Shown here: one piece after another, positions 1 to 64,000 of the stretch
Layout: each line of letters starts with the position of its first letter
Numbering within the stretch: position 1 is the stretch's first letter
NCBI GenBank assembly: GCA_025352885.1
Contig: JANXRZ010000090.1
Location: 1 to 64,000, forward strand
DNA from: Pseudomonadota bacterium
GTDB lineage: Bacteria; Pseudomonadota; Gammaproteobacteria; Burkholderiales; SG8-39
Length of the DNA stretch: 64,000 bases
Direction of reading: 5' to 3'
Made by a program: the position numbers and the translations under genes
The notes under the pieces: generated by a model
Told to the model about the DNA's origin: nothing
The model's database searches: none
Seen by the model: the letters and a program-made list of their open reading frames with translations, nothing else

Positions 1-29
1 CTCAAACCTTGCAACATGCAAGGTTTGAG
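1..29. repeat. Perfect 13-bp inverted repeat at the left edge
   Basis: Bases 1-13 (CTCAAACCTTGCA) and 17-29 (TGCAAGGTTTGAG) are exact reverse complements separated by ACA. The palindrome starts at the very first base, which fits an assembly that broke at a repeat, or the edge of a REP-like intergenic element. It overlaps the apparent 5' end of the ATP-grasp reading frame, including its only early start codon. Confidence 0.8.
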
Positions 30-698
30 CCTGGCCCCTTTTTGGGAGAGGTTGAAGGCTTCGACTGGCTGAGGGACCACGGGGTGCCGATGACGGGCGC
101 GAGGGCGGTGAGCTCGGTGGGCGATGCGCTGGCGGCGGCGACGGCATTCGGCTACCCCGTAGTAATGAAGGGCTGCGCGCAAAGCCTGCCGCATAAGAGC
201 GAACTCGGCTTGGTGAAAGTCAGCTTAGCGGACGAGGCGAGCGTGAAGGCCGCCTATGCCGATCTCGTGGCGCGCCTCAACAAGGCCCTGCCCGCGAAGG
301 CGCCACGCGAAGTAGTCGTTCAAGCGACGGCGGGCGACGGGATCGAACTCATCATCGCCGTGCGCAACGACCCGCACCTGGGCAGCTTCGTCGTCGTCGG
401 ACCCGGAGGGTTGCTCGTCGAAGTGATGGGCAAGGCGAGCGTGCGGCGCGCTCCTGTCGATAAGGAGACCGCGAATGCAATGCTCGACGAGACCGTCGCC
501 GGCAAACTGCTCGACGGCGTGCGCGGACGCGCGCCGGTCGACCGGGCAAGCGCTGCGAAGGCCATCGCGGCGCTCTCCCAAGTGGGCGCGGCCATGCACG
601 CCACCGCCGCAACCGTCGAAATCAATCCGCTGATCGTGACCGCGCAGGGCGCGCTCGGCGTCGACCTCTTGATCGAACCGCACAAGGATGCCCCATGA
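9..698 (+). CDS. ATP-grasp domain of NDP-forming acyl-CoA synthetase (possibly 5' partial)
   Basis: The product matches the ATP-grasp (ATP-grasp_5) half of NDP-forming acyl-CoA/acetyl-CoA synthetases, which couple acyl-CoA and a nucleotide through a phosphorylated intermediate. The frame is open to the first base. The only early start is a TTG at 9, inside an inverted repeat with no room for a ribosome site. Visible motifs are PHKSELG (61-67), the glycine loop VGPGG (130-134) and EINPLIV (204-210). At 229 residues it equals a stand-alone beta subunit, but bacterial versions are usually a C-terminal domain of a protein of about 700 residues. I therefore suspect a truncated larger gene. Its stop overlaps the crotonase start by 4 bases (ATGA), so the two probably act in one acyl-CoA pathway. 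Confidence 0.75.
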   Translation: MQHARFEPGPFLGEVEGFDWLRDHGVPMTGARAVSSVGDALAAATAFGYPVVMKGCAQSLPHKSELGLVKVSLADEASVKAAYADLVARLNKALPAKAPREVVVQATAGDGIELIIAVRNDPHLGSFVVVGPGGLLVEVMGKASVRRAPVDKETANAMLDETVAGKLLDGVRGRAPVDRASAAKAIAALSQVGAAMHATAATVEINPLIVTAQGALGVDLLIEPHKDAP

Positions 699-1513
699 GC
701 TACGAAACCCTTACCTATGCGGTCGACGATCGCGTAGCGCGCATCACCTTCAACCGGCCCGAGCGCATGAACGCGTTCAACCTCAAGCTCTGCTCCGAGA
801 TCATGGCCGCGATCGCGCAGGCCGATGCGGATCCTGAGGTGCGCGTGCTGCTTGTGACTGGCGCCGGCGGCAAGGCGTTCTCCGCGGGCTACGACATCAA
901 GGAAACCGCCTCGGGCGGCCCCAAGCGCGGCGAATCAGGCTGGCGGGATCGCCTCGGAAAGGATCTCAAGTTCTGCTATTCGCCCTGGGAGTGCTCGAAG
1001 CCGGTGATTGCGGTCATCGACGGTTTCTGCCTCGCGGGCGCCCTCGAATTCGCGCAGATGTGCGACATCCGCTACTGCTCCGACGATTCTAAATTCGGCG
1101 TGCTCGAAACGCGCTTCGCAGCCGGCATCGTCACCATGGTGATGCCGTGGATCCTCGGCCCGGCGAGCCGCGAGTTGATCTTCACGGGCGACACGATCGA
1201 CGCGAAAGAAGCCGAGCGCGTGGGCCTCGTCACGCGTGCCTACCCGAAAGCCACCCTGCATGACGAGACGCTCAAGATTGCCAAGCGCATGAGCCGGGTG
1301 GCGATCGAGTGCCTCACGTGGAACAAGCGCGCGCTGAACAGGGGGGCCGAAGCGATGGGATTCAGGACGTCGCTGGACATCGGGTTCGACGCCTGCGTGC
1401 AGCTCGACAATTCCATCGCGCCCGAATACCAGATGTTCGACAAGCTGCGCCGGGAGAAGGGCCTTGGCGAAGCGATCAAGTGGCGGGATGCGCAGTTCGC
1501 AAAGTATGAGTGA
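695..1513 (+). CDS. Enoyl-CoA hydratase/isomerase family protein
   Basis: This is a crotonase-fold protein of 272 residues, the usual length. The oxyanion-hole segments are visible as SAGYDIKE (63-70) and CLAGALE (112-118). Both acidic residues used by hydratases are kept at E118 and E138 (FGVLE). It is therefore probably catalytically active on an enoyl-CoA or related thioester, although substrate cannot be read from the sequence. ATG overlaps the stop of the acyl-CoA synthetase domain, giving translational coupling. The following MFS carrier starts within 20 bases. The three genes look like an uptake, activation and hydration set for an organic acid. Confidence 0.88.
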   Translation: MSYETLTYAVDDRVARITFNRPERMNAFNLKLCSEIMAAIAQADADPEVRVLLVTGAGGKAFSAGYDIKETASGGPKRGESGWRDRLGKDLKFCYSPWECSKPVIAVIDGFCLAGALEFAQMCDIRYCSDDSKFGVLETRFAAGIVTMVMPWILGPASRELIFTGDTIDAKEAERVGLVTRAYPKATLHDETLKIAKRMSRVAIECLTWNKRALNRGAEAMGFRTSLDIGFDACVQLDNSIAPEYQMFDKLRREKGLGEAIKWRDAQFAKYE

Positions 1514-1531
1514 CGCCTCGGGTTGCAGCGC

Positions 1532-2740
1532 GTGAGCCAGCGCTGGCTCGTGCTCGCGGTGCTTGCCTTCGCGCGCATTGCCATGGGCTACCAGTTCCAG
1601 GCGGTGGGCTCGCTCACGCCTTTCCTGGTCGACGAATTCAGGATCGACTATGCCTCGGTCGGCACGCTGATCGGCCTTTACCTCCTGCCCGGCATCGTGG
1701 TCGCGCTGCCCGGCGGCTATCTCGGCCGGCGCTTCGGCGAGAAGCGCATGGTGCTTACCGGCCTCGCGCTCATGGCCCTCGGCGGGGTCGTGAGCGCAAT
1801 GGGCACGTCTTACGCGATGCTCGTCGCGGGGCGCGTCATCACCGGCGTGGGCGTCGTGATCCAGTTCGTGCTCATGACCAAGATGCTCGCCGACTGGTTC
1901 AAGGACAAGGAACTGGTCTTCGCGATGTCGCTCTACCTGAACGGGTGGCCGATCGGCATCGGGCTCGGGCTGCTCACGCAGGTCAGTCTCGCAAACGCAA
2001 CGTCATGGCGCACCGTGTTCGTTTCGACCGCAGTGTTTTCGGCGTTGACGCTCGTCGTGCTCGCGCTGCTTTATCGGAGGCCTGCGTCTTCGACAGGTCC
2101 TGCCCAGACTGCAAAAGGCGCGAGCCTCTCCATGCACGAGATCGTGCTGGTGAGCGTCGCAGGCCTCATCTGGACGCTCGTGAATGCGGGCTGGGTGGTC
2201 GGCGTGAGCTTCGCGCCCGGCTATCTGACGAGCCAGGGCATCGAGATCGCCGAGGCCGCGGCGATCACGAGCCTCTCTACATGGGTCGCGGTAGTTGGAG
2301 TGCCGCTCGGCGGATACCTCGCCTCGAAATGGCGCCGGCCGAACACGATCATCGTGGTCTCCACGCTGATCGGCACGCTCGCGATCCTTGCGATCCCCTA
2401 CACGTCGGCCTACGTGCTCTGTTTCTCAGTGATCGGGCTCATCCTGTTCCTCCCCGCCGGAATCATGGCCGCGCTGCCCATCGAGGTGTTGCGCCCCGAA
2501 ACCCGCGCGCTTGGCCTGGGGCTCTTCTACACGATCTGGTATGCGGGCATGGCGGCATTGCCCCCGGTGGGCGGCTGGACTTATGACGTCACCGGTAGTC
2601 CTTCCGCGCCGATCTTCTATTCGGCGGCGCTCGTGTTCCTGACGCTGGCCGCGCTGCTGGTTTTCCGGTTGGTCCAGCGCGCCGGCGGCCGCAACGTTGG
2701 TACGATGAATGCTTTAGCGAGTCACCCAAAGGAGAACTGA
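1532..2740 (+). CDS. MFS transporter
   Basis: This is a hydrophobic protein of about 402 residues with the 12-helix pattern of the major facilitator superfamily. A typical loop 2-3 motif reads GGYLGRRFGEKR. It resembles the cyanate/nitrate and organic-acid carriers more than drug exporters, but the substrate is unknown. Start choice is uncertain: GTG at 1532 is used here, and TTG at 1523 is in frame. Neither has a strong ribosome site, which fits coupling to the preceding crotonase gene ending at 1513. Confidence 0.85.
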   Translation: MSQRWLVLAVLAFARIAMGYQFQAVGSLTPFLVDEFRIDYASVGTLIGLYLLPGIVVALPGGYLGRRFGEKRMVLTGLALMALGGVVSAMGTSYAMLVAGRVITGVGVVIQFVLMTKMLADWFKDKELVFAMSLYLNGWPIGIGLGLLTQVSLANATSWRTVFVSTAVFSALTLVVLALLYRRPASSTGPAQTAKGASLSMHEIVLVSVAGLIWTLVNAGWVVGVSFAPGYLTSQGIEIAEAAAITSLSTWVAVVGVPLGGYLASKWRRPNTIIVVSTLIGTLAILAIPYTSAYVLCFSVIGLILFLPAGIMAALPIEVLRPETRALGLGLFYTIWYAGMAALPPVGGWTYDVTGSPSAPIFYSAALVFLTLAALLVFRLVQRAGGRNVGTMNALASHPKEN

Positions 2741-2741
2741 C

Positions 2742-3065
2742 ATGCTGCTGGACGTCCGCACTTACACCTGTCGCCCGGGAATGATCAAGAAACACTTCGA
2801 GCTCTACGACCGGCTCGGCAAGGGCCCGCAGACCAAGCACCTCGGCCAGCCTTTCGCATACCTGCAGACCGAGACCGGCAACGTGAACTCGTTCCTGCAT
2901 ATCTGGGCTTACGAAAACGCGGCCGACCGCGAAAAGCGCCGCGCCGCGATGCAGGCCGACCCCGACTGGATCGCCTACCAGACCGAAAGCGCCAAGCTCG
3001 GCGCCCTGGAGTCGCAGGAGAATCGCCTCATGAAGCCGGTCGATTTCTTCGCTCTCAAACGCTAA
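2742..3065 (+). CDS. NIPSNAP family protein
   Basis: A 107-residue protein of the NIPSNAP ferredoxin-like family, with the conserved pieces HIWAYENAADRE and RAAMQADPDW. The biochemical role of bacterial NIPSNAPs is unclear; small ones often sit beside catabolic genes. A clear ribosome site (AAAGGAGAA) precedes the ATG. It follows the MFS gene directly and has a paralogue in this window at 32354. Confidence 0.85.
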   Translation: MLLDVRTYTCRPGMIKKHFELYDRLGKGPQTKHLGQPFAYLQTETGNVNSFLHIWAYENAADREKRRAAMQADPDWIAYQTESAKLGALESQENRLMKPVDFFALKR

Positions 3066-3081
3066 GGCCGATTCGCCCGTC

Positions 3082-3780
3082 GTGGCCAAGCTGACCCTCA
3101 CGCGCGAAAGCATCCTGGACGGCAGCCTGCAGGCGTCCTCCAAGGCCCTGCTGGGCCCGGACGTGAAGTTCATGACGGACGAGGAGAGAAAGCATGCCAT
3201 CGCCACGATGCTCTCAGTGGCGCCGCAGCCCGACCGCGTATGGGTGTTCGGTTTCGGGTCGCTGATCTGGAACCCGGCGTTCCATTTCGTCGAGCGGCGC
3301 ACGGCGCTCGTGCACGGTTTCCATCGCCAGTTCTGCCTGTGGGCCAAGGCGGGGCGCGGCAGCCCGCAGGCGCCGGGCCTAATGTTGGCGTTGGAGCGGG
3401 GCGGCAGCTGTCATGGCGTGGCCTACCGCATCGCCCCCGAGCAGGTGGAGTCGGAACTCGAAGTGGTCTGGCGTCGCGAGATGCTGACGGGCGCCTACCG
3501 GGCAGTGTGGGTTACCGCGCACACCCCTCAAGGTATCGAGCATGCGATCGCGTTTGCGGCAAACCACGCGCACGAGCGGTATGTGCGCGGCTTGGACACG
3601 GACGAGACCGCAAGGCTGCTTGCCACGGGCTCAGGCCCGCTTGGCGCCTGCTGCGATTACCTCTTCGACACGGTGACGCATCTGGTCGACCTCGGCATCC
3701 GCGACAAGCGCATGGAGGCGCTGGTCGAGCGCGTGCGCGCCTGCATGGCCTCGGCTACGCCGCCAACACTTTCGGATTGA
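3082..3780 (+). CDS. ChaC-like gamma-glutamylcyclotransferase
   Basis: ChaC-type enzymes cleave glutathione to 5-oxoproline and Cys-Gly in the cytoplasm. The signature [10 protein letters not shown] (56-65) forms the substrate pocket. The expected catalytic glutamate is E133 in the motif [11 protein letters not shown]. The protein has 232 residues with an N-terminal extension of about 50 residues before the fold. Start is GTG at 3082, 16 bases after the NIPSNAP stop. The last 26 bases overlap the end of the convergent dehydrogenase gene. Confidence 0.87.
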
Positions 3781-4732
3781 CCACGTTGATCGGCTTGCCG
3801 GCCGCATAGGCGGTGACCTGGTCGAAGATGTCCGTGAACTGCAACTCGTACTCATCCCGCGTGACATAGCCGATATGCGGCGTGGCCACGACGTTGGAAA
3901 GCGCAAGCAGCGGGTCGTTCGCGTCGCGCAGCGGCTCTTCCTCGAAGACATCCACTGCCGCGCTCCCGGGCCGACCCGCGCGTAATGCGGTCACGAGCGC
4001 GCCGGGGGCGACGAGCCCGGCCCGGCTGGTGTTCACGAGCATTGCCGACGGCTTCATGAGCGCGAGATCCTCGCCGGTCACGATGCCGCGGGTATCTTTC
4101 ACCAAGCGCATGTGCAACGAGATGACGTCGCAGGTCTCGAAGAACGCGCGTTTGGACTCGGCGGCCGCATAACCGTCAGCCTTCGCCTTGGAGCGGGCTT
4201 CTTCCCGCGCCCAGACCAGCACCTTCATGCCGAAAGCCTTGCCGTAGCCCGCCACGGTGCTGCCAATCCGCCCGTAGCCATAGACGCCGAGCGTCTTGCC
4301 GCGCAGGGTGTCGCCTACGCCGACCTGCCAGCGGCCGGCCTTGAGTGAAGCCATTTGCTGCGGCAGCTTGCGGGCGGTGGCCATGACCAAAGCCCACGTG
4401 AGTTCGGCCGCGGCGTAGGACGGCGTGCCCGCATGCTGGTCGGAGGAGACGATGATGCCGCGCCCGGTGCAGGCGTCGAGATCGATATGCGGATAGACGC
4501 TGCGCTGGCTGATGAGCCGCAGCTTCGCCAGCCGCGCGATCAAGGGGGCGCGGATCTGAGTGCGCTCCCGGATCAGCACGAGCACCTCGGTGTCCTTCAG
4601 GCGCTCGGCCAGCGCATCGACCTCCTGCACGTGGTCGTTCCACACGGTCACTCGGTGGCCTTCCAGCTTCGAAAAGCAGGGGAGGGTGCGGATGGTGTCG
4701 AAGTAGTCGTCCAGGATCGTGACGTTCATCAC
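3755..4732 (-). CDS. D-2-hydroxyacid dehydrogenase family protein
   Basis: An NAD-dependent D-isomer-specific 2-hydroxyacid dehydrogenase of 325 residues. The Rossmann motif GYGRIG is at 152-157. The catalytic triad is present: R237 (NTSRAG), E266 (VFEEEP) and H286 (TPHIGY). The family interconverts 2-ketoacids and D-2-hydroxyacids (lactate, glycerate, phosphoglycerate), but the exact substrate is not readable. The gene converges on the ChaC-like gene and overlaps its end by 26 bases. The 5' side faces a divergent small gene across about 90 bases. Confidence 0.88.
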
Positions 4733-4825
4733 GGGTTCTCCTCGGGTTTTGGGTCCTTATGCGCGAGACCGCACAGAAGCGGGGGCCGCGGCGAAGTACA
4801 AGGATACTTTGGGAAAGCAGAGTCG

Positions 4826-5167
4826 ATGAATCCAGAGGCATCCAGGGCGCTCGCGCAATTCTGCGCAGACCAGTATTTCGCTTTCGACCCACGGGCCTGG
4901 AAGAGGCGCAGCCAGTACGACCACCATGCCTCCACGCTCGCTGCAGCCTACCTCTGCGCCACCGACTGGTACGGTCACGAAAGCGAACTCGCGCTGATTG
5001 CCGCCGAGGTGCAGGCCTTGCAAGGCGCGCCCGAGGGGGTTGCCCACCCGGACCAGCCCGGATTCGATGCCGACCAGTTTGCGGCAATGGTACGGTCCGA
5101 GATCGCCCACCGCCGCACCCCGCCCGCGCCGATTCGCACCGCGCACGAACACGGCTCGGCCGCTTGA
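4826..5167 (+). CDS. Hypothetical protein, 113 aa
   Basis: A small soluble protein of 113 residues that I do not recognise. It is rich in Ala, His and acidic residues, with no signal peptide, no membrane segment and no cysteine cluster. The ATG at 4826 is the first Met in a frame that is open further upstream; the ribosome site is weak. It lies 8 bases ahead of the CHRD lipoprotein gene and is divergent from the dehydrogenase. Codon use looks like its neighbours, so I consider it real. Confidence 0.6.
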   Translation: MNPEASRALAQFCADQYFAFDPRAWKRRSQYDHHASTLAAAYLCATDWYGHESELALIAAEVQALQGAPEGVAHPDQPGFDADQFAAMVRSEIAHRRTPPAPIRTAHEHGSAA

Positions 5168-5175
5168 GGGTCGCG

Positions 5176-5613
5176 ATGAACGCCCGCCAAGCGCTCTGGA
5201 GATTCTTTGCCTGCGCAGCCGCAGCCACGACGGTGCTGCTCGCGGCCTGCGTAATGATGTCGCCAGTCAAGGGCGTCAACGTGACCCTCACCGGCAATGA
5301 AGAGGTTCCGCCGGTTTCGACCCCTGCAACGGGCAGCGGCTCTTTCATGGTCGCGAGTAACCGGACGGTCAGCGGCAACATCACCACCACCGGGTTGAAT
5401 GGCGTGGCCGCGCATATCCACATCGGGGCGCGGGGCGAGAACGGGCCGATCGCGATCGGCCTGGTCCAGACCGCCGGCGCCATCTGGGCGGTCCCGGCCG
5501 GCACAAAATTTACGGACGAGCAGTACGCCGCGTTTACCGAAGGACGCACCTACGTGAACGTGCACACCGCCGCCCACAAAGGCGGCGAGATCCGGGCCCA
5601 GCTTCTTCCCTAG
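5176..5613 (+). CDS. CHRD domain lipoprotein
   Basis: A 145-residue exported protein. The N-terminus has a hydrophobic stretch ending in a lipobox (LLAAC, Cys25), so it is probably lipid-anchored. The rest is one CHRD domain (from residue about 34), a beta-fold first seen in chordin. Typical features are GNEEVPP, HIHIGARGENGPI and YVNVHT, the last followed by GGEIRAQL. Bacterial CHRD proteins have no settled function. ATG at 5176 was chosen because it begins the signal peptide; the frame is open further upstream. Confidence 0.82.
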   Translation: MNARQALWRFFACAAAATTVLLAACVMMSPVKGVNVTLTGNEEVPPVSTPATGSGSFMVASNRTVSGNITTTGLNGVAAHIHIGARGENGPIAIGLVQTAGAIWAVPAGTKFTDEQYAAFTEGRTYVNVHTAAHKGGEIRAQLLP

Positions 5614-5628
5614 CAAGGAGCAGGGACT

Positions 5629-6261
5629 CTATTCGCGCAATCCTTCGCGCGTCGTCGGCTTCGAGAGGTACTCCTTCGACTTTGCCTCGTCCCTGAGCGG
5701 CGCCACCTTGTCCGGGTCGATGCGGATCATGAGGTAGTTGATGTGATCGTCGATCTTCGTGAACCAGTGGCCCGTGCCGGCCGGGATCACGACGACGTCC
5801 CCCGCCTTGACGTTGTAGGCAATGCCATCCTTGATGTCCGAGCCGTTGTTGCCCGGGCCGTTGAACTCGATCACCGTGCGCAAGGTGCCCGGCCTGCGCT
5901 GGCGGTTGACGATGTCGGCGCCGAGCACGAGCGTCGCCGATCCCGAAATGATGTGATAGACCTCGCTCACATGGTCGTGCTCGGCGACCGAATCGGGCCT
6001 CGGCTTGTCGAGCTTGCCGCGATACACCATGCCGATGCCGATGTTCGACTTGCCGATGTCGACGGCGCGTACCTGCTGGTCCACCAGCCGCTCGGCCTTT
6101 GCTTTCGCCGTGTACGCCTCCAGCTCCGAGACGGGGATGTAGGTGCCCGGGCACAGGTGGCAGGTCGGCTGCGGGTCCGTCGGGTTGATCTTCTGGGCCT
6201 GTGAGGCGAGCGGCGCGGCAATCGAAAAGGCAAAGGCCAGGGCAAGCAGGGGGAATTTCAT
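5629..6261 (-). CDS. Secreted cupin-domain protein
   Basis: A 210-residue protein with an N-terminal Sec signal peptide (hydrophobic to about residue 20, then ASQAQ). It carries a cupin-like beta-barrel, with the first motif around AEHDHVSEVYHIISG and the second around GDVVVIPAGTGHWF. These hold three histidines and a glutamate that could bind a metal. A possible CxxC (CHLC) lies near residue 35. The periplasmic role is unknown. It converges on the CHRD gene with a 15-base gap. Confidence 0.8.
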   Translation of the reverse strand: MKFPLLALAFAFSIAAPLASQAQKINPTDPQPTCHLCPGTYIPVSELEAYTAKAKAERLVDQQVRAVDIGKSNIGIGMVYRGKLDKPRPDSVAEHDHVSEVYHIISGSATLVLGADIVNRQRRPGTLRTVIEFNGPGNNGSDIKDGIAYNVKAGDVVVIPAGTGHWFTKIDDHINYLMIRIDPDKVAPLRDEAKSKEYLSKPTTREGLRE

Positions 6262-6336
6262 TTTTTCTCCTCGGGGTTATGGCGGCGATATTACGCCTAC
6301 AATTTGCCGGCCCGTACAACCTTGGAGAGAGTCGGA

Positions 6337-7134
6337 ATGCGCATCAACCGTGTCAAGAAACTATGGCGGGAGGGCAAGACCGCCGTCGGCGGCTTCCTTT
6401 CGATCCCGCATTCGTTTTCCGCCGAGACCATGGCGCATTCGGGCCTCGACTGGCTCTGCGTCGACATGCAGCACGGCTGCATCGACTACTCCGATGCGGT
6501 CACGATGCTCACCGCAATTTCGACCACGGCCGTGACGCCTTTCGTGCGCGTGCCGTGGAACGAGCCCTCGATGATCATGAAGGTGCTTGACGCAGGCGCG
6601 TACGGCGTGATCGTGCCAATGGTAAGCAACCGCGAGGATGCAATGCGCGCGGTCGCAGCGTGCCGCTATCCGCCCTTGGGCATTCGCAGCAACGGACCCA
6701 ATCGCGCGGCGCTTTACGGCGGGCCGGACTACCAGAAGAATGCCGACCGCGAGATGGCCTGCGTGGTCATGATCGAGACGGCCGAGGGCATCGAGAAGAT
6801 GGACGAGATCATCTCGACGCCCGGCGTGGACGCGGTGTACATCGGGCCCACGGACCTGGCGCTCGCGCTCGGCCTGCCGCCGGTGATGGACAACGACGAC
6901 CCTAAGCACGTCGCGACGGTGAACCGCATCCTGGAAACCTGTCGCAAGCACAAGGTCATCGCGGCCATGCACACGATGAGCTCGAAGTACACGCAGCGCT
7001 ACATCGACCAGGGCTTCCAGATGGTCATGCTGACCTCGGACCGCATCTCGATTGCGAACTACATGAAAGCGGAAGTGGGCAAGCTGACCGGGTGGACGCC
7101 GCTCAACCCGACCCAGGAGCCCGAGCGCACCTGA
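6337..7134 (+). CDS. HpcH/HpaI family aldolase/citrate lyase-like protein
   Basis: A class II metal-dependent aldolase fold of 265 residues. Hallmarks are DMQHG (active-site His), the arginine in PPLGIRS, the metal ligand glutamate in MIETAEG, and GPTDLA with the second metal ligand. Relatives cleave 4-hydroxy-2-oxo acids to pyruvate plus an aldehyde. ATG 6337 is preceded by GAGAGAG at good spacing and is preferred over an earlier in-frame codon at 6304. The Bcr/CflA-like carrier follows 16 bases later, so both may share one transcript. Confidence 0.88.
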   Translation: MRINRVKKLWREGKTAVGGFLSIPHSFSAETMAHSGLDWLCVDMQHGCIDYSDAVTMLTAISTTAVTPFVRVPWNEPSMIMKVLDAGAYGVIVPMVSNREDAMRAVAACRYPPLGIRSNGPNRAALYGGPDYQKNADREMACVVMIETAEGIEKMDEIISTPGVDAVYIGPTDLALALGLPPVMDNDDPKHVATVNRILETCRKHKVIAAMHTMSSKYTQRYIDQGFQMVMLTSDRISIANYMKAEVGKLTGWTPLNPTQEPERT

Positions 7135-7150
7135 CCCGGGACGCGAGGCG

Positions 7151-8374
7151 GTGTCGCATGAAGTGAAGGCCGCCCCGGCGGCCGGACCGCCGCCTGTGCC
7201 GCGCAGCCTGTCGGTCCTGCTCGCGGCGCTCGCGATGTTCGGGCCGTTCTCGATCGATACCTATCTGCCGGCCTTCCCGGCCATCGGCCAGTCGCTCGGG
7301 GCCACGCAGATCGAAGTCCAGCAGACGCTGACCGCGTTCATGCTGCCGTTCGCTTTCATGATGCTCTGGCACGGCGCATTGTCCGATGCGCTCGGGCGCC
7401 GCAAGGTAATCCTGGTCGGCGTCGCGGTCTACACGCTCGCCTCGGTGGTCTGCGCCTTGGCCACGACGATCGAGCAGTTGTGGGTCGGCCGTGCCCTGCA
7501 GGGGCTTGCATGCGGCGTAGGCCAGGTCGTAAGCCGCGCCATCGTTCGGGATCTCCTGAGCGGCGCAGCGGCCCAGCGCGCGATGTCCCGCATCAGCATC
7601 ATGTTCGCCATCGCGCCGGCGATTGCGCCGATCCTCGGCGGCTGGATCCATGCCTTCTTCAACTGGCATGCGATCTTCGTCTTCATGGTGCTCTTCGGGG
7701 TAACGCTGTGGATCGCGGCGTTCCTGTGGCTGCCGGAAACGCTGCCGCAAGACAAGCGCCAGAGCCTGCGACCGTCACACCTGTGGCGCTCCTACGTGTC
7801 GGTGTTCACCAACAGCGAGTTCATGCGCATGGCCGGGTCGCTCGCGCTGAACTTCAACGGCATGTTCCTCTACGTGCTCGCTGCGCCGGTGTTCCTGATC
7901 CAGCACCTGGGCCTTTCGCCGCAGGCTTTTGCGTGGCTGTTTGCGCCGGGCGTCGCAGGCATGGCCATCGGCGCGTTCATCTCCGGGCGGCTCGCGGGGC
8001 GCCTGAGCCCGCATCGCACCGTCGCACTTGGGTATGCGGTGATGGTGTTCGCGGCAATCGCCAACGTGATCCTCGCCGGCGCCTTCCTGCCCCAGGTGCC
8101 GCTCACGATCCTCGCCTACCCGCTTTACAACATGGGCATGGCGATTGCGATGCCGAGCATGCAACTGCTGTCGCTTGACCTCTTCCCGGAAAAGCGCGGT
8201 CTCGCTTCGAGCTGCCTCAGCGTCACGCAAACCTCGGTAAATGTGTTTACCGCCGCTGTGCTGGTGCCGCTGCTCTGGGGCTCGCCGCTCACGCTGGCGC
8301 TCGGCATGGCCGCGTTCCTGGTGCTGGGACTGGTGTCGTTCATGGTGGCGGTAAAGCATCATCGCGCGCGGTAA
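7151..8374 (+). CDS. Bcr/CflA family MFS efflux transporter
   Basis: A 12-helix major facilitator of 407 residues in the Bcr/CflA multidrug branch. It shows the early motif FSIDTYLPAFP, the loop 2-3 motif GALSDALGRRKV and a helix-5 segment with SRAIVRDLLSG. Relatives export drugs or sulfonamides and also metabolites such as cysteine. Start is GTG at 7151 with an upstream GAGGCG. A short hairpin (GGTCT/AGACC, 8390-8405) followed by TTTAT lies just downstream. Confidence 0.86.
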   Translation: MSHEVKAAPAAGPPPVPRSLSVLLAALAMFGPFSIDTYLPAFPAIGQSLGATQIEVQQTLTAFMLPFAFMMLWHGALSDALGRRKVILVGVAVYTLASVVCALATTIEQLWVGRALQGLACGVGQVVSRAIVRDLLSGAAAQRAMSRISIMFAIAPAIAPILGGWIHAFFNWHAIFVFMVLFGVTLWIAAFLWLPETLPQDKRQSLRPSHLWRSYVSVFTNSEFMRMAGSLALNFNGMFLYVLAAPVFLIQHLGLSPQAFAWLFAPGVAGMAIGAFISGRLAGRLSPHRTVALGYAVMVFAAIANVILAGAFLPQVPLTILAYPLYNMGMAIAMPSMQLLSLDLFPEKRGLASSCLSVTQTSVNVFTAAVLVPLLWGSPLTLALGMAAFLVLGLVSFMVAVKHHRAR

Positions 8375-8389
8375 CACTCAAAACACGAG

Positions 8390-8410
8390 GGTCTTGAAGT
8401 AGACCTTTAT
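8390..8410 (+). terminator. Possible weak intrinsic terminator
   Basis: GGTCT (8390-8394) and AGACC (8401-8405) can pair around a 6-base loop and are followed by TTTAT. It sits 16 bases after the stop of the MFS gene. The stem is only 5 bp, so this is tentative. Confidence 0.3.
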
Positions 8411-8577
8411 ATCCAGTGTTTAGGTGAGCAGTGCTCATGCTGTTTGTGAACATTGGCAAGTCGGTTTGTAAGAACCCTCCCGACAAGTAAATGAGTGCCT
8501 CACCGTACAGACGCTGTCAACCCAAGCCCGCATAGTGGCGTTCAGGGAGTGTGCCGTTTGATGATGCGAGGTACAGG

Positions 8578-8808
8578 ATGGACCAGCGTGCCAGCACCAC
8601 AGAAGAGTCGACGGACTTGTTCGGCGAATCGCCTGTTCGCCTGCGGCGGCGGCCGATCGCACTGTCAAAAGAGCCGCCCGAACTTAAAGCTGCCAAGGCC
8701 CTCGCCGCGCAACTCCGCCACAAGCGCAGCCGCCGCGATAAGCAGCAGGTCGCCCACATGATCTGCATGAACCTGATCTCGATGCTCAAGCAGGGCGCGC
8801 GCCGCTAG
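8578..8808 (+). CDS. Small basic hypothetical protein, 76 aa
   Basis: This small protein is not recognised. It begins with an acidic stretch (EESTDLFGES) and continues as a strongly basic helix-prone tail (LRHKRSRRDKQQ), ending in KQGARR. There is no signal peptide and no cysteine cluster. ATG 8578 has a GAGG ribosome site 8 bases upstream and is preferred over GTG 8551. The 200 bases before it look less GC-rich than the neighbourhood and hold a 13-bp palindrome (8425-8437). A nucleic-acid-binding role is possible but purely a guess from charge. Confidence 0.55.
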   Translation: MDQRASTTEESTDLFGESPVRLRRRPIALSKEPPELKAAKALAAQLRHKRSRRDKQQVAHMICMNLISMLKQGARR

Positions 8809-8864
8809 CTTGGTTCGGTTTTCTCGTTCGACCGCCGTTCGCCACGGCCGGGTATCCTTGATTC

Positions 8865-10019
8865 ATGAGCACGACCCGCCAGGACGTTGCAATCATCGGA
8901 GGCGGCGTAATTGGCTGCGCGGCCGCTTACTTCCTCAAGCTTGTCGGCGTCGGCCGGGTGACCGTGATCGAGCCGGATCCGACTTACGCCAAGGCCTCGT
9001 CCCCCGTCGCTACGGGCGGCTGCAGGCGGTTGTTCGCGCGGCCCGAGAACATCCGAATGTCGCAATTCAGCATCGACTTCTTCAAGGCCTTCGAGACGCA
9101 TACCGATGTGGATGTGCAGTGGAAGGAGGGCGGTTACCTCTTCGTGGTGACCGCAGGCCACGAGAAGGTGCTTGAGCAGAATTACCGCACCGAGAAGGAC
9201 TTGGGCGTGAAGGTCGAGTTGCTCGGCGCGAAAGAGATTGCGAAGCGCTACCCGTGGATGCGCAACGACGACCTTGCGCTCGGCGTGCTCTCGCCCGAGG
9301 ACGGCTGGCTCGACCCCAACAGCGTGCTGCAGGGCTTTCGCAAGAAAGCTCAGGCGCTCGGCGCGGCCTTCGTGAAGGACCGCGTAGTCGATGTGTACAC
9401 GAGCGGCTCGCGGGTGACGGAACTCGAAATTGGCTCGGGCCAGCGGATCGAAGCCGAGACGGTCATCAATGCGGCCGGCTGCTGGGCGGCTTCGGTCGCC
9501 AAGCTCGCCGGCATGGACCTGCCAGTTAACCCTATGCGGCGCTTCGAGCACTACGTGGAGCTCGGCGACCCGCTGCCGCCCATGCCGCTCATCAAGGATC
9601 CCGAGCGCCTCGTGATCCGGCCGGAGGGCAAAGGCTATGCGGTGGGGCTGGTCGATGGACGCGAGCCGCGCGGCTTCAACTACGAACTCGATCCCTCATG
9701 GTTCGAGCGGGTCGTGTGGCCGGCGTTGGCAAGCCGCATCCCGGCGTTCGAGAAGCTGAAACTGAAGCGCGAGTGGGCCGGGCTGTACGACGAGTGCGAG
9801 CTCGACGGCAACATGATCCTCGGCAACTGGCCGGGGCGCCTCGACAACTTCTATGTGGCCTGCGGGTTCTCGGGGCACGGGCTCATGCACGCGCCGGCCG
9901 TGGGGCGTGCGCTGGCCGAGCTGATCGTCAAGGGCCGATTTGAGACGCTGGATCTAGCGCGCATGAACTACCAACGCGTACTCGACAAGAAGCCGTACGG
10001 CGAGACGGGCATCCTCTAG
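8865..10019 (+). CDS. FAD-dependent oxidoreductase (DAO family)
   Basis: A 384-residue flavoprotein. The FAD-binding Rossmann motif GGGVIG is at residues 12-17 and a glutamate that binds the ribose follows (VIEPD). A C-terminal segment NFYVACGFSGHGLMHAPAVG is typical of the D-amino-acid oxidase/sarcosine oxidase/glycine oxidase group, especially the FOXRED1-like branch. These oxidise amines or N-methyl amino acids. No transmembrane segment is seen. Substrate cannot be assigned. Confidence 0.85.
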   Translation: MSTTRQDVAIIGGGVIGCAAAYFLKLVGVGRVTVIEPDPTYAKASSPVATGGCRRLFARPENIRMSQFSIDFFKAFETHTDVDVQWKEGGYLFVVTAGHEKVLEQNYRTEKDLGVKVELLGAKEIAKRYPWMRNDDLALGVLSPEDGWLDPNSVLQGFRKKAQALGAAFVKDRVVDVYTSGSRVTELEIGSGQRIEAETVINAAGCWAASVAKLAGMDLPVNPMRRFEHYVELGDPLPPMPLIKDPERLVIRPEGKGYAVGLVDGREPRGFNYELDPSWFERVVWPALASRIPAFEKLKLKREWAGLYDECELDGNMILGNWPGRLDNFYVACGFSGHGLMHAPAVGRALAELIVKGRFETLDLARMNYQRVLDKKPYGETGIL

Positions 10020-10052
10020 GGGCAGCTCTTAAGGCGCGGCGCCCGACTCCAA

Positions 10053-10098
10053 TCTAAAGTGGGGTCAGAGTCGACTTATCGGCCGGCGGTTCAATAAA
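10053..10098 (+). repeat. Dispersed repeat, GGGGTCAGAGTCGA family
   Basis: The core TGGGGTCAGAGTCGACTTAT (10060-10079), preceded by TCTAAAG and followed by TTCAATAAA, recurs in related form at 20680-20765. It lies between two convergent genes (oxidoreductase and response regulator). The repeat has no coding capacity. It looks like a short interspersed intergenic element. Confidence 0.7.
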
Positions 10099-10101
10099 AC
10101 G

Positions 10102-10917
10102 CTATTTCTTCGGCTTTTCAGCGGCGCCGATGCCCAGCACGGACTTCACTGCATTGACCAGCAAGTCGGCTTCGAACGGCTTGGTGACATACCCGTCGGC
10201 CCCGCCTTCAAGACCGCGCAGCACGGCCTCGCGCGTCGCCTCGGCCGTGAGCATGATGACCGGCAGGTGCTTGAGCACCGGGTGCTGCCGCATGCGGGTA
10301 AGAATGTCGAAGCCGTCCGCATCCGGCAGTTGCACATCGAGCAGCATGAGGTCGGGCGGCGGCTGCAAGCGCAGCGCGATCATGATGTCGTCGCGCTTCA
10401 AGGCCCCACGCACGTTGAAGCCTTCGAGTACGAAATAGGTGCGGATGAGCTTTTGCAGGTCGATGTCGTCATCGACGACAAGGACGGTCGGGCGCCAGCC
10501 TTCGGGGTGCTTTGGCACGTCCGAGGGCCGCCGCGCGATGCGCACAAAATAGCCCTTCTGCTTGAGGATCGCAAAGCCGCCTTCGGCCTCGGGGTTGCTG
10601 TCGCCCTTGAGGCTGCTGAAAAAACCAGCGGGCACCGTGATCGTCGAAAAGCCCGAGGCGTTGACATCGGACACCGGCTCGACCGTGTTGACGATCAGCT
10701 TCGCGAGCGCGAGCTTGAGCACCGCGGCATGCACCGCATCGGGGGACGTATGCGGAACGCGCTCGGCAATCGCGGCGACCGGCGAGAACCCGTCGACGAG
10801 GACGAGCACTTGCAGGTCGGCGACTGTCAGTTCCGTGCCGGAGGCCTTGAGCTCGGCGTTGCCCTTGTCGGTAATCGCAAAGACATCGTCGCCATGGAAG
10901 ACTGTTGTTTTAGGCAT
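10102..10917 (-). CDS. Response regulator with N-terminal accessory domain
   Basis: A 271-residue protein. A CheY-like receiver fills residues 144-262, with the acidic pocket VVDDD (147-151), phosphoacceptor D194 (LLDVQLPD), T224 and K246 (TKPFE). The first 130 residues form a separate domain I cannot name; the stretch LKLALAKLIV hints at a helical regulatory unit. There is no DNA-binding output domain. No histidine kinase gene is nearby, so it is an orphan regulator. It may act by protein contacts. Confidence 0.83.
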   Translation of the reverse strand: MPKTTVFHGDDVFAITDKGNAELKASGTELTVADLQVLVLVDGFSPVAAIAERVPHTSPDAVHAAVLKLALAKLIVNTVEPVSDVNASGFSTITVPAGFFSSLKGDSNPEAEGGFAILKQKGYFVRIARRPSDVPKHPEGWRPTVLVVDDDIDLQKLIRTYFVLEGFNVRGALKRDDIMIALRLQPPPDLMLLDVQLPDADGFDILTRMRQHPVLKHLPVIMLTAEATREAVLRGLEGGADGYVTKPFEADLLVNAVKSVLGIGAAEKPKK

Positions 10918-10989
10918 GCGGCAATCATATGCCGAAAGCCGAAACCGGACTGCAAGCCTGCTGCAAGCGCAACTGCGAGGGACCGACTC

Positions 10990-12348
10990 CTAGTTGCGCA
11001 GAAGCCGGTATCGCAGGGCCATCGGGACGACGCCAACCAGCAGGGCGCCAATCCCAACCGAAAGTGTGAAGGCATCCATGTCGCACGCGGTTAGCCCAGC
11101 GGTCACCCAGAGTGCGAGCGCACTCGACATCGGCCACACGACCGCCGTAAACAGGAGCACCGGTGAACGAAACGCCGTCTTGCGAAAGTGCCAGGCGCAC
11201 GCAATCGCGGCGAGGCCGTAATAGAACGCGATCTCGAGGCCTATGGCATTGATGGACGCCTTGAGCAGGTCGTCGATGCTCGGCAACAGGAGCGCCAGCA
11301 GCAGCAACGCAACCCCGAGCGCACCGTTCAGCCAGGTCGCTAGGTGAGGCGTTTGCCAGCGCTCGTGCAGCCGCGCCCATCGCGGATGCATCTCGCCGGC
11401 GCGCGACTGGGCAAACAGCGTGCGCGCAAACTGGAGCAGCGAAACCTGCAAGGACCCCACACTGCTCAGCATTACGGCGAGCACGGCGACGTAGCTCCAT
11501 GGCCGGGGCAGCAGCCGGTCGGCGATCGCAAAGATCACGTTGGCGCCCGCGCTTTGAATGCCAGGCTCGCCCAAGATGGCCAACGCCACCAGCATGAATG
11601 CCATGAACGCGAGGGCGATGATCGCCATGGAAATCATGGCCGCCACGCCCGGCACGCGATGGGCATTGCGCGTCTCTTCGCTCGCGTTGAGCGTGACGTC
11701 CCAGCCCCAGAAAAAGAACACGGCGATCACCGCACCGGCGGCGAACGTTTCGAGAGAGAAGGAGGAGGGCGCCAACGAGATGCTCGACAAGAGCGTGCCG
11801 ATCTCCGGGCCGAACCGGAAAGACGCAAGGACCAGGATGCCGGCGAGTACTGCGATCTCGATCGCCGTCATCACCGTTTGCACTATCGCCGCCTGCCTGA
11901 CACCACGTACCTCGAGCAGCGTGATCGCCACGATCCACGCGGCAGCCACGCCGATCACAGCCTGCTTCTCGTCGGCCCGCCCGGGTGCAACGAGCAGCAA
12001 GGTCGCGGTCGCTGCGGGGATCGTCGCCGACACGGTGAAGAGCACCGAGGTGACCAGCACTGTCCAGCCGCAGAGGAACCCGAGGTCGCGGTGCAGGATG
12101 CGGCCGACCCACGCGTACGAAGCGCCTGCATCCGCAAAGGCGCGGTTGAGATGGACGAAGGCGAGCGTAATGCCGGCCATGATCAGGCCGCAATACAGCA
12201 GCATCGCCGGGGCAAGCACGCCGACCGCCCCAACCAGCACCGAAGTGGAAACGGCAATCGTGTAAGCCGGCGCAGTGCCGGCAACACCTATGGCGACGGA
12301 TTGGACGAGCCCGAGCGCATCCTTCCTGAGACTCGCTTCAACGCTCAC
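10990..12348 (-). CDS. APC family amino acid permease
   Basis: A 452-residue integral membrane protein with about 12 hydrophobic helices. The first helix carries the substrate-binding glycine motif GVAGTAPAYTIAV (22-34), typical of the amino acid-polyamine-organocation superfamily. The later stretch NASEETRNAHRVPG (about 220-233) is also family-typical. The ion-coupled substrate is unknown. The upstream region (12349-12445) contains the 3' end of the nuclease gene and a repeat element. Confidence 0.85.
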   Translation of the reverse strand: MSVEASLRKDALGLVQSVAIGVAGTAPAYTIAVSTSVLVGAVGVLAPAMLLYCGLIMAGITLAFVHLNRAFADAGASYAWVGRILHRDLGFLCGWTVLVTSVLFTVSATIPAATATLLLVAPGRADEKQAVIGVAAAWIVAITLLEVRGVRQAAIVQTVMTAIEIAVLAGILVLASFRFGPEIGTLLSSISLAPSSFSLETFAAGAVIAVFFFWGWDVTLNASEETRNAHRVPGVAAMISMAIIALAFMAFMLVALAILGEPGIQSAGANVIFAIADRLLPRPWSYVAVLAVMLSSVGSLQVSLLQFARTLFAQSRAGEMHPRWARLHERWQTPHLATWLNGALGVALLLLALLLPSIDDLLKASINAIGLEIAFYYGLAAIACAWHFRKTAFRSPVLLFTAVVWPMSSALALWVTAGLTACDMDAFTLSVGIGALLVGVVPMALRYRLLRN

Positions 12349-12431
12349 CGGCTGATCACCGATGGCAGCAATTTGGCTGGAGAACCAGTAACGGCGCGGG
12401 GATTAACCCGGATTTGGCAGCAATCAAGGCA

Positions 12432-12452
12432 GCGGCAGGTGCCTGTCACCGA
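12432..12452 (-). repeat. GGTGACAGGCACC repeat element at a gene end
   Basis: On the minus strand the sequence reads CGGTGACAGGCACCTGCC, with short arms GGTG and CACC. The TGA inside it is the stop codon of the upstream nuclease gene. I recall similar GGTGACAGGCACC elements as common interspersed repeats in betaproteobacteria, but only one copy is seen here. Confidence 0.45.
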
Positions 12453-13021
12453 ATTTTGGAATGCGCCCAGAGCCCCTTCCTCTGGGTCTTCGCCTCGCGC
12501 TCCAAACCGCGCAGCTTCGCGAGATAGTCCGACGCCCTCCCGCCTGAGGGAAGCCTCAGGACGACGCCCTTGGTGCGAGCGAGGCCTTCGCTGACGAGGA
12601 TCTCGCCCAGTTGCCGGCCGCCGACCTCGATGAGGCCGTAATAGCGCAATTCCTTGCTTCGCCCTCCGGCGACCGTCCACTTGGTAGCCACGCTGAACGG
12701 CTCCTGCAGGAGCTCACGCACGCGCCGGCCGGCGGCTTGCCCGCTCGCCAGCACATCCGAATCTTTCACCTGGAAGTAGGCGGCCTGCTCGGCGACGCGC
12801 GAAGGAATCGACATGTTCGATTCGGGCGCGTCCACGTAGTACAGGCGAAGGATCTGCTGCTTCACTCCGCAGCTCACGCGAAAGCTGTCGCCGTCGTTGT
12901 ACTTCTTCTCGATGTAGCGGCAGTGGGAGTGCTCTTCCCATTCTTTGCGATCCGCGGCAAAGGAATCGAACGCGACGAGCGCGCAAAGTACGGCGGCAAT
13001 CCGGATCAGCATGCCTCGCAT
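12446..13021 (-). CDS. Secreted thermonuclease-like (SNase domain) protein
   Basis: A 191-residue exported protein. Residues 1-23 are a signal peptide ending in SFAADR. The SNase OB-fold follows: DGDSF (43-47) with the calcium-binding aspartates, R59, and VDAPE with D64 and E67. R126 (ELRYYG) may match the second catalytic arginine. These are the residues of staphylococcal nuclease, so it may degrade DNA/RNA in the periplasm or outside. Its stop codon lies inside a repeat element. Confidence 0.83.
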   Translation of the reverse strand: MRGMLIRIAAVLCALVAFDSFAADRKEWEEHSHCRYIEKKYNDGDSFRVSCGVKQQILRLYYVDAPESNMSIPSRVAEQAAYFQVKDSDVLASGQAAGRRVRELLQEPFSVATKWTVAGGRSKELRYYGLIEVGGRQLGEILVSEGLARTKGVVLRLPSGGRASDYLAKLRGLEREAKTQRKGLWAHSKIR

Positions 13022-13052
13022 GGTAGCGCCCTCCCGAAGCTCGCCGGGCTCC

Positions 13053-14480
13053 CTACAGCACCTTCCCCGGATTCATGAGCCCGTGCGGGTCGAGCGCATC
13101 CTTCACGCGCTGCATGAGCTCCATTTCCACCGGCGATTTGCGCAGTTTGATCGCCTCGCGCTTTTGCTGGCCGACGCCGTGCTCGGCCGAAATCGACCCG
13201 CCGAGTTTCGCGACGACGGCGTAGACGATCTCGTTCACGGCCTTGCGCTTGTCCATGAGCGCCCGGGTCGCCTCCTCGTCGGCCATGCCGATGTTGTAGT
13301 GCAGGTTCCCGTCGCCGATGTGACCGAAGATGTAGCCGACGAGCCCCGGGAAAGCTTTCTGCAAATCGGCGAGCCCTTCCTCGATCATGCGCGGGATGCT
13401 CGAGATCGGCACCGAGACGTCGTGCTTCACGTTGGTGAACTGCGCCTCGGGAATCGTCTCGCGAATGGACCACAGCGCCTTGGCCTGGCCTTCGCTCTGC
13501 GCAAGCGCCACGTCGAGCAATGTGCCGCGCTCGGTGCACTCGATGAACGCCGCCTCTGCGCGCGCGGCAAGGTCTTCCTGTTTTCCGCCGTCGGTGAGCT
13601 CGGCGAGGATGTACCAGGGGTGCCGGCCGGGCAACGGGTCGGGAATCGAGGGCTTGCAATGGATGACCGCGTCCAGGCACACGCGGGAGATCAGCTCGAA
13701 GGCCGTAAGCCGGTCGCCCATGAGGCCCCGCAGGGCGGCCAGCAGCTCCACGGCCTTTTGCGGGCTTTCGACTGCGATCCACGCCGTCGTGCTTGACGAG
13801 GGCTTCGGGAAAAGCTTCAGCACCGCGGCAGTGATGATGCCCATTGTCCCTTCGGCGCCGATGAAGAGGTGCTTGAGGTCGTAGCCGGTGTTGTCTTTGC
13901 GAAGCGCCTTGAGGCCGTTCCAGATTCGCCCGTCGGGCAGGACGACTTCGAGGCCGAGGACCAGGTCGCGCGTATTGCCATAGCGCAGCACGCCTACTCC
14001 GCCCGCATTCGTGGAGAGATTGCCGCCGATCTGGCAGCTGCCTTCGGCCGCGAGCGAAAGCGGAAACAGGCGCCCGGCGGCATCGGCCGCCTCCTGGAGG
14101 GTCTGCAACACACAGCCCGCCTCGACGGTCATCGTGTCGTTCAGCGGGTCGACGCTGCGGATGCGATTGAGGCGCGACACGGAGAGCACGATTTCCTTGC
14201 GCATCCCCGTCGGGATCGATCCGCCGACGAGGCCGGTATTGCCCGCCTGCGGTACGATCGCAATGCCTTCTGTGGCACACAGCGCGACGACCTTCGCTAC
14301 CTCTTCCGTGCTGCCCGGACGCACGACCGCGATGCCGGTGCCGGCAAACACATGACGCCAGTCGGTGTAGTACGGCGCCACATCGTCCTTGGCTGTCAAT
14401 ACGTATTGCGCACCGACGACGGACGCGAGGGCTTGGATAAATGCCTGGGGAGCGAGATCGGGCTGCGGGACGGAGGCCAT
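13053..14480 (-). CDS. FAD-linked oxidase, GlcD / D-2-hydroxyacid dehydrogenase type
   Basis: A 475-residue flavoprotein of the PCMH-type FAD family. The FAD loop GNTGLVGG is at 80-87. The C-terminal cap contains GHIGDGNLHYN and SAEHGVGQQK, and the protein ends in the usual LDPHGLMNPGKVL. These motifs match glycolate oxidase subunit GlcD, D-lactate dehydrogenase and D-2-hydroxyglutarate dehydrogenase; which one is not decidable. GlcE and GlcF partners are absent here, favouring a single-subunit enzyme that passes electrons to an acceptor protein or quinone. Confidence 0.88.
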   Translation of the reverse strand: MASVPQPDLAPQAFIQALASVVGAQYVLTAKDDVAPYYTDWRHVFAGTGIAVVRPGSTEEVAKVVALCATEGIAIVPQAGNTGLVGGSIPTGMRKEIVLSVSRLNRIRSVDPLNDTMTVEAGCVLQTLQEAADAAGRLFPLSLAAEGSCQIGGNLSTNAGGVGVLRYGNTRDLVLGLEVVLPDGRIWNGLKALRKDNTGYDLKHLFIGAEGTMGIITAAVLKLFPKPSSSTTAWIAVESPQKAVELLAALRGLMGDRLTAFELISRVCLDAVIHCKPSIPDPLPGRHPWYILAELTDGGKQEDLAARAEAAFIECTERGTLLDVALAQSEGQAKALWSIRETIPEAQFTNVKHDVSVPISSIPRMIEEGLADLQKAFPGLVGYIFGHIGDGNLHYNIGMADEEATRALMDKRKAVNEIVYAVVAKLGGSISAEHGVGQQKREAIKLRKSPVEMELMQRVKDALDPHGLMNPGKVL

Positions 14481-14520
14481 GCCGGTATTATCTCGTTAAA
14501 AGCACGCGTTAGATGTCGTC

Positions 14521-14580
14521 CCCATTCGGAGCCCACCCATTCGGAGCCCACCCTTGCGGAGCCCACCCTTGACCGACCCA
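14521..14580 (+). repeat. 15-bp tandem repeat carrying ribosome site and start codons
   Basis: Unit CCCATTCGGAGCCCA occurs exactly at 14521-14535 and 14536-14550. It recurs with changes at 14551-14565 (CCCTTGCGGAGCCCA), and a degenerate fourth unit covers 14566-14580. Each of the first three units supplies a GGAG, placed 7 bases before the ATT or TTG of the next unit. The array lies across the start of the nitroreductase gene. Confidence 0.85.
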
Positions 14581-15297
14581 GCCCTCGGAGCTCTTCCCTT
14601 TGCCGCCGGCGCGCGTGCGCTGACAGTGGAAGAGGCGATTCTCTCGCGCCGAAGCGTGAGGGCCTTCAGGCCCGATCCCGTGCCGCGCGGCGTGGTGGCC
14701 GAGATCCTTTCGCTGGCCAGCCGGGCACCTTCCGGAACCAATGTGCAGCCCTGGAAAGTGCGCGTGGTCGCAGGCGAGGTGCGAGATCGCCTGTGCAAGG
14801 CGATGCTCGACGCGTACCTCAACAAGGGCGAGGAAGAATTCGCCCCGCCTTACAACTACTATCCGGTGAAATGGCGCGATCCCTTTCTTGCGCGTCGCCG
14901 GAAAGTGGGCTGGGACCTCTATGGCCTTCTCGGCATCACGCGCGACGATAAGGCCGGCATGACCAAGCAGCACGCGCGCAACTTCATGTTCTTCGGCGCG
15001 CCGGTCGGGCTCATCTTCACGATGGACAAGGACCTCGAGCTCGGCAGCTGGATCGACTACGGCATGTTCCTCGAGAACGTCATGCTGGCCGCGCGCGGCA
15101 AGGGCTTGGACACCTGCCCGCAGGCGGCGATCGCAAACGCGCACAAGGTGCTGAGGGAGGAGCTGCAGATCCCGGATACCGAGCAGATCGTTTGCGGCAT
15201 GTCGCTTGGTTATGCGGAGCCGAACGCCATCGAGAATACGCTGGTCACCGTGCGGGAGCCCGTGGCCGGCTTCACGCAGTTCCTGGGGTTCGAATGA
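14569..15297 (+). CDS. Nitroreductase family protein
   Basis: An FMN-dependent nitroreductase-fold protein of about 242 residues. RRSVRAFRPDPV near the N-terminus binds the FMN phosphate. The later segments SRAPSGTNVQPW and SWIDYGMFLENVMLAARGKG are also typical. Relatives reduce nitroaromatics, quinones or enals with NAD(P)H. TTG 14569 is chosen because GGAG (14558-14561) is 7 bases upstream; TTG 14554 has an identical site made by the tandem repeat. Its stop overlaps the next gene by 4 bases. Confidence 0.85.
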   Translation: MTDPALGALPFAAGARALTVEEAILSRRSVRAFRPDPVPRGVVAEILSLASRAPSGTNVQPWKVRVVAGEVRDRLCKAMLDAYLNKGEEEFAPPYNYYPVKWRDPFLARRRKVGWDLYGLLGITRDDKAGMTKQHARNFMFFGAPVGLIFTMDKDLELGSWIDYGMFLENVMLAARGKGLDTCPQAAIANAHKVLREELQIPDTEQIVCGMSLGYAEPNAIENTLVTVREPVAGFTQFLGFE

Positions 15298-16466
15298 ACC
15301 TGCGCATTTCGCTGCTGATCGCGGCGCTCGCCTTCCCGTTACTTGCGTTCGGCCAGGCTAAGCCCGTCGTGATCGGCTCGGTGCAGGCGCAGACCGGCTA
15401 TCTCGCCGACCTTGCGCTCGGGACTCGCAATGCGCTCCTCCTCTGGCAGGAGCAGGTGAATGCAGCGGGCGGCCTGCTCGGCCGCCCGGTCGAGCTGAAG
15501 CTCCTCGACGATGCGAGCGATGCCCTGAAAGTGACCGAACTTTACGAGCGCCTCATCAAGGAAGACCGCGCCGAGCTGTTGATCGGCGCGTTCGGCTCGG
15601 CGGCCACGTCCATGGGCGCGGCCGTGGCCGAGCGCAACCGGCGCGTGATGGTGAACGCAACCGGCATGGCGCCGGAGATCCACCGGCGCTTATACCGTTA
15701 CCTTTTCCAGGTGCCGCCGCCCTCGGACCTGACGGCTTCCGGCGTGACGTCGCTGGCTGCGAAGCTCGGCCTGAAGTCGCTGGTCGTAACTGCGCGGGAC
15801 GAGAACACCGCCACACCGCTGGTCGAGCAGTTTCGGCGGGATACGGCCAAGGCGGGCATAACATTGAAGCCCACGGTCTATTACACAGTCGACCCCATGC
15901 GCGGGCTCGGACCGTTTGCGAAAATCCTCCAGGCGAGCGGCACGGACGCCGTGGTCACCCCGGCCCGCGCCCACGACCTTGCGGAGCTTGTGCGCGGATT
16001 CAAGGCCGCGGGGTACCGGCCGCGCCTCTTCGTTGCGCGCGGCGCCATCGACCCCGAGTTCATCAAGCTCGTCGGCATGGACGCCGAATACACCGTGGGC
16101 TTGTCCTCGTACGAAACGCGGGCGGCTACGCCGGGCAACGTTGAGTTCGTGAAGGCGTATCGCGCCAAGTACAGCGCCGCGCCAGATTTCCACGCAGCCT
16201 GCGGCTGGGCGACGGGCAAGGTCATCGAAGCCGCCGTCGCGAAAGCCGGGTCCTTCGACCAGGAAAAATTGCGCGAAGCGTTTGCCGCGCTCGAGATGCC
16301 TACCGTGCTCGGCGGCTACAAGGTCACGCCCGACGGCACTCAGGTGGCGGCCACGGCTTTCCTCGTTCAGATCCTCAAGGGCCGGCGTGAGGTCATCTGG
16401 CCCGAGGCTTACCGAAGCGCGGAGCCGGTGCTCCCGATGCCGGAGTGGCCGCAGCGCCGACGGTAG
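15294..16466 (+). CDS. Periplasmic substrate-binding protein, branched-chain amino acid (LivJ) type
   Basis: A 390-residue exported binding protein. The signal peptide ends near LLAFGQA (residue about 20). The mature start KPVVIGSVQAQTGYLADL and the following NALLLWQEQVNAAGGLLGRP are the classic opening of type I (Peripla_BP_6) receptors. No ABC permease or ATPase genes follow; instead an MFS gene does. It may be an orphan receptor serving a distant transporter. ATG 15294 overlaps the nitroreductase stop (ATGA). Confidence 0.87.
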   Translation: MNLRISLLIAALAFPLLAFGQAKPVVIGSVQAQTGYLADLALGTRNALLLWQEQVNAAGGLLGRPVELKLLDDASDALKVTELYERLIKEDRAELLIGAFGSAATSMGAAVAERNRRVMVNATGMAPEIHRRLYRYLFQVPPPSDLTASGVTSLAAKLGLKSLVVTARDENTATPLVEQFRRDTAKAGITLKPTVYYTVDPMRGLGPFAKILQASGTDAVVTPARAHDLAELVRGFKAAGYRPRLFVARGAIDPEFIKLVGMDAEYTVGLSSYETRAATPGNVEFVKAYRAKYSAAPDFHAACGWATGKVIEAAVAKAGSFDQEKLREAFAALEMPTVLGGYKVTPDGTQVAATAFLVQILKGRREVIWPEAYRSAEPVLPMPEWPQRRR

Positions 16467-16468
16467 TG

Positions 16469-17716
16469 ATGCGGGTAGTGGAGAGCACCGCACCGGCCCG
16501 TCAGGGCGTAGAAAACGCGACGCTGCGCTCGCTCGCCGCGCCGATCGCCCTCACGCTCGCGGTCCAGACGCTCGTTGCGCTCGCGGTCTACAGCGCGCCC
16601 GTCATGGCGCCCGTGGCCGGTCCGCGCGACCTGGGCGTGCCGGCGTCGTGGGTCGGCTATTTCATCGCCATTGCCTATATGGGCAGCATGATGGGTTCGG
16701 TGGCCGCAGGCGGGCTCGTGGCGCGTTATGGGCCGGTGCGCATCAGCCAGGCCGGGCTGACGTCCTGCCTCATCGGCCTTTGCCTTTCGGCTTCGAGTTC
16801 ATCGCTCTGCGTCGTTGCGCTCGGCGCCTTCTTCGTCGGTCTCGGATATGGGCCGACGACACCGGCCAGCTCGCAGATCCTCGTGCGGGCGACACCGCCC
16901 CATCTCATCTCGATCACGTTTTCGTTGAAGCAGACCGGCGTGCCGCTCGGGGGCGCGATTGCGGGCGCGCTCGTGCCGACGCTGATCCTGCTCTTCGGCT
17001 GGCGCTGGTCGGCGGTCGCAATAGGCGTTGCCTGCGTGGGTCTGGCGCTTGCGATTCAGCCGATGCGCAAGCGTTACGACATCGGGCTGAACACCACGGC
17101 GCGGATCTCGTTGCGTTCGGCGTTCGCGCCGCTCGGGTTCGTGTTTCGCGACCGGCGCATTGGCGAGATGGCGATTGCTTCCTTCGTCTACGGCGGAGTG
17201 CAGGTCACGCTGGTCACGTACCTCGTCACTTTCCTCACCGAATCGTTCGCGATGACGCTCGTGCTCGCGGGCTTCGTGATGGCGGTCTCCCAGGTCGCCA
17301 GCGTCATCGGCCGCGTGCTTTGGGGCTATGTCGCCGACCGGGCGATCAACCGGCGCGTGATGCTCGGGCTGCTGGGCCTCGGCATGGGCGTCGCTGCGCT
17401 CACGACGCTGACTGCGAGTCCGGCGTGGCCGCTGCCGCTGCTTTTTTTCTTTGCGGCAATGTTTGGTGCGACGGCAGTCGGTTGGAACGGCGTGTTCCTT
17501 GCAGAAGTGGCCAGGCTCGCGCCGCCGGGGCAGGCCAGCCAGGCGACCGGCGGCTGCATGTTCTTCACGTTCCTCGGCGTCGTCGTGAGCCCGCCGATCT
17601 TTTCCCAGGCCCTGTCGCTCGGTTACAGCTATGCCGCGGCCTTTGCGATCTTCGGCGTGCCGGCGCTGCTCGTTGGGGCGTGGCTGTTGCTCGTGAAGCG
17701 CACCGCCACGCAATGA
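16469..17716 (+). CDS. MFS transporter
   Basis: A major facilitator of about 415 residues and 12 helices. The loop 2-3 motif is degraded (AGGLVARYGPVR), followed by the conserved FVGLGYGPTTPASSQIL and SLKQTGVPLGGAIAG. The latter sequences are typical of the YbjJ/YfkF-like organic anion branch. Substrate is unknown. ATG 16469 is 2 bases after the binding-protein stop, and its own stop overlaps the hydrolase start (ATGA). Confidence 0.85.
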   Translation: MRVVESTAPARQGVENATLRSLAAPIALTLAVQTLVALAVYSAPVMAPVAGPRDLGVPASWVGYFIAIAYMGSMMGSVAAGGLVARYGPVRISQAGLTSCLIGLCLSASSSSLCVVALGAFFVGLGYGPTTPASSQILVRATPPHLISITFSLKQTGVPLGGAIAGALVPTLILLFGWRWSAVAIGVACVGLALAIQPMRKRYDIGLNTTARISLRSAFAPLGFVFRDRRIGEMAIASFVYGGVQVTLVTYLVTFLTESFAMTLVLAGFVMAVSQVASVIGRVLWGYVADRAINRRVMLGLLGLGMGVAALTTLTASPAWPLPLLFFFAAMFGATAVGWNGVFLAEVARLAPPGQASQATGGCMFFTFLGVVVSPPIFSQALSLGYSYAAAFAIFGVPALLVGAWLLLVKRTATQ

Positions 17717-18354
17717 CGGTGGACGCAGTGCGCGACGTGGTGCTGGCGCATGGCCTGTGGATGCCCGGGATCGTCATGGCGCCGCTGGCCCGGCGCCTTC
17801 GCAAGCGCGGCTACCGGATGCACGTCTTCGGTTACGCCGGGCGCAGGGGGCCTCTGGAGCGGCACGCGGACCGTCTCGTGCGCTTCGCCAAGGAAGCCGC
17901 GGGCGGGAAGCCGGTTCACTTCGTCGCGCACAGCATGGGCGGGTGCGTCGTCATGGCCGCGCTGGATCGCCCGGATGCGCCGGCGGTGGGGCGCGTCGTG
18001 CTGCTCGGCACGCCGGTGTGCGGCTGCCTCTCGGCGCGGCGCCTTGCGCTCCTCGCGCCGGGGCGCTGGATGCTTGGCGAGAGCCGGGGACTTTGGAACG
18101 AGGGAAACCGCCCGAAGTGGCCTTCGAACGCGCCGCTTGGCGTGATCGCCGGCAGCCGGCCGTCGCTCGGCCTTGGTCGCCTGATGGGGCGCCTGCCCGG
18201 CGTGAACGACGGCGTCGTGCGGCTCGACGAAACCGGAGTCAACGGCATGGCCGACCGCATCGTTGTGCCTGTGAGCCATACCGAACTAATCTTCTCCGCG
18301 GGCGTCGAAGCCCATGCCGCGCAGTTCCTTGCGCATGGATCATTCAAACGATGA
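17713..18354 (+). CDS. Small alpha/beta hydrolase
   Basis: A 213-residue alpha/beta hydrolase. The start VVLAHGLWM gives the oxyanion loop, AHSMGG (72-77) places the nucleophile at S74, and SHTELI near the C-terminus supplies the likely catalytic histidine. It resembles short lipase/esterase proteins related to the PGAP1/lipase class 2 group. No signal peptide is seen. It is embedded in a chain of ATGA-coupled genes between the MFS carrier and the aminopeptidase. Confidence 0.82.
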   Translation: MTVDAVRDVVLAHGLWMPGIVMAPLARRLRKRGYRMHVFGYAGRRGPLERHADRLVRFAKEAAGGKPVHFVAHSMGGCVVMAALDRPDAPAVGRVVLLGTPVCGCLSARRLALLAPGRWMLGESRGLWNEGNRPKWPSNAPLGVIAGSRPSLGLGRLMGRLPGVNDGVVRLDETGVNGMADRIVVPVSHTELIFSAGVEAHAAQFLAHGSFKR

Positions 18355-19418
18355 ACAAAGCCATCCGCATCCTCTGGGCAGCGGCTTGTGCCGCCCTGCT
18401 CGGCGGGTGCGAGACGCTCGCCTATTACACGCAGGCTGTCGGCGGCCAGTTGCACATTACTTCGAGCGCCCGCCAGATCGACGCCATCCTCGAAGATCCC
18501 GAAACGTCCAGCGACCTGCGCAACCGGCTGCGCTCGGCCCTGGAGATCCGCGAGTTCGCCACCAAGGAGCTCGGCCTGCCCGATGACGGCAGCTATCGGC
18601 GCTACGCGGACTTGAAACGCCCGTTCGTGGTGTGGAACCTGTTCGTGACCCCGGAGTTCTCGACCAAGGCGGTGGAGTCGTGCTTCCCGGTCACGGGGTG
18701 CGTGACCTACCGCGGCTACTTTTCGGAGGCCGACGCTCATGCCTACAGCGAGAAGATGCGCGCCAAGGGCTACGACGTGCAGGTCAGCGGCATCCCGGCG
18801 TACTCCACGCTCGGCTGGTTCGACGATCCGCTGCTCTCGACCTTCATCCGCTACCCGGAAACCGAACTCGCGCGCCTCGTGTTCCACGAGCTCGCGCACC
18901 ACGTGGTTTATGTCGGCGGGGACACAGTATTCAACGAGTCGTTCGCGGTGTCGGTCGAGCGCGCCGGCGTGCGGCGCTGGCTAAATGCAAAGAAGCGCGA
19001 CCGCGACCTCGCGATTTTCCAGACGGCGCGGGACCGGCAGCGCGAGTTCATCGTACTGGTCGAGGCGGCCAAGGAAAGGCTCGACCGGATCTACGCGTCA
19101 AGCCTGCCGCCTGAAGAAATGCGCGCGGCCAAGAAAGCGGGGTTCGATGAGCTCCTGCGGGATTACGAGGCGCTGAAAGTGCGCTGGGGCGGCTATGCGG
19201 GTTACGACCGCATCATCGGCACCTCGCCCGGCAACGCGCTGCTCGCCTCGATCACCGCGTACTCCAGGTACGTGCCGGGCTTCGAACGCATGATCGACGA
19301 CGCGGGCGGCAACATGCCGGCTTATTTCGAGGCGGTGAAGAAGCTCTCGAAGCTCTCGAAGAAGGAGCGCTGCCGCCTCCTCACGACTGCGCCGAACTCT
19401 ACGTCAGAGGAGTGTTGA
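18351..19418 (+). CDS. Predicted zinc aminopeptidase lipoprotein (DUF2265 family)
   Basis: A 355-residue exported protein with a lipobox ending at Cys20 (LLGGC). The zinc motif HELAHH is at 179-184 and NESFA with a candidate third ligand (E196) follows. This fits the predicted aminopeptidase family PF10023 of proteobacteria. The C-terminal third is charged and helical. It probably acts on peptides at the outer or inner membrane surface. ATG overlaps the hydrolase stop by 4 bases. Its end overlaps the convergent GST gene by 20 bases. Confidence 0.85.
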   Translation: MNKAIRILWAAACAALLGGCETLAYYTQAVGGQLHITSSARQIDAILEDPETSSDLRNRLRSALEIREFATKELGLPDDGSYRRYADLKRPFVVWNLFVTPEFSTKAVESCFPVTGCVTYRGYFSEADAHAYSEKMRAKGYDVQVSGIPAYSTLGWFDDPLLSTFIRYPETELARLVFHELAHHVVYVGGDTVFNESFAVSVERAGVRRWLNAKKRDRDLAIFQTARDRQREFIVLVEAAKERLDRIYASSLPPEEMRAAKKAGFDELLRDYEALKVRWGGYAGYDRIIGTSPGNALLASITAYSRYVPGFERMIDDAGGNMPAYFEAVKKLSKLSKKERCRLLTTAPNSTSEEC

Positions 19419-20019
19419 CGCCGGCGGTGAAGGCGGGTCGCGCGAGCAGGCGCTTGTGCCACGCGGTGAGGTTGGGGTGCTCGGGCCGCTCGATCGGCAT
19501 GCTCATCCAAAGGTGCACGTAACAGCCGAGCGGGATGTCGCCCATCGTGAGGTGGTCGCCTGCGATGAAAGGCTGCGAGGCAAGCGCCCGTTCGGCGGTG
19601 TCGAGCGTCTTCGCGGTGGCCTGGCGATTCTTCTCGATGAAGGCCATGTCGCGCTTGGCGGGCTCAGTCCTCACCATGCCCCAGAACACTTCGCGAAACG
19701 TGCCCGAGAGCTGCGCGGTCGACCAGTCCATCCAGCGGTCGGAGTCCGCACGCTGCCGTGCGTCTTCCGGGCAGAGTGTGCCGAGACCGTACTTGAGTGA
19801 CAGGTAGCGAACGATCGTGTTCGATTCCCAGAGCATGAACCCGTCGTCGTCAATCGTGGGCACTCGCGAGTTGGGATTCATCGCGATGTATTCGGGCGTG
19901 CCGACCACGCCGTGCTCCATGCCCGCGTCGATGCGCTCGAAGGGCAGGCCGAGCTCGCCCATGCACCACAGGACTTTCTTCACGTTGACCGAGTTGACCC
20001 GGCCCCAGATGCGCAGCAT
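19399..20019 (-). CDS. Glutathione S-transferase family protein (copy 1)
   Basis: A 206-residue two-domain GST. The N-terminal thioredoxin-like domain starts MLRIWGRVNSVN and has the conserved cis-proline region SRVPTIDDDG and the glutathione contact WESN. The C-terminal helical domain carries AGDHLTMGDI. The serine/asparagine-rich active-site loop suggests a bacterial theta/beta-like enzyme. ATG 20019 is chosen because it begins the fold; the frame is open upstream. It is the downstream copy of a tandem pair with 10 bases between the genes. Confidence 0.88.
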   Translation of the reverse strand: MLRIWGRVNSVNVKKVLWCMGELGLPFERIDAGMEHGVVGTPEYIAMNPNSRVPTIDDDGFMLWESNTIVRYLSLKYGLGTLCPEDARQRADSDRWMDWSTAQLSGTFREVFWGMVRTEPAKRDMAFIEKNRQATAKTLDTAERALASQPFIAGDHLTMGDIPLGCYVHLWMSMPIERPEHPNLTAWHKRLLARPAFTAGVNTPLT

Positions 20020-20029
20020 GCGGCGACCC

Positions 20030-20650
20030 TCAGGCGATCGGCAGCGTGACCGCTTTCTTGAACGCAGGGCGCTCGGCGAGCCGCGCGTACCAGACGTCGT
20101 AGTTCGCAAGCTTCGGACGGTCGAAGGGCACGTTCTGCACGAGGTACAGGATCGGCCCAAAGGCGATGTCCGCCATGGTGATCTGGTCACCCGCGACGAA
20201 TTGACGGCCGGCAAGATACCCATCGAGCCGCCCGAGCATCTCGCCGGTCTTCTGCGCGCCTTCGTCGATCTCCTTCTGGCTGCGCTTGTCGGCCGGCGTG
20301 CGGATCAGGTTCCAGAACACCGGTCGGAAGGCCGGCCACAGCGTGCTCGTGCACCAGTCCATCCAGCGATCGGCGTCGGCGCGCACCTTGAGGTCGGTCG
20401 GCCAGAACTTGCCGGCCGAGTGCTTGGCGGCAAGGTAGCGGACGATCGCGTTCGATTCCCACAGGACGAAGCCTTCGTCCTCGATGGTGGGGACGAGGCC
20501 GTTCGGATTCAGCTTGCGGTACTCGGGCGTATTCACCACGCCGAAGTTCATGCCGGCATCGATGCGGTTGTAGGGCAGCGCGATCTCCTCGCACAGCCAA
20601 GTGACCTTCTTGAGGTTGGAGGAGTTGGCTCGGCCCCAGATTTTCAGCAT
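20030..20650 (-). CDS. Glutathione S-transferase family protein (copy 2)
   Basis: A 206-residue GST, identical in length to the adjacent copy and clearly paralogous: MLKIWGRANSSNLKKV, then LVPTIEDEG, WESNAIVRYLAAK, RWMDW and AGDQITMADIAFG. The two diverge enough for different substrates. ATG 20650 has GGGAG 9 bases upstream. The 110 bases before it hold inverted copies of a dispersed repeat. Confidence 0.88.
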   Translation of the reverse strand: MLKIWGRANSSNLKKVTWLCEEIALPYNRIDAGMNFGVVNTPEYRKLNPNGLVPTIEDEGFVLWESNAIVRYLAAKHSAGKFWPTDLKVRADADRWMDWCTSTLWPAFRPVFWNLIRTPADKRSQKEIDEGAQKTGEMLGRLDGYLAGRQFVAGDQITMADIAFGPILYLVQNVPFDRPKLANYDVWYARLAERPAFKKAVTLPIA

Positions 20651-20679
20651 TTCAGTGCTCCCGTACGTAAACCGCATTC

Positions 20680-20765
20680 GGGGTCAGAGTCGATTTGTCG
20701 TAGACAGGATCTGACTCTGACCCCAATGACGGATTCAATAAATCGACTCTGACCCCACTTTTAGA
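20680..20765. repeat. Cluster of three GGGGTCAGAGTCGA repeat copies forming a large inverted repeat
   Basis: GGGGTCAGAGTCGATTT at 20680-20696 and its exact reverse complement at 20740-20756 form a perfect 17-bp inverted repeat around 43 bases. The spacer holds a third, reversed partial copy (GACTCTGACCCC, 20713-20724). The right copy continues through TCTAAAA on the minus strand, whose TAA is the stop of the gamma-glutamyltransferase gene. A related copy is at 10053-10098. Confidence 0.85.
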
Positions 20766-22371
20766 ATCCTACTGCTTGACCGTCGCGGCGGGGATCGCTG
20801 GCGGCGAAATACCCGCCGCCGTTGTCCAGCTTCCAGATGAGCTGGGCGCTGCCGAAGTCCATGTAGCCTTCCTTCAACTCGGTGAGCTTGTGGCCACGCG
20901 CGGTCAGTGTTTCGAGGACGGAGCCTGCGAATCCGCCTTCGACGTTCACCTCCATGCCCTGCACGACGCGGTAGCGCGGGCCGTCGGAGGCCACCTGCGG
21001 GTTCTGGTTGTAATCGGCGATGCGCACCATGACCTGCGAATGTCCTTGGGGCTGCATCGTGCCGCCCATGACGCCGAAGCTCATGACGGGCTTGCCGTCC
21101 TTGGTGACGAAGCCGGGGATGATGGTCTGGTACGGGCGCTTCTTGGCCGCCACCTGGTTCGGATGCCCGGGCGTAAGGACGAAGGTTGTGCCGCGGTTCT
21201 GCATCGAGACGCCGGTGCCCGGCACCACGATGCCTGAGCCGAATCCCATGTAATTCGACTGGATGAGCGAAACCATCATGCCGGACGCGTCCGCGGCGGT
21301 GAGGTACACCGTGCCGCCCTTGGGCGGCGTGCCGTGGCCGAAATCCTGCGCCTTCTTCATGTCGATGAGCTTGGCGCGGCTCTTGAGGTAATCGCGCTCG
21401 AGCAGCGCCTCGGGCTTGATATCCATCCAGTCCATGTCGGCGACGAAGCGGCGCGCATCTGCAAAGGCGAGCTTGGTCGCCTCGATCTGCAGGTGCAGGC
21501 TGTCGGCCGAATCGACGGGGAAGCTCGCAACGTCGAACTGCTCGAGGATGCCGAGCGTAATGAGCGCGACGATGCCTTGCCCGTTCGGCGGCAACTCGTG
21601 GACGGTGTACCCGCGATAGCCGACTTCCATCGGCGGCGTCCAATCGGACTGGTGGGCGGCGAGGTCGGAGGCTTTCATCACGCCGCCGTTCTGGGTGCTG
21701 TGCGCTTCGAACTTCTCCGCGAGTTCCCCGCGGTAGAAGATTTCGCCCTTGGTGGACGCGATTTTTTCGAGCGTCGCGGCGTGGTCGGGAAAACGGAAGA
21801 TCTCGCCTGCCGACGGCGGACGGCCGTTCGGCATGAACGCTTCGGCGTAGCCCGGCTGGACATGCAATTCCTTGGCCTGCAGCGCCCACTGGCGGGCGAT
21901 GGTGGGCGAGACGAGAAAGCCGTTCCGGCCATAGCCGATCGCCGGCTCGAACAGTTTCTCGAACGGCAGCTTGCCGAACCGCTTGCTGAGAATGTGCCAG
22001 GCGGAGACGCAGCCCGGGACTGTCACAGTGTTCCAGCCGCGCGTGGGCATCCCCTTCTGGCCGGGGTACTTCGACGCGAAATACTCAGGCGACCACCCGG
22101 CGGGCGAGCGACCGGACGCGTTGATGCCGTGCAGTTCCTTGCCGTCCCAGAGGATCGCGAAGAGATCCGAGCCGATGCCGTTGGACACCGGCTCGACCAG
22201 CGTGAGCGTGATCGCCGTAGCGAGGATCGCATCCACAGCGTTGCCTCCCGCAAGCATCATGCGCAATCCGGCCTGCGCCGCGAGCGGCTGCGTAGTCGAG
22301 ACTACGTTGGCGGCAAGGACCGGCTTTCTCGGCCAGCTATAGGGGAAATTCCAGTTGTAGGGTGTCGTCAT
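20761..22371 (-). CDS. ggt: Gamma-glutamyltransferase family protein
   Basis: A 536-residue Ntn hydrolase that should self-cleave into two subunits at T354 (GGTVYLTAADASG), the catalytic nucleophile. Other family features are AGGNAVDA (41-48), NGIGSD (64-69) and PPNGQG. Downstream, the loops GFGSGIV and SFGVMGGTMQPQGH match the usual substrate-site regions. There is no signal peptide, unlike classical periplasmic Ggt, so a cytoplasmic YwrD-like member is likely. It may hydrolyse glutathione or another gamma-glutamyl or acyl amide. The stop codon lies in a repeat element. Confidence 0.87.
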   Translation of the reverse strand: MTTPYNWNFPYSWPRKPVLAANVVSTTQPLAAQAGLRMMLAGGNAVDAILATAITLTLVEPVSNGIGSDLFAILWDGKELHGINASGRSPAGWSPEYFASKYPGQKGMPTRGWNTVTVPGCVSAWHILSKRFGKLPFEKLFEPAIGYGRNGFLVSPTIARQWALQAKELHVQPGYAEAFMPNGRPPSAGEIFRFPDHAATLEKIASTKGEIFYRGELAEKFEAHSTQNGGVMKASDLAAHQSDWTPPMEVGYRGYTVHELPPNGQGIVALITLGILEQFDVASFPVDSADSLHLQIEATKLAFADARRFVADMDWMDIKPEALLERDYLKSRAKLIDMKKAQDFGHGTPPKGGTVYLTAADASGMMVSLIQSNYMGFGSGIVVPGTGVSMQNRGTTFVLTPGHPNQVAAKKRPYQTIIPGFVTKDGKPVMSFGVMGGTMQPQGHSQVMVRIADYNQNPQVASDGPRYRVVQGMEVNVEGGFAGSVLETLTARGHKLTELKEGYMDFGSAQLIWKLDNGGGYFAASDPRRDGQAVGF

Positions 22372-22406
22372 GGCGCGAGTATAGGAGGAAAAGCATGGTC
22401 GTCCGC

Positions 22407-23501
22407 TCAGGAGTCGGCGGATTCCGGGGCAGTTTCAAAATCCAGCACCACGCGGCCGAGGATGTGACCCGCCTTCAGTTCGTCGAGCGTGCGATTGACC
22501 TCCGACGCAGCCCGCGTTTCCACCGGCATCGGCTTCAGTTTCTTCTTTTTGGCGAGCGCGACGACGGCCTTCAGCTCGGCGAGGTCGCCCACGTAAGAGC
22601 CCCTGACGGTGACCGCGCGCTGCGCAATCGGCGGCAGCGCCAGCGTGACTTCGCCGCCGAAGAGGCCGCACAGGACATAGGTGCCCCCTTTGCGCAGCGC
22701 CGGGTAGGCGGTCATGAAGGTTGCCGGCATGCCGACGAGATCGATGGCACCGACAAGGTTGGATTGCGCAAGCGCAACAAGCTTTTGCGCCGAATCGGGC
22801 GCGCGCGTATCGAGCACGAGCTTGGCGCCGAGCTTGCGCGCGGCCGAAAGCTTACCCTCGTCCACGTCACACGCGATGACGTTCTTGATGCCCATCGCCT
22901 TCATGATCGAGATCGCGACGAGCCCCAGCCCGCCGCACCCCAGCACCGCGACCCAGTCCTTGGGTCCGAGCGCTGGGAGCTTGGTGATCGCGCTGTAGGT
23001 CGTGAGGCCGGAGCAGGCGAGCGTCGCTGCGAACGCATCGTCGACGCCGGCCGAATCGATAAGGTAGCGCGGGTGCGGGACCAGCACGTGCGTGGAATAA
23101 GCGCCTGCCCGGTTGACGCCGAGAAACTGAGAGCCCGACACGCAGTAATTGTCCTTGCCGGATTTGCATATGGCGCATTTTCCGCAGCCGATCCACGGGT
23201 AAACGAGGCGCCGCTGGCCGACTTTTATGCCGCGGACCGCTTTGGCCACACCGGGCCCGATGGCCTCGATGACGCCGAACGGCTCGTGACCGAGCGTGAA
23301 AGGCGGGATGCAGCCGCGTTCTTTTACGTAGAAGCGTTTTCCCCCGCCGAGATCGAAGTAGCCGTCCCAGATGTGCAAGTCGCTGTGGCACACACCTGAG
23401 CGCGTAACGCGCACGAGGACCTCGGTGCCCTTGGGCTTGGGCGCTGCCGTGAAAACCTGTTGAAGCGGCTTGCCGTGTTCTACGACCTGGTAACTGAGCA
23501 T
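22407..23501 (-). CDS. Zinc-dependent alcohol dehydrogenase
   Basis: A 364-residue medium-chain dehydrogenase. Catalytic zinc ligands are C38 (GVCHSD), H72/E73 (GHEPFG) and probably C163 (LACSG). The structural zinc is held by C106, C109, C112 and C120. The NAD(P) loop is GCGGLG (188-193). ATG 23501 has GGGAG 8 bases upstream; the frame extends much further but only as noncoding overlap. It oxidises alcohols or reduces aldehydes. It lies 29 bases after metY on the same strand. Confidence 0.88.
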   Translation of the reverse strand: MLSYQVVEHGKPLQQVFTAAPKPKGTEVLVRVTRSGVCHSDLHIWDGYFDLGGGKRFYVKERGCIPPFTLGHEPFGVIEAIGPGVAKAVRGIKVGQRRLVYPWIGCGKCAICKSGKDNYCVSGSQFLGVNRAGAYSTHVLVPHPRYLIDSAGVDDAFAATLACSGLTTYSAITKLPALGPKDWVAVLGCGGLGLVAISIMKAMGIKNVIACDVDEGKLSAARKLGAKLVLDTRAPDSAQKLVALAQSNLVGAIDLVGMPATFMTAYPALRKGGTYVLCGLFGGEVTLALPPIAQRAVTVRGSYVGDLAELKAVVALAKKKKLKPMPVETRAASEVNRTLDELKAGHILGRVVLDFETAPESADS

Positions 23502-23530
23502 GTGAAACTCCCGTTGAATGCTTTCTGGCC

Positions 23531-24826
23531 TTAAGCGGTCGCGCGCTTTGCCTCGCTGAGCGCCTGGTCGATGTCCCAAAGGATGTCGTCCAGCGTCTCG
23601 AGGCCCACGGACATGCGCACCATGTCGGGCAGCACGCCGGCCTTGAGTTGCTCGGCCTCGGTCATCTGGCGATGCGTGGTCGAGGCCGGATGGATGATGA
23701 GCGTCTTGGCGTCGCCGATGTTGGCGAGGTGGCTCATGAAGGTCGCGGCCTCGATGAATTTCTCGCCCGCTTTTGTGCCGCCCTTTACACCAAAATTGAG
23801 GAGGCCCGAAGCGCCTTTCGGCAGGTACTTCTTTGCGAGCGCATGGTATTTGTTGTCCGGCAGGCCGGGGTAGTTGACCCACGCCACCTGCGGGTGGCCC
23901 TGCAGGAATTTCGCTACCGCGAGCGCGTTCGAGCAATGGCGCTCCATCCTTACATGCAGCGTCTCTAGGCCCTGCATCAGCTGCCAGGCGGCCATTGGCG
24001 AGAGCGTCGCGCCGAAGGTGCGCATGATTTCCATGCGCGCGCGCATCGTGTAGCCGAAATCGCCGAAGGTCTCGTAGAAGCGCACGCCGTGGTACCCGGG
24101 CGAAGGCTCGGTCATACCGGGGAACTTGCCGTTGTCCCAGGGGAATTTGCCGGATTCGACGATCACGCCGCCCATCGTCGTCCCGTGCCCGCCGATGTAC
24201 TTGGTGGCCGAGTGCACGACGATGTCTGCGCCCCACTCGATGGGACGGCACAGGTAGGGCGAGGGCACCGTGTTGTCGATCATGAGCGGTACGCCCGCTT
24301 CGTGTGCGATGGCGGCGATCGCCTCGATGTCGATCAAATTGATCAGCGGATTGCCGAGCGTCTCGGCGTACATGAGGCGCGTGTTCGGGCGGACCGCGCG
24401 CCGGAAACTCTCCGGGTCGTCGGCGTCGACGAACGTCGTCTCGATGCCGAGCTTCGCGAGATTCACGCCGAGCAGGGTGTAGGAGCCGCCGTAGAGCGTG
24501 GAAGCCGACACGATATGGTCGCCCGCCTGGCAGATCGTGAGGATCGCGGTGGCTTCGGCCGCCTGGCCGGTAGCGGCGGCCAGGCCCGCTCGGCCGTTCT
24601 CGATCGCCGCCACGCGCTCTTCCAACGCCGAGACCGTGGGATTGGAGATGCGCGAGTAAACGTTACCGAATGTCTGCAGGTTAAAGAGGCTCGCCGCATG
24701 CTCGGCGGAATCGAATACGAACGAGGTGGTCTGGTAGATCGGCAGGGCCCGCGCGCCCGTGGCGGCGTCCGGGATCTGGCCGGCGTGCAGGCACAAGGTT
24801 TCGATGCCGAAGGAGCGATCTGCCAT
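23531..24826 (-). CDS. metY: O-acetylhomoserine sulfhydrylase
   Basis: A PLP enzyme of the Cys/Met metabolism family, 431 residues, the length of MetY rather than the shorter MetB/MetC. The Schiff-base lysine is K209 in SATKYIGGHG, and D184 (MIDNT) should contact the PLP nitrogen. The N-terminus FGIETLCLHAGQ and the segment TGARALPIYQTTSF are MetY-like. It makes homocysteine from O-acetylhomoserine and sulfide, or methionine from methanethiol. The leader to prfC (24827-25017) has several stem-loops, but no riboswitch I can name. Confidence 0.88.
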   Translation of the reverse strand: MADRSFGIETLCLHAGQIPDAATGARALPIYQTTSFVFDSAEHAASLFNLQTFGNVYSRISNPTVSALEERVAAIENGRAGLAAATGQAAEATAILTICQAGDHIVSASTLYGGSYTLLGVNLAKLGIETTFVDADDPESFRRAVRPNTRLMYAETLGNPLINLIDIEAIAAIAHEAGVPLMIDNTVPSPYLCRPIEWGADIVVHSATKYIGGHGTTMGGVIVESGKFPWDNGKFPGMTEPSPGYHGVRFYETFGDFGYTMRARMEIMRTFGATLSPMAAWQLMQGLETLHVRMERHCSNALAVAKFLQGHPQVAWVNYPGLPDNKYHALAKKYLPKGASGLLNFGVKGGTKAGEKFIEAATFMSHLANIGDAKTLIIHPASTTHRQMTEAEQLKAGVLPDMVRMSVGLETLDDILWDIDQALSEAKRATA

Positions 24827-24861
24827 GCCGGGATTCTCAGACTTTAATTTCGTAGAACCAA

Positions 24862-24940
24862 TAGCCGTGCGGCTAACAGGCCAATTCAGATACTGTTTTT
24901 AGTATAACTGGGTGGTGCCCGCCGCAGGCCGCCGGGACCA
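24862..24940 (-). promoter_or_regulatory. Structured leader region upstream of metY
   Basis: Three inverted repeats lie here: TAGCCG/CGGCTA (24862-24875), ATACT/AGTAT around GTTTTT (24890-24905), and a GC-rich hairpin from GGTGCCCG to CGGGACC (24914-24939). On the minus strand TATACT in this block could be a -10 box, without a good -35. Regulation of metY by a cis element is plausible but not established by the sequence. Confidence 0.3.
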
Positions 24941-24970
24941 GCGGGAAAACTATAGCATGCTGCCCCGCGA

Positions 24971-24976
24971 TATAAT
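24971..24976 (+). promoter_or_regulatory. Possible -10 box for prfC
   Basis: A perfect TATAAT lies 42 bases before the prfC start. The expected -35 position holds no good TTGACA match, so the call is tentative. Confidence 0.3.
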
Positions 24977-25017
24977 CCGCGCCCCCGCCGTCCTATTTCC
25001 CGGACCCACTTCCCCGG

Positions 25018-26658
25018 ATGAACACACCGTCTTTTCCTGCCGATCTCGTGCGCGATGTTTCGCGCCGGCGCACCTTTGCGATCGTGTCCCACCCGGACGC
25101 CGGTAAGACGACGCTCACCGAGAAGCTGCTGCTCTTCGGCGGCGCCATCCAGATGGCCGGCACGGTCAAGGCCCGCAAAAGCTCTCGTCACGCGACCTCG
25201 GACTGGATGGAGATCGAGAAGCAGCGCGGTATCTCGGTCACGAGCTCGGTCATGCAGTTCGACTACGGCGGCCACACGATCAACCTGCTCGATACGCCAG
25301 GCCACGAGGACTTCTCGGAAGACACCTACCGCGTGCTGACGGCCGTCGATGCGGCGGTCATGGTGATCGACGCGGCCAAGGGTGTCGAAGCGCAGACCAT
25401 CAAGCTCCTGGAAGTCTGCCGCTTGCGGAACACGCCGATCATCACGTTCGTGAACAAGATGGACCGCGAGGTGCGCGAGCCCTTTGCGCTGCTGGAGGAG
25501 ATCGAATCGGTGCTCAAAATAGATTGCGCGCCGATCAGCTGGCCGCTCGGCATGGGCAAGGGCTTTCGCGGCGTGTTCCACCTTTTGCAAAACCGGCTTC
25601 TGCGCTTCACGCCAGGTGAAGAAAAGCGAGGCGGGGAGACCGAGACGGTCGAGGGCATCGACAATCCGCGCCTGGCCGAGCTGTTTCCGGAGGAAGTGAA
25701 ACAGCTCCGCGCCGATGTGGAACTGCTCTCCGGCGCGAGCGTGCCGTTCGATCTCGACCGGTTCCTCGCCGGCACGCAGACGCCGGTGTTCTTCGGCTCG
25801 GGCATCAACAACTTCGGCGTGCAGGAGATCCTCCAGGCGCTGGTCGAATGGGCCCCCGCGCCGCAACCACGCGCGGCGGGTGCGCGGCTCGTGGATCCCC
25901 GTGAACCGGGCTTCAGCGGATTCGTGTTCAAGATTCAGGCGAACATGGACCCGCGCCATCGCGACCGGATCGCATTCTTCCGCGTTTGTTCCGGGCGCTA
26001 CAAGCCGGGCATGAAGGTTCAGCACCCGCGCGTCGGACGCGAACTCAAGATTGCCAATGCGCTTACCTTCATGGCCAACGAGCGTGTTGCGAGCCAGGAT
26101 GCCGTGGCCGGCGACATCATCGGCATCCACAACCACGGCCAGTTGCAGATCGGCGACACGCTCACCGAATTTACGACTGCGGGCGAGGCGCTGTCCTTCA
26201 AGGGCATCCCGTATTTCGCTCCGGAGTTATTCCGCTATGCGCGGCCGCGCGACCCGTTCAAGGCCAAGCCGCTCCAGAAAGGCCTGCAGGAGCTGGGCGA
26301 GGAGGGCGCAATCCAGGTGCTGGAGACGGCGACCGGCAATACGCTGCTCGGCGCGGTCGGTCCGCTGCAATTTGAAGTCGTCGCCGCGCGGCTGCAGAGC
26401 GAATACAAGGTCGATGCGGTTTACGACGCTGCCGACATCCACACCGCGCTATGGCTGACTTTTCCCGACGAGACGACCCGGCGCAATTTCGAGCGGGACC
26501 AAGCGGTGCGGCTTGCCAAGGACGTGGATGGAAATCCCGTCTTTCTCGCACCGAACCGGCCCGTCCTGCAGGTCACGCAGGAGCGCTGGCCGAAGGTGGG
26601 TTTCCACGCCGTGCGCGAGCACGGCGAGCAGATGGCGCAAGGGCGGGCGTCCCGCTAG
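25018..26658 (+). CDS. prfC: Peptide chain release factor 3
   Basis: A translational GTPase of 546 residues, the usual RF3 length. G1 is SHPDAGKT (24-31), G3 is DTPGHEDF (92-99) and G4 is NKMD (146-149). The RF3-specific stretch SVMQFDYGG and a C-terminal domain with WPKVGF support the call over EF-G. It recycles RF1/RF2 from the ribosome after termination and takes part in translation quality control. It is monocistronic, divergent from metY and convergent with the Anbu gene. Confidence 0.96.
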
Positions 26659-26682
26659 ATCTGAGTATTCCGGACGCTCTAC

Positions 26683-27423
26683 TCAGCGCCAGCTGATTTC
26701 CGGGACTTCCTCGAACAGGCGCAGTAGCCCGACCGACCACACGTCGCTGATCTGCTGGAAGTAGGGATCGCCCTCTTCGTAGCGCCGCCGATGGGTGACC
26801 CGCAAGGTGTCCGCTTCATAGCCCAGCAGGTCGATCGGCAGGCCGACCGAGAGGTTCGAGCGCAGCGTCGCGTCGAACGACACGAGGATGCACTTGGCCA
26901 CGTCCTGCAGGGGCGTGTCGACCTCGAGCACGCGGTCGAGCATGGGCTTGCCATACTTCTTCTCGCCGATCTGGAAGTAGGTCGTGTCCTGCATGGCTTC
27001 GATGAAATTGCCTTGCGGATAGACGAGGAAGAGTCGCGGGGGCTCGCCCTTGACCTGCCCGCCTAGGATGAAGCTGCAACTGGGCTCTATGCCGTCGGAA
27101 TGGAGGCTGGCCGCATCGCGGGCGACCACTTGGCGAAGCGTCGCGCCGACGAGCACGGCGACATCGTAAAGGCTCGCCAAGCCATTGATCCCGGCGGGGT
27201 CCGGGCTGCCATCGGGCCGCTTCGAGCGCATGTGCATGAGGGAAACAACGCTCTGCGAGGTGCCGAGGTTGCCCGCCGACAAGAGGCAGATCATGCGCTC
27301 GCCGGGAACCTCGAACAGGTTCATCTTGCTGAACACCGAGAGCTGGTCGACACCGGCGTTGGTGCGCGAGTCGGAGGCGAAAACGATACCTTCCTTGGCG
27401 ATGGCGGCCACGCAATAAGTCAT
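26683..27423 (-). CDS. Anbu, proteasome-like peptidase
   Basis: A 246-residue protein of the ancestral beta-subunit (Anbu/BPH) family, a bacterial relative of HslV and 20S proteasome beta subunits. It starts MTYCVA, so Thr2 becomes the N-terminal nucleophile after Met removal. D18 (ASDSRTNAG) and K33 (FSKMNLF) complete the Thr-Asp-Lys set. Known Anbu proteins form open lock-washer or helical assemblies. It is the last gene of a four-gene cluster with transglutaminase, alpha-E and ATP-grasp genes, 28 bases after the transglutaminase stop. The physiological substrate is unknown. Confidence 0.92.
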   Translation of the reverse strand: MTYCVAAIAKEGIVFASDSRTNAGVDQLSVFSKMNLFEVPGERMICLLSAGNLGTSQSVVSLMHMRSKRPDGSPDPAGINGLASLYDVAVLVGATLRQVVARDAASLHSDGIEPSCSFILGGQVKGEPPRLFLVYPQGNFIEAMQDTTYFQIGEKKYGKPMLDRVLEVDTPLQDVAKCILVSFDATLRSNLSVGLPIDLLGYEADTLRVTHRRRYEEGDPYFQQISDVWSVGLLRLFEEVPEISWR

Positions 27424-27451
27424 GGCCAATCTTAACCGGGGCGCGCGCCGA

Positions 27452-28249
27452 TTACTGTGCGACCTGCACTTTGGCCTGTGCTTCCATGGTTTCGATGCCG
27501 CCGCCCAGGCGGATCCCACGAATCGGGCAGGCGTCGAGGTAGTCCGCGCCGACCGCGAGCTTGAGGTGCTCCGTGCCCGGCGCCGCGCTCTCGACGAGGT
27601 CGAAGCTGCGCCAGCGGTCGGTGATCCAGGCCTCGGTCCACGCATGGCCCGTGATGCGCGGGGTGTCCTTCAGGTTGGACATCACGTAGCCGCTCACATA
27701 ACGGGCCGGCACGCCGACATGGCGGCAGCAGGCAATGAACAGGTGCGCCTGGTCGCGCGCCGAGATACGGCCGGCGGCGAAGGCCTGCGCGGCGGAATGC
27801 GATTCGTCGTTACTGTCGTTCAGCGGCATCCTTGCGACGATCTCGCCCGCCAGTTCACGAAGCGCAGTCAGCACGCCGCTGCGACGACGGAAAGGTTCAG
27901 CGAACCGCGCGATCGCTTCGTCGACGCGCGTGATTGCAGTCGGCCGCAGGAAGACTAGCGGCGAAAGGCCGGACCACACCGGGTCGGCCGCTTCGCGTGG
28001 CGCTTCGCCGGATTCCACTACCCCGTGCGCGCGGATCCTGATTTCGCGCACCGGCTTGTCGAGGGTGAGCACATGGAGGACGTTCCCGTAGCCGTCGTGC
28101 GTCTGCGTGGCCGGCCGGGGCGTGTCGAGGTCCCATTGCACGACGGTATGCCGGGCGGTCTCGCGGGGCGTGAGCCGGATGCATTGGGTGGATGCTCGCA
28201 CCGGCGCGTCGTAGCGGTAGAAGGTTTCGTGCTGGATCGAAAGCCTCAT
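27452..28249 (-). CDS. Transglutaminase-like protein lacking the expected catalytic Cys
   Basis: A 265-residue protein with the bacterial transglutaminase N-terminal beta domain (MRLSIQHETFYRYDAPV) and a papain-like core. In active members the core reads GVCQDxAH; here the segment is GRISARDQAHLF (160-171), placing Ala164 where Cys is expected. The histidine (H202, GHAWTEAW) and aspartate (D217, SFDLVES) are kept. Two cysteines at 174-175 are on the following helix and are not in the nucleophile position. It may be a pseudoenzyme or scaffold. Its start overlaps the alpha-E stop by 4 bases. Confidence 0.88.
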   Translation of the reverse strand: MRLSIQHETFYRYDAPVRASTQCIRLTPRETARHTVVQWDLDTPRPATQTHDGYGNVLHVLTLDKPVREIRIRAHGVVESGEAPREAADPVWSGLSPLVFLRPTAITRVDEAIARFAEPFRRRSGVLTALRELAGEIVARMPLNDSNDESHSAAQAFAAGRISARDQAHLFIACCRHVGVPARYVSGYVMSNLKDTPRITGHAWTEAWITDRWRSFDLVESAAPGTEHLKLAVGADYLDACPIRGIRLGGGIETMEAQAKVQVAQ

Positions 28250-29187
28250 ACGGTGCCCAGGTAGGCGCGCTGGATGCGGTTGCCGAGGTCGCCGATGTCG
28301 TCGAGGCAGGTTTCGAGATATTCGTGCAGGCCGCTCTGGAAGATTTCCTCAATGTCGGCGTGGGTGAGGCGCGCGTGCATTTCGCCGGCGAGGCGCTTGG
28401 CGGCCTGGTCGTTCTGGCCGTCGATGCGGTTCAGCGCTTCGGTCACCTGGTCGAAACACGCCACAAGCGAGCGCGGCATTTTGCGCTCGAGCAGCAGCAA
28501 TTGCGCCACGTTGATCGGCAGGATCTGGTCGCGGTACAGCGTGCGGTAGGTCTCGAACGCGGAAACCGAGCGCAGCAGCGCGGCCCACTGGTAATAGTCG
28601 AGGGCGCCGCCCACGTCCTCCACACGCGGCAGGAGGATGTGGTATTTCACGTCGAGGATGCGGGCGGTGTTGTCCGCGCGCTCGAGGAAGGTACCGAGGC
28701 GCGAGAAGTTGAACGCCTCGCCGCGCACGATGGTGCCGTAGGTCACGCCCCGAAACAGGTGGGAGCGGTCCTTCACCCAGTCGAAGAAGCGCGTTGCGTC
28801 CGCACCGACGATGTCCTTTTTCTTGAAGCTCTTGAGCTCGAGCCAGGTGGCGTTCAGTGTCTCCCACATCTCGGAGGTGATCTGCCAGCGGACCGCGTGC
28901 GCGTTCTCGCGAGCCCACTTGAGGCAGGAATAGATCGAGGAGGGATTGCCCTCGTCCAGCGCCATGAAGTCGAGCAGCGCAGGCAGGGTGAGCTTCTTGT
29001 GGGTCCGGAAGAACGCCTCGTCCGTCTCGGTGATCGACAAGGGCGCGAGCAGGTTCTTCTGCTGCTGCGCGTCCCGCGTGCCGAACAGCACGAGGTTCGA
29101 GGTGACGCCGAGGATGCGCGCCATGTTCTCGGCGCGCTCCATCTGGCGCGACATCCAGAAAATGCGGTCGGCTACGCGGGAGAGCAT
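28246..29187 (-). CDS. Alpha-E domain protein (DUF403)
   Basis: A 313-residue all-helical protein, PF04168. The start MLSRVADRIFWMSRQMERAENMAR is diagnostic, as is the later block around LGTFLERADNTARILDVKYH (about 162-181). The repeated E-R-A/E-N pattern is the conserved acidic feature. The family has no assigned reaction but is nearly always encoded beside circularly permuted ATP-grasp proteins, so it may act as its partner. It lies 13 bases after the ATP-grasp gene. Confidence 0.92.
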   Translation of the reverse strand: MLSRVADRIFWMSRQMERAENMARILGVTSNLVLFGTRDAQQQKNLLAPLSITETDEAFFRTHKKLTLPALLDFMALDEGNPSSIYSCLKWARENAHAVRWQITSEMWETLNATWLELKSFKKKDIVGADATRFFDWVKDRSHLFRGVTYGTIVRGEAFNFSRLGTFLERADNTARILDVKYHILLPRVEDVGGALDYYQWAALLRSVSAFETYRTLYRDQILPINVAQLLLLERKMPRSLVACFDQVTEALNRIDGQNDQAAKRLAGEMHARLTHADIEEIFQSGLHEYLETCLDDIGDLGNRIQRAYLGTV

Positions 29188-29200
29188 GGGAGGCAGGGTT

Positions 29201-30622
29201 TCATTCGACCACCCAGGTGTCCTTGGTGCCGCCGCCCTGGGAGGAGTTGACGACCAGGGAGCCGTCTTTCAGCGCCACCCTTGTCAGGCCGCCCGGCACG
29301 AACTTGACGTCCTTGGCCGAAAGCACGAACGGCCGCAGGTCGATGTGGCGTGGGGCAATGCCCTGCTCGACGAAGGTCGGGCAGGTGGATAAGGAAAGCG
29401 TCGGCTGGGCGATGTAGTTCGAAGGGTTGGCGAGAATGCGCGCGCGGAACGCCTCCACTTCCTTCTTCGTGGCCGCCGGCCCGACCAGCATGCCGTAGCC
29501 GCCGGACCCTTGCACTTCTTTGACGACGAGCGTGGCGAGGATGTCCATCACTTCGGCCAGGTCTTTGGGCTTCTTCAACTGCCACGTCGGGACGTTCTTG
29601 AGGATCGGCTCCTCGTGAAGGTAGAAGCGGATCATGTCCGGCACATAAGGGTACGTCGACTTGTCGTCCGCAACCCCCGTGCCGATTGCATTGGCGAGGC
29701 TCACGTTGCCGGCGCGATAAACGGAAAGGAGGCCGGGTACGCCCAGGTACGAGTCGGGCCTGAACGCCAAGGGATCGAGATAGGTGTCGTCCACGCGCCG
29801 GTAGATCACGTCCACGCGTTGCCGGCCGCCGGTCGTGCGCATGTAAACGCGGCCGTCCTTGACGAACAAGTCTGCGCCTTCGACCAATTCGATGCCCATC
29901 TGCTGCGCAAGGAAGGCGTGCTCGAAGTACGCGCTGTTCGACTGGCCTGGCGTCATCACCACGACCGTGGGCTCCCGCATTTCGTTCGGCGCGGCGGCCC
30001 GCAACGTATCGAGCAGCAGCCCGGGATAGTGCTCGACCGGAAGGACTGCCTGCCCTGCAAAAAGCTCCGGGAACAGCCGCATCATCATCTTGCGGTTCTC
30101 GAGCATGTAGGACACGCCCGAGGGCGTGCGCAGGTTGTCCTCGAGCACGTAGTAGCTGCCGTCCTCGTGGCGGATGAGGTCGATGCCGGCGATATGCGAG
30201 TAGACGTGGTTCGGCAGTTCGAGGCCGATCATCGCAACCTGGTAGGCCTCGTTCGTGAGGACCTGCTCGGCGGGGATCACGCCTGCCTTAAGGATCGCCT
30301 GCTCGTGGTAAATGTCGTGCAGGAACCGGTTAAGCGCCGTGACGCGCTGCGTAAGGCCTTTGGCGAGGAGGTCCCACTCCGCCCGCGGGATGATTCGCGG
30401 GATGGTGTCGAACGGGATCAGCCGCTCGGCGCCGGCCTCATCGCCATAAACGGCGAAGGTGATGCCCACACGGTGGAAAAGGAGGTCTGCTTCACGCCGC
30501 TTCTCGGCCACGCGCTCGGGCGGCATGCGGGCCAGCCACTCGACAAGAGGCCGGTAATGCTCGCGGACGCCTGCGGAGCCGGGTTGATGCATCTCGTCGT
30601 AATGCTGCGGTCGTGCGGACAT
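29201..30622 (-). CDS. Circularly permuted type 2 ATP-grasp protein
   Basis: A 473-residue protein of the CP_ATPgrasp (DUF404/DUF407) family. It has the typical FHRVGITFAVYG, IPRIIPRAEW and YYVLEDNLRTPSGVSYMLEN. Later motifs are HIDLRPFVL and the C-terminal NSSQGGGTKDTW. ATP-grasp enzymes form amide or thioester bonds through acyl phosphates; this group is predicted to be a peptide or amide ligase. ATG 30622 (MSARPQ) is chosen, with AAGAGA upstream. It opens the alpha-E / transglutaminase / Anbu cluster. Confidence 0.92.
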   Translation of the reverse strand: MSARPQHYDEMHQPGSAGVREHYRPLVEWLARMPPERVAEKRREADLLFHRVGITFAVYGDEAGAERLIPFDTIPRIIPRAEWDLLAKGLTQRVTALNRFLHDIYHEQAILKAGVIPAEQVLTNEAYQVAMIGLELPNHVYSHIAGIDLIRHEDGSYYVLEDNLRTPSGVSYMLENRKMMMRLFPELFAGQAVLPVEHYPGLLLDTLRAAAPNEMREPTVVVMTPGQSNSAYFEHAFLAQQMGIELVEGADLFVKDGRVYMRTTGGRQRVDVIYRRVDDTYLDPLAFRPDSYLGVPGLLSVYRAGNVSLANAIGTGVADDKSTYPYVPDMIRFYLHEEPILKNVPTWQLKKPKDLAEVMDILATLVVKEVQGSGGYGMLVGPAATKKEVEAFRARILANPSNYIAQPTLSLSTCPTFVEQGIAPRHIDLRPFVLSAKDVKFVPGGLTRVALKDGSLVVNSSQGGGTKDTWVVE

Positions 30623-30684
30623 GCGCCGTCTCTTTCGTGGATGGTCTCTCCAAGCAACGCATGTGCCAGTTGCAACGGAGCACA

Positions 30685-30724
30685 TAGGCGCCGGGCGCCC
30701 GGTGTCCGACGGTCGCGGCGCCTA
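30685..30724 (-). terminator. Hairpin after the AraC gene
   Basis: TAGGCGCCG (30685-30693) and CGGCGCCTA (30716-30724) form a perfect 9-bp stem, with a smaller palindrome in the loop. It includes the AraC stop codon and sits before the ATP-grasp gene. There is no T run, so it may be a pause or Rho-associated structure rather than an intrinsic terminator. Confidence 0.4.
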
Positions 30725-31633
30725 CTTGGCGGGTTCGAGCGAGCCCAGGTCGAACGGCGCACTAGCGGGCTTGGGCGACGCAGCTGCCGAGGGTCTGCCG
30801 ACCGACGAAAACCGCCGGTATTCCGATGGCGAAGCCCCGACCTGGTTCAGGAAGAAGCGCGTGAAGTTGCTCTGGGCGGAGAAGCCGAGTTCAGCCGAAA
30901 CATCGGCGATTTTCGTGTCCGAAGTGGAAAGGCGCGTGATCGCCGTCTCGACGCAAAGCATGTCGAGGTATTCGCGCGGTGAGCGGCCCGTGCACATCTG
31001 GAAGAGGTCGTAGAAGCGCGAGCGCGACAGCCCGACTTGCGTCGCAATGTCGTCCATGTTCACGTCCTTGTTCGGACGGGCGCGCAGGAGCGCAATGGCG
31101 CGGCGAATGCGGGAGTCGGCAAACTTCGAGCCGCGCCACATCGGGGAAGTCGAGCGCCGCTTGGCAATATAGCTGTCGATGATCGAGAGGATCAATTCCT
31201 GCACCATGAATTCGAGCCGGTCGGCCGACAGGAACCGGTCGTTCATCATGTCGATCACCATGGCATCGGCGACCTTGCGGATATGCGATGTCACTGCGTC
31301 GAGCGTGCGCGGATAAGGGCCGGCGTCCGCGTTGCGGAACATGGCGGGGAAGGTCAGCGACAGCCATTCCGTCGAGATATTCATGACGAGCACCCGGGAG
31401 TGCTCATTGGCTTCGTGCGCCATCCGCTCGTGCAGCCGGTTGGCCTTCACGAACAGGATTTCGTTCCGGGTGAGGAGAGCCGTCTCTTCGATGATGTGGT
31501 AGCGAATGTCCGCGCCGTCGTATTTAAGGATCAGCTGGTGCTCGGCATGCAGGTGGGGCTCTTGGCCGCTCACCGTTTCCGTGAGAACTATCCGGCCGAA
31601 TCGGCCTTCGAACATGCGCAACGCACTAGACAT
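30722..31633 (-). CDS. AraC family transcriptional regulator
   Basis: A 303-residue regulator. The N-terminal part starts with a cupin-like sensor (HLHAEHQLILKYDGAD). The C-terminal third has two helix-turn-helix motifs, ending in the AraC signature around LGFSAQSNFTRFFLNQVGAS and PSEYRR. It is encoded just upstream of, and in the same direction as, the ATP-grasp/Anbu cluster with 99 bases between. It is the best candidate for the regulator of that cluster. The ligand is unknown. Confidence 0.88.
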   Translation of the reverse strand: MSSALRMFEGRFGRIVLTETVSGQEPHLHAEHQLILKYDGADIRYHIIEETALLTRNEILFVKANRLHERMAHEANEHSRVLVMNISTEWLSLTFPAMFRNADAGPYPRTLDAVTSHIRKVADAMVIDMMNDRFLSADRLEFMVQELILSIIDSYIAKRRSTSPMWRGSKFADSRIRRAIALLRARPNKDVNMDDIATQVGLSRSRFYDLFQMCTGRSPREYLDMLCVETAITRLSTSDTKIADVSAELGFSAQSNFTRFFLNQVGASPSEYRRFSSVGRPSAAASPKPASAPFDLGSLEPAK

Positions 31634-31785
31634 AAAGCATCAATCCCCTTGTGAGGTAAGGAGGATAGCGTCCGGGTGAAAGGCGCGCCAGCCTACCGGC
31701 GGGTGGCATCTTGGCTGCAGATGCGAACATCTAAAATGGTAGCGATCGCTTACGCTAAAACAAGCTTAAAACGAGAACATTGAGT

Positions 31786-32262
31786 TCAAGTTAACGACCA
31801 TTGCGGGCGCTTTGCAGAGATCACACGAGTGTTCACGCCGACCCAGTTCAGGCCGCCGAACAACCTGCCGTGCTCGATCTTCACACACCGATCCATGACC
31901 GTCGCGAGCCCTGCCGCCTCGGCCAGGCGGGCGGCCTCTTCGTTCTTCACGCCGATCTGCTGCCACAAAACCTTGGCGCCGATCGCAATCGCGTCCTCGG
32001 CGAGCGGGAGGATGCGCTCGGTCTTCTGGAAGCAGTCGACGATGCCCACGGGCTCCTGGATCGCGCGCAGGTTCGGAAAGCATTTTTGCCCGAGCACTTC
32101 GGCGTACTGCGGATTGACGGGAATGATGCGGTAGCCGTGTTCCATCATGTATTTCGCCGCGAAAAAGCTCGGGCGATACCAGTTCGCGGAGAGGCCGACC
32201 ACCGCAATGACCCGGTTGTCCTTGAGGATGCGGCGAAGGGTATTGATGTCGGTATCGGGCAT
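31786..32262 (-). CDS. CoA-binding domain protein (YccU-like)
   Basis: A 158-residue single-domain protein of the CoA_binding_2 fold, related to YccU and to the CoA-binding part of succinyl-CoA synthetase. It reads IAVVGLSANWYRPSF near residues 20-34, then GYRIIPVNP and a C-terminal DRCVKIEH. The function of these stand-alone domains is not settled. ATG 32262 (MPDTD) is preferred over an earlier in-frame codon because it starts the conserved fold. It is divergent from the NIPSNAP gene. Confidence 0.82.
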   Translation of the reverse strand: MPDTDINTLRRILKDNRVIAVVGLSANWYRPSFFAAKYMMEHGYRIIPVNPQYAEVLGQKCFPNLRAIQEPVGIVDCFQKTERILPLAEDAIAIGAKVLWQQIGVKNEEAARLAEAAGLATVMDRCVKIEHGRLFGGLNWVGVNTRVISAKRPQWSLT

Positions 32263-32353
32263 TGTGGAATCGTCGGGCGGCAAGAAGCCTGCGTGGTGCC
32301 CCATTATAATCGGCTGCACCCTCAACTATCCGTTTCGCCCCGGGAGAATCGTC

Positions 32354-32695
32354 ATGTATGTGGAAGAACGCATGTATTTGCTTCATCCGGGAAAAGCCGC
32401 GGAGTACCTGAAGCTGTACGAGACCGAGGGCATGGCCACGCAGCTTAAGCACCTTCCTCACATGGTGGGGTACTACGTCACGGAGGTGGGCATGCAGAAC
32501 ATGGTCATCCATCTCTGGGCTTACGACGACCTGAACCAGCGTGACAAGTGTCGTGCGGCAATGCAGGCCGACCCCGCTTGGCAAGCCTACGTGGCCAAGA
32601 TCCGGCCGCTCATGGTCACCCAGGAAACGCGTGTCATGAAGCCGGCGCCGTTCTTCAAAGAGCGGCTCGCCAAAATGCTGGTCGCCGGAAAGTAG
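32354..32695 (+). CDS. NIPSNAP family protein (second copy)
   Basis: A 113-residue NIPSNAP protein, paralogous to the one at 2742. Shared pieces are the H-x-WAY motif (HLWAYDDLNQRDK), RAAMQADPAW and the C-terminal RVMKPAPFF. ATG 32354 has GGGAG 8 bases upstream. The next gene begins immediately after its stop codon, suggesting one transcript with the esterase and the TPP enzyme. Confidence 0.85.
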   Translation: MYVEERMYLLHPGKAAEYLKLYETEGMATQLKHLPHMVGYYVTEVGMQNMVIHLWAYDDLNQRDKCRAAMQADPAWQAYVAKIRPLMVTQETRVMKPAPFFKERLAKMLVAGK

Positions 32696-33640
32696 ATGAG
32701 CGTCCATCCGCAGGTTGCGGTGTTGCTCGAGCGGGTTGCGCGCTCGCCCTACCCTCCGTACCACGAGGTCCCGCCCGCGGTGGCCCGCCGCCTTTATCAC
32801 GACACGCGGGCGATTACTGCGCCTCCCGCCCCGGAGATGGCCGCAGTGGCGCTCATGCTCGTACCCGGCCCAGCGGGAGTCCTGCCTGTGCGCGTCTACA
32901 GACCGGCGGGATCGGGGAAGACCGAACTTTTGCCTGCGCTGGTCTTTTTTCACGGCGGCGGCTGGGTCATTGGCGACCTCGACACGCATGACGTCGTCTG
33001 CCGCCAGCTTTCGAACGGCGCGCACTGCATGGTCTTCTCGGTCGAATACCGCCTTGCGCCGGAAGTCCGGTTCCCCGGCGCCCTGGACGACTGCATTGCC
33101 GCTACGAACTACATAACGGCCAACGCCGCGCAGCTTGGCGCCGATGCCAAGCGCATCGCGGTGGGCGGCGACAGCGCGGGCGGTAACCTCGCGACCGTCG
33201 CGTGTCTCGCGGCACGGGATGCGCGACAGCCGCTGCCCTGTTTTCAACTGCTCATCTATCCGGCGACCGACCAGCGCGGCGGATTTCCTTCGCACGAGCG
33301 CAACGCCGACGGGTACCTGCTCACGCGCAAGCTCATGAATTATTTTCGCGGCCACTATCTGCCCGAAGAAGTCGATTGGCTCGACTGGCGCGCCTCTCCG
33401 TTGCTGGCATCGAGCCTTGCGGGCGTTCCACCGGCGCATGTGCTGACCGCGGGCTACGATCCGTTGGTCGATGAAGGCCGCGCCTATGCCGATCGCCTTG
33501 CAAGCGAAGGCGTGAAAACGACGTACAAGGACTACCCGGACATGGTGCATGGCTTTCTCCTGATGGGCGGCGTGCTCGATGTCGCCAACCAGGCTGTGGC
33601 CGACTGTTGCGCCGCGCTGCGCAACGCATTCGACGCTTAA
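32696..33640 (+). CDS. HSL-type alpha/beta hydrolase (esterase)
   Basis: A 314-residue hormone-sensitive-lipase-like esterase. The oxyanion motif HGGGW is at 86-90 and the nucleophile S160 is in GDSAGG. The acid and base lie in AGYDPLVDEG and MVHGF. These enzymes hydrolyse short acyl esters in the cytoplasm. There is no signal peptide. ATG 32696 directly follows the NIPSNAP stop; the TPP enzyme starts 18 bases after its stop. Confidence 0.9.
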   Translation: MSVHPQVAVLLERVARSPYPPYHEVPPAVARRLYHDTRAITAPPAPEMAAVALMLVPGPAGVLPVRVYRPAGSGKTELLPALVFFHGGGWVIGDLDTHDVVCRQLSNGAHCMVFSVEYRLAPEVRFPGALDDCIAATNYITANAAQLGADAKRIAVGGDSAGGNLATVACLAARDARQPLPCFQLLIYPATDQRGGFPSHERNADGYLLTRKLMNYFRGHYLPEEVDWLDWRASPLLASSLAGVPPAHVLTAGYDPLVDEGRAYADRLASEGVKTTYKDYPDMVHGFLLMGGVLDVANQAVADCCAALRNAFDA

Positions 33641-33658
33641 AATTTTTCAGGTGACCGC

Positions 33659-35338
33659 ATGAAACCCGATCTGCAAACCCGCCACGGCGGAAAAATCCTC
33701 GCCGACGCGCTCGTCGGCCACGGAGTCGAATTCGCTTTCGGCGTGCCCGGCGAAAGCTTCCTCCCGGTGCTCGATGGCATCTACGACGTGCGCGACAAGC
33801 TTCGCTTCATCATCTGCCGGCAGGAAGGCGGTGCTTCGTACATGGCGGATGCTTACGGCAAGCTCACCGGCAAGCCGGGCGTCCTATTCGTGACACGTGG
33901 GCCGGGCGCGGCGAATGGCGCGGTGGGGGTGCACACGGCTTTCCAGGATTCGACGCCGCTTGTGATGTTCATCGGCCAGGTCGGCAATGAGATGGTCGAG
34001 CGCGAAGCCTTCCAGGAGATGGACTATCGGCGCATGTACGGCCCGATGGCCAAGTGGGTCGCGCAGATCGACCGCACCGAGCGCATCCCCGAGTACGTGA
34101 GCCATGCCTTTCACACGGCGATGGCCGGCCGGCCCGGTCCGGTTGTCCTCGCGTTGCCGGAGGACATGCTGTTTGCGCAAGCTGCCGTCGCCGATGTGCC
34201 CCATTACAAAACCGTGCGCGCCGCGCCGTCGCCGACGGATATGCAGGACCTCCGACGATTGCTGTCGGCAGCCGAGCGGCCGTTCGTGATTCTCGGCGGC
34301 AGTGGGTGGACGAAGGATTCGGTGGGGCGCATACGCGCGTTCCTCGAGAAGCACAATCTCCCGGCCGGCGCCTCCTTCCGCTGCCAGGACCTGCTGGATA
34401 ACCGCTCGCCTTCTTATGTCGGCCATGTCGGGATCGGCATCGACCCCAATCTCGCGCAGCGCATCAAGGAAGCCGACGTGCTCCTGGTCGTGGGCGCCCG
34501 ACTGGGCGAGATGACGAGCAGCGCCTATACGCTCTTCGACGTGCCCGTGCCCAAGCAGACGCTCATCCATGTCCATGCCGGCGCCGAGGAACTCGGGCGC
34601 GTCTACCAAGGTGCGGTGCTCATCAACTCCGGCTACCCGCAGTTCGTCGAGGCGCTTGCAGGCGTGAAGCTGGACGGCGCAAAGTGGAAGAAGGGCACGG
34701 AAGCCTCGCGCGCGAACTACCTCGCCTACTGCGAACCCAAGGCGCTGCCAGGAAAAGTCCAGTACGGCGAGATCGTGAAGGGCCTGCGCGAGACCTTGCC
34801 TGCCGACGCGATCATCTGCAATGGCGCCGGAAACTTCGCAACATGGGTGCACCGTTATTACCAGTACCGGGACTTCCGCACGCAGCTTGCGCCGACCAAC
34901 GGGTCGATGGGGTACGGCGTGCCCGCAGCGGTCGCCGCCAAGATTGCCGAGCCGCATCGAACGGTCATTGCGTTCGCGGGGGACGGCGACTTCCTCATGA
35001 ACGGCCAGGAGCTCGCGACCGCCATGCAATATGGCGCGAACGTGATCGTGATCGTCGTGAACAACGGCATGTACGGCACGATCCGCATGCACCAGGAGCG
35101 GGAGTACCCGGCCCGGGTTTCGGGCACCGAATTGCAGAACCCGGACTTCGCTGCGCTGGCGAGGGCTTACGGCGCGTTTGGCGAAAGCGTGGAGGCAACC
35201 GACGACTTTGCGCCCGCACTGAAGCGGGCCATGGCGGCCGGCAAGCCCGCGCTGATCGAACTGCGCCTCGACCCCGAAGCCATCACGCCGACCACTACCT
35301 TGTCAGCCCTGCGCGCCGCAGGCCAAAAGAAGGCTTAA
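33659..35338 (+). CDS. Thiamine pyrophosphate enzyme, acetolactate synthase-like
   Basis: A 559-residue three-domain TPP enzyme. The catalytic glutamate that activates TPP is E56 (CRQEGGASYMADAYGKLTG). The TPP/Mg motif is GDG (441-443) with NN at 468-469. It resembles acetolactate synthase large subunits and the oxalyl-CoA decarboxylase/benzoylformate decarboxylase relatives. There is no regulatory-subunit gene nearby, so a catabolic 2-oxoacid reaction is as likely as branched-chain synthesis. Its stop shares TTAA with the convergent YkgJ-type gene. Confidence 0.87.
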   Translation: MKPDLQTRHGGKILADALVGHGVEFAFGVPGESFLPVLDGIYDVRDKLRFIICRQEGGASYMADAYGKLTGKPGVLFVTRGPGAANGAVGVHTAFQDSTPLVMFIGQVGNEMVEREAFQEMDYRRMYGPMAKWVAQIDRTERIPEYVSHAFHTAMAGRPGPVVLALPEDMLFAQAAVADVPHYKTVRAAPSPTDMQDLRRLLSAAERPFVILGGSGWTKDSVGRIRAFLEKHNLPAGASFRCQDLLDNRSPSYVGHVGIGIDPNLAQRIKEADVLLVVGARLGEMTSSAYTLFDVPVPKQTLIHVHAGAEELGRVYQGAVLINSGYPQFVEALAGVKLDGAKWKKGTEASRANYLAYCEPKALPGKVQYGEIVKGLRETLPADAIICNGAGNFATWVHRYYQYRDFRTQLAPTNGSMGYGVPAAVAAKIAEPHRTVIAFAGDGDFLMNGQELATAMQYGANVIVIVVNNGMYGTIRMHQEREYPARVSGTELQNPDFAALARAYGAFGESVEATDDFAPALKRAMAAGKPALIELRLDPEAITPTTTLSALRAAGQKKA

Positions 35339-35736
35339 GTCGTAGCGACGAACTCCGGATCCTGCTGGTGTTCGCGCTCGAATTCGAGAAAGCTGTAGTA
35401 GCCGCAATGCGGCTCGCCGGGATAGGCGCGGCAGACGCCGGGACGCGCCATGTAGATGGTGCAGCGGCGCTCGGTGGTATCGAAGAAGCGGCAGATCTTC
35501 TTGAAGTGCTCGTCCTCCTGCTGCCTTAAAACCCAGCTCTTTTCGCCCTTGTCGAAGCGGAAAAACTTCTGCTTCGCCTTTTCCACCGTCACCTCGAAGT
35601 GCTTGGCGACCCGGGCGATGTCGCGCTCGGTGACTTCGATCAAGGGGTAGCTGCAGCAGTACCCGGGGCACTTGAGGCAGTCGTACTTGTTCTTCGGGGT
35701 CTTGCTCTTGATCGGAATGATTGTGTTGGTGGCCAT
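35335..35736 (-). CDS. YkgJ family cysteine cluster protein
   Basis: A 133-residue protein of the CxxCxxCC zinc/iron-chelating family. The cluster CLKCPGYCC lies near the N-terminus, and further cysteines occur in the C-terminal half (CRFF, RRCTIY, GVCRAYP and PHC). The metal site is predicted, not proven. ATG 35736 is chosen; a TTG at 35769 would add 11 residues, and neither has a clear ribosome site. The last 4 bases overlap the TPP enzyme. Confidence 0.82.
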   Translation of the reverse strand: MATNTIIPIKSKTPKNKYDCLKCPGYCCSYPLIEVTERDIARVAKHFEVTVEKAKQKFFRFDKGEKSWVLRQQEDEHFKKICRFFDTTERRCTIYMARPGVCRAYPGEPHCGYYSFLEFEREHQQDPEFVATT

Positions 35737-35784
35737 GGGAGCGGGTAATGGGTGCGATGCGGTGCTCAAGCAAGGAACACGTGT

Positions 35785-35812
35785 GAAATAAGACGGGCGA
35801 AATAAGACGGGC
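35785..35812 (+). repeat. 14-bp direct repeat, two copies
   Basis: GAAATAAGACGGGC occurs twice in exact tandem (35785-35798, 35799-35812), followed by GAAG. It lies in the divergent region between the YkgJ-type gene and the secreted-protein gene and could be part of a control region. Confidence 0.7.
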
Positions 35813-35891
35813 GAAGTTTAACCCCTTTTATGCGCGGCTACGTTCAATCCTCCTGCAGGACTTCCGAAAAAACTTGCGAAGGAGAAGAACG

Positions 35892-36713
35892 ATGAACACC
35901 TTTAAGGCAGTGGGCGTTGCGCTTGCCACAGCGCTTGGACTGGTCTTGTCGGCAAACAGCATGGCGGTGGGTCGCCTCGCGGACATTTCGATCCATGACC
36001 GGACGGACAACCGGCGGTTGCAGGTCTACTGGCACGAAGGCAAGGCCTGGGTCGTGGGCAAGCCGGGCAACGAATACCAGATCACGGTGCACAACCGGCT
36101 GCCCGAGGACGTGATGGCCGTAATGTCGGTCGACGGCGTCAACATCGTCTCAGGCGAGACGGCACGGGCAGACCAGACCGGTTATGTGCTGGCGGCGCGC
36201 CGCAGCTTCGACATCGCAGGGTGGCGCAAAAACACCTCGCAGACGGCCGCGTTTTACTTCACGCAGCTCCCCGACTCCTATGCCGCACGCACCGGGCGGC
36301 CGGATGACGTGGGCGTGATCGGGGTGGCGGTCTTCCGCAGGAAGGCCTATGAGCCCCCGGTCAGGCTGGCGCCGCCCGCATCGGCGCCCTTTTCGGAAGG
36401 CCGTCCTTCCGCAGCGGATGCGTCGTCGAGCCGGAACGAGTCCATGGCGCGCTCCGACGGTGCCGCCAAGAGCGCGGAACTTTCGCGCCAGGCCGAGGAG
36501 CGGATCGGGACCGGCCATGGGCGCATCGAAGACTCGCGCGTGACTTACACGAACTTCGAGCGCGCCGGTAATTTGCCCTCCGAGACAATCGCCATTTATT
36601 ACGACAGCTACCGCAACCTCCTGGCACGGGGCGTTGTCCGACAACCCGTCCCCATAACGCCTCGGCCGTTTCCCGGCTTTGTGCCGGATCCGGAAGCACG
36701 TTTTGTTCCGTAA
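35892..36713 (+). CDS. Secreted hypothetical protein, 273 aa
   Basis: I do not recognise a named family. The protein has a clear signal peptide (hydrophobic to about residue 20, then ANSMAVG). A beta-rich first half (residues 30-160) contains HDRTDNRRLQVYW, ITVHNRLPEDVMAVMSVDG and QTAAFYFTQLPDSYAARTG. A low-complexity Ser/Ala/Arg linker (170-205) and a Pro-rich C-terminus follow. The strong ribosome site GGAG precedes ATG 35892. The ECF sigma gene begins 11 bases after its stop, so it may be part of the sigma regulon. Confidence 0.72.
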   Translation: MNTFKAVGVALATALGLVLSANSMAVGRLADISIHDRTDNRRLQVYWHEGKAWVVGKPGNEYQITVHNRLPEDVMAVMSVDGVNIVSGETARADQTGYVLAARRSFDIAGWRKNTSQTAAFYFTQLPDSYAARTGRPDDVGVIGVAVFRRKAYEPPVRLAPPASAPFSEGRPSAADASSSRNESMARSDGAAKSAELSRQAEERIGTGHGRIEDSRVTYTNFERAGNLPSETIAIYYDSYRNLLARGVVRQPVPITPRPFPGFVPDPEARFVP

Positions 36714-36724
36714 ACTGCGGAGGC

Positions 36725-37285
36725 ATGCCGGAATCCGAAACCGAGGTCTCAGATGAACAGTTGATGCTCGCGTATCGCGACGGCAGCGCAGGGGCGTTCG
36801 CGTCGCTCTACGCGCGCCACAAGGGCGGGTTGTTCCGGTTCATGGTGCGATCGGTGAAAGACCGGTCGACGGCCGAAGAGCTGTTCCAGGAAGTGTGGAT
36901 GAGGGTGATCGATGCGCGCGCCCGGTACGAATCGCAGGCGAAATTTTCGACCTACCTGTATACGATCGCCCATCACCGGATGATCGACCACTGGCGGCGC
37001 CATGGCCTGACAACCGTTTCGCTGGATGACGAATACGCATTTGAAGTCCCGGGGCCTACGTCGATGCAACCTGAGCGGCGGGCGGAGTTGAACGAATCGG
37101 GCCGTCGCTTGCTGGCCGCACTCGCTGAGTTGCCGATCCTTCAGCGCGAGGCCTTCCTCCTTCACGAGGAGAGCGGCCTTTCGGTTGCAGAGATTGCAGC
37201 GGTGACCGGCACAGCGGCGGAGACCGCAAAAAGCCGCCTGCGCTATGCAGTGGGAAAATTGCGGGAGGCGCTTGCCGATGACTGA
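36725..37285 (+). CDS. ECF-type RNA polymerase sigma factor
   Basis: A 186-residue sigma-70 family factor with only regions 2 and 4. Region 2 includes AEELFQEVWMRVIDAR and the -10 reading segment FSTYLYTIAHHRMIDHWRR. Region 4 has LPILQREAFLLHEESGLSVA and AETAKSRLRYAVGKL, a classic helix-turn-helix. It should direct transcription of a stress or envelope regulon, possibly the preceding secreted-protein gene. Its 3' end overlaps the next gene by 8 bases, the usual arrangement for a sigma and its anti-sigma. Confidence 0.92.
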   Translation: MPESETEVSDEQLMLAYRDGSAGAFASLYARHKGGLFRFMVRSVKDRSTAEELFQEVWMRVIDARARYESQAKFSTYLYTIAHHRMIDHWRRHGLTTVSLDDEYAFEVPGPTSMQPERRAELNESGRRLLAALAELPILQREAFLLHEESGLSVAEIAAVTGTAAETAKSRLRYAVGKLREALADD

Positions 37286-38126
37286 CGAGGACAAGCGCGA
37301 CGAGCTGGTCACCGCCACTTACCGGGGCCTTCCCGAAGAAGCGTCGCCGCCCGAAATCGATGCGGCAGTGCTTGCGGCCGCCCGGCAGGGCATCGCGCCG
37401 GCACATCGACGCAACTGGACCGTTCCGGTTTCGCTAGCCGCCGTGCTCGTGCTGGCTGTGGGTCTGACCGTGCGCATGGAACACGAGCGACCGGACGTCG
37501 CCACCATGGAAGTGCCCCCTCCGCCTGCGAAGAGCGAACCGGTCCCGAAAGTCCAGCGGAATTCATCCGCCCAGCCATCAGCGCCGACACCGCCTGAAGC
37601 CAGGCCAGGCGCTCCGCGGGAGGCTGCGCCTCGCCATGCAGAGCCCGCACCGTCGATCGCACCCATGGCACCGCCGCAGATGAGTCGCGAACCGGATCGG
37701 CGCCAGGATCGCGCGAAAGCCCAAGCCGAAGCGCCGAAGGAAAAGAGATCCAACGTACAGGTCGCGCCTAATCCGGCAGCAGACGCCGCCCGATCCTCGT
37801 CTTCCAATGTCCCATCGCTTGCCGCGCCGCCTGCCTCAGCGCCTCGCGCAGATGTCCAGGAGCGGTCGGCTTCGCGGGAGGAGCAGGCGCCGCTGACCGC
37901 ACCTGCCCGCGCGACGGCGGCGACGACAGCAAAAAGCGCTGCTCCCGACACCGGGTTGGTTGCAAATTCGCAGGAGGCGCCTGACGTGTGGCTCGAGCGC
38001 ATCGCGGTGATGCGCACCCAAGGCCGGCAAATCGAGGCCGACGTAAACCTCGCGGAATTTCGGCGCATCTATCCGAAGTTCAACATCCCTGCGCAGATGA
38101 GGGAGCGAATCGAGCGGCCAAGGTGA
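37278..38126 (+). CDS. Putative anti-sigma membrane protein with Pro/Ala-rich region
   Basis: A 282-residue protein with one membrane segment (about 48-65, VPVSLAAVLVLAVGLTV). A short cytoplasmic N-terminus precedes it and a long Pro/Ala/Glu-rich outer linker (70-225) follows. The C-terminal block PDVWLERIAVMRTQGR to NIPAQMRERIERP looks folded and conserved. Position and topology fit an anti-sigma factor for the overlapping ECF gene. The HxxxCxxC zinc motif of common anti-sigmas is absent. ATG 37278 was chosen because it fits the 8-base overlap. Confidence 0.65.
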   Translation: MTDEDKRDELVTATYRGLPEEASPPEIDAAVLAAARQGIAPAHRRNWTVPVSLAAVLVLAVGLTVRMEHERPDVATMEVPPPPAKSEPVPKVQRNSSAQPSAPTPPEARPGAPREAAPRHAEPAPSIAPMAPPQMSREPDRRQDRAKAQAEAPKEKRSNVQVAPNPAADAARSSSSNVPSLAAPPASAPRADVQERSASREEQAPLTAPARATAATTAKSAAPDTGLVANSQEAPDVWLERIAVMRTQGRQIEADVNLAEFRRIYPKFNIPAQMRERIERPR

Positions 38127-38171
38127 GCCTGGCGGCTACAATCCGGGCATAAAAAAGAACGGGAGTTTCGC

Positions 38172-39122
38172 GTGAAGATCCTGCTTTCGTTGCTGCTTGC
38201 CCTTGCCCCACAGCTGGTTCTTTCGCAAGGGTGGCCTTCCAAATCGATCCGCGTGATCGTTCCGTTTCCGCCCGGCGGATCGACCGACATCGCAACGCGG
38301 CCGGTTGCCGACCGCCTTTCACAGGCGTTGGGGCAGTCGGTGCTCGTCTAAAACCGCGCCGGCGCGGGCGGCAACATCGGCACGGAATTGGTCGCCAAGA
38401 GCGCGCCCGACGGATACACGGTGCTGATTGCGACCGACGCGATCGTCTCCAATCCGCATACGTACCGCGCTCCCGGGTACCAGACCATGCGGGACTTCCT
38501 CCCGATCGTCCACCTGACGCGCCAGCCGGTCGTGCTCGCCGCGCATCCTTCGCTCGGGGTCAATTCTGTCGCCGAACTGGTTGCGGTCGCAAAGCAGAAA
38601 CCCGGCATGGGATTCGCGCACTCGGGCGCCGGGTCGCAGCAGCACATGGCGGGCGAATGGTTCGCAAAGCTGGCCGGCATCCAGCTCACGCAGATTCCTT
38701 ATAAAGGTGGCGGACAGGCGATCACCGACCTCGTTGGCGGGCAAGTGCCGCTCGGCTCGCTGGGTTCTTCTCCTTTGATCCCGCACTACAAGGCGGGGAA
38801 GCTCAAGCTGCTCGCGCAGAGCACGCGCACACGCTCGGCGGCCTTGCCTGACGTGCCGACCTATGAGGAGGCCGGTTACAAGGGCCTGGTGATTGAGCAG
38901 TGGCTGGGCGTGCTGGTGCCGGCCGGCACGGCCGTCGAAATCGTCACGCGACTGAATACGGAAATCAACAAGGCGCTGGTCGATCCGGTGCTGCGCGAGC
39001 GCTACCAGCAGGCAGCATTGGAGCCCGTAGGCGGGACCATCGAGCAGTTCACCAAGCTCATCCGGGACGACTACGAGAAGTACGGGCGGCTCGTGAAGGA
39101 CCTGAACATCAGGATCGAGTAG
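38172..39122 (+). pseudogene. Bug/TctC-type tripartite tricarboxylate receptor, interrupted by a stop codon
   Basis: The frame from GTG 38172 (GGGAG upstream, signal peptide LLSLLLALAPQLVLSQG) to 39122 encodes a full Bug receptor of about 315 residues. It includes the typical IRVIVPFPPGGSTDIATR and NRAGAGGNIGTELVAK. Codon 60 is TAA (38349-38351), exactly where most relatives have glutamate before NRAG. One G-to-T change would convert GAA to TAA. Everything downstream is intact. It is either a young pseudogene or a sequencing/assembly error. No TctA/TctB genes are adjacent, as is normal for Bug receptors. Confidence 0.85.
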
Positions 39123-39139
39123 AAGCTCGGCCGCCGCTC

Positions 39140-39165
39140 AGCCCCTGCACGACGAGACTGGGGCT
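39140..39165. terminator. Possible bidirectional hairpin between convergent genes
   Basis: AGCCCC (39140-39145) and GGGGCT (39160-39165) can pair around a 14-base loop between the Bug receptor and gltL ends. There is no T run, so support is weak. Confidence 0.3.
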
Positions 39166-39197
39166 ACGAGCAACGCCACCGGACTTGCGGGCATCGC

Positions 39198-39926
39198 TCA
39201 GTGATGGAGGATCTTCGACAGGAACTGCTGGGCGCGCTCGGAGCGCGGCTTGCCGAAGAAGTCCTCCTTGGGGGCGTCCTCGACGATCTTGCCGGCGTCC
39301 ATGAAGATCACGCGATTGGCGACCTTGCGCGCGAAGCCCATCTCATGGGTCACGCACATCATCGTCATGCCTTCCTGCGCCAGCTGAACCATCACGTCGA
39401 GCACCTCGTTGACCATTTCCGGGTCGAGCGCCGAAGTCGGCTCATCGAACAGCATCGCGATCGGATCCATCGACAGCGCCCGCGCGATTGCCACACGCTG
39501 CTGCTGGCCGCCGGATAACTGCCCCGGGAACTTGTCCTTATGGACGCTCAGGCCCACCCGATCGAGCAACTTTAGTCCTCGCTCGATCGCTTCGGAAGGG
39601 CTGCGCCCGAGCACCTTGATCTGCGCGAGCGTGAGGTTTTCCGTGACCGAAAGGTGGGGGAAGAGCTCAAAGTTCTGGAACACCATGCCCACCCGGGCAC
39701 GCAGCTTGGGCAGGTCGGTTTTCGGGTCGCCCACCGAGATGCCGTCGACCACGATGTCGCCTTTCTGGAACGGCTCGAGCGCATTCACGCACTTGATCAG
39801 GGTCGACTTCCCGGATCCCGAGGGCCCGCAGACCACGATCACTTCGCCCTTGGATACCTCGGTCGTGCAATCGGTCAGCACCTGGAAGCTGCCATACCAC
39901 TTGCTTACGTCTTTGATGGAGATCAT
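39198..39926 (-). CDS. gltL: Glutamate/aspartate ABC importer, ATP-binding subunit
   Basis: A 242-residue polar amino acid ABC ATPase. Walker A is GPSGSGKST (34-42), the signature LSGGQQQR is at 137-144 and Walker B ends in LFDEP (159-163). The D-loop SALD and switch histidine (THEMGFA) are present. It is the last gene of gltIJKL, 8 bases after gltK. It powers uptake of acidic amino acids with the two permeases and GltI. Confidence 0.92.
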
Positions 39927-39934
39927 GGAGGCTC

Positions 39935-40627
39935 TCAGCGGATGATTGCGATTCTGGACTGCAGTACGCGCACGAGCCTGGAGAGCCCGAACGAGATGAT
40001 GAAGTAGACGACTGCCACGAAGGTGTACATCTCGACCAGCCGGTAGTCGCGGTTGGCGATCTTGACCGCGGCGCCGAGGAAGTCGGTCGCAGAGATGACG
40101 TACACGAGCGACGTGTCCTGGAAGAGGATGATGGTCTGCGTGAGAAGCACCGGCGTCATATTGCGGAAAGCCTGCGGAAGCACGATCTTGCCCATCGTCT
40201 GCCAGTAGTCGAGGCCCAGCGCGTACCCCGCGGACACCTGCCCGCGCGAGACCGACTGGATGCCGGCGCGCATGATCTCGCAGAAATAAGCGGCTTCGAA
40301 CATCGTGAATGTGATCACGGCGGAGAGGAACGCGCCGACCTTGACCGGCTCCTTCGCCCCGATGATCCAGGCGCCCAGGTACGGCACGAGAAAGAAGAAC
40401 CAGAAGATCACGAGGAGCAGCGGAACCGACCGCATCAGATTGACGTAGCCGCCCGCGAGCATCGCGGTGACCTTGAACTTGGACAGCCGCATCATGGCCA
40501 GCAGGGTGCCGAAAAAGATGCCGCCGGCCATCGCGAGCAGCGTGAGCGTGACGGTGAAGGTCATGCCCTCGCGGAAGAGATAGCCCGCGGAGCGCTGGAT
40601 GACGTCGAAGTCGTAGCCGGGAAACAT
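39935..40627 (-). CDS. gltK: Glutamate/aspartate ABC importer permease 2
   Basis: A 230-residue inner-membrane permease of the HisM/GltK class with about five helices. The EAA loop, which contacts the ATPase, is around [20 protein letters not shown] (about 118-137). ATG 40627 overlaps the gltJ stop by one base (TGATG), so translation is coupled. It pairs with GltJ to form the channel. Confidence 0.92.
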
Positions 40628-41385
40628 CAGTGCCCCGCCACTTGGGGCGTCGACGGGCCGATGAAGCCCGGCACGCGCAGCTTGTGCTCGAGCGCGCGCA
40701 TTCCCAGCACCACGAGCAGATTGGTGATGAGGTAGATCAGGGTCGCCGCGGCAAACGCTTCGAAGACGTGGAAGCTGAATTCCTGCATCGCGCGGGCGCG
40801 CCCGGTAAGCTCCAGAAGGCCTATCGTCAGCGCAATCGACGAATTCTTGATGATGTTCATGAATTCCGAGGTCAGCGGCGGCATCACGATGCGAAACGCC
40901 ATTGGCAGGATCACGAAGCGATATGTCTGAGGCAGGGTCAGGCCAAGGGCCGTGCCGGCCATGCCTTGGCCGCGTGGCAGCGACTGGATCCCGGCGCGTA
41001 CTTGCTCGGCAACTCGTACCGAAGTGTAGATCCCGAGGCAGAGTACGGCGGGAAGGTACGAGCTCCAGGGCGGCGGCATCTGCTTGATGGCGTCGCCCAC
41101 GCGGAGGGGGAGAAATTCCGGCAGCACGAAGAACCACAGGAACATCTGCACGATCAGGGGCACATTGCGAAAGATCTCGACGTAGGCGTTGCCCGCCATC
41201 ACCACCCACTTGACCGGAAGGGTGCGCAGCGTTCCGACGATCGAGCCGATCAGGAGCGCGATGACCCACGCGGCCAACGCGGTGGCGAGCGTCCAGCCCA
41301 GGCCGACGATGAGGTAGTGGAAGTAAGTCCCCGTGCCCCCCGGCTCCGGCTGAAAGAAGATTGCCCAGTCCCAGTTGTAGTTCAT
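40627..41385 (-). CDS. gltJ: Glutamate/aspartate ABC importer permease 1
   Basis: A 252-residue permease of the same class. The N-terminus [15 protein letters not shown] is typical of GltJ. The EAA loop reads [20 protein letters not shown]. An intrinsic terminator lies between the gltI stop and this start, so gltJKL should be expressed below gltI. The gene overlaps gltK by one base. Confidence 0.92.
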
Positions 41386-41395
41386 CCCCGACCCC

Positions 41396-41426
41396 CAAGA
41401 AAAACGGGAAGCCTAGGCTTCCCGTT
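41396..41426 (-). terminator. Intrinsic terminator inside the glt operon, between gltI and gltJ
   Basis: The arms AACGGGAAGCCT (41403-41414) and AGGCTTCCCGTT (41415-41426) form a perfect 24-base palindrome. On the minus strand the stem is followed by TTTTTCTT-like sequence (GTTTTTCTT), the form of a Rho-independent terminator in the direction of gltI transcription. It should end most transcripts after gltI and let a fraction read into gltJKL, favouring excess binding protein. Confidence 0.85.
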
Positions 41427-41440
41427 GGTTCTGCGCGCCC

Positions 41441-42340
41441 TTACTTATAGGCGGACGGATCGCCCGAATCGGTCGGGTTCGTCAGCAGCGCCTTGAACTG
41501 TGCGCTCATGGGCACGTTCAGGTTGATGCCCTTGGGCGGCACCGGCTTGAGGAACCACTTTTCGTAGATGGGAGTGATCTGCCCGGACTTGAACAGGTTC
41601 GTCATGGCCGCATCGGCGATCTTCTTGAACGCCGCGTCGTCCTTGCGCACCATGATCCCGTAGGGCTCGACTGAAAGCGCTTCGGTGGAGATCGCATAGT
41701 CCGCGGGTGTGCGCGATTGCGAGACCAGGCTGTAGAGCAGGATGTCGTCCATCACGAATGCCACTGCGCGGCCCGTCTCGACCATCTGGAAGGCTTCCGG
41801 GTGGCCGTTGGCCGCGATGATATTCATGCCCAGGTTCTGCGCGGCATTGATCTCGGTGATCTGCTTGATGTTGGTGGTGCCAGAGGTCGACACGATGGTC
41901 TTGCCCTTGAGGTCGGCGAGCGACTTGATGCCCGAGGACTTCTTGAACACATAGCGGTTCGCGGTGACGAAATCGGTCATCGTGAACCACACCTGCTTCT
42001 GGCGCTCGAGGTTGTTGGTCGTCGAGCCGCACTCGAGGTCGATCGTGCCGTTGCCCATCAGCGGAATGCGGTTGGCCGAAGTCACCAGCTGGTACTTGAC
42101 CTCGAGCTTGGGCATCTTGAGCTCGGCCTTGACCGCGTCAACGATCTTCATGCACAGGTCCATCGCGTAGCCGACGGGCTGCTGCTTGTCGTCGTAGTAC
42201 GAGAACGGGATCGATGCATCGCGGTGTCCCACGGTGATCACGCCGCTGTCCTTGATTTTCTTGAGGGTGTCCTGGGCCAACACGGGGCCGGCGGCCAGCG
42301 AGGCGGCAACCACGACCATCAGCATACGCAAAATACGCAT
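41441..42340 (-). CDS. gltI: Glutamate/aspartate periplasmic binding protein
   Basis: A 299-residue type II binding protein with a signal peptide ending ...AAGPVLAQD. The mature part begins TLKKIKDSGVITVGHRDASIPFSYYD, the GltI/DEBP pattern, and has ECGSTTNNLERQKQV around residue 105. It captures aspartate/glutamate for GltJKL. ATG 42340 has AGGAGAG at 7-8 bases; a GTG one codon earlier is possible. It is divergent from aspA. Confidence 0.93.
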   Translation of the reverse strand: MRILRMLMVVVAASLAAGPVLAQDTLKKIKDSGVITVGHRDASIPFSYYDDKQQPVGYAMDLCMKIVDAVKAELKMPKLEVKYQLVTSANRIPLMGNGTIDLECGSTTNNLERQKQVWFTMTDFVTANRYVFKKSSGIKSLADLKGKTIVSTSGTTNIKQITEINAAQNLGMNIIAANGHPEAFQMVETGRAVAFVMDDILLYSLVSQSRTPADYAISTEALSVEPYGIMVRKDDAAFKKIADAAMTNLFKSGQITPIYEKWFLKPVPPKGINLNVPMSAQFKALLTNPTDSGDPSAYK

Positions 42341-42535
42341 CACATCTCTCCTGGCAGTTTTGGGGAACTCATGCCGCGTTGGGCGTCCTGGTGCTCTCGA
42401 GCCGGCGCGCGATCTGATAAGGCTGATTAATTGTCAGTGCGCCCCTACGCGAAGTCAAGCACGTTCCATGCCGTTTCCCGGATCCGGGCCGGACTATCAT
42501 GGCCGCAAACCCGTTCCTGTCCTTTGGAGGCCGCC

Positions 42536-43960
42536 GTGCCACCTGATCGCATCGAACATGACCTGCTGGGTGACCGTACGCTGCCGGGTGCCGCCTATTA
42601 CGGCGTGCACACGCTTCGTGCGACCGAGAACTTCCCGATCACGGGCACGCCCATCTCCATCTACCCTGACCTCATCTGCGCCCTGGCCTGCGTGAAGCAT
42701 GCCGCTGCGCTGGCCAACCTCGAACTCGGGCTGCTTCCCAAGCCCAAGGCTGAAGCCATCGTTAAGGCCTGTGAGGAAATCGGCGCGGGGGCTCTCGCAA
42801 ACGAATTCATCGTGGACGTCATCCAGGGCGGCGCCGGCACCTCGACCAATATGAATGCGAACGAGGTGATCGCCAACCGCGGCCTGGAGATTCTCGGTTA
42901 CGCGAAGGGCGAGTACCGCCACCTGCACCCGATCGATGACGTGAACATGAGCCAGAGCACGAACGACGTCTACCCGACTTCGATCAAGGTTGCGCTCACG
43001 TTCGGCATCCGGCGCCTTGCGGCCCAGATGGGGTACCTGCGCGAAGCTTTCGAAGCCAAGGCCGTGGAGTTTGCCGACGTGCTCAAGATGGGCCGCACCC
43101 AGCTGCAGGACGCCGTGCCCATGACGCTCGGCCAGGAGTTCAGCACCTATGCGGTCATGCTCGGCGAGGACGAGGCGCGCCTGCAGGAAGCCGCCGCGCT
43201 GGTGCGGGAAATCAATCTTGGTGCGACCGCGATCGGCACGGGCATCAACGCCGAGCCCGGATACGCGGCGCTGGTCTGCCGCCGCCTCTCCGAAGTGGCG
43301 GGCATGGAACTCGTCACCGCACCGAATCTGATCGAGGCGACGCAGGATGCGGGCTCGTTCGTCCAGCTCTCGGGCGTTCTGAAGCGGATTGCGGTCAAGC
43401 TCTCGAAGGTTTGCAACGACCTCCGATTGCTGTCCTCGGGTCCGCGCGCGGGATTTGGCGAGATCAACCTGCCGGCCGTGCAGGCGGGCTCCTCGATCAT
43501 GCCCGGCAAGGTGAACCCTGTGATTCCGGAAGTGGTCAACCAGATCGCCTTCGAGGTGATCGGCAACGACATCACGGTGAGCTTCGCGGCCGAAGGCGGG
43601 CAGCTCCAGCTCAATGCTTTCGAGCCGGTGATCGCGCACAGTCTCTTCAAGAGCATTTCGCACCTCGCGGCGGGCTGCCGCGTCCTCGCTGATCGCTGCG
43701 TGAAGGGCATCACGGCAAATCGGGAGTACCTGAAATCGACGGTGGATCGCTCGATCGGGCTTGTGACGGCCCTTAATCCGATTCTCGGCTATGCAAATGC
43801 TTCGGAAGTCGCTCGCGAGGCACTCGAGACGGGCGCGCGCGTCGCCGATATCGTGCTCGCGCGCGGGCTCATGACCAAGGCACAGCTCGATGAGGTGTTG
43901 CGCCCGGAAGTCCTGACCGGCACGCACCATGCGCCGTTCAGGAAGAAGAACCTGGAATAG
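42536..43960 (+). CDS. aspA: Aspartate ammonia-lyase
   Basis: A 474-residue enzyme of the aspartase/fumarase superfamily. The signature GSSIMPGKVNP is at 318-328, and SQSTNDVYPT and GRTQLQDAVPMTLGQE are also present. The N-terminus HDLLGDRTLPGAAYYGVHTLRA and the C-terminus favour AspA over fumarase C. It converts L-aspartate to fumarate and ammonia. GTG 42536 is chosen because GGAGG lies 5 bases upstream; the frame is open earlier. It faces the glt importer, so import and breakdown of aspartate are adjacent. Confidence 0.9.
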   Translation: MPPDRIEHDLLGDRTLPGAAYYGVHTLRATENFPITGTPISIYPDLICALACVKHAAALANLELGLLPKPKAEAIVKACEEIGAGALANEFIVDVIQGGAGTSTNMNANEVIANRGLEILGYAKGEYRHLHPIDDVNMSQSTNDVYPTSIKVALTFGIRRLAAQMGYLREAFEAKAVEFADVLKMGRTQLQDAVPMTLGQEFSTYAVMLGEDEARLQEAAALVREINLGATAIGTGINAEPGYAALVCRRLSEVAGMELVTAPNLIEATQDAGSFVQLSGVLKRIAVKLSKVCNDLRLLSSGPRAGFGEINLPAVQAGSSIMPGKVNPVIPEVVNQIAFEVIGNDITVSFAAEGGQLQLNAFEPVIAHSLFKSISHLAAGCRVLADRCVKGITANREYLKSTVDRSIGLVTALNPILGYANASEVAREALETGARVADIVLARGLMTKAQLDEVLRPEVLTGTHHAPFRKKNLE

Positions 43961-43962
43961 CG

Positions 43963-45375
43963 CTACTTAAGCTGCGCAGCATGCGCCGCGAGGATATCGG
44001 CGACGCAGGCGGTGAGTTTCTTGGCGTAATGGATATGCAGGAATTCGTTTGGGCCGTGGGCGTTCGAATGCGGCCCCAGCACGCCGGTGATGAGGAACTG
44101 CGCCTCGGGAAACTTCTTCCCGAGCATCGCCATGAACGGAATCGTGCCGCCTTCGCCCACCCACATCGCCGGCTTGCCGTAATGCTGAAGGGAGGCCGCG
44201 TCGATGGCGGCATCCAGCCAGGGCGCCGTCACGGGCGCGTGCCAGCCAGTCGCCGACTGGCCGTATTCGAAAGTCACCTTGGCGCCATAGGGCGGGTCGG
44301 CCTCAAGCAGTTTCTTCAGCGCGCGCGCGGCGGCCTCGCCCTCAATGGTCGGCGGGATGCGAAGCGAGAGGACGAGCTGGGTTTGCGGGCGCAGCACGTT
44401 TCCGGCGTTCGCCGGCAATGGCAAGCCCGCGGCGCCGGTCACTGACAGCATCGGTCGCCACGTGCGATTCAACACGAGCTCGGCGAGGTCCTTGTGCATG
44501 GGCCGTACGCCGTCTGCAAACGGGAATTTCGAGAAGATCGAGTTGCCGAGGACCTCCGCAGCCTGCTTGGCTTGCGCCGTGCGCTCGTGCGGGATGTCCG
44601 CATGAAAAGCGGCGCCTTTCACGCGTCCGCTCTCGGCCGAGTCGATGCGCTCGAGGAGCTGCCGGGCAATGCGAAAGCTCGACGGCACGACGCCGCTCGC
44701 GTCCCCGGAGTGCACGCCTTCGGTCAGCACGTCGACCGTCAGCACGCCGTTCACCAGCCCGCGCAATGAAGTTGTGCCCCAGAGCTGCTCGTAGTTGCCG
44801 CAGCCCGAATCGAGACCGAGCACCAGCGCGGGTGCGCCGATTCGGGGAGCGAGGAGGTCGAGATAAGCCGGCAGGTCGTAGCTGCCGCTTTCCTCGCAGC
44901 ATTCGATCAGCATGGCGATGCGCGCATTCGGCCGGCCGGACGCCTTCAATGCCCTGAGCGCCGCCAGCGCACAGAACACCGCGTAGCCGTCGTCGGCGCC
45001 GCCGCGCCCGTAAAGCTTGCCGTCCTCGATCACCGGGGTCCACGGCCCCAGCCCTTCGCGCCAGCCGGTCATCTCGGGCTGCTTGTCGAGATGGCCGTAG
45101 ACCAGGACGGTTTCCCGCTTGTCGCCCGCGACTTCGACGTACAGAACGGGGGTGCGGCCCGGCAACCGGACGATTTCCAGCTTCATGCCGGAAAGCGCAT
45201 TCTTTTCGCACCAGCCAGCGGCGAAGGAAACGGCTTTCTCGATATGCCCGCCGGCCTCCCAGTCCTTGTCGAAATGCGGTGACTTCGCGGGGATGCGGAT
45301 GTACTCGGCCAGCGCGGGGACGATGGACTCGTCCCAGAACTGGTCGATGCCGGCTGCGGATCCGGGTGCGCTCAT
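43963..45375 (-). CDS. M20 family metallopeptidase (CNDP-like dipeptidase)
   Basis: A 470-residue di-zinc peptidase of the M20 family. Metal ligands include H95 and D97 (YGHLDKQPE), D128/D129 (GRGGADDGY) and the glutamate pair E161-E162 (CEESGS). A C-terminal GPHSNAHGPNE supplies a late ligand. The length and motifs match the cytosolic non-specific dipeptidase branch rather than ArgE or DapE. It probably cleaves dipeptides in the cytoplasm. It converges on aspA with 2 bases between stops. Confidence 0.9.
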   Translation of the reverse strand: MSAPGSAAGIDQFWDESIVPALAEYIRIPAKSPHFDKDWEAGGHIEKAVSFAAGWCEKNALSGMKLEIVRLPGRTPVLYVEVAGDKRETVLVYGHLDKQPEMTGWREGLGPWTPVIEDGKLYGRGGADDGYAVFCALAALRALKASGRPNARIAMLIECCEESGSYDLPAYLDLLAPRIGAPALVLGLDSGCGNYEQLWGTTSLRGLVNGVLTVDVLTEGVHSGDASGVVPSSFRIARQLLERIDSAESGRVKGAAFHADIPHERTAQAKQAAEVLGNSIFSKFPFADGVRPMHKDLAELVLNRTWRPMLSVTGAAGLPLPANAGNVLRPQTQLVLSLRIPPTIEGEAAARALKKLLEADPPYGAKVTFEYGQSATGWHAPVTAPWLDAAIDAASLQHYGKPAMWVGEGGTIPFMAMLGKKFPEAQFLITGVLGPHSNAHGPNEFLHIHYAKKLTACVADILAAHAAQLK

Positions 45376-45419
45376 TGCGGCAATTATAATGGCGCGAAAC
45401 GAGACACTGGACAGGAGCC

Positions 45420-47387
45420 ATGACAGCGGTGAAGGAGATGTGGTCGCCCTCCCGGGCGGCGATCGAGGCGGCGCAGCTGACTCAGTTCGCGCGCTACTGC
45501 ATCCAGCGGTTCGGCCTCGAGTTCAACACCTACCCCGAGTTCTACCGCTGGAGTTGCGATTCGAGCGAATCCTTCTGGTCCGCATTGTGGGATTGGAGCG
45601 GCGTCCGGGGCGCAAAAGGCAGGCGCATCCTGGTCGACGGCCACAAGATGCCCGGCGCCAAGTGGTTTCCCGATGCAAAGCTGAATTTCGCCGAGAACCT
45701 GTTGCGCAGGCGGGACGCGGGCGACGCGTTCGTCTTCTGGGACGAAACCGGTTTTCGCAGGCGGATGTCGCACGCCCAATTACATGCGCAGGTCTCGCAA
45801 TGCGCGCAAGCGATGCGCGCCGCGGGCCTCAAGCCGGGCGACCGCGTCGCAGCCTTCATCCCGAACATGCCCGAGACGTGCGTACTCGCGCTGGCCGCCC
45901 TCTCGGTCGGCGCGATCTGGTCCTCCTGTTCGCCTGACTTCGGCAGCGACGGCGTGCTGGACCGGTTCGGCCAGACCGAACCGACGCTCTTCTTCTGCGC
46001 GGACGGCTACCTTTATAACGGCAAGACCTTCGACTCGATCCAACGCGCCAAGGAGATCGTGGACCGGCTGCCGAGCGTACGGCAGGTGGTCGTCGTCCCG
46101 AACCTTGGCATGGCGCCGGATGTTTCACCGATCCGTTCAGCCCGGCGGTATGAAGACTGGGTCGCGCCGTACTCGCCGGCCGAGATCGCGTTCGAGCAGC
46201 TGCCCTTCGATCATCCGCTCTACATCCTGTTTACCTCGGGCACCACCGGCAAGCCCAAGTGCATCGTGCATGGGGTCGGCGGGACGCTGTTGTCCGGCCT
46301 CAAAATGTTCAAGCTGCAGTTCGATGTCCGGCCGATGGATCGCTTCTACTATTACACGACCTGCAACTGGGTCATGTGGAACCTGCTTTTCGAGGGACTC
46401 TGCGCCGAAGCGACCGTCATGCTGTATGACGGGTCGCCATTTGCGGGCAATGCGAATAGCACTTTCGACTTCTGCGCGGCCGAGCGCTTCACCCAGTACG
46501 GCACATCGGCGAAATTCATCGATGCGCTTTCCAAGCGGGGCCTGAAGCCGCGCAAGACGCACGACCTGTCGTCCATCCGCATGATCATCTCCACCGGCTC
46601 GCCGCTCGTGCCCGAAAGCTACGACTACGTGTACCGGGATGTAAAAAAAGACGTGTGCCTCGCGTCGATTTCAGGTGGCACGGACATCATGGCCGGCTTT
46701 GCCGACGCCAATCCCATCCTGCCCGTGCACCGTGGGGAACTGCAATGCCGCGGCCTCGCCATGGATGTGCGCGTTTTCGACGAGGACGGCCGCGAACTCG
46801 TTGGAGAAAAAGGCGAGCTGGTCTGCGTGAAGCCCTTCCCCTCCATGCCGGTCGGCTTCTGGAACGACCCGGGCGGCGAGCGCTATCACGCGGCTTACTT
46901 CGACCGCTATCCCAACGTCTGGTGCCATGGGGACTGGTGCGAATTGACCGAGCGGGAAACCATGATCGTGTACGGGCGCTCGGACGCCACGCTGAATCCG
47001 GGCGGCGTTCGCATTGGCACAGCCGAGATCTACGCCCAGGTGGAAAAGATCGATGCGGTCGAGGAGTCGGTTGCGATCGGCCAGTTGTGGCCGCCGCGGC
47101 AACCGACCGACACGCGCGTCGTCCTGTTTGTGAAGCTGCGTCCCGGGCTGGTGCTCGATGCTGCTCTCGAAGACCGGATTCGCCGCCAGGTGCGCGACAA
47201 CACCACGCCCCGCCACGTGCCCGCGAAGATCGTGCAGGTGCCGGATATTCCGCGCACGCGCAACGGCAAGGTCGTGGAGCTGGCGGTGAAGTCGGTGGTG
47301 CACGGGATGCCGGTCAAGCACACCGACGCGCTGGCGAATCCCGAGGCGCTTGACTTGTACCGTGAAATGCCGGAATTGGCAACCTGA
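45420..47387 (+). CDS. aacS: Acetoacetate-CoA ligase
   Basis: A 655-residue adenylate-forming ligase. The ATP loop is TSGTTGKPK (272-280). The segments MPGAKWFPDAKLNFAEN and YYTTCNWVMWNLL are specific to acetoacetyl-CoA synthetases. The C-terminal catalytic lysine lies in RTRNGKVVE. It activates acetoacetate to acetoacetyl-CoA, feeding ketone-body or polyhydroxybutyrate metabolism. GGAG lies a few bases before ATG 45420. It is divergent from the M20 peptidase over 44 bases. Confidence 0.93.
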   Translation: MTAVKEMWSPSRAAIEAAQLTQFARYCIQRFGLEFNTYPEFYRWSCDSSESFWSALWDWSGVRGAKGRRILVDGHKMPGAKWFPDAKLNFAENLLRRRDAGDAFVFWDETGFRRRMSHAQLHAQVSQCAQAMRAAGLKPGDRVAAFIPNMPETCVLALAALSVGAIWSSCSPDFGSDGVLDRFGQTEPTLFFCADGYLYNGKTFDSIQRAKEIVDRLPSVRQVVVVPNLGMAPDVSPIRSARRYEDWVAPYSPAEIAFEQLPFDHPLYILFTSGTTGKPKCIVHGVGGTLLSGLKMFKLQFDVRPMDRFYYYTTCNWVMWNLLFEGLCAEATVMLYDGSPFAGNANSTFDFCAAERFTQYGTSAKFIDALSKRGLKPRKTHDLSSIRMIISTGSPLVPESYDYVYRDVKKDVCLASISGGTDIMAGFADANPILPVHRGELQCRGLAMDVRVFDEDGRELVGEKGELVCVKPFPSMPVGFWNDPGGERYHAAYFDRYPNVWCHGDWCELTERETMIVYGRSDATLNPGGVRIGTAEIYAQVEKIDAVEESVAIGQLWPPRQPTDTRVVLFVKLRPGLVLDAALEDRIRRQVRDNTTPRHVPAKIVQVPDIPRTRNGKVVELAVKSVVHGMPVKHTDALANPEALDLYREMPELAT

Positions 47388-47404
47388 CTGGCCTGGAAGC
47401 CGCT

Positions 47405-47430
47405 CCGCTATCAGGTCTAGCGGATTAAAT
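47405..47430 (+). terminator. Possible weak terminator after aacS
   Basis: CCGCTA (47405-47410) and TAGCGG (47418-47423) form a 6-bp stem with a 7-base loop, followed by ATTAAATG. The T run is poor. Confidence 0.35.
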
Positions 47431-47448
47431 GTTCGACTTTCGTTGCGC

Positions 47449-48132
47449 CTAGTGGAGCGTCGCCCGGCGGCCTTCGTAGATGCCCTGCAGCAGGCGGAGC
47501 GACCCCAGGCTCACGGCGTGGTGACTGAGGGCGTGGCCGAGGTCTTCGACGATGTCCAGGGTTACCGGCACATGCAGCGCCGCCAGGACACGCGCCGCCC
47601 TTTCCGAATGCACGCGCGATACGATCGCGTCATGTTCGCCATGAACGAGGTGAACGCGGGCGCGGATGCTCGTGCCGACACGCGGCAGACGGGCGAAGCG
47701 CGCCGAGTAGGCGACCACGGCGCCGGCGAGACCCGGTAACTGCTTGACCGCTTCGAGCGCAAGCGTGCCGCCCTGCGAGAAGCCGATCAGCACAGTGCTC
47801 TCGGCCCCGATGCCGTTGTTGGTCTGCTCGCGCCGGACGACGTCCTCTACCCGAGGCAGCATCGCGTGAATCCTTTCCATCCGCGCTTCCTCGTCCAGCG
47901 CAAGCATCGGCGTGGCGGACCGCTCGTGACCCGCTTCGTCGTCCGGCGCCTCGAAACTGTTCGGTATGACAAGCGCCGCGCTCGGGAAGCGCGCCTGGAA
48001 CTTGAAGGCGACCGAGATCATCGACTCCGGCGTGGCGCCTCCGCCCGGAAGGAAGACGAACAGGTGCTTCGCCTTGTGATCGGGCGGCGGGGCGAACCGG
48101 AAAGTCTTGTTGGCAACCATGGGGACCGGCAT
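47449..48132 (-). CDS. Serine esterase, phospholipase/carboxylesterase type
   Basis: A 227-residue alpha/beta hydrolase of the carboxylesterase/YpfH group. The nucleophile motif is GFSQGG, HGEHDAIV holds the acid, and DLGHALSHHA the histidine. The N-terminal LFVFLPGGGATPESM is typical. ATG 48132 is chosen because GAGAG precedes it; earlier in-frame starts at 48183 and 48210 would overlap the divergent ABC gene. The divergent spacing to that gene is 63 bases. Confidence 0.82.
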   Translation of the reverse strand: MPVPMVANKTFRFAPPPDHKAKHLFVFLPGGGATPESMISVAFKFQARFPSAALVIPNSFEAPDDEAGHERSATPMLALDEEARMERIHAMLPRVEDVVRREQTNNGIGAESTVLIGFSQGGTLALEAVKQLPGLAGAVVAYSARFARLPRVGTSIRARVHLVHGEHDAIVSRVHSERAARVLAALHVPVTLDIVEDLGHALSHHAVSLGSLRLLQGIYEGRRATLH

Positions 48133-48195
48133 TCTCTCGCCAATGACGGTCTTCTGTAAACTCAAGCACGAGACCTCGTTCATCCGGAGAATTCC

Positions 48196-49908
48196 ATGCA
48201 AGGCAAGCAAAGCAACGCCGCATTCCTCTCCTCGTTCTGGGCGTTGACACGACCCTACTGGGTCTCCGAGGGACGGCGCAGGGGCGTCGTGCTCCTCGCT
48301 TCGGTCGTCGGCTTCACGCTTGCGCTGGTGTGGATCGAAGTCCAGTTCAACGGCTGGAACAAGAGCTTCTACGACACGTTCGAAGGCAAGGATCGCCTCG
48401 GGTTCTACCTCGAACTCGGCCGGTTCACGCTGCTTGCGGTCATTTTCATCATCCTGGCCGTGTACAAGCAGTACCTCCAGCAGATGCTGCTGATCGAATG
48501 GCGTGCCTGGCTGACCGAGAACTACCTTACCGACTGGCTTTCGGGACAGGCTTATTACCGGCTCCAGTTGCTCGAGCGCGGGACGGACAACCCGGACCAG
48601 CGAATTGCGGATGACCTCAACATCTTTGTCGACCTGACGTTGACGTTGTCGCTTGGGCTTTTATCCGCGGTCGTCACCCTTGTGTCGTTCATCGGCATCC
48701 TCTGGGGCATTTCAGGTGCGCTCGAGGTGGGCGGATTCACCATTCAGGGCTACATGGTGTGGGTCGCCCTCATCTATGCCATCGGCGGAACGGTGCTCAC
48801 GCATGTCATCGGCCGCCCGCTCATCGGGCTTAATTTCCAACGCCAGAAAAACGAAGCCGACTTCCGGTTCTCGCTTGTGCGCCTGCGCGAGAACAGCGAA
48901 GGCGTCGCGCTTTATCACGGCGAGGAAGGCGAGCACGCCAACTTCCGGCAGCGGTTCGCGAACGTCATCGGCAACTGGTGGTCGATCATGCAAAAGCAGA
49001 AGCAGCTGACCTGGTTCACCTCCTTTTACGGGCAGGTCGCGATCATCTTCCCCTTCGTGGTGGCCGCGCCGCGCTACTTCTCCGGTGCTGCGCCGCTCGG
49101 TACGATCTTCCAGACGGCTTCTGCCTTTGGGCAAGTGCAAAGCGCGCTTTCCTGGTTCATCAGCGCGTACTCGAGTTTCGCCGCATGGAAGGCGACGGTC
49201 GATCGCCTCACCGGATTCAAGCTGGCTTTGGGCCGGGCACGCGATGAGGCCGAGGCGCTCGACGGCGAGCGGGCCGAAGGCGGGGACGCCGGCCTCGCGG
49301 TCGAGCATCTTGCGCTCGGCCTGCCGCAGGGCACGCCTCTGCTCGCCGATACGACGCTGCGGCTTGCTCCCGGCGAGAACGTGCTGATCACCGGCCCTTC
49401 AGGTGCTGGGAAGTCCACGCTCTTCCGCGCGCTGGCCGGCATCTGGCCCTACTGGAAAGGCAGGATCACGTTGCCCAAGGGCGCGCGCCTCCTGTTCCTG
49501 CCGCAGAAGCCTTACCTGCCGATCGGCACGCTGAAAAATGCGATCGCCTATCCATTGCAAACCGAGGCGGTCACCGACGCAGACGCAGCGGAAGCGCTTA
49601 CCGCATCGGGCCTCGGCCATTTGACCGGCGACTTGGCGCGCGAGGAAAACTGGGCGCAGGTGCTTTCCGGAGGGGAACAGCAGCGCGTGGCCTTTGCGCG
49701 TGCTGTGCTGAACAAACCCGAGTGGCTGTTCCTGGATGAGGCGAGTGCCGCGCTGCCGGAACAGGCCCAGGCGGATTTATATGCGCTGTTGCGTGAGCGC
49801 TTGCCGCAGACGACGCTGGTTTCCATCGGCCACAGGGACAGCCTCGGGCAATTCCATGCCCGCCGGCTTCGGTGGGATGTGAGCGGCGGTGCGCCCACCC
49901 TTGCCTAG
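48196..49908 (+). CDS. SbmA/YddA-like ABC transporter (fused permease and ATPase)
   Basis: A 570-residue half transporter. The membrane part (about residues 1-345) is of the SbmA/BacA type, with DPQR-like NPDQRIADDLNIFVDLTL and QKNEADFRFSLVRLRENSEGVA. The C-terminal ATPase has Walker A GPSGAGKST (400-408), signature LSGGEQQR and FLDEASAAL. Such YddA/ABCD-like proteins form homodimers in the inner membrane and move peptides, vitamin B12-like compounds or acyl groups. The 3' end shares CTAG with the convergent peptide-ABC gene. Confidence 0.87.
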   Translation: MQGKQSNAAFLSSFWALTRPYWVSEGRRRGVVLLASVVGFTLALVWIEVQFNGWNKSFYDTFEGKDRLGFYLELGRFTLLAVIFIILAVYKQYLQQMLLIEWRAWLTENYLTDWLSGQAYYRLQLLERGTDNPDQRIADDLNIFVDLTLTLSLGLLSAVVTLVSFIGILWGISGALEVGGFTIQGYMVWVALIYAIGGTVLTHVIGRPLIGLNFQRQKNEADFRFSLVRLRENSEGVALYHGEEGEHANFRQRFANVIGNWWSIMQKQKQLTWFTSFYGQVAIIFPFVVAAPRYFSGAAPLGTIFQTASAFGQVQSALSWFISAYSSFAAWKATVDRLTGFKLALGRARDEAEALDGERAEGGDAGLAVEHLALGLPQGTPLLADTTLRLAPGENVLITGPSGAGKSTLFRALAGIWPYWKGRITLPKGARLLFLPQKPYLPIGTLKNAIAYPLQTEAVTDADAAEALTASGLGHLTGDLAREENWAQVLSGGEQQRVAFARAVLNKPEWLFLDEASAALPEQAQADLYALLRERLPQTTLVSIGHRDSLGQFHARRLRWDVSGGAPTLA

Positions 49909-50887
49909 GCAACCACGGGCTCGCCGCCCCTCAGGTGGCAGGCGACAAAGTGGCCCGGGGCCGTCTCGCGCATGACCGGTACTTCGACTTTGCAGCGCGC
50001 CTCCGCATAAGGGCAGCGCGTATGGAAACGGCAGCCCGCGGGAGGGTTGACGGGGCTCGGCACGTCGCCGGCCAGGATGATCCGCTTGCGGGCGCGCGCC
50101 GGGTCGGGCACCGGCACGGCCGATAGCAGCGCTTCGGTGTACGGGTGCTGGGGACTTTCGAAGAGCGAGCGCTTGTCCGTGATTTCGACGATCCGACCGA
50201 GATACATGACCGCGACGCGGTGGCTGATGTGCTCGACCACCGCGAGGTCGTGCGCGATAAACAGGTACGACAGTCCGAGTTCGGCCTGGAGGTCCATGAG
50301 CAGGTTGATCACCTGCGCTTGTACGGACACGTCCAGCGCGGAAACCGGCTCGTCGCACACGATGAGCCGGGGATTTGGCGCCAACGCCCTCGCGATCCCC
50401 AGCCGTTGGCGCTGGCCGCCCGAGAATTCGTAGGGATACTTCACCATCTGGTCGGCGCGCAGGCCGACGCGCTCGAAAAGCGACTCGACGCGTGCCTTGA
50501 TTGCGGCCCCGTCGAGCGACTCGAAGTTGCGGATCGGCTCGGCCACGATGTCGACCGCGCGCATTCGGGGGTTGAGCGACGAATAAGGGTCCTGGAACAC
50601 CGCCTGCAACTCGCGCCGGTGGCGGCGCATTTCGCTGGCCGTCAGGGCGTCGATGCGCTCGCCGCGCCACCGGATCGCCCCGTCCGTGACCTCCGTGAGC
50701 CGGAGGATGGCCTTGCCCGTCGTCGACTTTCCGCAACCGCTTTCACCGACCAGGCCCAGGGTCTCGCCCTCGGCGATCGAAAAACTCACATCGTCCACTG
50801 CGTGCACCTGGGCGCTGACGCGGGAAAACACGCCCTTGCGGATCGGATAGTGCTTCGTGAGGTGCTCGACCTGGAGCAAGTCTGTGG

Positions 50888-50891
<4 letters not shown>
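49905..50891 (-). CDS. Dipeptide/oligopeptide ABC transporter ATPase 2 (DppF/OppF type)
   Basis: A 328-residue ABC ATPase with the full DppF layout: Walker [10 protein letters not shown] (52-60), signature FSGGQRQR, Walker B VCDEP. It ends with the oligopeptide-specific C-terminal cysteine block ([14 protein letters not shown]), which in relatives holds an iron-sulfur cluster. ATG 50891 overlaps the stop of the partner ATPase. It works as a heterodimer with that protein. Confidence 0.9.
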
Positions 50892-51894
<1,003 letters not shown>

Positions 51895-51895
<1 letters not shown>

Positions 51896-52773
51896 TACAT
51901 GCGCCGCGCGAGGCGCGGATCCAGCGCGTCGCGCATGCCATCCCCGAGCAGGTTGACCGCCAGGACCGTCAGGGAAAGAAACACTGCCGGGAAAAAGATC
52001 AGGTAGCCGGCGATCTGGAAGAGGCTTCTCGCCTCGGCCATGATGTTGCCCCAGCTCGGGATGTTCGGCGGCGTGCCTGCGCCGATGAAGCTCAGGATCG
52101 CCTCGGTGATCATCGCGGATGCGCACACGTAGGTGGCCTGTACCAGCAGCGGTGCAGTCGTGTTCGGCAGGATGTGGCGCAGGAGGATTTTCGGCAGGCT
52201 CGTGCCGGCCGCGACCGCCGCTTCCACGTAAGGCTGTTCACGCAAGGTGAGCACGAGGCTGCGCACGAGGCGCACGACACGCGGGATTTCCGCAAGCGTG
52301 ATGGCGATGACCACATTCCCGACGCTCGCCTTGGTAAGCGCCATCAATGCTATGGCGAGGAGCACAGGCGGGATCGACATGAGGCCATCCATGATGCGCA
52401 TGACGATCGCGTCTACCCAGCGCAAGTATCCCGTGACCAGGCCGATCGCGAGGCCAAGCGCCGTGCTGAGGAGCGCTACCGCAAGTCCTACCGTGAGCGA
52501 AATCCTCGACCCGTGCAGGACGCGGCTGTAGACGTCCCGGCCAAGCATGTCGGTGCCGAACAGGGAATCGGCCGACGGAGGCTTGAGCCGGAGCGAGGGC
52601 ACCGTCGACTGCGGATCCGCGCTTGCAAGCCAGGGCGCGAAGATCGCGATGAGGATCATGATGAGGAGCACGACGCCGCCGAAGATCGCGGTCGGGTGGC
52701 GGCGGAATGCGTTGCGAAAGCGCAGCCAGGTGGGCGAAGTCGAAGCTGGTGCGGTCAGCGCGAGATCGGCCAC
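51895..52773 (-). CDS. Dipeptide/oligopeptide ABC transporter permease 2 (DppC type)
   Basis: A 292-residue inner-membrane permease with about six helices. It shows the DppC pattern [18 protein letters not shown] after the first periplasmic loop. The EAA-type loop is around [22 protein letters not shown] 52773 is chosen because it lies one base after the dppB-type stop; the frame is open upstream only as overlap with that gene. Confidence 0.88.
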
Positions 52774-52774
52774 G

Positions 52775-53716
52775 TCAGTACCGGATGCGCGGGTCGAACA
52801 GCATGTAGGAGAGGTCGATCGCGAGGTTGATGAGCACATACACGCCGGAGAACAGCAGGATCACTCCCTGAATGACGGGGTAATCCCGGCGCAGGATGGC
52901 GTCGACGGTCAGCCGGCCGATCCCCGGAATCGCAAACACCGTTTCTGTCACGATCGCACCGCTGATCAGGAGCGCAATGCCGATCCCGATGATCGTCATG
53001 ATCGGGATCGCGGCATTCTTTAGCGCATGCCCGGCCAGCACTGAAAAAGGCGCAAGGCCTTTTGCCTGGGCGGTGCGGATGTAATCCTGCGAGAGCACGT
53101 CGAGCATGCTCGCGCGCGTGATCCGCGCGATCAGCGCGATGTAGACGGTCCCTAGCGCGATGCTCGGCAGGATCAGGTGGCGCAGCCAGTCCCAGAAGTT
53201 TTCGCTGAAATTGCGATAGCCCTGCACCGGCAGCCATTTGAGTTCGATCGCGAACACCAGCATCAGGATGTACGCGATCACAAATACCGGGATGGAAAAG
53301 CCCAGCACCGAGAACCCCATGACGACCCGGTCGAGCCAGCGCTCGGCTTTAGCTGCAGCGATCACGCCAAGGGGCACCGCGACCAGCACCGACACGAGCA
53401 GCGCGCACAGGGTGAGCGACACCGTCGGCTCGATGCGTTGGCCGATGAGACGGGAAACAGGAAGGTTGGTGAAGATCGAAATGCCGAGATCGCCCTGCAT
53501 CAACCCCCAGACCCAGCCGCCAAACCGGACCAGGAACGGCTGGTCGAGGCCGAGTTGCGCGCGGATGCGGCGGATGTCGTCGTCAGTGGCGACGTCCCCC
53601 GCGATCACGGCCGCCGGGTCGCCCGGCGTCAGGTAGAGAAGCGAGAAGACGAAGAACGCGACCACCGCCATGACGACGACGGTCGCGAGCAGCCTGCGCA
53701 GGACGTACGCGAACAC
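52775..53716 (-). CDS. Dipeptide/oligopeptide ABC transporter permease 1 (DppB type)
   Basis: A 313-residue permease. The opening MFAYVLRRLLATVVVMAVV and the loop around GDPAAVIAGDVATDDDIRRI are diagnostic of DppB/OppB. The cytoplasmic loop SQDYIRTAQAKGL contacts the ATPase. It pairs with the DppC-type permease. It lies 20 bases after the binding-protein gene in one operon. Confidence 0.9.
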   Translation of the reverse strand: MFAYVLRRLLATVVVMAVVAFFVFSLLYLTPGDPAAVIAGDVATDDDIRRIRAQLGLDQPFLVRFGGWVWGLMQGDLGISIFTNLPVSRLIGQRIEPTVSLTLCALLVSVLVAVPLGVIAAAKAERWLDRVVMGFSVLGFSIPVFVIAYILMLVFAIELKWLPVQGYRNFSENFWDWLRHLILPSIALGTVYIALIARITRASMLDVLSQDYIRTAQAKGLAPFSVLAGHALKNAAIPIMTIIGIGIALLISGAIVTETVFAIPGIGRLTVDAILRRDYPVIQGVILLFSGVYVLINLAIDLSYMLFDPRIRY

Positions 53717-53736
53717 CTATACAGCGCTGCTTGGCA

Positions 53737-55323
53737 TTACTTCTTTTCGATGTTCCAGAGCAGGGCCATCGGCGCAATGATCACGCCCGAGAGGTTGGTG
53801 CGATACGCGCTCGGCAGGATGAATTGCGCGGTCGGTACGTAGGGCACGAACTCGAAGGCGCGCTTCTGCACGGCCTCGGCGGCTTTCTTTGAAGCGGCCG
53901 CATCGGTCGTTGCGAACCAGGCTTCGCGCAACTCCTCGAGCTTGGCATCCGTAGGCCAGCCGAACCAGCCTTTCTCGCCCGTGCCGCGGACTGCAAAATT
54001 GACGGCCGGGCTGGTCACGTCCGGCCCGACGAGCCACGTATGGAAGATGTTCCAGCCGCCTTTCTCGATCGGCTCCTTGGAGGTGCGGCGCGTGATGAGA
54101 GTGCCCCAGTCGCCCGACTGCACTTCGGCATTGACACCGATTTTCTTCAGCGCTTCGGCCGTAAGCAGGGACTGCGAATGCACGATCGGCTGGTCGGTGG
54201 CATTGATGATGACGACTTTCTCGCCCTTGTAGCCGGCTTCCTTCACGAGGGCCTTGGCTTTCTCAAGGTCGCGCTTGCCTTTGAGCGGCTCGGCGCCGAC
54301 TTCGTTGGAAAGCGGCGTGCCGCACGTGAAATACGAGTAGCACGGACGGCCGTTCTTCGGGTCGCCGGCGATGCCGAGGACGTAGTCGGGCTGGTTGATC
54401 GCGTACAGGACGGCTTGGCGCATCTTTTCGTTATTGAACGGCGGATGAAGGAAGTTGAAGCGCAGCACGCCCATCGAGCCGAGCGGGTCGATGTTCTCGA
54501 CTTTCACGTCCTTGTTCTTGGCAAGCAGCGGGATCAGGTCCGGCGGCAGTTGCTCCCACATGTCGGCTTCGCCGGCGCTCAATGCCGCGGCGGCCGTGGC
54601 TGAGTCGGGGATGTAGATCCATTCCACGCGGTCGACCTTGACCACTTTGCCGCCGGAGGCCCAGGACGGGGCTTCCTTACGCGGCACGTAGTCCGTGTTC
54701 TTGACGTAGACCACCTTGCTGCCCGGCACCCACTCGGCCTTCACGAACTTGAAGGGGCCGGAGCCCGTGGCGTCGTCGATGTTCTTAAACGCATCGGTCT
54801 TCGCGATGCGCTCAGGCATGACGAATGGCACGTTCGAAGAAGGCTTGGCGAGAGCATCGAGCGTAAGCGCAAAGGGCTTCTTCAGCTTGAGCGTGAAAGT
54901 CTTGTCGTTGACGGCCGTCCAGGAGTCGGTCGACTCGGCGAGTTTCTGGCCGAGCGCGTCGCGCTTGGCCCACCGCTCCACCGAAGCGATGCAATCGGCC
55001 GAGCGGACCGGCGCACCATCATGGAACTTAAGGCCATCCCGGAGCGTGAAGGTGTAGGTGAGCTTGTCCTTGCTCAGCTCGTATTTCTCGATCATCTGCG
55101 GCCTGACCTGGAACTTCGAGTCGATCGAGAACAGGGTGTCGTACACCATGTAGCCGTGATTGCGCGTGATGTAGGCGGTCGTGGCAATCGGGTCGAGGAT
55201 GCGCAGGTCCGCTTGGGGGATGAATTTCAGGACCTTCTGCTGGGCGTGCGCAGCCAGCGGCGCGACTGTTGCGACTGCGGCCGTCAGGCATGCGGCCGCA
55301 AAGTTGCGGAATGCGTGCTTCAT
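53737..55323 (-). CDS. Peptide ABC transporter periplasmic binding protein (SBP_bac_5)
   Basis: A 528-residue exported receptor. The signal peptide ends ...AAHAQQ near residue 28. The mature part contains DLRILDPIATTAYITRNHGY, YTFTLRDGLKFHDGAPV and a long C-terminal lobe, the layout of DppA/OppA receptors. Substrate may be a peptide or another small solute, as the family is broad. ATG 55323 has GGGGAG 8 bases upstream. It is the first gene of the five-gene importer operon. Confidence 0.92.
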   Translation of the reverse strand: MKHAFRNFAAACLTAAVATVAPLAAHAQQKVLKFIPQADLRILDPIATTAYITRNHGYMVYDTLFSIDSKFQVRPQMIEKYELSKDKLTYTFTLRDGLKFHDGAPVRSADCIASVERWAKRDALGQKLAESTDSWTAVNDKTFTLKLKKPFALTLDALAKPSSNVPFVMPERIAKTDAFKNIDDATGSGPFKFVKAEWVPGSKVVYVKNTDYVPRKEAPSWASGGKVVKVDRVEWIYIPDSATAAAALSAGEADMWEQLPPDLIPLLAKNKDVKVENIDPLGSMGVLRFNFLHPPFNNEKMRQAVLYAINQPDYVLGIAGDPKNGRPCYSYFTCGTPLSNEVGAEPLKGKRDLEKAKALVKEAGYKGEKVVIINATDQPIVHSQSLLTAEALKKIGVNAEVQSGDWGTLITRRTSKEPIEKGGWNIFHTWLVGPDVTSPAVNFAVRGTGEKGWFGWPTDAKLEELREAWFATTDAAASKKAAEAVQKRAFEFVPYVPTAQFILPSAYRTNLSGVIIAPMALLWNIEKK

Positions 55324-55379
55324 TGGATACTCCCCGGTGATTGGTCAGGCGGTGTGATTATCAGGCCCTTCGACGGCTC

Positions 55380-55410
55380 GAATGGGCATGCAGAAAGCAT
55401 GCCACCATTC
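55380..55410. other. Bulged stem-loop between hydrolase and peptide transporter genes
   Basis: GGCATGC (55385-55391) and GCATGCC (55397-55403) form a perfect stem with loop AGAAA. The stem extends by GAATG (55380-55384) pairing with CATTC (55406-55410) past a two-base bulge. There is no T run. It could end the hydrolase transcript or lie in the leader of the transporter operon. Confidence 0.55.
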
Positions 55411-55457
55411 AAGCACGAAGAACCCGGCCGTACAACCTGCGCTTGCCGGGGAGTCCT

Positions 55458-56405
55458 CTAGTACAGCGGTGCCGGGATTGATTCCTTGGGTTGCGCGAGG
55501 CTCGTGATGCCCGAGCGACCGGTAATGAAGTCCACCGCCGCTCGCCACACCGGCTCGGCGCGCAGGATGCGGTTATGGCCCAGCCCCTGCGTACTGAGCA
55601 GCCGGGATTTCGGCCAGGCCTTCGCGAACTTCGCGCCCTGCCCCCACGGCACCATGCGGTCGCCTTCGTCATGGATGATGAGTGCTTGGGCGTTGAGTCG
55701 CGGTGCAAGTGTCGCGACTTCGAGCTCGGACCATGCGACTCCATAGCGCTCCTCGATGGCCGCCTGCATGGCGCCCCGGACGCGCTCCGGGATGCTGTGC
55801 CAGCGGGCAAAGCGCCGAGAGTAGGCAACGATGTCCGCCGGGGGGCTGACGAGGACGATTTTCTCGAGCGGCAACCCTTGCGCGAGCGCGTAAGCCGCTG
55901 CGGTCGCGCCCAGCGAATGTCCGATCACCGCGCGCACACCGCCGTCGCGCAGGGCCACTTCACGCAGCGCGCCCGCGAAGTCCGGCAGGCCCGTGAGCCG
56001 CCCCTCGGACAATCCATGCGCGGGCTGGTCGTACGCGATGACGCGAAAGCCCGCGCCCGCAAGATGAAACACGAACCCGCGAAGCTGCGCCGCGTTGCCG
56101 CCCCAGCCGTGGGCGAGCAGCACCGCAGGCTGGTCGTCATCCGTCCCGCGCGGACCCCAGCGCCATGTCGAGATCAGACGCCCCTTGTAGGGCACGAAAG
56201 CTTGGCGCGCGTCGATCAAGTCGAAGAAAGACGATTCCGGATAGTTGGGTTTCGGAGGGGTCAGGAAGAGGCTTTCGGCCCACGCACCGGCAAGCGCCGG
56301 GGAAAACGCTGCGGAGGCCCGCATGGCCGCTCGACGCGCGAGCGTTTGAAATATAAATCGAACGTTCGTGCTATTTACGGTCGGGACTGAAAGCGCGGCA
56401 GGCAT
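55458..56405 (-). CDS. Alpha/beta hydrolase
   Basis: A 315-residue alpha/beta hydrolase. HGWGG (99-103) is the oxyanion loop, S164 the nucleophile (GHSLGA), HDEGDRMVP the acid and GLGHNRIL the histidine. The N-terminal FLTPP region is typical of a proteobacterial esterase group. ATG 56405 has a strong AAGGAG site 7 bases upstream. A palindrome shared with the tetR promoter lies at codons 13-16, so a second, internal start at 56324 is possible. It follows the TetR gene by 30 bases and is probably controlled by it. Confidence 0.85.
   Translation of the reverse strand: MPAALSVPTVNSTNVRFIFQTLARRAAMRASAAFSPALAGAWAESLFLTPPKPNYPESSFFDLIDARQAFVPYKGRLISTWRWGPRGTDDDQPAVLLAHGWGGNAAQLRGFVFHLAGAGFRVIAYDQPAHGLSEGRLTGLPDFAGALREVALRDGGVRAVIGHSLGATAAAYALAQGLPLEKIVLVSPPADIVAYSRRFARWHSIPERVRGAMQAAIEERYGVAWSELEVATLAPRLNAQALIIHDEGDRMVPWGQGAKFAKAWPKSRLLSTQGLGHNRILRAEPVWRAAVDFITGRSGITSLAQPKESIPAPLY
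56350..56368 (-). promoter_or_regulatory. Possible TetR operator and -10 box inside the hydrolase 5' end
   Basis: The palindrome CGAACGTTCG (56359-56368) is followed on the minus strand, after 3 bases, by TATATT (56350-56355). The same palindrome, with the same 3-base spacing to a -10-like box, occurs at the tetR gene. No good -35 is seen. Confidence 0.45.
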
Positions 56406-56435
56406 GGCGTTCTCCTTCGGGTGTTCTAGGGGGGT

Positions 56436-57098
56436 CTAGCGAGCGCGATTCAGGGCAACGGGGCTCGAAGCGGCTTTGGGTGCAGAGGGCGTTGCGTAGC
56501 GCGACAGCAGCGATTCGAAAGCGGCAATCGCCCGGTTTTGGGCTTCCATGTCACCGAGGAGGCGCCCGTGGTGGTGGGCGACCAGCACGATGCCCATCAT
56601 CTCGAATGCGAACTGGTCGGGATCCGTCGATCGGTGCAGGTGGCCGGCTCCGACGGCGAGCGTGACGGCACGTGCGATTACCGAGATTCCCCGGCGCTGC
56701 ATGCCGGCCACCGCATCGCGGATCGGGCCGGGCCGGTCGTCGTATTCGTGCGCAGCGGAGATCAGGATGCAGCCACCCGGGAGGCCCGAGTCGATCGTCC
56801 AGCCAACCCACCGGTTGAACATCGCACGCAAACGGGCCACGCCGCGCTCGACCGAAATGACGGGCTCGACGACGTGGGACGCGAAGTTGCGGGCGCCGTG
56901 GTCGAGGACCGCAAGCTGGAGGCCTTCGCGGGAGCCGAAATGCGCGAAGAGGCCGCTCTTCGACATGTCGGTCGCGTCCGCAAGCGTCCCGATCGTGAGG
57001 CCTTCCAGGCCCAGGCGACTCGCAATGCGCACAGCCTCGTCGAGGATCGCAGCGCGCGTTTCCTCGCCCTTGCTGGCGGTCTTGAGAGCGGCATTCAC
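56436..57098 (-). CDS. TetR family transcriptional regulator
   Basis: A 220-residue repressor. The N-terminal helix-turn-helix reads ETRAAILDEAVRIASRLGLE, then TIGTLADATDMSKSGLFAHF. The C-terminal domain is alpha-helical (TetR_C type) with GWTIDSGLPGGCIL. GTG 57098 is preferred: the alternative TTG 57134 would be the first bases of a -35 box and would place the operator palindrome inside the coding region. The palindrome CGAACGTTCG lies between -35 and -10 boxes, indicating autorepression. The hydrolase gene follows downstream. Confidence 0.87.
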   Translation of the reverse strand: MNAALKTASKGEETRAAILDEAVRIASRLGLEGLTIGTLADATDMSKSGLFAHFGSREGLQLAVLDHGARNFASHVVEPVISVERGVARLRAMFNRWVGWTIDSGLPGGCILISAAHEYDDRPGPIRDAVAGMQRRGISVIARAVTLAVGAGHLHRSTDPDQFAFEMMGIVLVAHHHGRLLGDMEAQNRAIAAFESLLSRYATPSAPKAASSPVALNRAR

Positions 57099-57105
57099 GG
57101 GGAGG

Positions 57106-57134
57106 AGAATAGAACGAACGTTCGTATCCGTCAA
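57106..57134 (-). promoter_or_regulatory. tetR promoter with palindromic operator in the spacer
   Basis: On the minus strand TTGACG (57129-57134) and TATTCT (57106-57111) are separated by exactly 17 bases. The spacer contains ACGAACGTTCGT (57114-57125), a perfect 12-bp palindrome. Only 7 bases separate the -10 box from GTG 57098, so the transcript may be leaderless. There is no ribosome site before this GTG. Confidence 0.65.
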
Positions 57135-57158
57135 TTCCCCACCCCGGCTCGTGTCGAG

Positions 57159-60038
<2,880 letters not shown>

Positions 60039-60155
60039 CAAGGGCTCTTCAAAGCAAGGCGGTCCCGCGTCTTTTTGACCGGGGACCGCGAAAGTTAACC
60101 TGCTACTATAACGGCTTTCCCGCAGTGCAATAAACCCCTTTCTTCCTTCCCGACG

Positions 60156-61406
60156 ATGCCGCCCTTGTCTGCGGTCGACCCCAAGCTTTCCGCTGAAGCT
60201 TCGCGCATGTCCCCCATGGAGTTGCGCGCCGGGGTAAGCCTCGCCTCACTGTTCGGCCTGCGCATGCTCGGGCTGTTCCTGATCCTGCCGGTGTTCGCGG
60301 TGCATGCGCCCCAGCTTGCTGGCGGAGACAACCTGACCTTGGTCGGGATCGCGCTCGGGGCCTACGGCCTTTCGCAGGCCATTCTGCAGATCCCGTTCGG
60401 GATGGCGTCCGACCGGTTCGGACGCAAGCCGATCATCGCGCTCGGCCTGATCGTATTTGCGCTGGGAAGTTTTTTGGCCGCTTCGGCGACCGACATTTAC
60501 GTGGCGATCGCCGGTCGGGCGCTGCAGGGCGCAGGAGCGATCTCGTCAGTGGTGGTCGCGCTTGCGGCGGACCTCACGCGCGAGGAACACCGGACCAAAA
60601 CGATGGGGATGATCGGCGCAACGATCGGCTTCGTCTTCGCGTTGTCGCTCGTTATTGCGCCCATCCTTTACGAATCGATCGGCATGAGCGGCCTGTTCGT
60701 GCTGACCGGCGTGCTGGCGCTTGCCGGGATTGCCGTCGTCTATGGCGTGATCCCCGATGTGCAGCTGACCGAGCATGCGGGCAGCGGGGCGGCGCCCAGC
60801 CTCGCGAGCATCGTGATGGATCTCGAGCTTGCACGTCTCAACTTCGGGATCTTCGCGCTCCACCTCGTGCAGATGGCGATGTTCGTGGTGCTGCCGGCTG
60901 CGCTGATCGAGGCCGGCCTGCCGGTAGGCGTGCACTGGAAGGCGTACCTGCCTGTGGTCCTCGTTTCTTTTGCGCTCATGGTCCCGCCGATTCTGTACGC
61001 CGATCGTCGCAACCGCCCCAAGGTGGTGATGACCGCCGCTGTCGGCCTCATGCTGCTGGTGCAGGGCGGCCTGGTGTTCGGCCACAGCCTAGCTGCGCTC
61101 ATCGTGCTCCTGCTGTTGTTTTTCACGGCCTTCAACGTGCTGGAAGCCATGCTCCCGTCGCTCGTCTCGCGCGTCGCCCCATCGCGCGCGCGCGGCAGCG
61201 CGATCGGCGTTTACAACACGACGCAAACCATGGGATTGTTCGCGGGCGGCCTCGCCGGCGGATGGCTCGCAAAACACCATGGCGCGGCGGCGGTGTACTG
61301 GCTCGGCGCAGCGCTCATGCTTATATGGCTAGTGCTTGTGGCTGGTATGCGCCCGGTCAACGCTGCGAAAACTCGGCCGTTGACTGTTGAACCGAACAGC
61401 ACATGA
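60156..61406 (+). CDS. MFS transporter (YajR-like)
   Basis: A 416-residue, 12-helix major facilitator. The motifs [19 protein letters not shown] and [14 protein letters not shown] are typical of YajR-like carriers, but the C-terminal YAM domain is missing. It lies between divergent uvrA and downstream ssb, a gene order I know as common in betaproteobacteria. The start at 60156 lacks a clear ribosome site; internal Met at 60207 is an alternative. Confidence 0.86.
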
Positions 61407-61457
61407 AGTGAAGATGTGCATGCACACGTACACGACGGATAACCCGGGAGACGCAAC

Positions 61458-61946
61458 ATGGCTTCGATCAACAAGGTAATTCTGGTGGGCAACCTCGGGC
61501 GCGACCCCGAGACGCGCTACATGCCCGACGGCGGCGCGGTCACCAACGTGAGCATCGCGACAACCGACACATGGAAGGACAAGACCAGCGGCGAGAAGAA
61601 GGAAGCCACCGAGTGGCACCGCGTGGTGTTCTTCAATCGCCTGGCCGAAATCGCGGGCGAGTATCTCAAGAAGGGCTCGCAGGTTTATGTCGAAGGCCGC
61701 CTGCGCACGCGCAAGTGGCAGGACAAGGAAGGCCAGGACAAGTACACGACCGAAATCGTATGCGACACGATGCAGATGCTGGGCGGCCGCCAGGGCATGG
61801 GCGAGGGCGGCGGCAAGGGCGGCGATCGAGGCGATTCGACGGACGCACGCGGCGGCCCGCCTTCGGAAGGGCGGCCTGCGCCTGCGGCCGGCGCTAAGAA
61901 GCCCGCCGGCAAGTTCGACGACATGGAAGACGACATTCCCTTCTAG
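61458..61946 (+). CDS. ssb: Single-stranded DNA-binding protein
   Basis: A 162-residue SSB. The OB-fold (1-110) starts [25 protein letters not shown] and includes [22 protein letters not shown] Gly-rich linker (111-150) leads to the acidic tip DDMEDDIPF, which recruits repair and replication partners. GGGAG precedes ATG 61458. It acts in replication, recombination and repair. Confidence 0.97.
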
Positions 61947-61948
61947 CC

Positions 61949-62779
61949 ATGAAGAGCAGCGCCGGAATCCTGTTGTCAGTCGCTGCGATGGCGGGTGCGC
62001 CTTCGGCCGTCGCGGCCGACCTGCCGATCTTCGATGCGCACCTGCATTACAGCCACGATGCGTGGGAAAGCGTGCCGCCGAAAGAGGCCATCGCCCTGCT
62101 TCGCAAGGCCGGCCTGCGGCGTGCGGTCGTTTCGAGTTCGAACGACGATGGCAACCAGAAGCTCCTCGCCGAGGCCCCCGACCTCATCCTGCCGTCCCTG
62201 CGGCCCTACCGCACGCGTGGTGAGCTTTCGACGTGGTTTCGCGACGAGACCGTGCTCACGTATCTCGAGCAGCGGCTGGCCAAGCACCGCTATGTGGCCA
62301 TTGGCGAATTTCATCTTTACGGTGCGGACGCCGACCTGCCGGTTCCCCGGCGGATGGTCCAGATTGCCAAGCAGCACAACCTGCTCCTGCATGCGCACTC
62401 CGACGCCGATGCGATCGAGCGCTTGTTCAAGCAGTGGCCGCAGGCACGCATCCTTTGGGCGCACTCCGGTTTCGGGCCGCCCGCGGGCCTGACCGAACTG
62501 CTTACGCGGCACAAGAATCTCTGGTGCGACCTGGCTTTCCGGACCGACCACGGCTCGGGCGGCAAGGTCAGTCCCGAATGGCGCTCCGTGTTCATGGCGT
62601 TCCCAGATCGCTTCATGGTGGGGACGGATAGCTACACCCCGGAGCGCTGGCCGTATGTCGTCGAGCATGCCAACTGGTCGCGCGAATGGATGAAAGACCT
62701 GCCGACCGCCGTAGCCGAGCGAATCGCCTACAAGAACGGCGAGGCAGTGTTCGGCGGGCCGATGTCCACGAAGAAGTAA
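61949..62779 (+). CDS. Secreted amidohydrolase-like TIM-barrel protein
   Basis: A 276-residue protein with a signal peptide (MKSSAGILLSVAAMAGAPSAVAAD). The metal motif DAHLHYS is at 29-35 (H31, H33). Later IGEFHLYG, LHAHSDAD and WAHSGFG fit the amidohydrolase-2 family (PF04909). Export of such a hydrolase is less common. It begins 2 bases after ssb and is followed 2 bases later by the YtkA-like gene, so it belongs to an operon with the peroxidase. Confidence 0.8.
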   Translation: MKSSAGILLSVAAMAGAPSAVAADLPIFDAHLHYSHDAWESVPPKEAIALLRKAGLRRAVVSSSNDDGNQKLLAEAPDLILPSLRPYRTRGELSTWFRDETVLTYLEQRLAKHRYVAIGEFHLYGADADLPVPRRMVQIAKQHNLLLHAHSDADAIERLFKQWPQARILWAHSGFGPPAGLTELLTRHKNLWCDLAFRTDHGSGGKVSPEWRSVFMAFPDRFMVGTDSYTPERWPYVVEHANWSREWMKDLPTAVAERIAYKNGEAVFGGPMSTKK

Positions 62780-62781
62780 TC

Positions 62782-63177
62782 ATGCGTCGGGCGCCTGCCA
62801 TCCTGTTGCTCGCGCCCTGCCTTGCCGCCGCGCAGCCATGCGCGCCCGGCCCTGGAAGCGCGCAACTCGACTCGTCGCGATATACGGTCGCGCTGCGTAC
62901 GGCGCCTGATCCTGTGGCGGTCGGTAAGCACTTTGCGCTCGAACTCGCCGTGTGCCCCAAAAGCGGCGCGAAGCCGCCCGAGAACGTTCGCGTGGATGCA
63001 CACATGCCGGAGCACCGGCACGGGATGAACTACACCGCGGAAGTGATTCCCGGGCCGGGCGGCACCTACCGGGCGCAAGGCCTGATGTTTCACATGCCCG
63101 GCCACTGGGAGATCCTGCTCGACCTGCGCTCGGGGGGGGAAACCGACCGCCTGGTCCGTTCCATGTCGATCGAATGA
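62782..63177 (+). CDS. YtkA/FixH-like exported protein
   Basis: A 131-residue protein with a signal peptide ending LAAAQPC. The body is one Ig-like beta domain with HMPEHRHGMNYTAEV and GLMFHMPGHWEILLDL. The His/Met-rich surface (MPEHRHGM, FHMPGHW) is typical of YtkA-like/FixH proteins and could bind copper. No enzyme activity is implied. ATG 62782 starts the signal peptide. Its stop overlaps the peroxidase start by 4 bases. Confidence 0.72.
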   Translation: MRRAPAILLLAPCLAAAQPCAPGPGSAQLDSSRYTVALRTAPDPVAVGKHFALELAVCPKSGAKPPENVRVDAHMPEHRHGMNYTAEVIPGPGGTYRAQGLMFHMPGHWEILLDLRSGGETDRLVRSMSIE

Positions 63178-64000
63178 AGTCCGCATTGATCTTGCCGCTC
63201 GTTGCCGGCGGGTTGGCGATTGGATTTTTAACTACTGAGATTGGTACGGCCAAGGGGCAGGCAGCGAGCCAGTCTTCAGGAAACATCCTGACATCGGAGA
63301 CGGAGTTCACGCAGTCCGAAATCGGACGCATCCTCCAGCACGGGCCGTGGCCGGTTGCGGTTCCGGCGGACCCGAGCAATCGGGTGTCCGGGAGGGCGGA
63401 CGCAGCCGAATTCGGCAGGCAGTTGTTCTCCGATCCGAGGTTGTCGGGAACCGGCAAATTCTCATGCGCGAGTTGCCACCTCCCGGAACTCGCCTTTGCC
63501 GATGGCAAACGGGTCGGCGTCGGCTTTGTGCAACTCGACCGAAATACGCCCGGCCTGCTCAACGTCCGGCTGAACCGCTGGTTCGGATGGGACGGGGCAG
63601 CCGACAGCCTGTGGTCGCAAAGCCTCCGGCCGATTGTGGACAAGCGGGAGATGGCGGCGAGCACATCGCATATTGGCAGGCTCGTGCGCGGTCACGCGGG
63701 GCTGGCGTCGGAGTACCGCAAAGTGTTCGGGGAGTCTCCATCTGCCGATGACGACGCCGTAACGGTCAACGCCGGCAAGGCACTGGCCGCTTTCCAGGAA
63801 ACGCTCGTGAGCGGTCGAACGCCGTTCGACGAGTTCCGGGATGCGCTCGAACATGGCGACGCCAGTGCAACGGCTCGATATCCAGCCGCCGCCCGGCGCG
63901 GCCTCAAGATCTTCGTCGGGAAAGGAAATTGCTTCGTCTGCCATTTCGGGCCGAACTTCACCAACGGGGAATTCGGTGACATCGGCATCCCGTTCTTCAA
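63174..64000 (+). CDS. Di-heme cytochrome c peroxidase (3' partial)
   Basis: The frame from ATG 63174 stays open to the last base (275 residues visible). After a signal-type N-terminus it shows heme motifs CASCH (98-102) and CFVCH (253-257). Between them are RNTPGLLNV and WDGAADSLWSQSLRPI, typical of the bacterial CcpA/MauG superfamily. It would reduce H2O2 or carry out oxidative modification in the periplasm. Its C-terminus is missing. It is translationally coupled to the YtkA-like gene. Confidence 0.88.
   Translation, partial: MKSALILPLVAGGLAIGFLTTEIGTAKGQAASQSSGNILTSETEFTQSEIGRILQHGPWPVAVPADPSNRVSGRADAAEFGRQLFSDPRLSGTGKFSCASCHLPELAFADGKRVGVGFVQLDRNTPGLLNVRLNRWFGWDGAADSLWSQSLRPIVDKREMAASTSHIGRLVRGHAGLASEYRKVFGESPSADDDAVTVNAGKALAAFQETLVSGRTPFDEFRDALEHGDASATARYPAAARRGLKIFVGKGNCFVCHFGPNFTNGEFGDIGIPFF

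Follow-up and report, generated by a model that had tools for sequence, protein, structure and literature searches.

A TetR operator shared by the tetR promoter and the first codons of the adjacent hydrolase gene, and its possible action as a roadblock

A TetR-type regulator encoded in the 64-kb stretch of DNA analysed here (the window, in which all positions are given) appears, judging from conserved sequence, to bind the same word at two places, in the promoter of its own gene (O1) and inside the neighbouring alpha/beta-hydrolase gene (O2). The second site is very probably genuine and selected as DNA, and an operator within a coding sequence has seemingly been kept across several phyla, with the constraint on the DNA overriding the choice of codons. 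On balance we favour, at slightly better than even, a reading in which TetR would repress its own promoter at O1 and use the intragenic O2 as a roadblock to read-through into the hydrolase. The idea of the original prediction, that one palindrome marks both an autoregulated tetR promoter and a second site within the hydrolase gene, stands and is stronger than it was stated.

Locus and comparative sample

The gene order on the minus strand of the window is uvrA, tetR, alpha/beta-hydrolase and a solute-binding protein gene. The upstream neighbour of tetR, an open reading frame at 57159..60041 (minus strand), is presumably uvrA from its own sequence and serves as context only. The tetR gene (56436..57098, minus strand) encodes a helix-turn-helix TetR_N domain (PF00440, 32.5 bits against a cut-off of 24) and the TetR-type C-terminal domain TetR_C_13 (PF16925, 107.7 bits against 27), which together place the protein in the TetR family. 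The hydrolase gene (Abhydrolase_1 by Pfam; open reading frame of 315 aa at 55458..56405, minus strand) begins with an ATG at 56405, 31 nt past the tetR stop codon. Ahead of it stands the Shine-Dalgarno sequence AAGGAG (56412..56417, minus strand), which is conserved in relatives and bears out the ribosome site that had been predicted there.

TetR searches covered 5 genus genomes, 98 family genomes, 399 order genomes (searched with a 13-row alignment) and a named genome collection. A scan of the named contigs with the single TetR protein as query returned no relatives, and an alignment query did find them. Loci were ranked by similarity to the window TetR, and the best 30 from the family genomes, the best 80 of 552 from the named collection and the best 30 from the order genomes were taken. 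We dropped L002-L005 (paralogues of 42-45% identity, without the exact word), exact same-genome duplicates, and the order-level loci L156-L160 and L166, whose genomes were already in the set, before any counts were made. This left 112 non-redundant loci (30 family, 61 named contigs and 21 order), with record titles that span several phyla.

Among the five genus genomes, a full match to the window TetR was found in the source genome (G000) only; three others have a homologue of 42-44% identity and one has none, so that no full-length orthologue was found in the other four. The 3' part of uvrA lies upstream of tetR on the same strand in 14/112 loci, all 14 of which have the hydrolase. Set against the lack of an orthologue in the other four genus genomes, this linkage points to loss or transfer. 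The source bin has a contamination of 5.21%.

A conserved core in the tetR promoter

The exact palindrome CGAACGTTCG occurs at 57124-57115 and at 56368-56359, as predicted, and nowhere else in the window. The number expected by chance was 0.21, and two or more copies arose in 1 of 100 shuffles. However, with one mismatch allowed the window holds 4 such words against 4.8 expected, which is background, and the 4.88-Mb genome contains the palindrome 6 times and the reversed control word 16 times. The decamer alone proves little; conservation carries the case.

The sequence and its conservation define O1 (57108..57125, minus strand) as the first core together with a 3' arm, TTCTATT, that overlaps the -10 box. 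The -10 element TATTCT (57106..57111, minus strand) follows the core by three bases, and the -35 element TTGACG (57129..57134, minus strand), conserved in relatives, lies 17 bp from it with the palindrome in the spacer. At the second site the core is likewise followed after three bases by TATATT (56355-56350, minus strand). This geometry agrees in every point with the original description. TTGAC(A) is found at the matching distance in many relatives, with six of six bases matching in 32/60 O2-bearing loci.

The degenerate core CGANCGNTCG, that is the strict core CGA[ACT]CG[ATG]TCG, stands just before tetR in 93/112 loci, and several of the 19 loci without it are only one or two bases off. In relatives its usual place is the -35/-10 spacer of a promoter that seems to be leaderless. 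A search of the 98 family genomes for the longer form CGAACGTTCGTDCTATT gave 27 matches, and its reversed control gave 0; by their coordinates, 25 are at promoters of this tetR and two (G000 and G088, antisense) are at the hydrolase start. Ten of the 22 plasmid records with a relative were taken, and 8 of these carry the core before tetR.

The distance from the -10 box to the tetR start codon is 6-9 nt in 70/93 relatives, which suggests a leaderless message, and in the window GTG 57098 comes 7 nt after TATTCT. The start of tetR is most likely this GTG and not TTG 57134, and the first palindrome would then lie in the promoter spacer and not in the gene. Thus, of the two palindromes predicted to lie at the 5' ends of two genes, the second is indeed within the hydrolase gene, but the first belongs to the tetR promoter. 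A palindromic operator in the regulator's own promoter is what sequence and conservation give here, and a core conserved in the -35/-10 spacer before this tetR supports the predicted autoregulation.

A second operator inside the hydrolase gene

O2 (AATAGCACGAACGTTCG, 56359..56375, minus strand), which is defined by sequence, conservation and a tree, covers the hydrolase codons N-S-T-N-V-R. In 72/112 loci tetR is followed by a gene for a hydrolase that a profile search (E 1e-10) assigns to the same family. The strict core was present in the first hydrolase codons of 66 of these 72, and all 66 read it in the single frame ACG-ANC-GNT-CG. By source, hydrolase and O2 were found in 14 and 13 of 30 family loci, 50 and 45 of 61 named-contig loci, and 8 and 8 of 21 order loci. 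The O2 record titles include Betaproteobacteria, Actinomycetes (Solihabitans, Nocardioides, Prauserella), Myxococcales, Hyalangium, Acidobacteria, Rokuibacteriota, Methylomirabilota and Desulfobacteraceae; the majority of these records are metagenome bins. As a control, tetR bodies (33,120 nt) contained no copy of the strict core, and the remaining downstream sequence (46,945 nt) contained 2.

An unfiltered check found all 12 fixed bases of AGCACGANCGNTCG in frame in 60/72 hydrolases and one miss in 7 more, and no in-frame occurrence with at most one miss elsewhere in the hydrolase gene (0/71). The six hydrolase loci outside the strict count comprise two near misses (L020 is one base off, and L145 has a G at a position outside the strict pattern) and four loci with no O2 (L094, L100, L103 and L141). 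The search of homologous loci that had been suggested as a check was therefore mostly favourable for both sites.

O2 starts 16-58 nt (median 34) after the hydrolase start codon in the 66 loci, and a Shine-Dalgarno match of at least 4 bases lies upstream of it in 65/66. The tetR stop codon is 2-65 nt from the hydrolase start in 64/66 loci; the other two have 212 and 272 nt between the genes, and in them O2 has kept to the hydrolase start, at 31-37 nt from the start codon. By position, the operator is inside the transcribed coding region in all 66 loci, where a roadblock has to be, and the predicted placement of the second site in a transcribed and translated stretch is upheld.

Selection on the second site as DNA

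In the strict pattern by which the sites were collected, codons 0 to 2 have invariant third bases, and the codon counts and the tree given here are conditional on that pattern. In the 66 hydrolases, codon +1 is AAC, ACC or ATC (25, 21 and 20) and codon +2 is GTT, GGT or GAT (62, 3 and 1), so the residue varies (N/T/I and V/G/D) with the outer bases fixed. Elsewhere in these genes, GTT accounts for 5.7% of valine codons. Outside the filter, codon -2 ends in A or T in 65/66 genes (AAT, AAA, ATT, ATA or TTT), where 21 were expected from each gene's own usage, and the O2 serine codon is AGC in 59 of 60 serines, where 16 were expected. All 10 genes with asparagine at both -2 and +1 use AAT and then AAC, the AAC being inside the filter.

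A tree of 64 hydrolases from the motif-filtered set was built with the O2 codons left out, by a quick search without a mixture model. On this tree codon +1 underwent at least 19 changes at its middle base and codon +2 at least 4, while codons 0 to +2 showed no third-base change; at codons +4 and +5 the third base changed 25 and 30 times, respectively. With residues that change and third bases that stay fixed, O2 looks selected as DNA. S-T-x-V-R illustrates that a short conserved peptide can be the shadow of a DNA site and not a protein motif.

Related sites outside the hydrolase

The strict second core was also found in 5/40 loci without the hydrolase (L019, L105, L133, L135 and L183). L019 has a truncated hydrolase start. 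In Prauserella (L135) the site lies in a GNAT acetyltransferase gene and is read N-S-T-I-D-R, and in Ferrovibrio (L105) it lies in a DUF1127 gene in another frame, read KHERS. L133 carries it in a gene without a Pfam match, and in L183 a similar site falls in the gap between tetR and a different gene. The DUF1127 genes of L120 and L125 carry a slight variant, CGATCGTTCT, which is read KHDRS. In two loci without the hydrolase (L083 and L131), tetR is immediately followed by a GNAT acetyltransferase gene, with no O2.

Cupriavidus campinensis (L224) has an O2-like site between genes, outside the hydrolase frame, and C. metallidurans CH34 (L215) has the same site, probably also before the start codon; in both tetR-hydrolase loci AATAGCACGACTGGTCG stands about 100 nt past the tetR stop codon. 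The intergenic site in C. campinensis and in L183 indicates that a coding position is not obligatory.

A TetR paralogue in the source genome (45% identity, G000:C168) has a similar site, AAAAGCACGATCGCTCG, upstream of itself. Operators at this locus (L225) stand at G000:C168:42535-42551 and 46548-46564, before the paralogue and before a thiolase-like open reading frame, and cross-talk of the paralogue with O1 and O2 is possible. Farther off, 10 of 14 distant matches were looked at, and among them AGCACGANCGTTCG precedes open reading frames that by eye are enoyl-CoA hydratase-like (L189, L190, L193) and acyl-CoA-synthetase-like (L196); in L189 and L190 it stands just after TAGAAT. These four are possible members of a FadP-like regulon.

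Operator anatomy

The arm beside the O1 core, TNCT[AT], is on the right in 71/92 sites and, as [AT]AGNA, on the left in 13/92; 2 sites have both and 6 have none. At O2 the left arm is found in 61/66. Core position 3 is A in 68/71 right-arm sites, with position 6 variable, and C or T in left-arm sites, with T at position 6 in 12/13. Since core and arm vary together, O1 and O2 represent one and the same asymmetric operator, mostly in opposite orientation. The O1 core equals the mirrored O2 core of the same locus in 26/53.

A -10-like hexamer three bases after the core was found in 6/66 O2 sites compared with 36/61 at O1, and the promoter-like score was 3.4 before the hydrolase, 4.1 in tetR bodies and 8.5 at O1. 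No conserved promoter was detected at O2 on either strand by consensus scoring. A role for the TATATT box to which the original prediction drew attention is therefore not supported, and a hydrolase promoter at this hexamer was rejected. An RNA hairpin at O2 was rejected as well: by base counts, without folding, the two free core positions can pair (A-T, T-A, C-G) in 27/66, or 29 with T-G, and pairing is not kept.

Proposed mechanism and alternatives

The shared operator, the DNA-level selection on O2, the operon layout and the lack of a promoter at O2 are all supported at the level of sequence. From them we infer that TetR binds both sites, that it acts as a roadblock and that a ligand is involved. 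TetR would bind O1 between -35 and -10, repressing its own leaderless promoter, and would also bind O2, which lies some 12 codons inside the co-transcribed gene for the hydrolase; there it would block RNA polymerase that arrives from the tetR promoter or from uvrA. The tetR gene would be transcribed at a low, self-limited level and the hydrolase would stay off. Release of the repressor by a ligand would open both sites; as a guess from the neighbourhood, this ligand may be an acyl-CoA or some related ester. Roadblocks are described as working best on weak to moderate promoters (PMC4132739, in the part available), a preference that an autorepressed tetR promoter would match.

No recognisable promoter coincides with O2, so a repressor bound there would most likely be a roadblock, and together with the operon layout and the lack of helical phase this makes a roadblock fit better than a second promoter. 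We put forward more tentatively, and somewhat short of even, a joint set of wider proposals: a TetR operator in the first codons of the target may be a widespread layout, kept across phyla and in unrelated genes; the operator (CGAACGNTCGTNCTA) may be asymmetric in function, with one arm carrying much of the specificity; and with O2 at 16-58 nt, a stalled polymerase might cover or have just passed the ribosome site, so that transcription would be blocked before a ribosome could load and push.

The main rival is looping, in which TetR oligomers would bridge O1 and O2, as happens in gal or lac, and the tetR promoter would be repressed more strongly. Two operators do flank tetR, with arms that face inward in most loci, as counted above. 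However, the O1 arms of 13/92 sites face left, O2 keeps its distance to the start codon and not to O1, and the O1-O2 spacing of 660-1005 bp is unphased (n=61; p 0.18-0.47 over five periods), although phasing is weak at such lengths. We regard looping as unlikely, at roughly one chance in a handful.

It is less probable still that O2 is the target of a relative of this TetR, either the paralogue in the same genome or a FadP-like protein, which would tie the hydrolase to a wider fatty-acid regulon. The motif before the paralogue and its thiolase-like neighbour, and the distant matches in order genomes before enoyl-CoA hydratase-like and acyl-CoA-synthetase-like frames, fit such a role. However, O2 adjoins this TetR's own O1, and O1 implies that the adjacent TetR itself reads the motif. 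Moreover, WWWAGCACGANCGNTCG has 57 matches in the 399 order genomes (26 for the reversed control, counted by eye), and 43/57 lie at most 400 bp from a tetR of this kind, when compared with the best 80 order-genome tetR places, lower-scoring places being left out.

We give very little credence to O2 as part of a promoter, either a hydrolase promoter at TATATT or an antisense one with an extended -10 TGCTWWT. The same rule, core plus three bases, does yield TATATT in sense and TGCTATT in antisense in the window, and the O1 arm TGC (extended -10) coincides with weaker -35 boxes, being present in 7/34 with a perfect -35 and in 19/46 with at most 4 matches. However, the sense hexamer keeps A2 and T6 only in the 6/66 sites and the antisense one in 10/66, and the downstream side of O2 has no conserved sense start codon, the conserved start and Shine-Dalgarno sequence being upstream. 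The antisense promoter, attractive from the mirrored arm, fails on these -10 counts and on its -35, where the best match scores 2.6 against 2.4 for random sequence and 4.8 at O1.

That S-T-N-V-R is conserved for the protein, with the palindrome as a by-product, is largely refuted: the frame is constant and S, T and R vary little, but middle bases change the residue on the tree while third bases hold, a GNAT gene carries the same word, DUF1127 genes read the site in another frame, and the non-coding O1 has the same word too.

Comparison with known systems

Auxiliary operators inside genes are known from a few model systems. In the roadblock of PurR at purB and in the auxiliary operators of gal and lac, a repressor operator lies downstream of the promoter and acts by roadblock or looping; these repressors are of the LacI type, whereas the window system uses a TetR. 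In the literature searched, with RegPrecise and most subscription papers outside its scope, we found no description of an intragenic operator of such a TetR. The solved sequence closest to the window TetR is PDB 2hyj (E 1e-46), with CifR weaker (2e-12).

FadP is a TetR repressor of fatty-acid degradation in Burkholderiales that regulates beta-oxidation operons (PMC5343134, PMC12543098, each in the part available). The comparison with FadP is by description only: both proteins are of the TetR family, but the window TetR is associated with a hydrolase and an intragenic O2. Some of the relatives have an acyl-CoA dehydrogenase gene after tetR; in Comamonas (L219), where this gene is annotated, the tetR product is 40% identical to the window TetR. 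Such loci, with the motif before fatty-acid-like frames, point to FadP. Those motifs are in other genomes and near the paralogue, and are not linked to the window TetR.

PaaR of Burkholderia cenocepacia has an operator, ACCGACCGGTCGGT, that lies between -35 and -10 and contains CGACCGGTCG, and mutations in it were tested with reporters. It resembles the window TetR as a TetR-type repressor with a related core in the same promoter position, but it controls phenylacetate genes, and the operators in the available part of that report are in promoters or the leader, with none in coding sequence (PMC2770484). C.Kpn2I does bind inside a coding region and stall the elongating polymerase (PMC6237814, available part); however, the gene that holds this site encodes the regulator itself, and C-proteins form another family. 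The sites bound by TTHB023, a TetR of Thermus thermophilus, include cores such as CGACCGTTCG and, in the portion of the report available, lie mostly in promoters (PMC7022988), whereas O2 of the window is inside a coding sequence.
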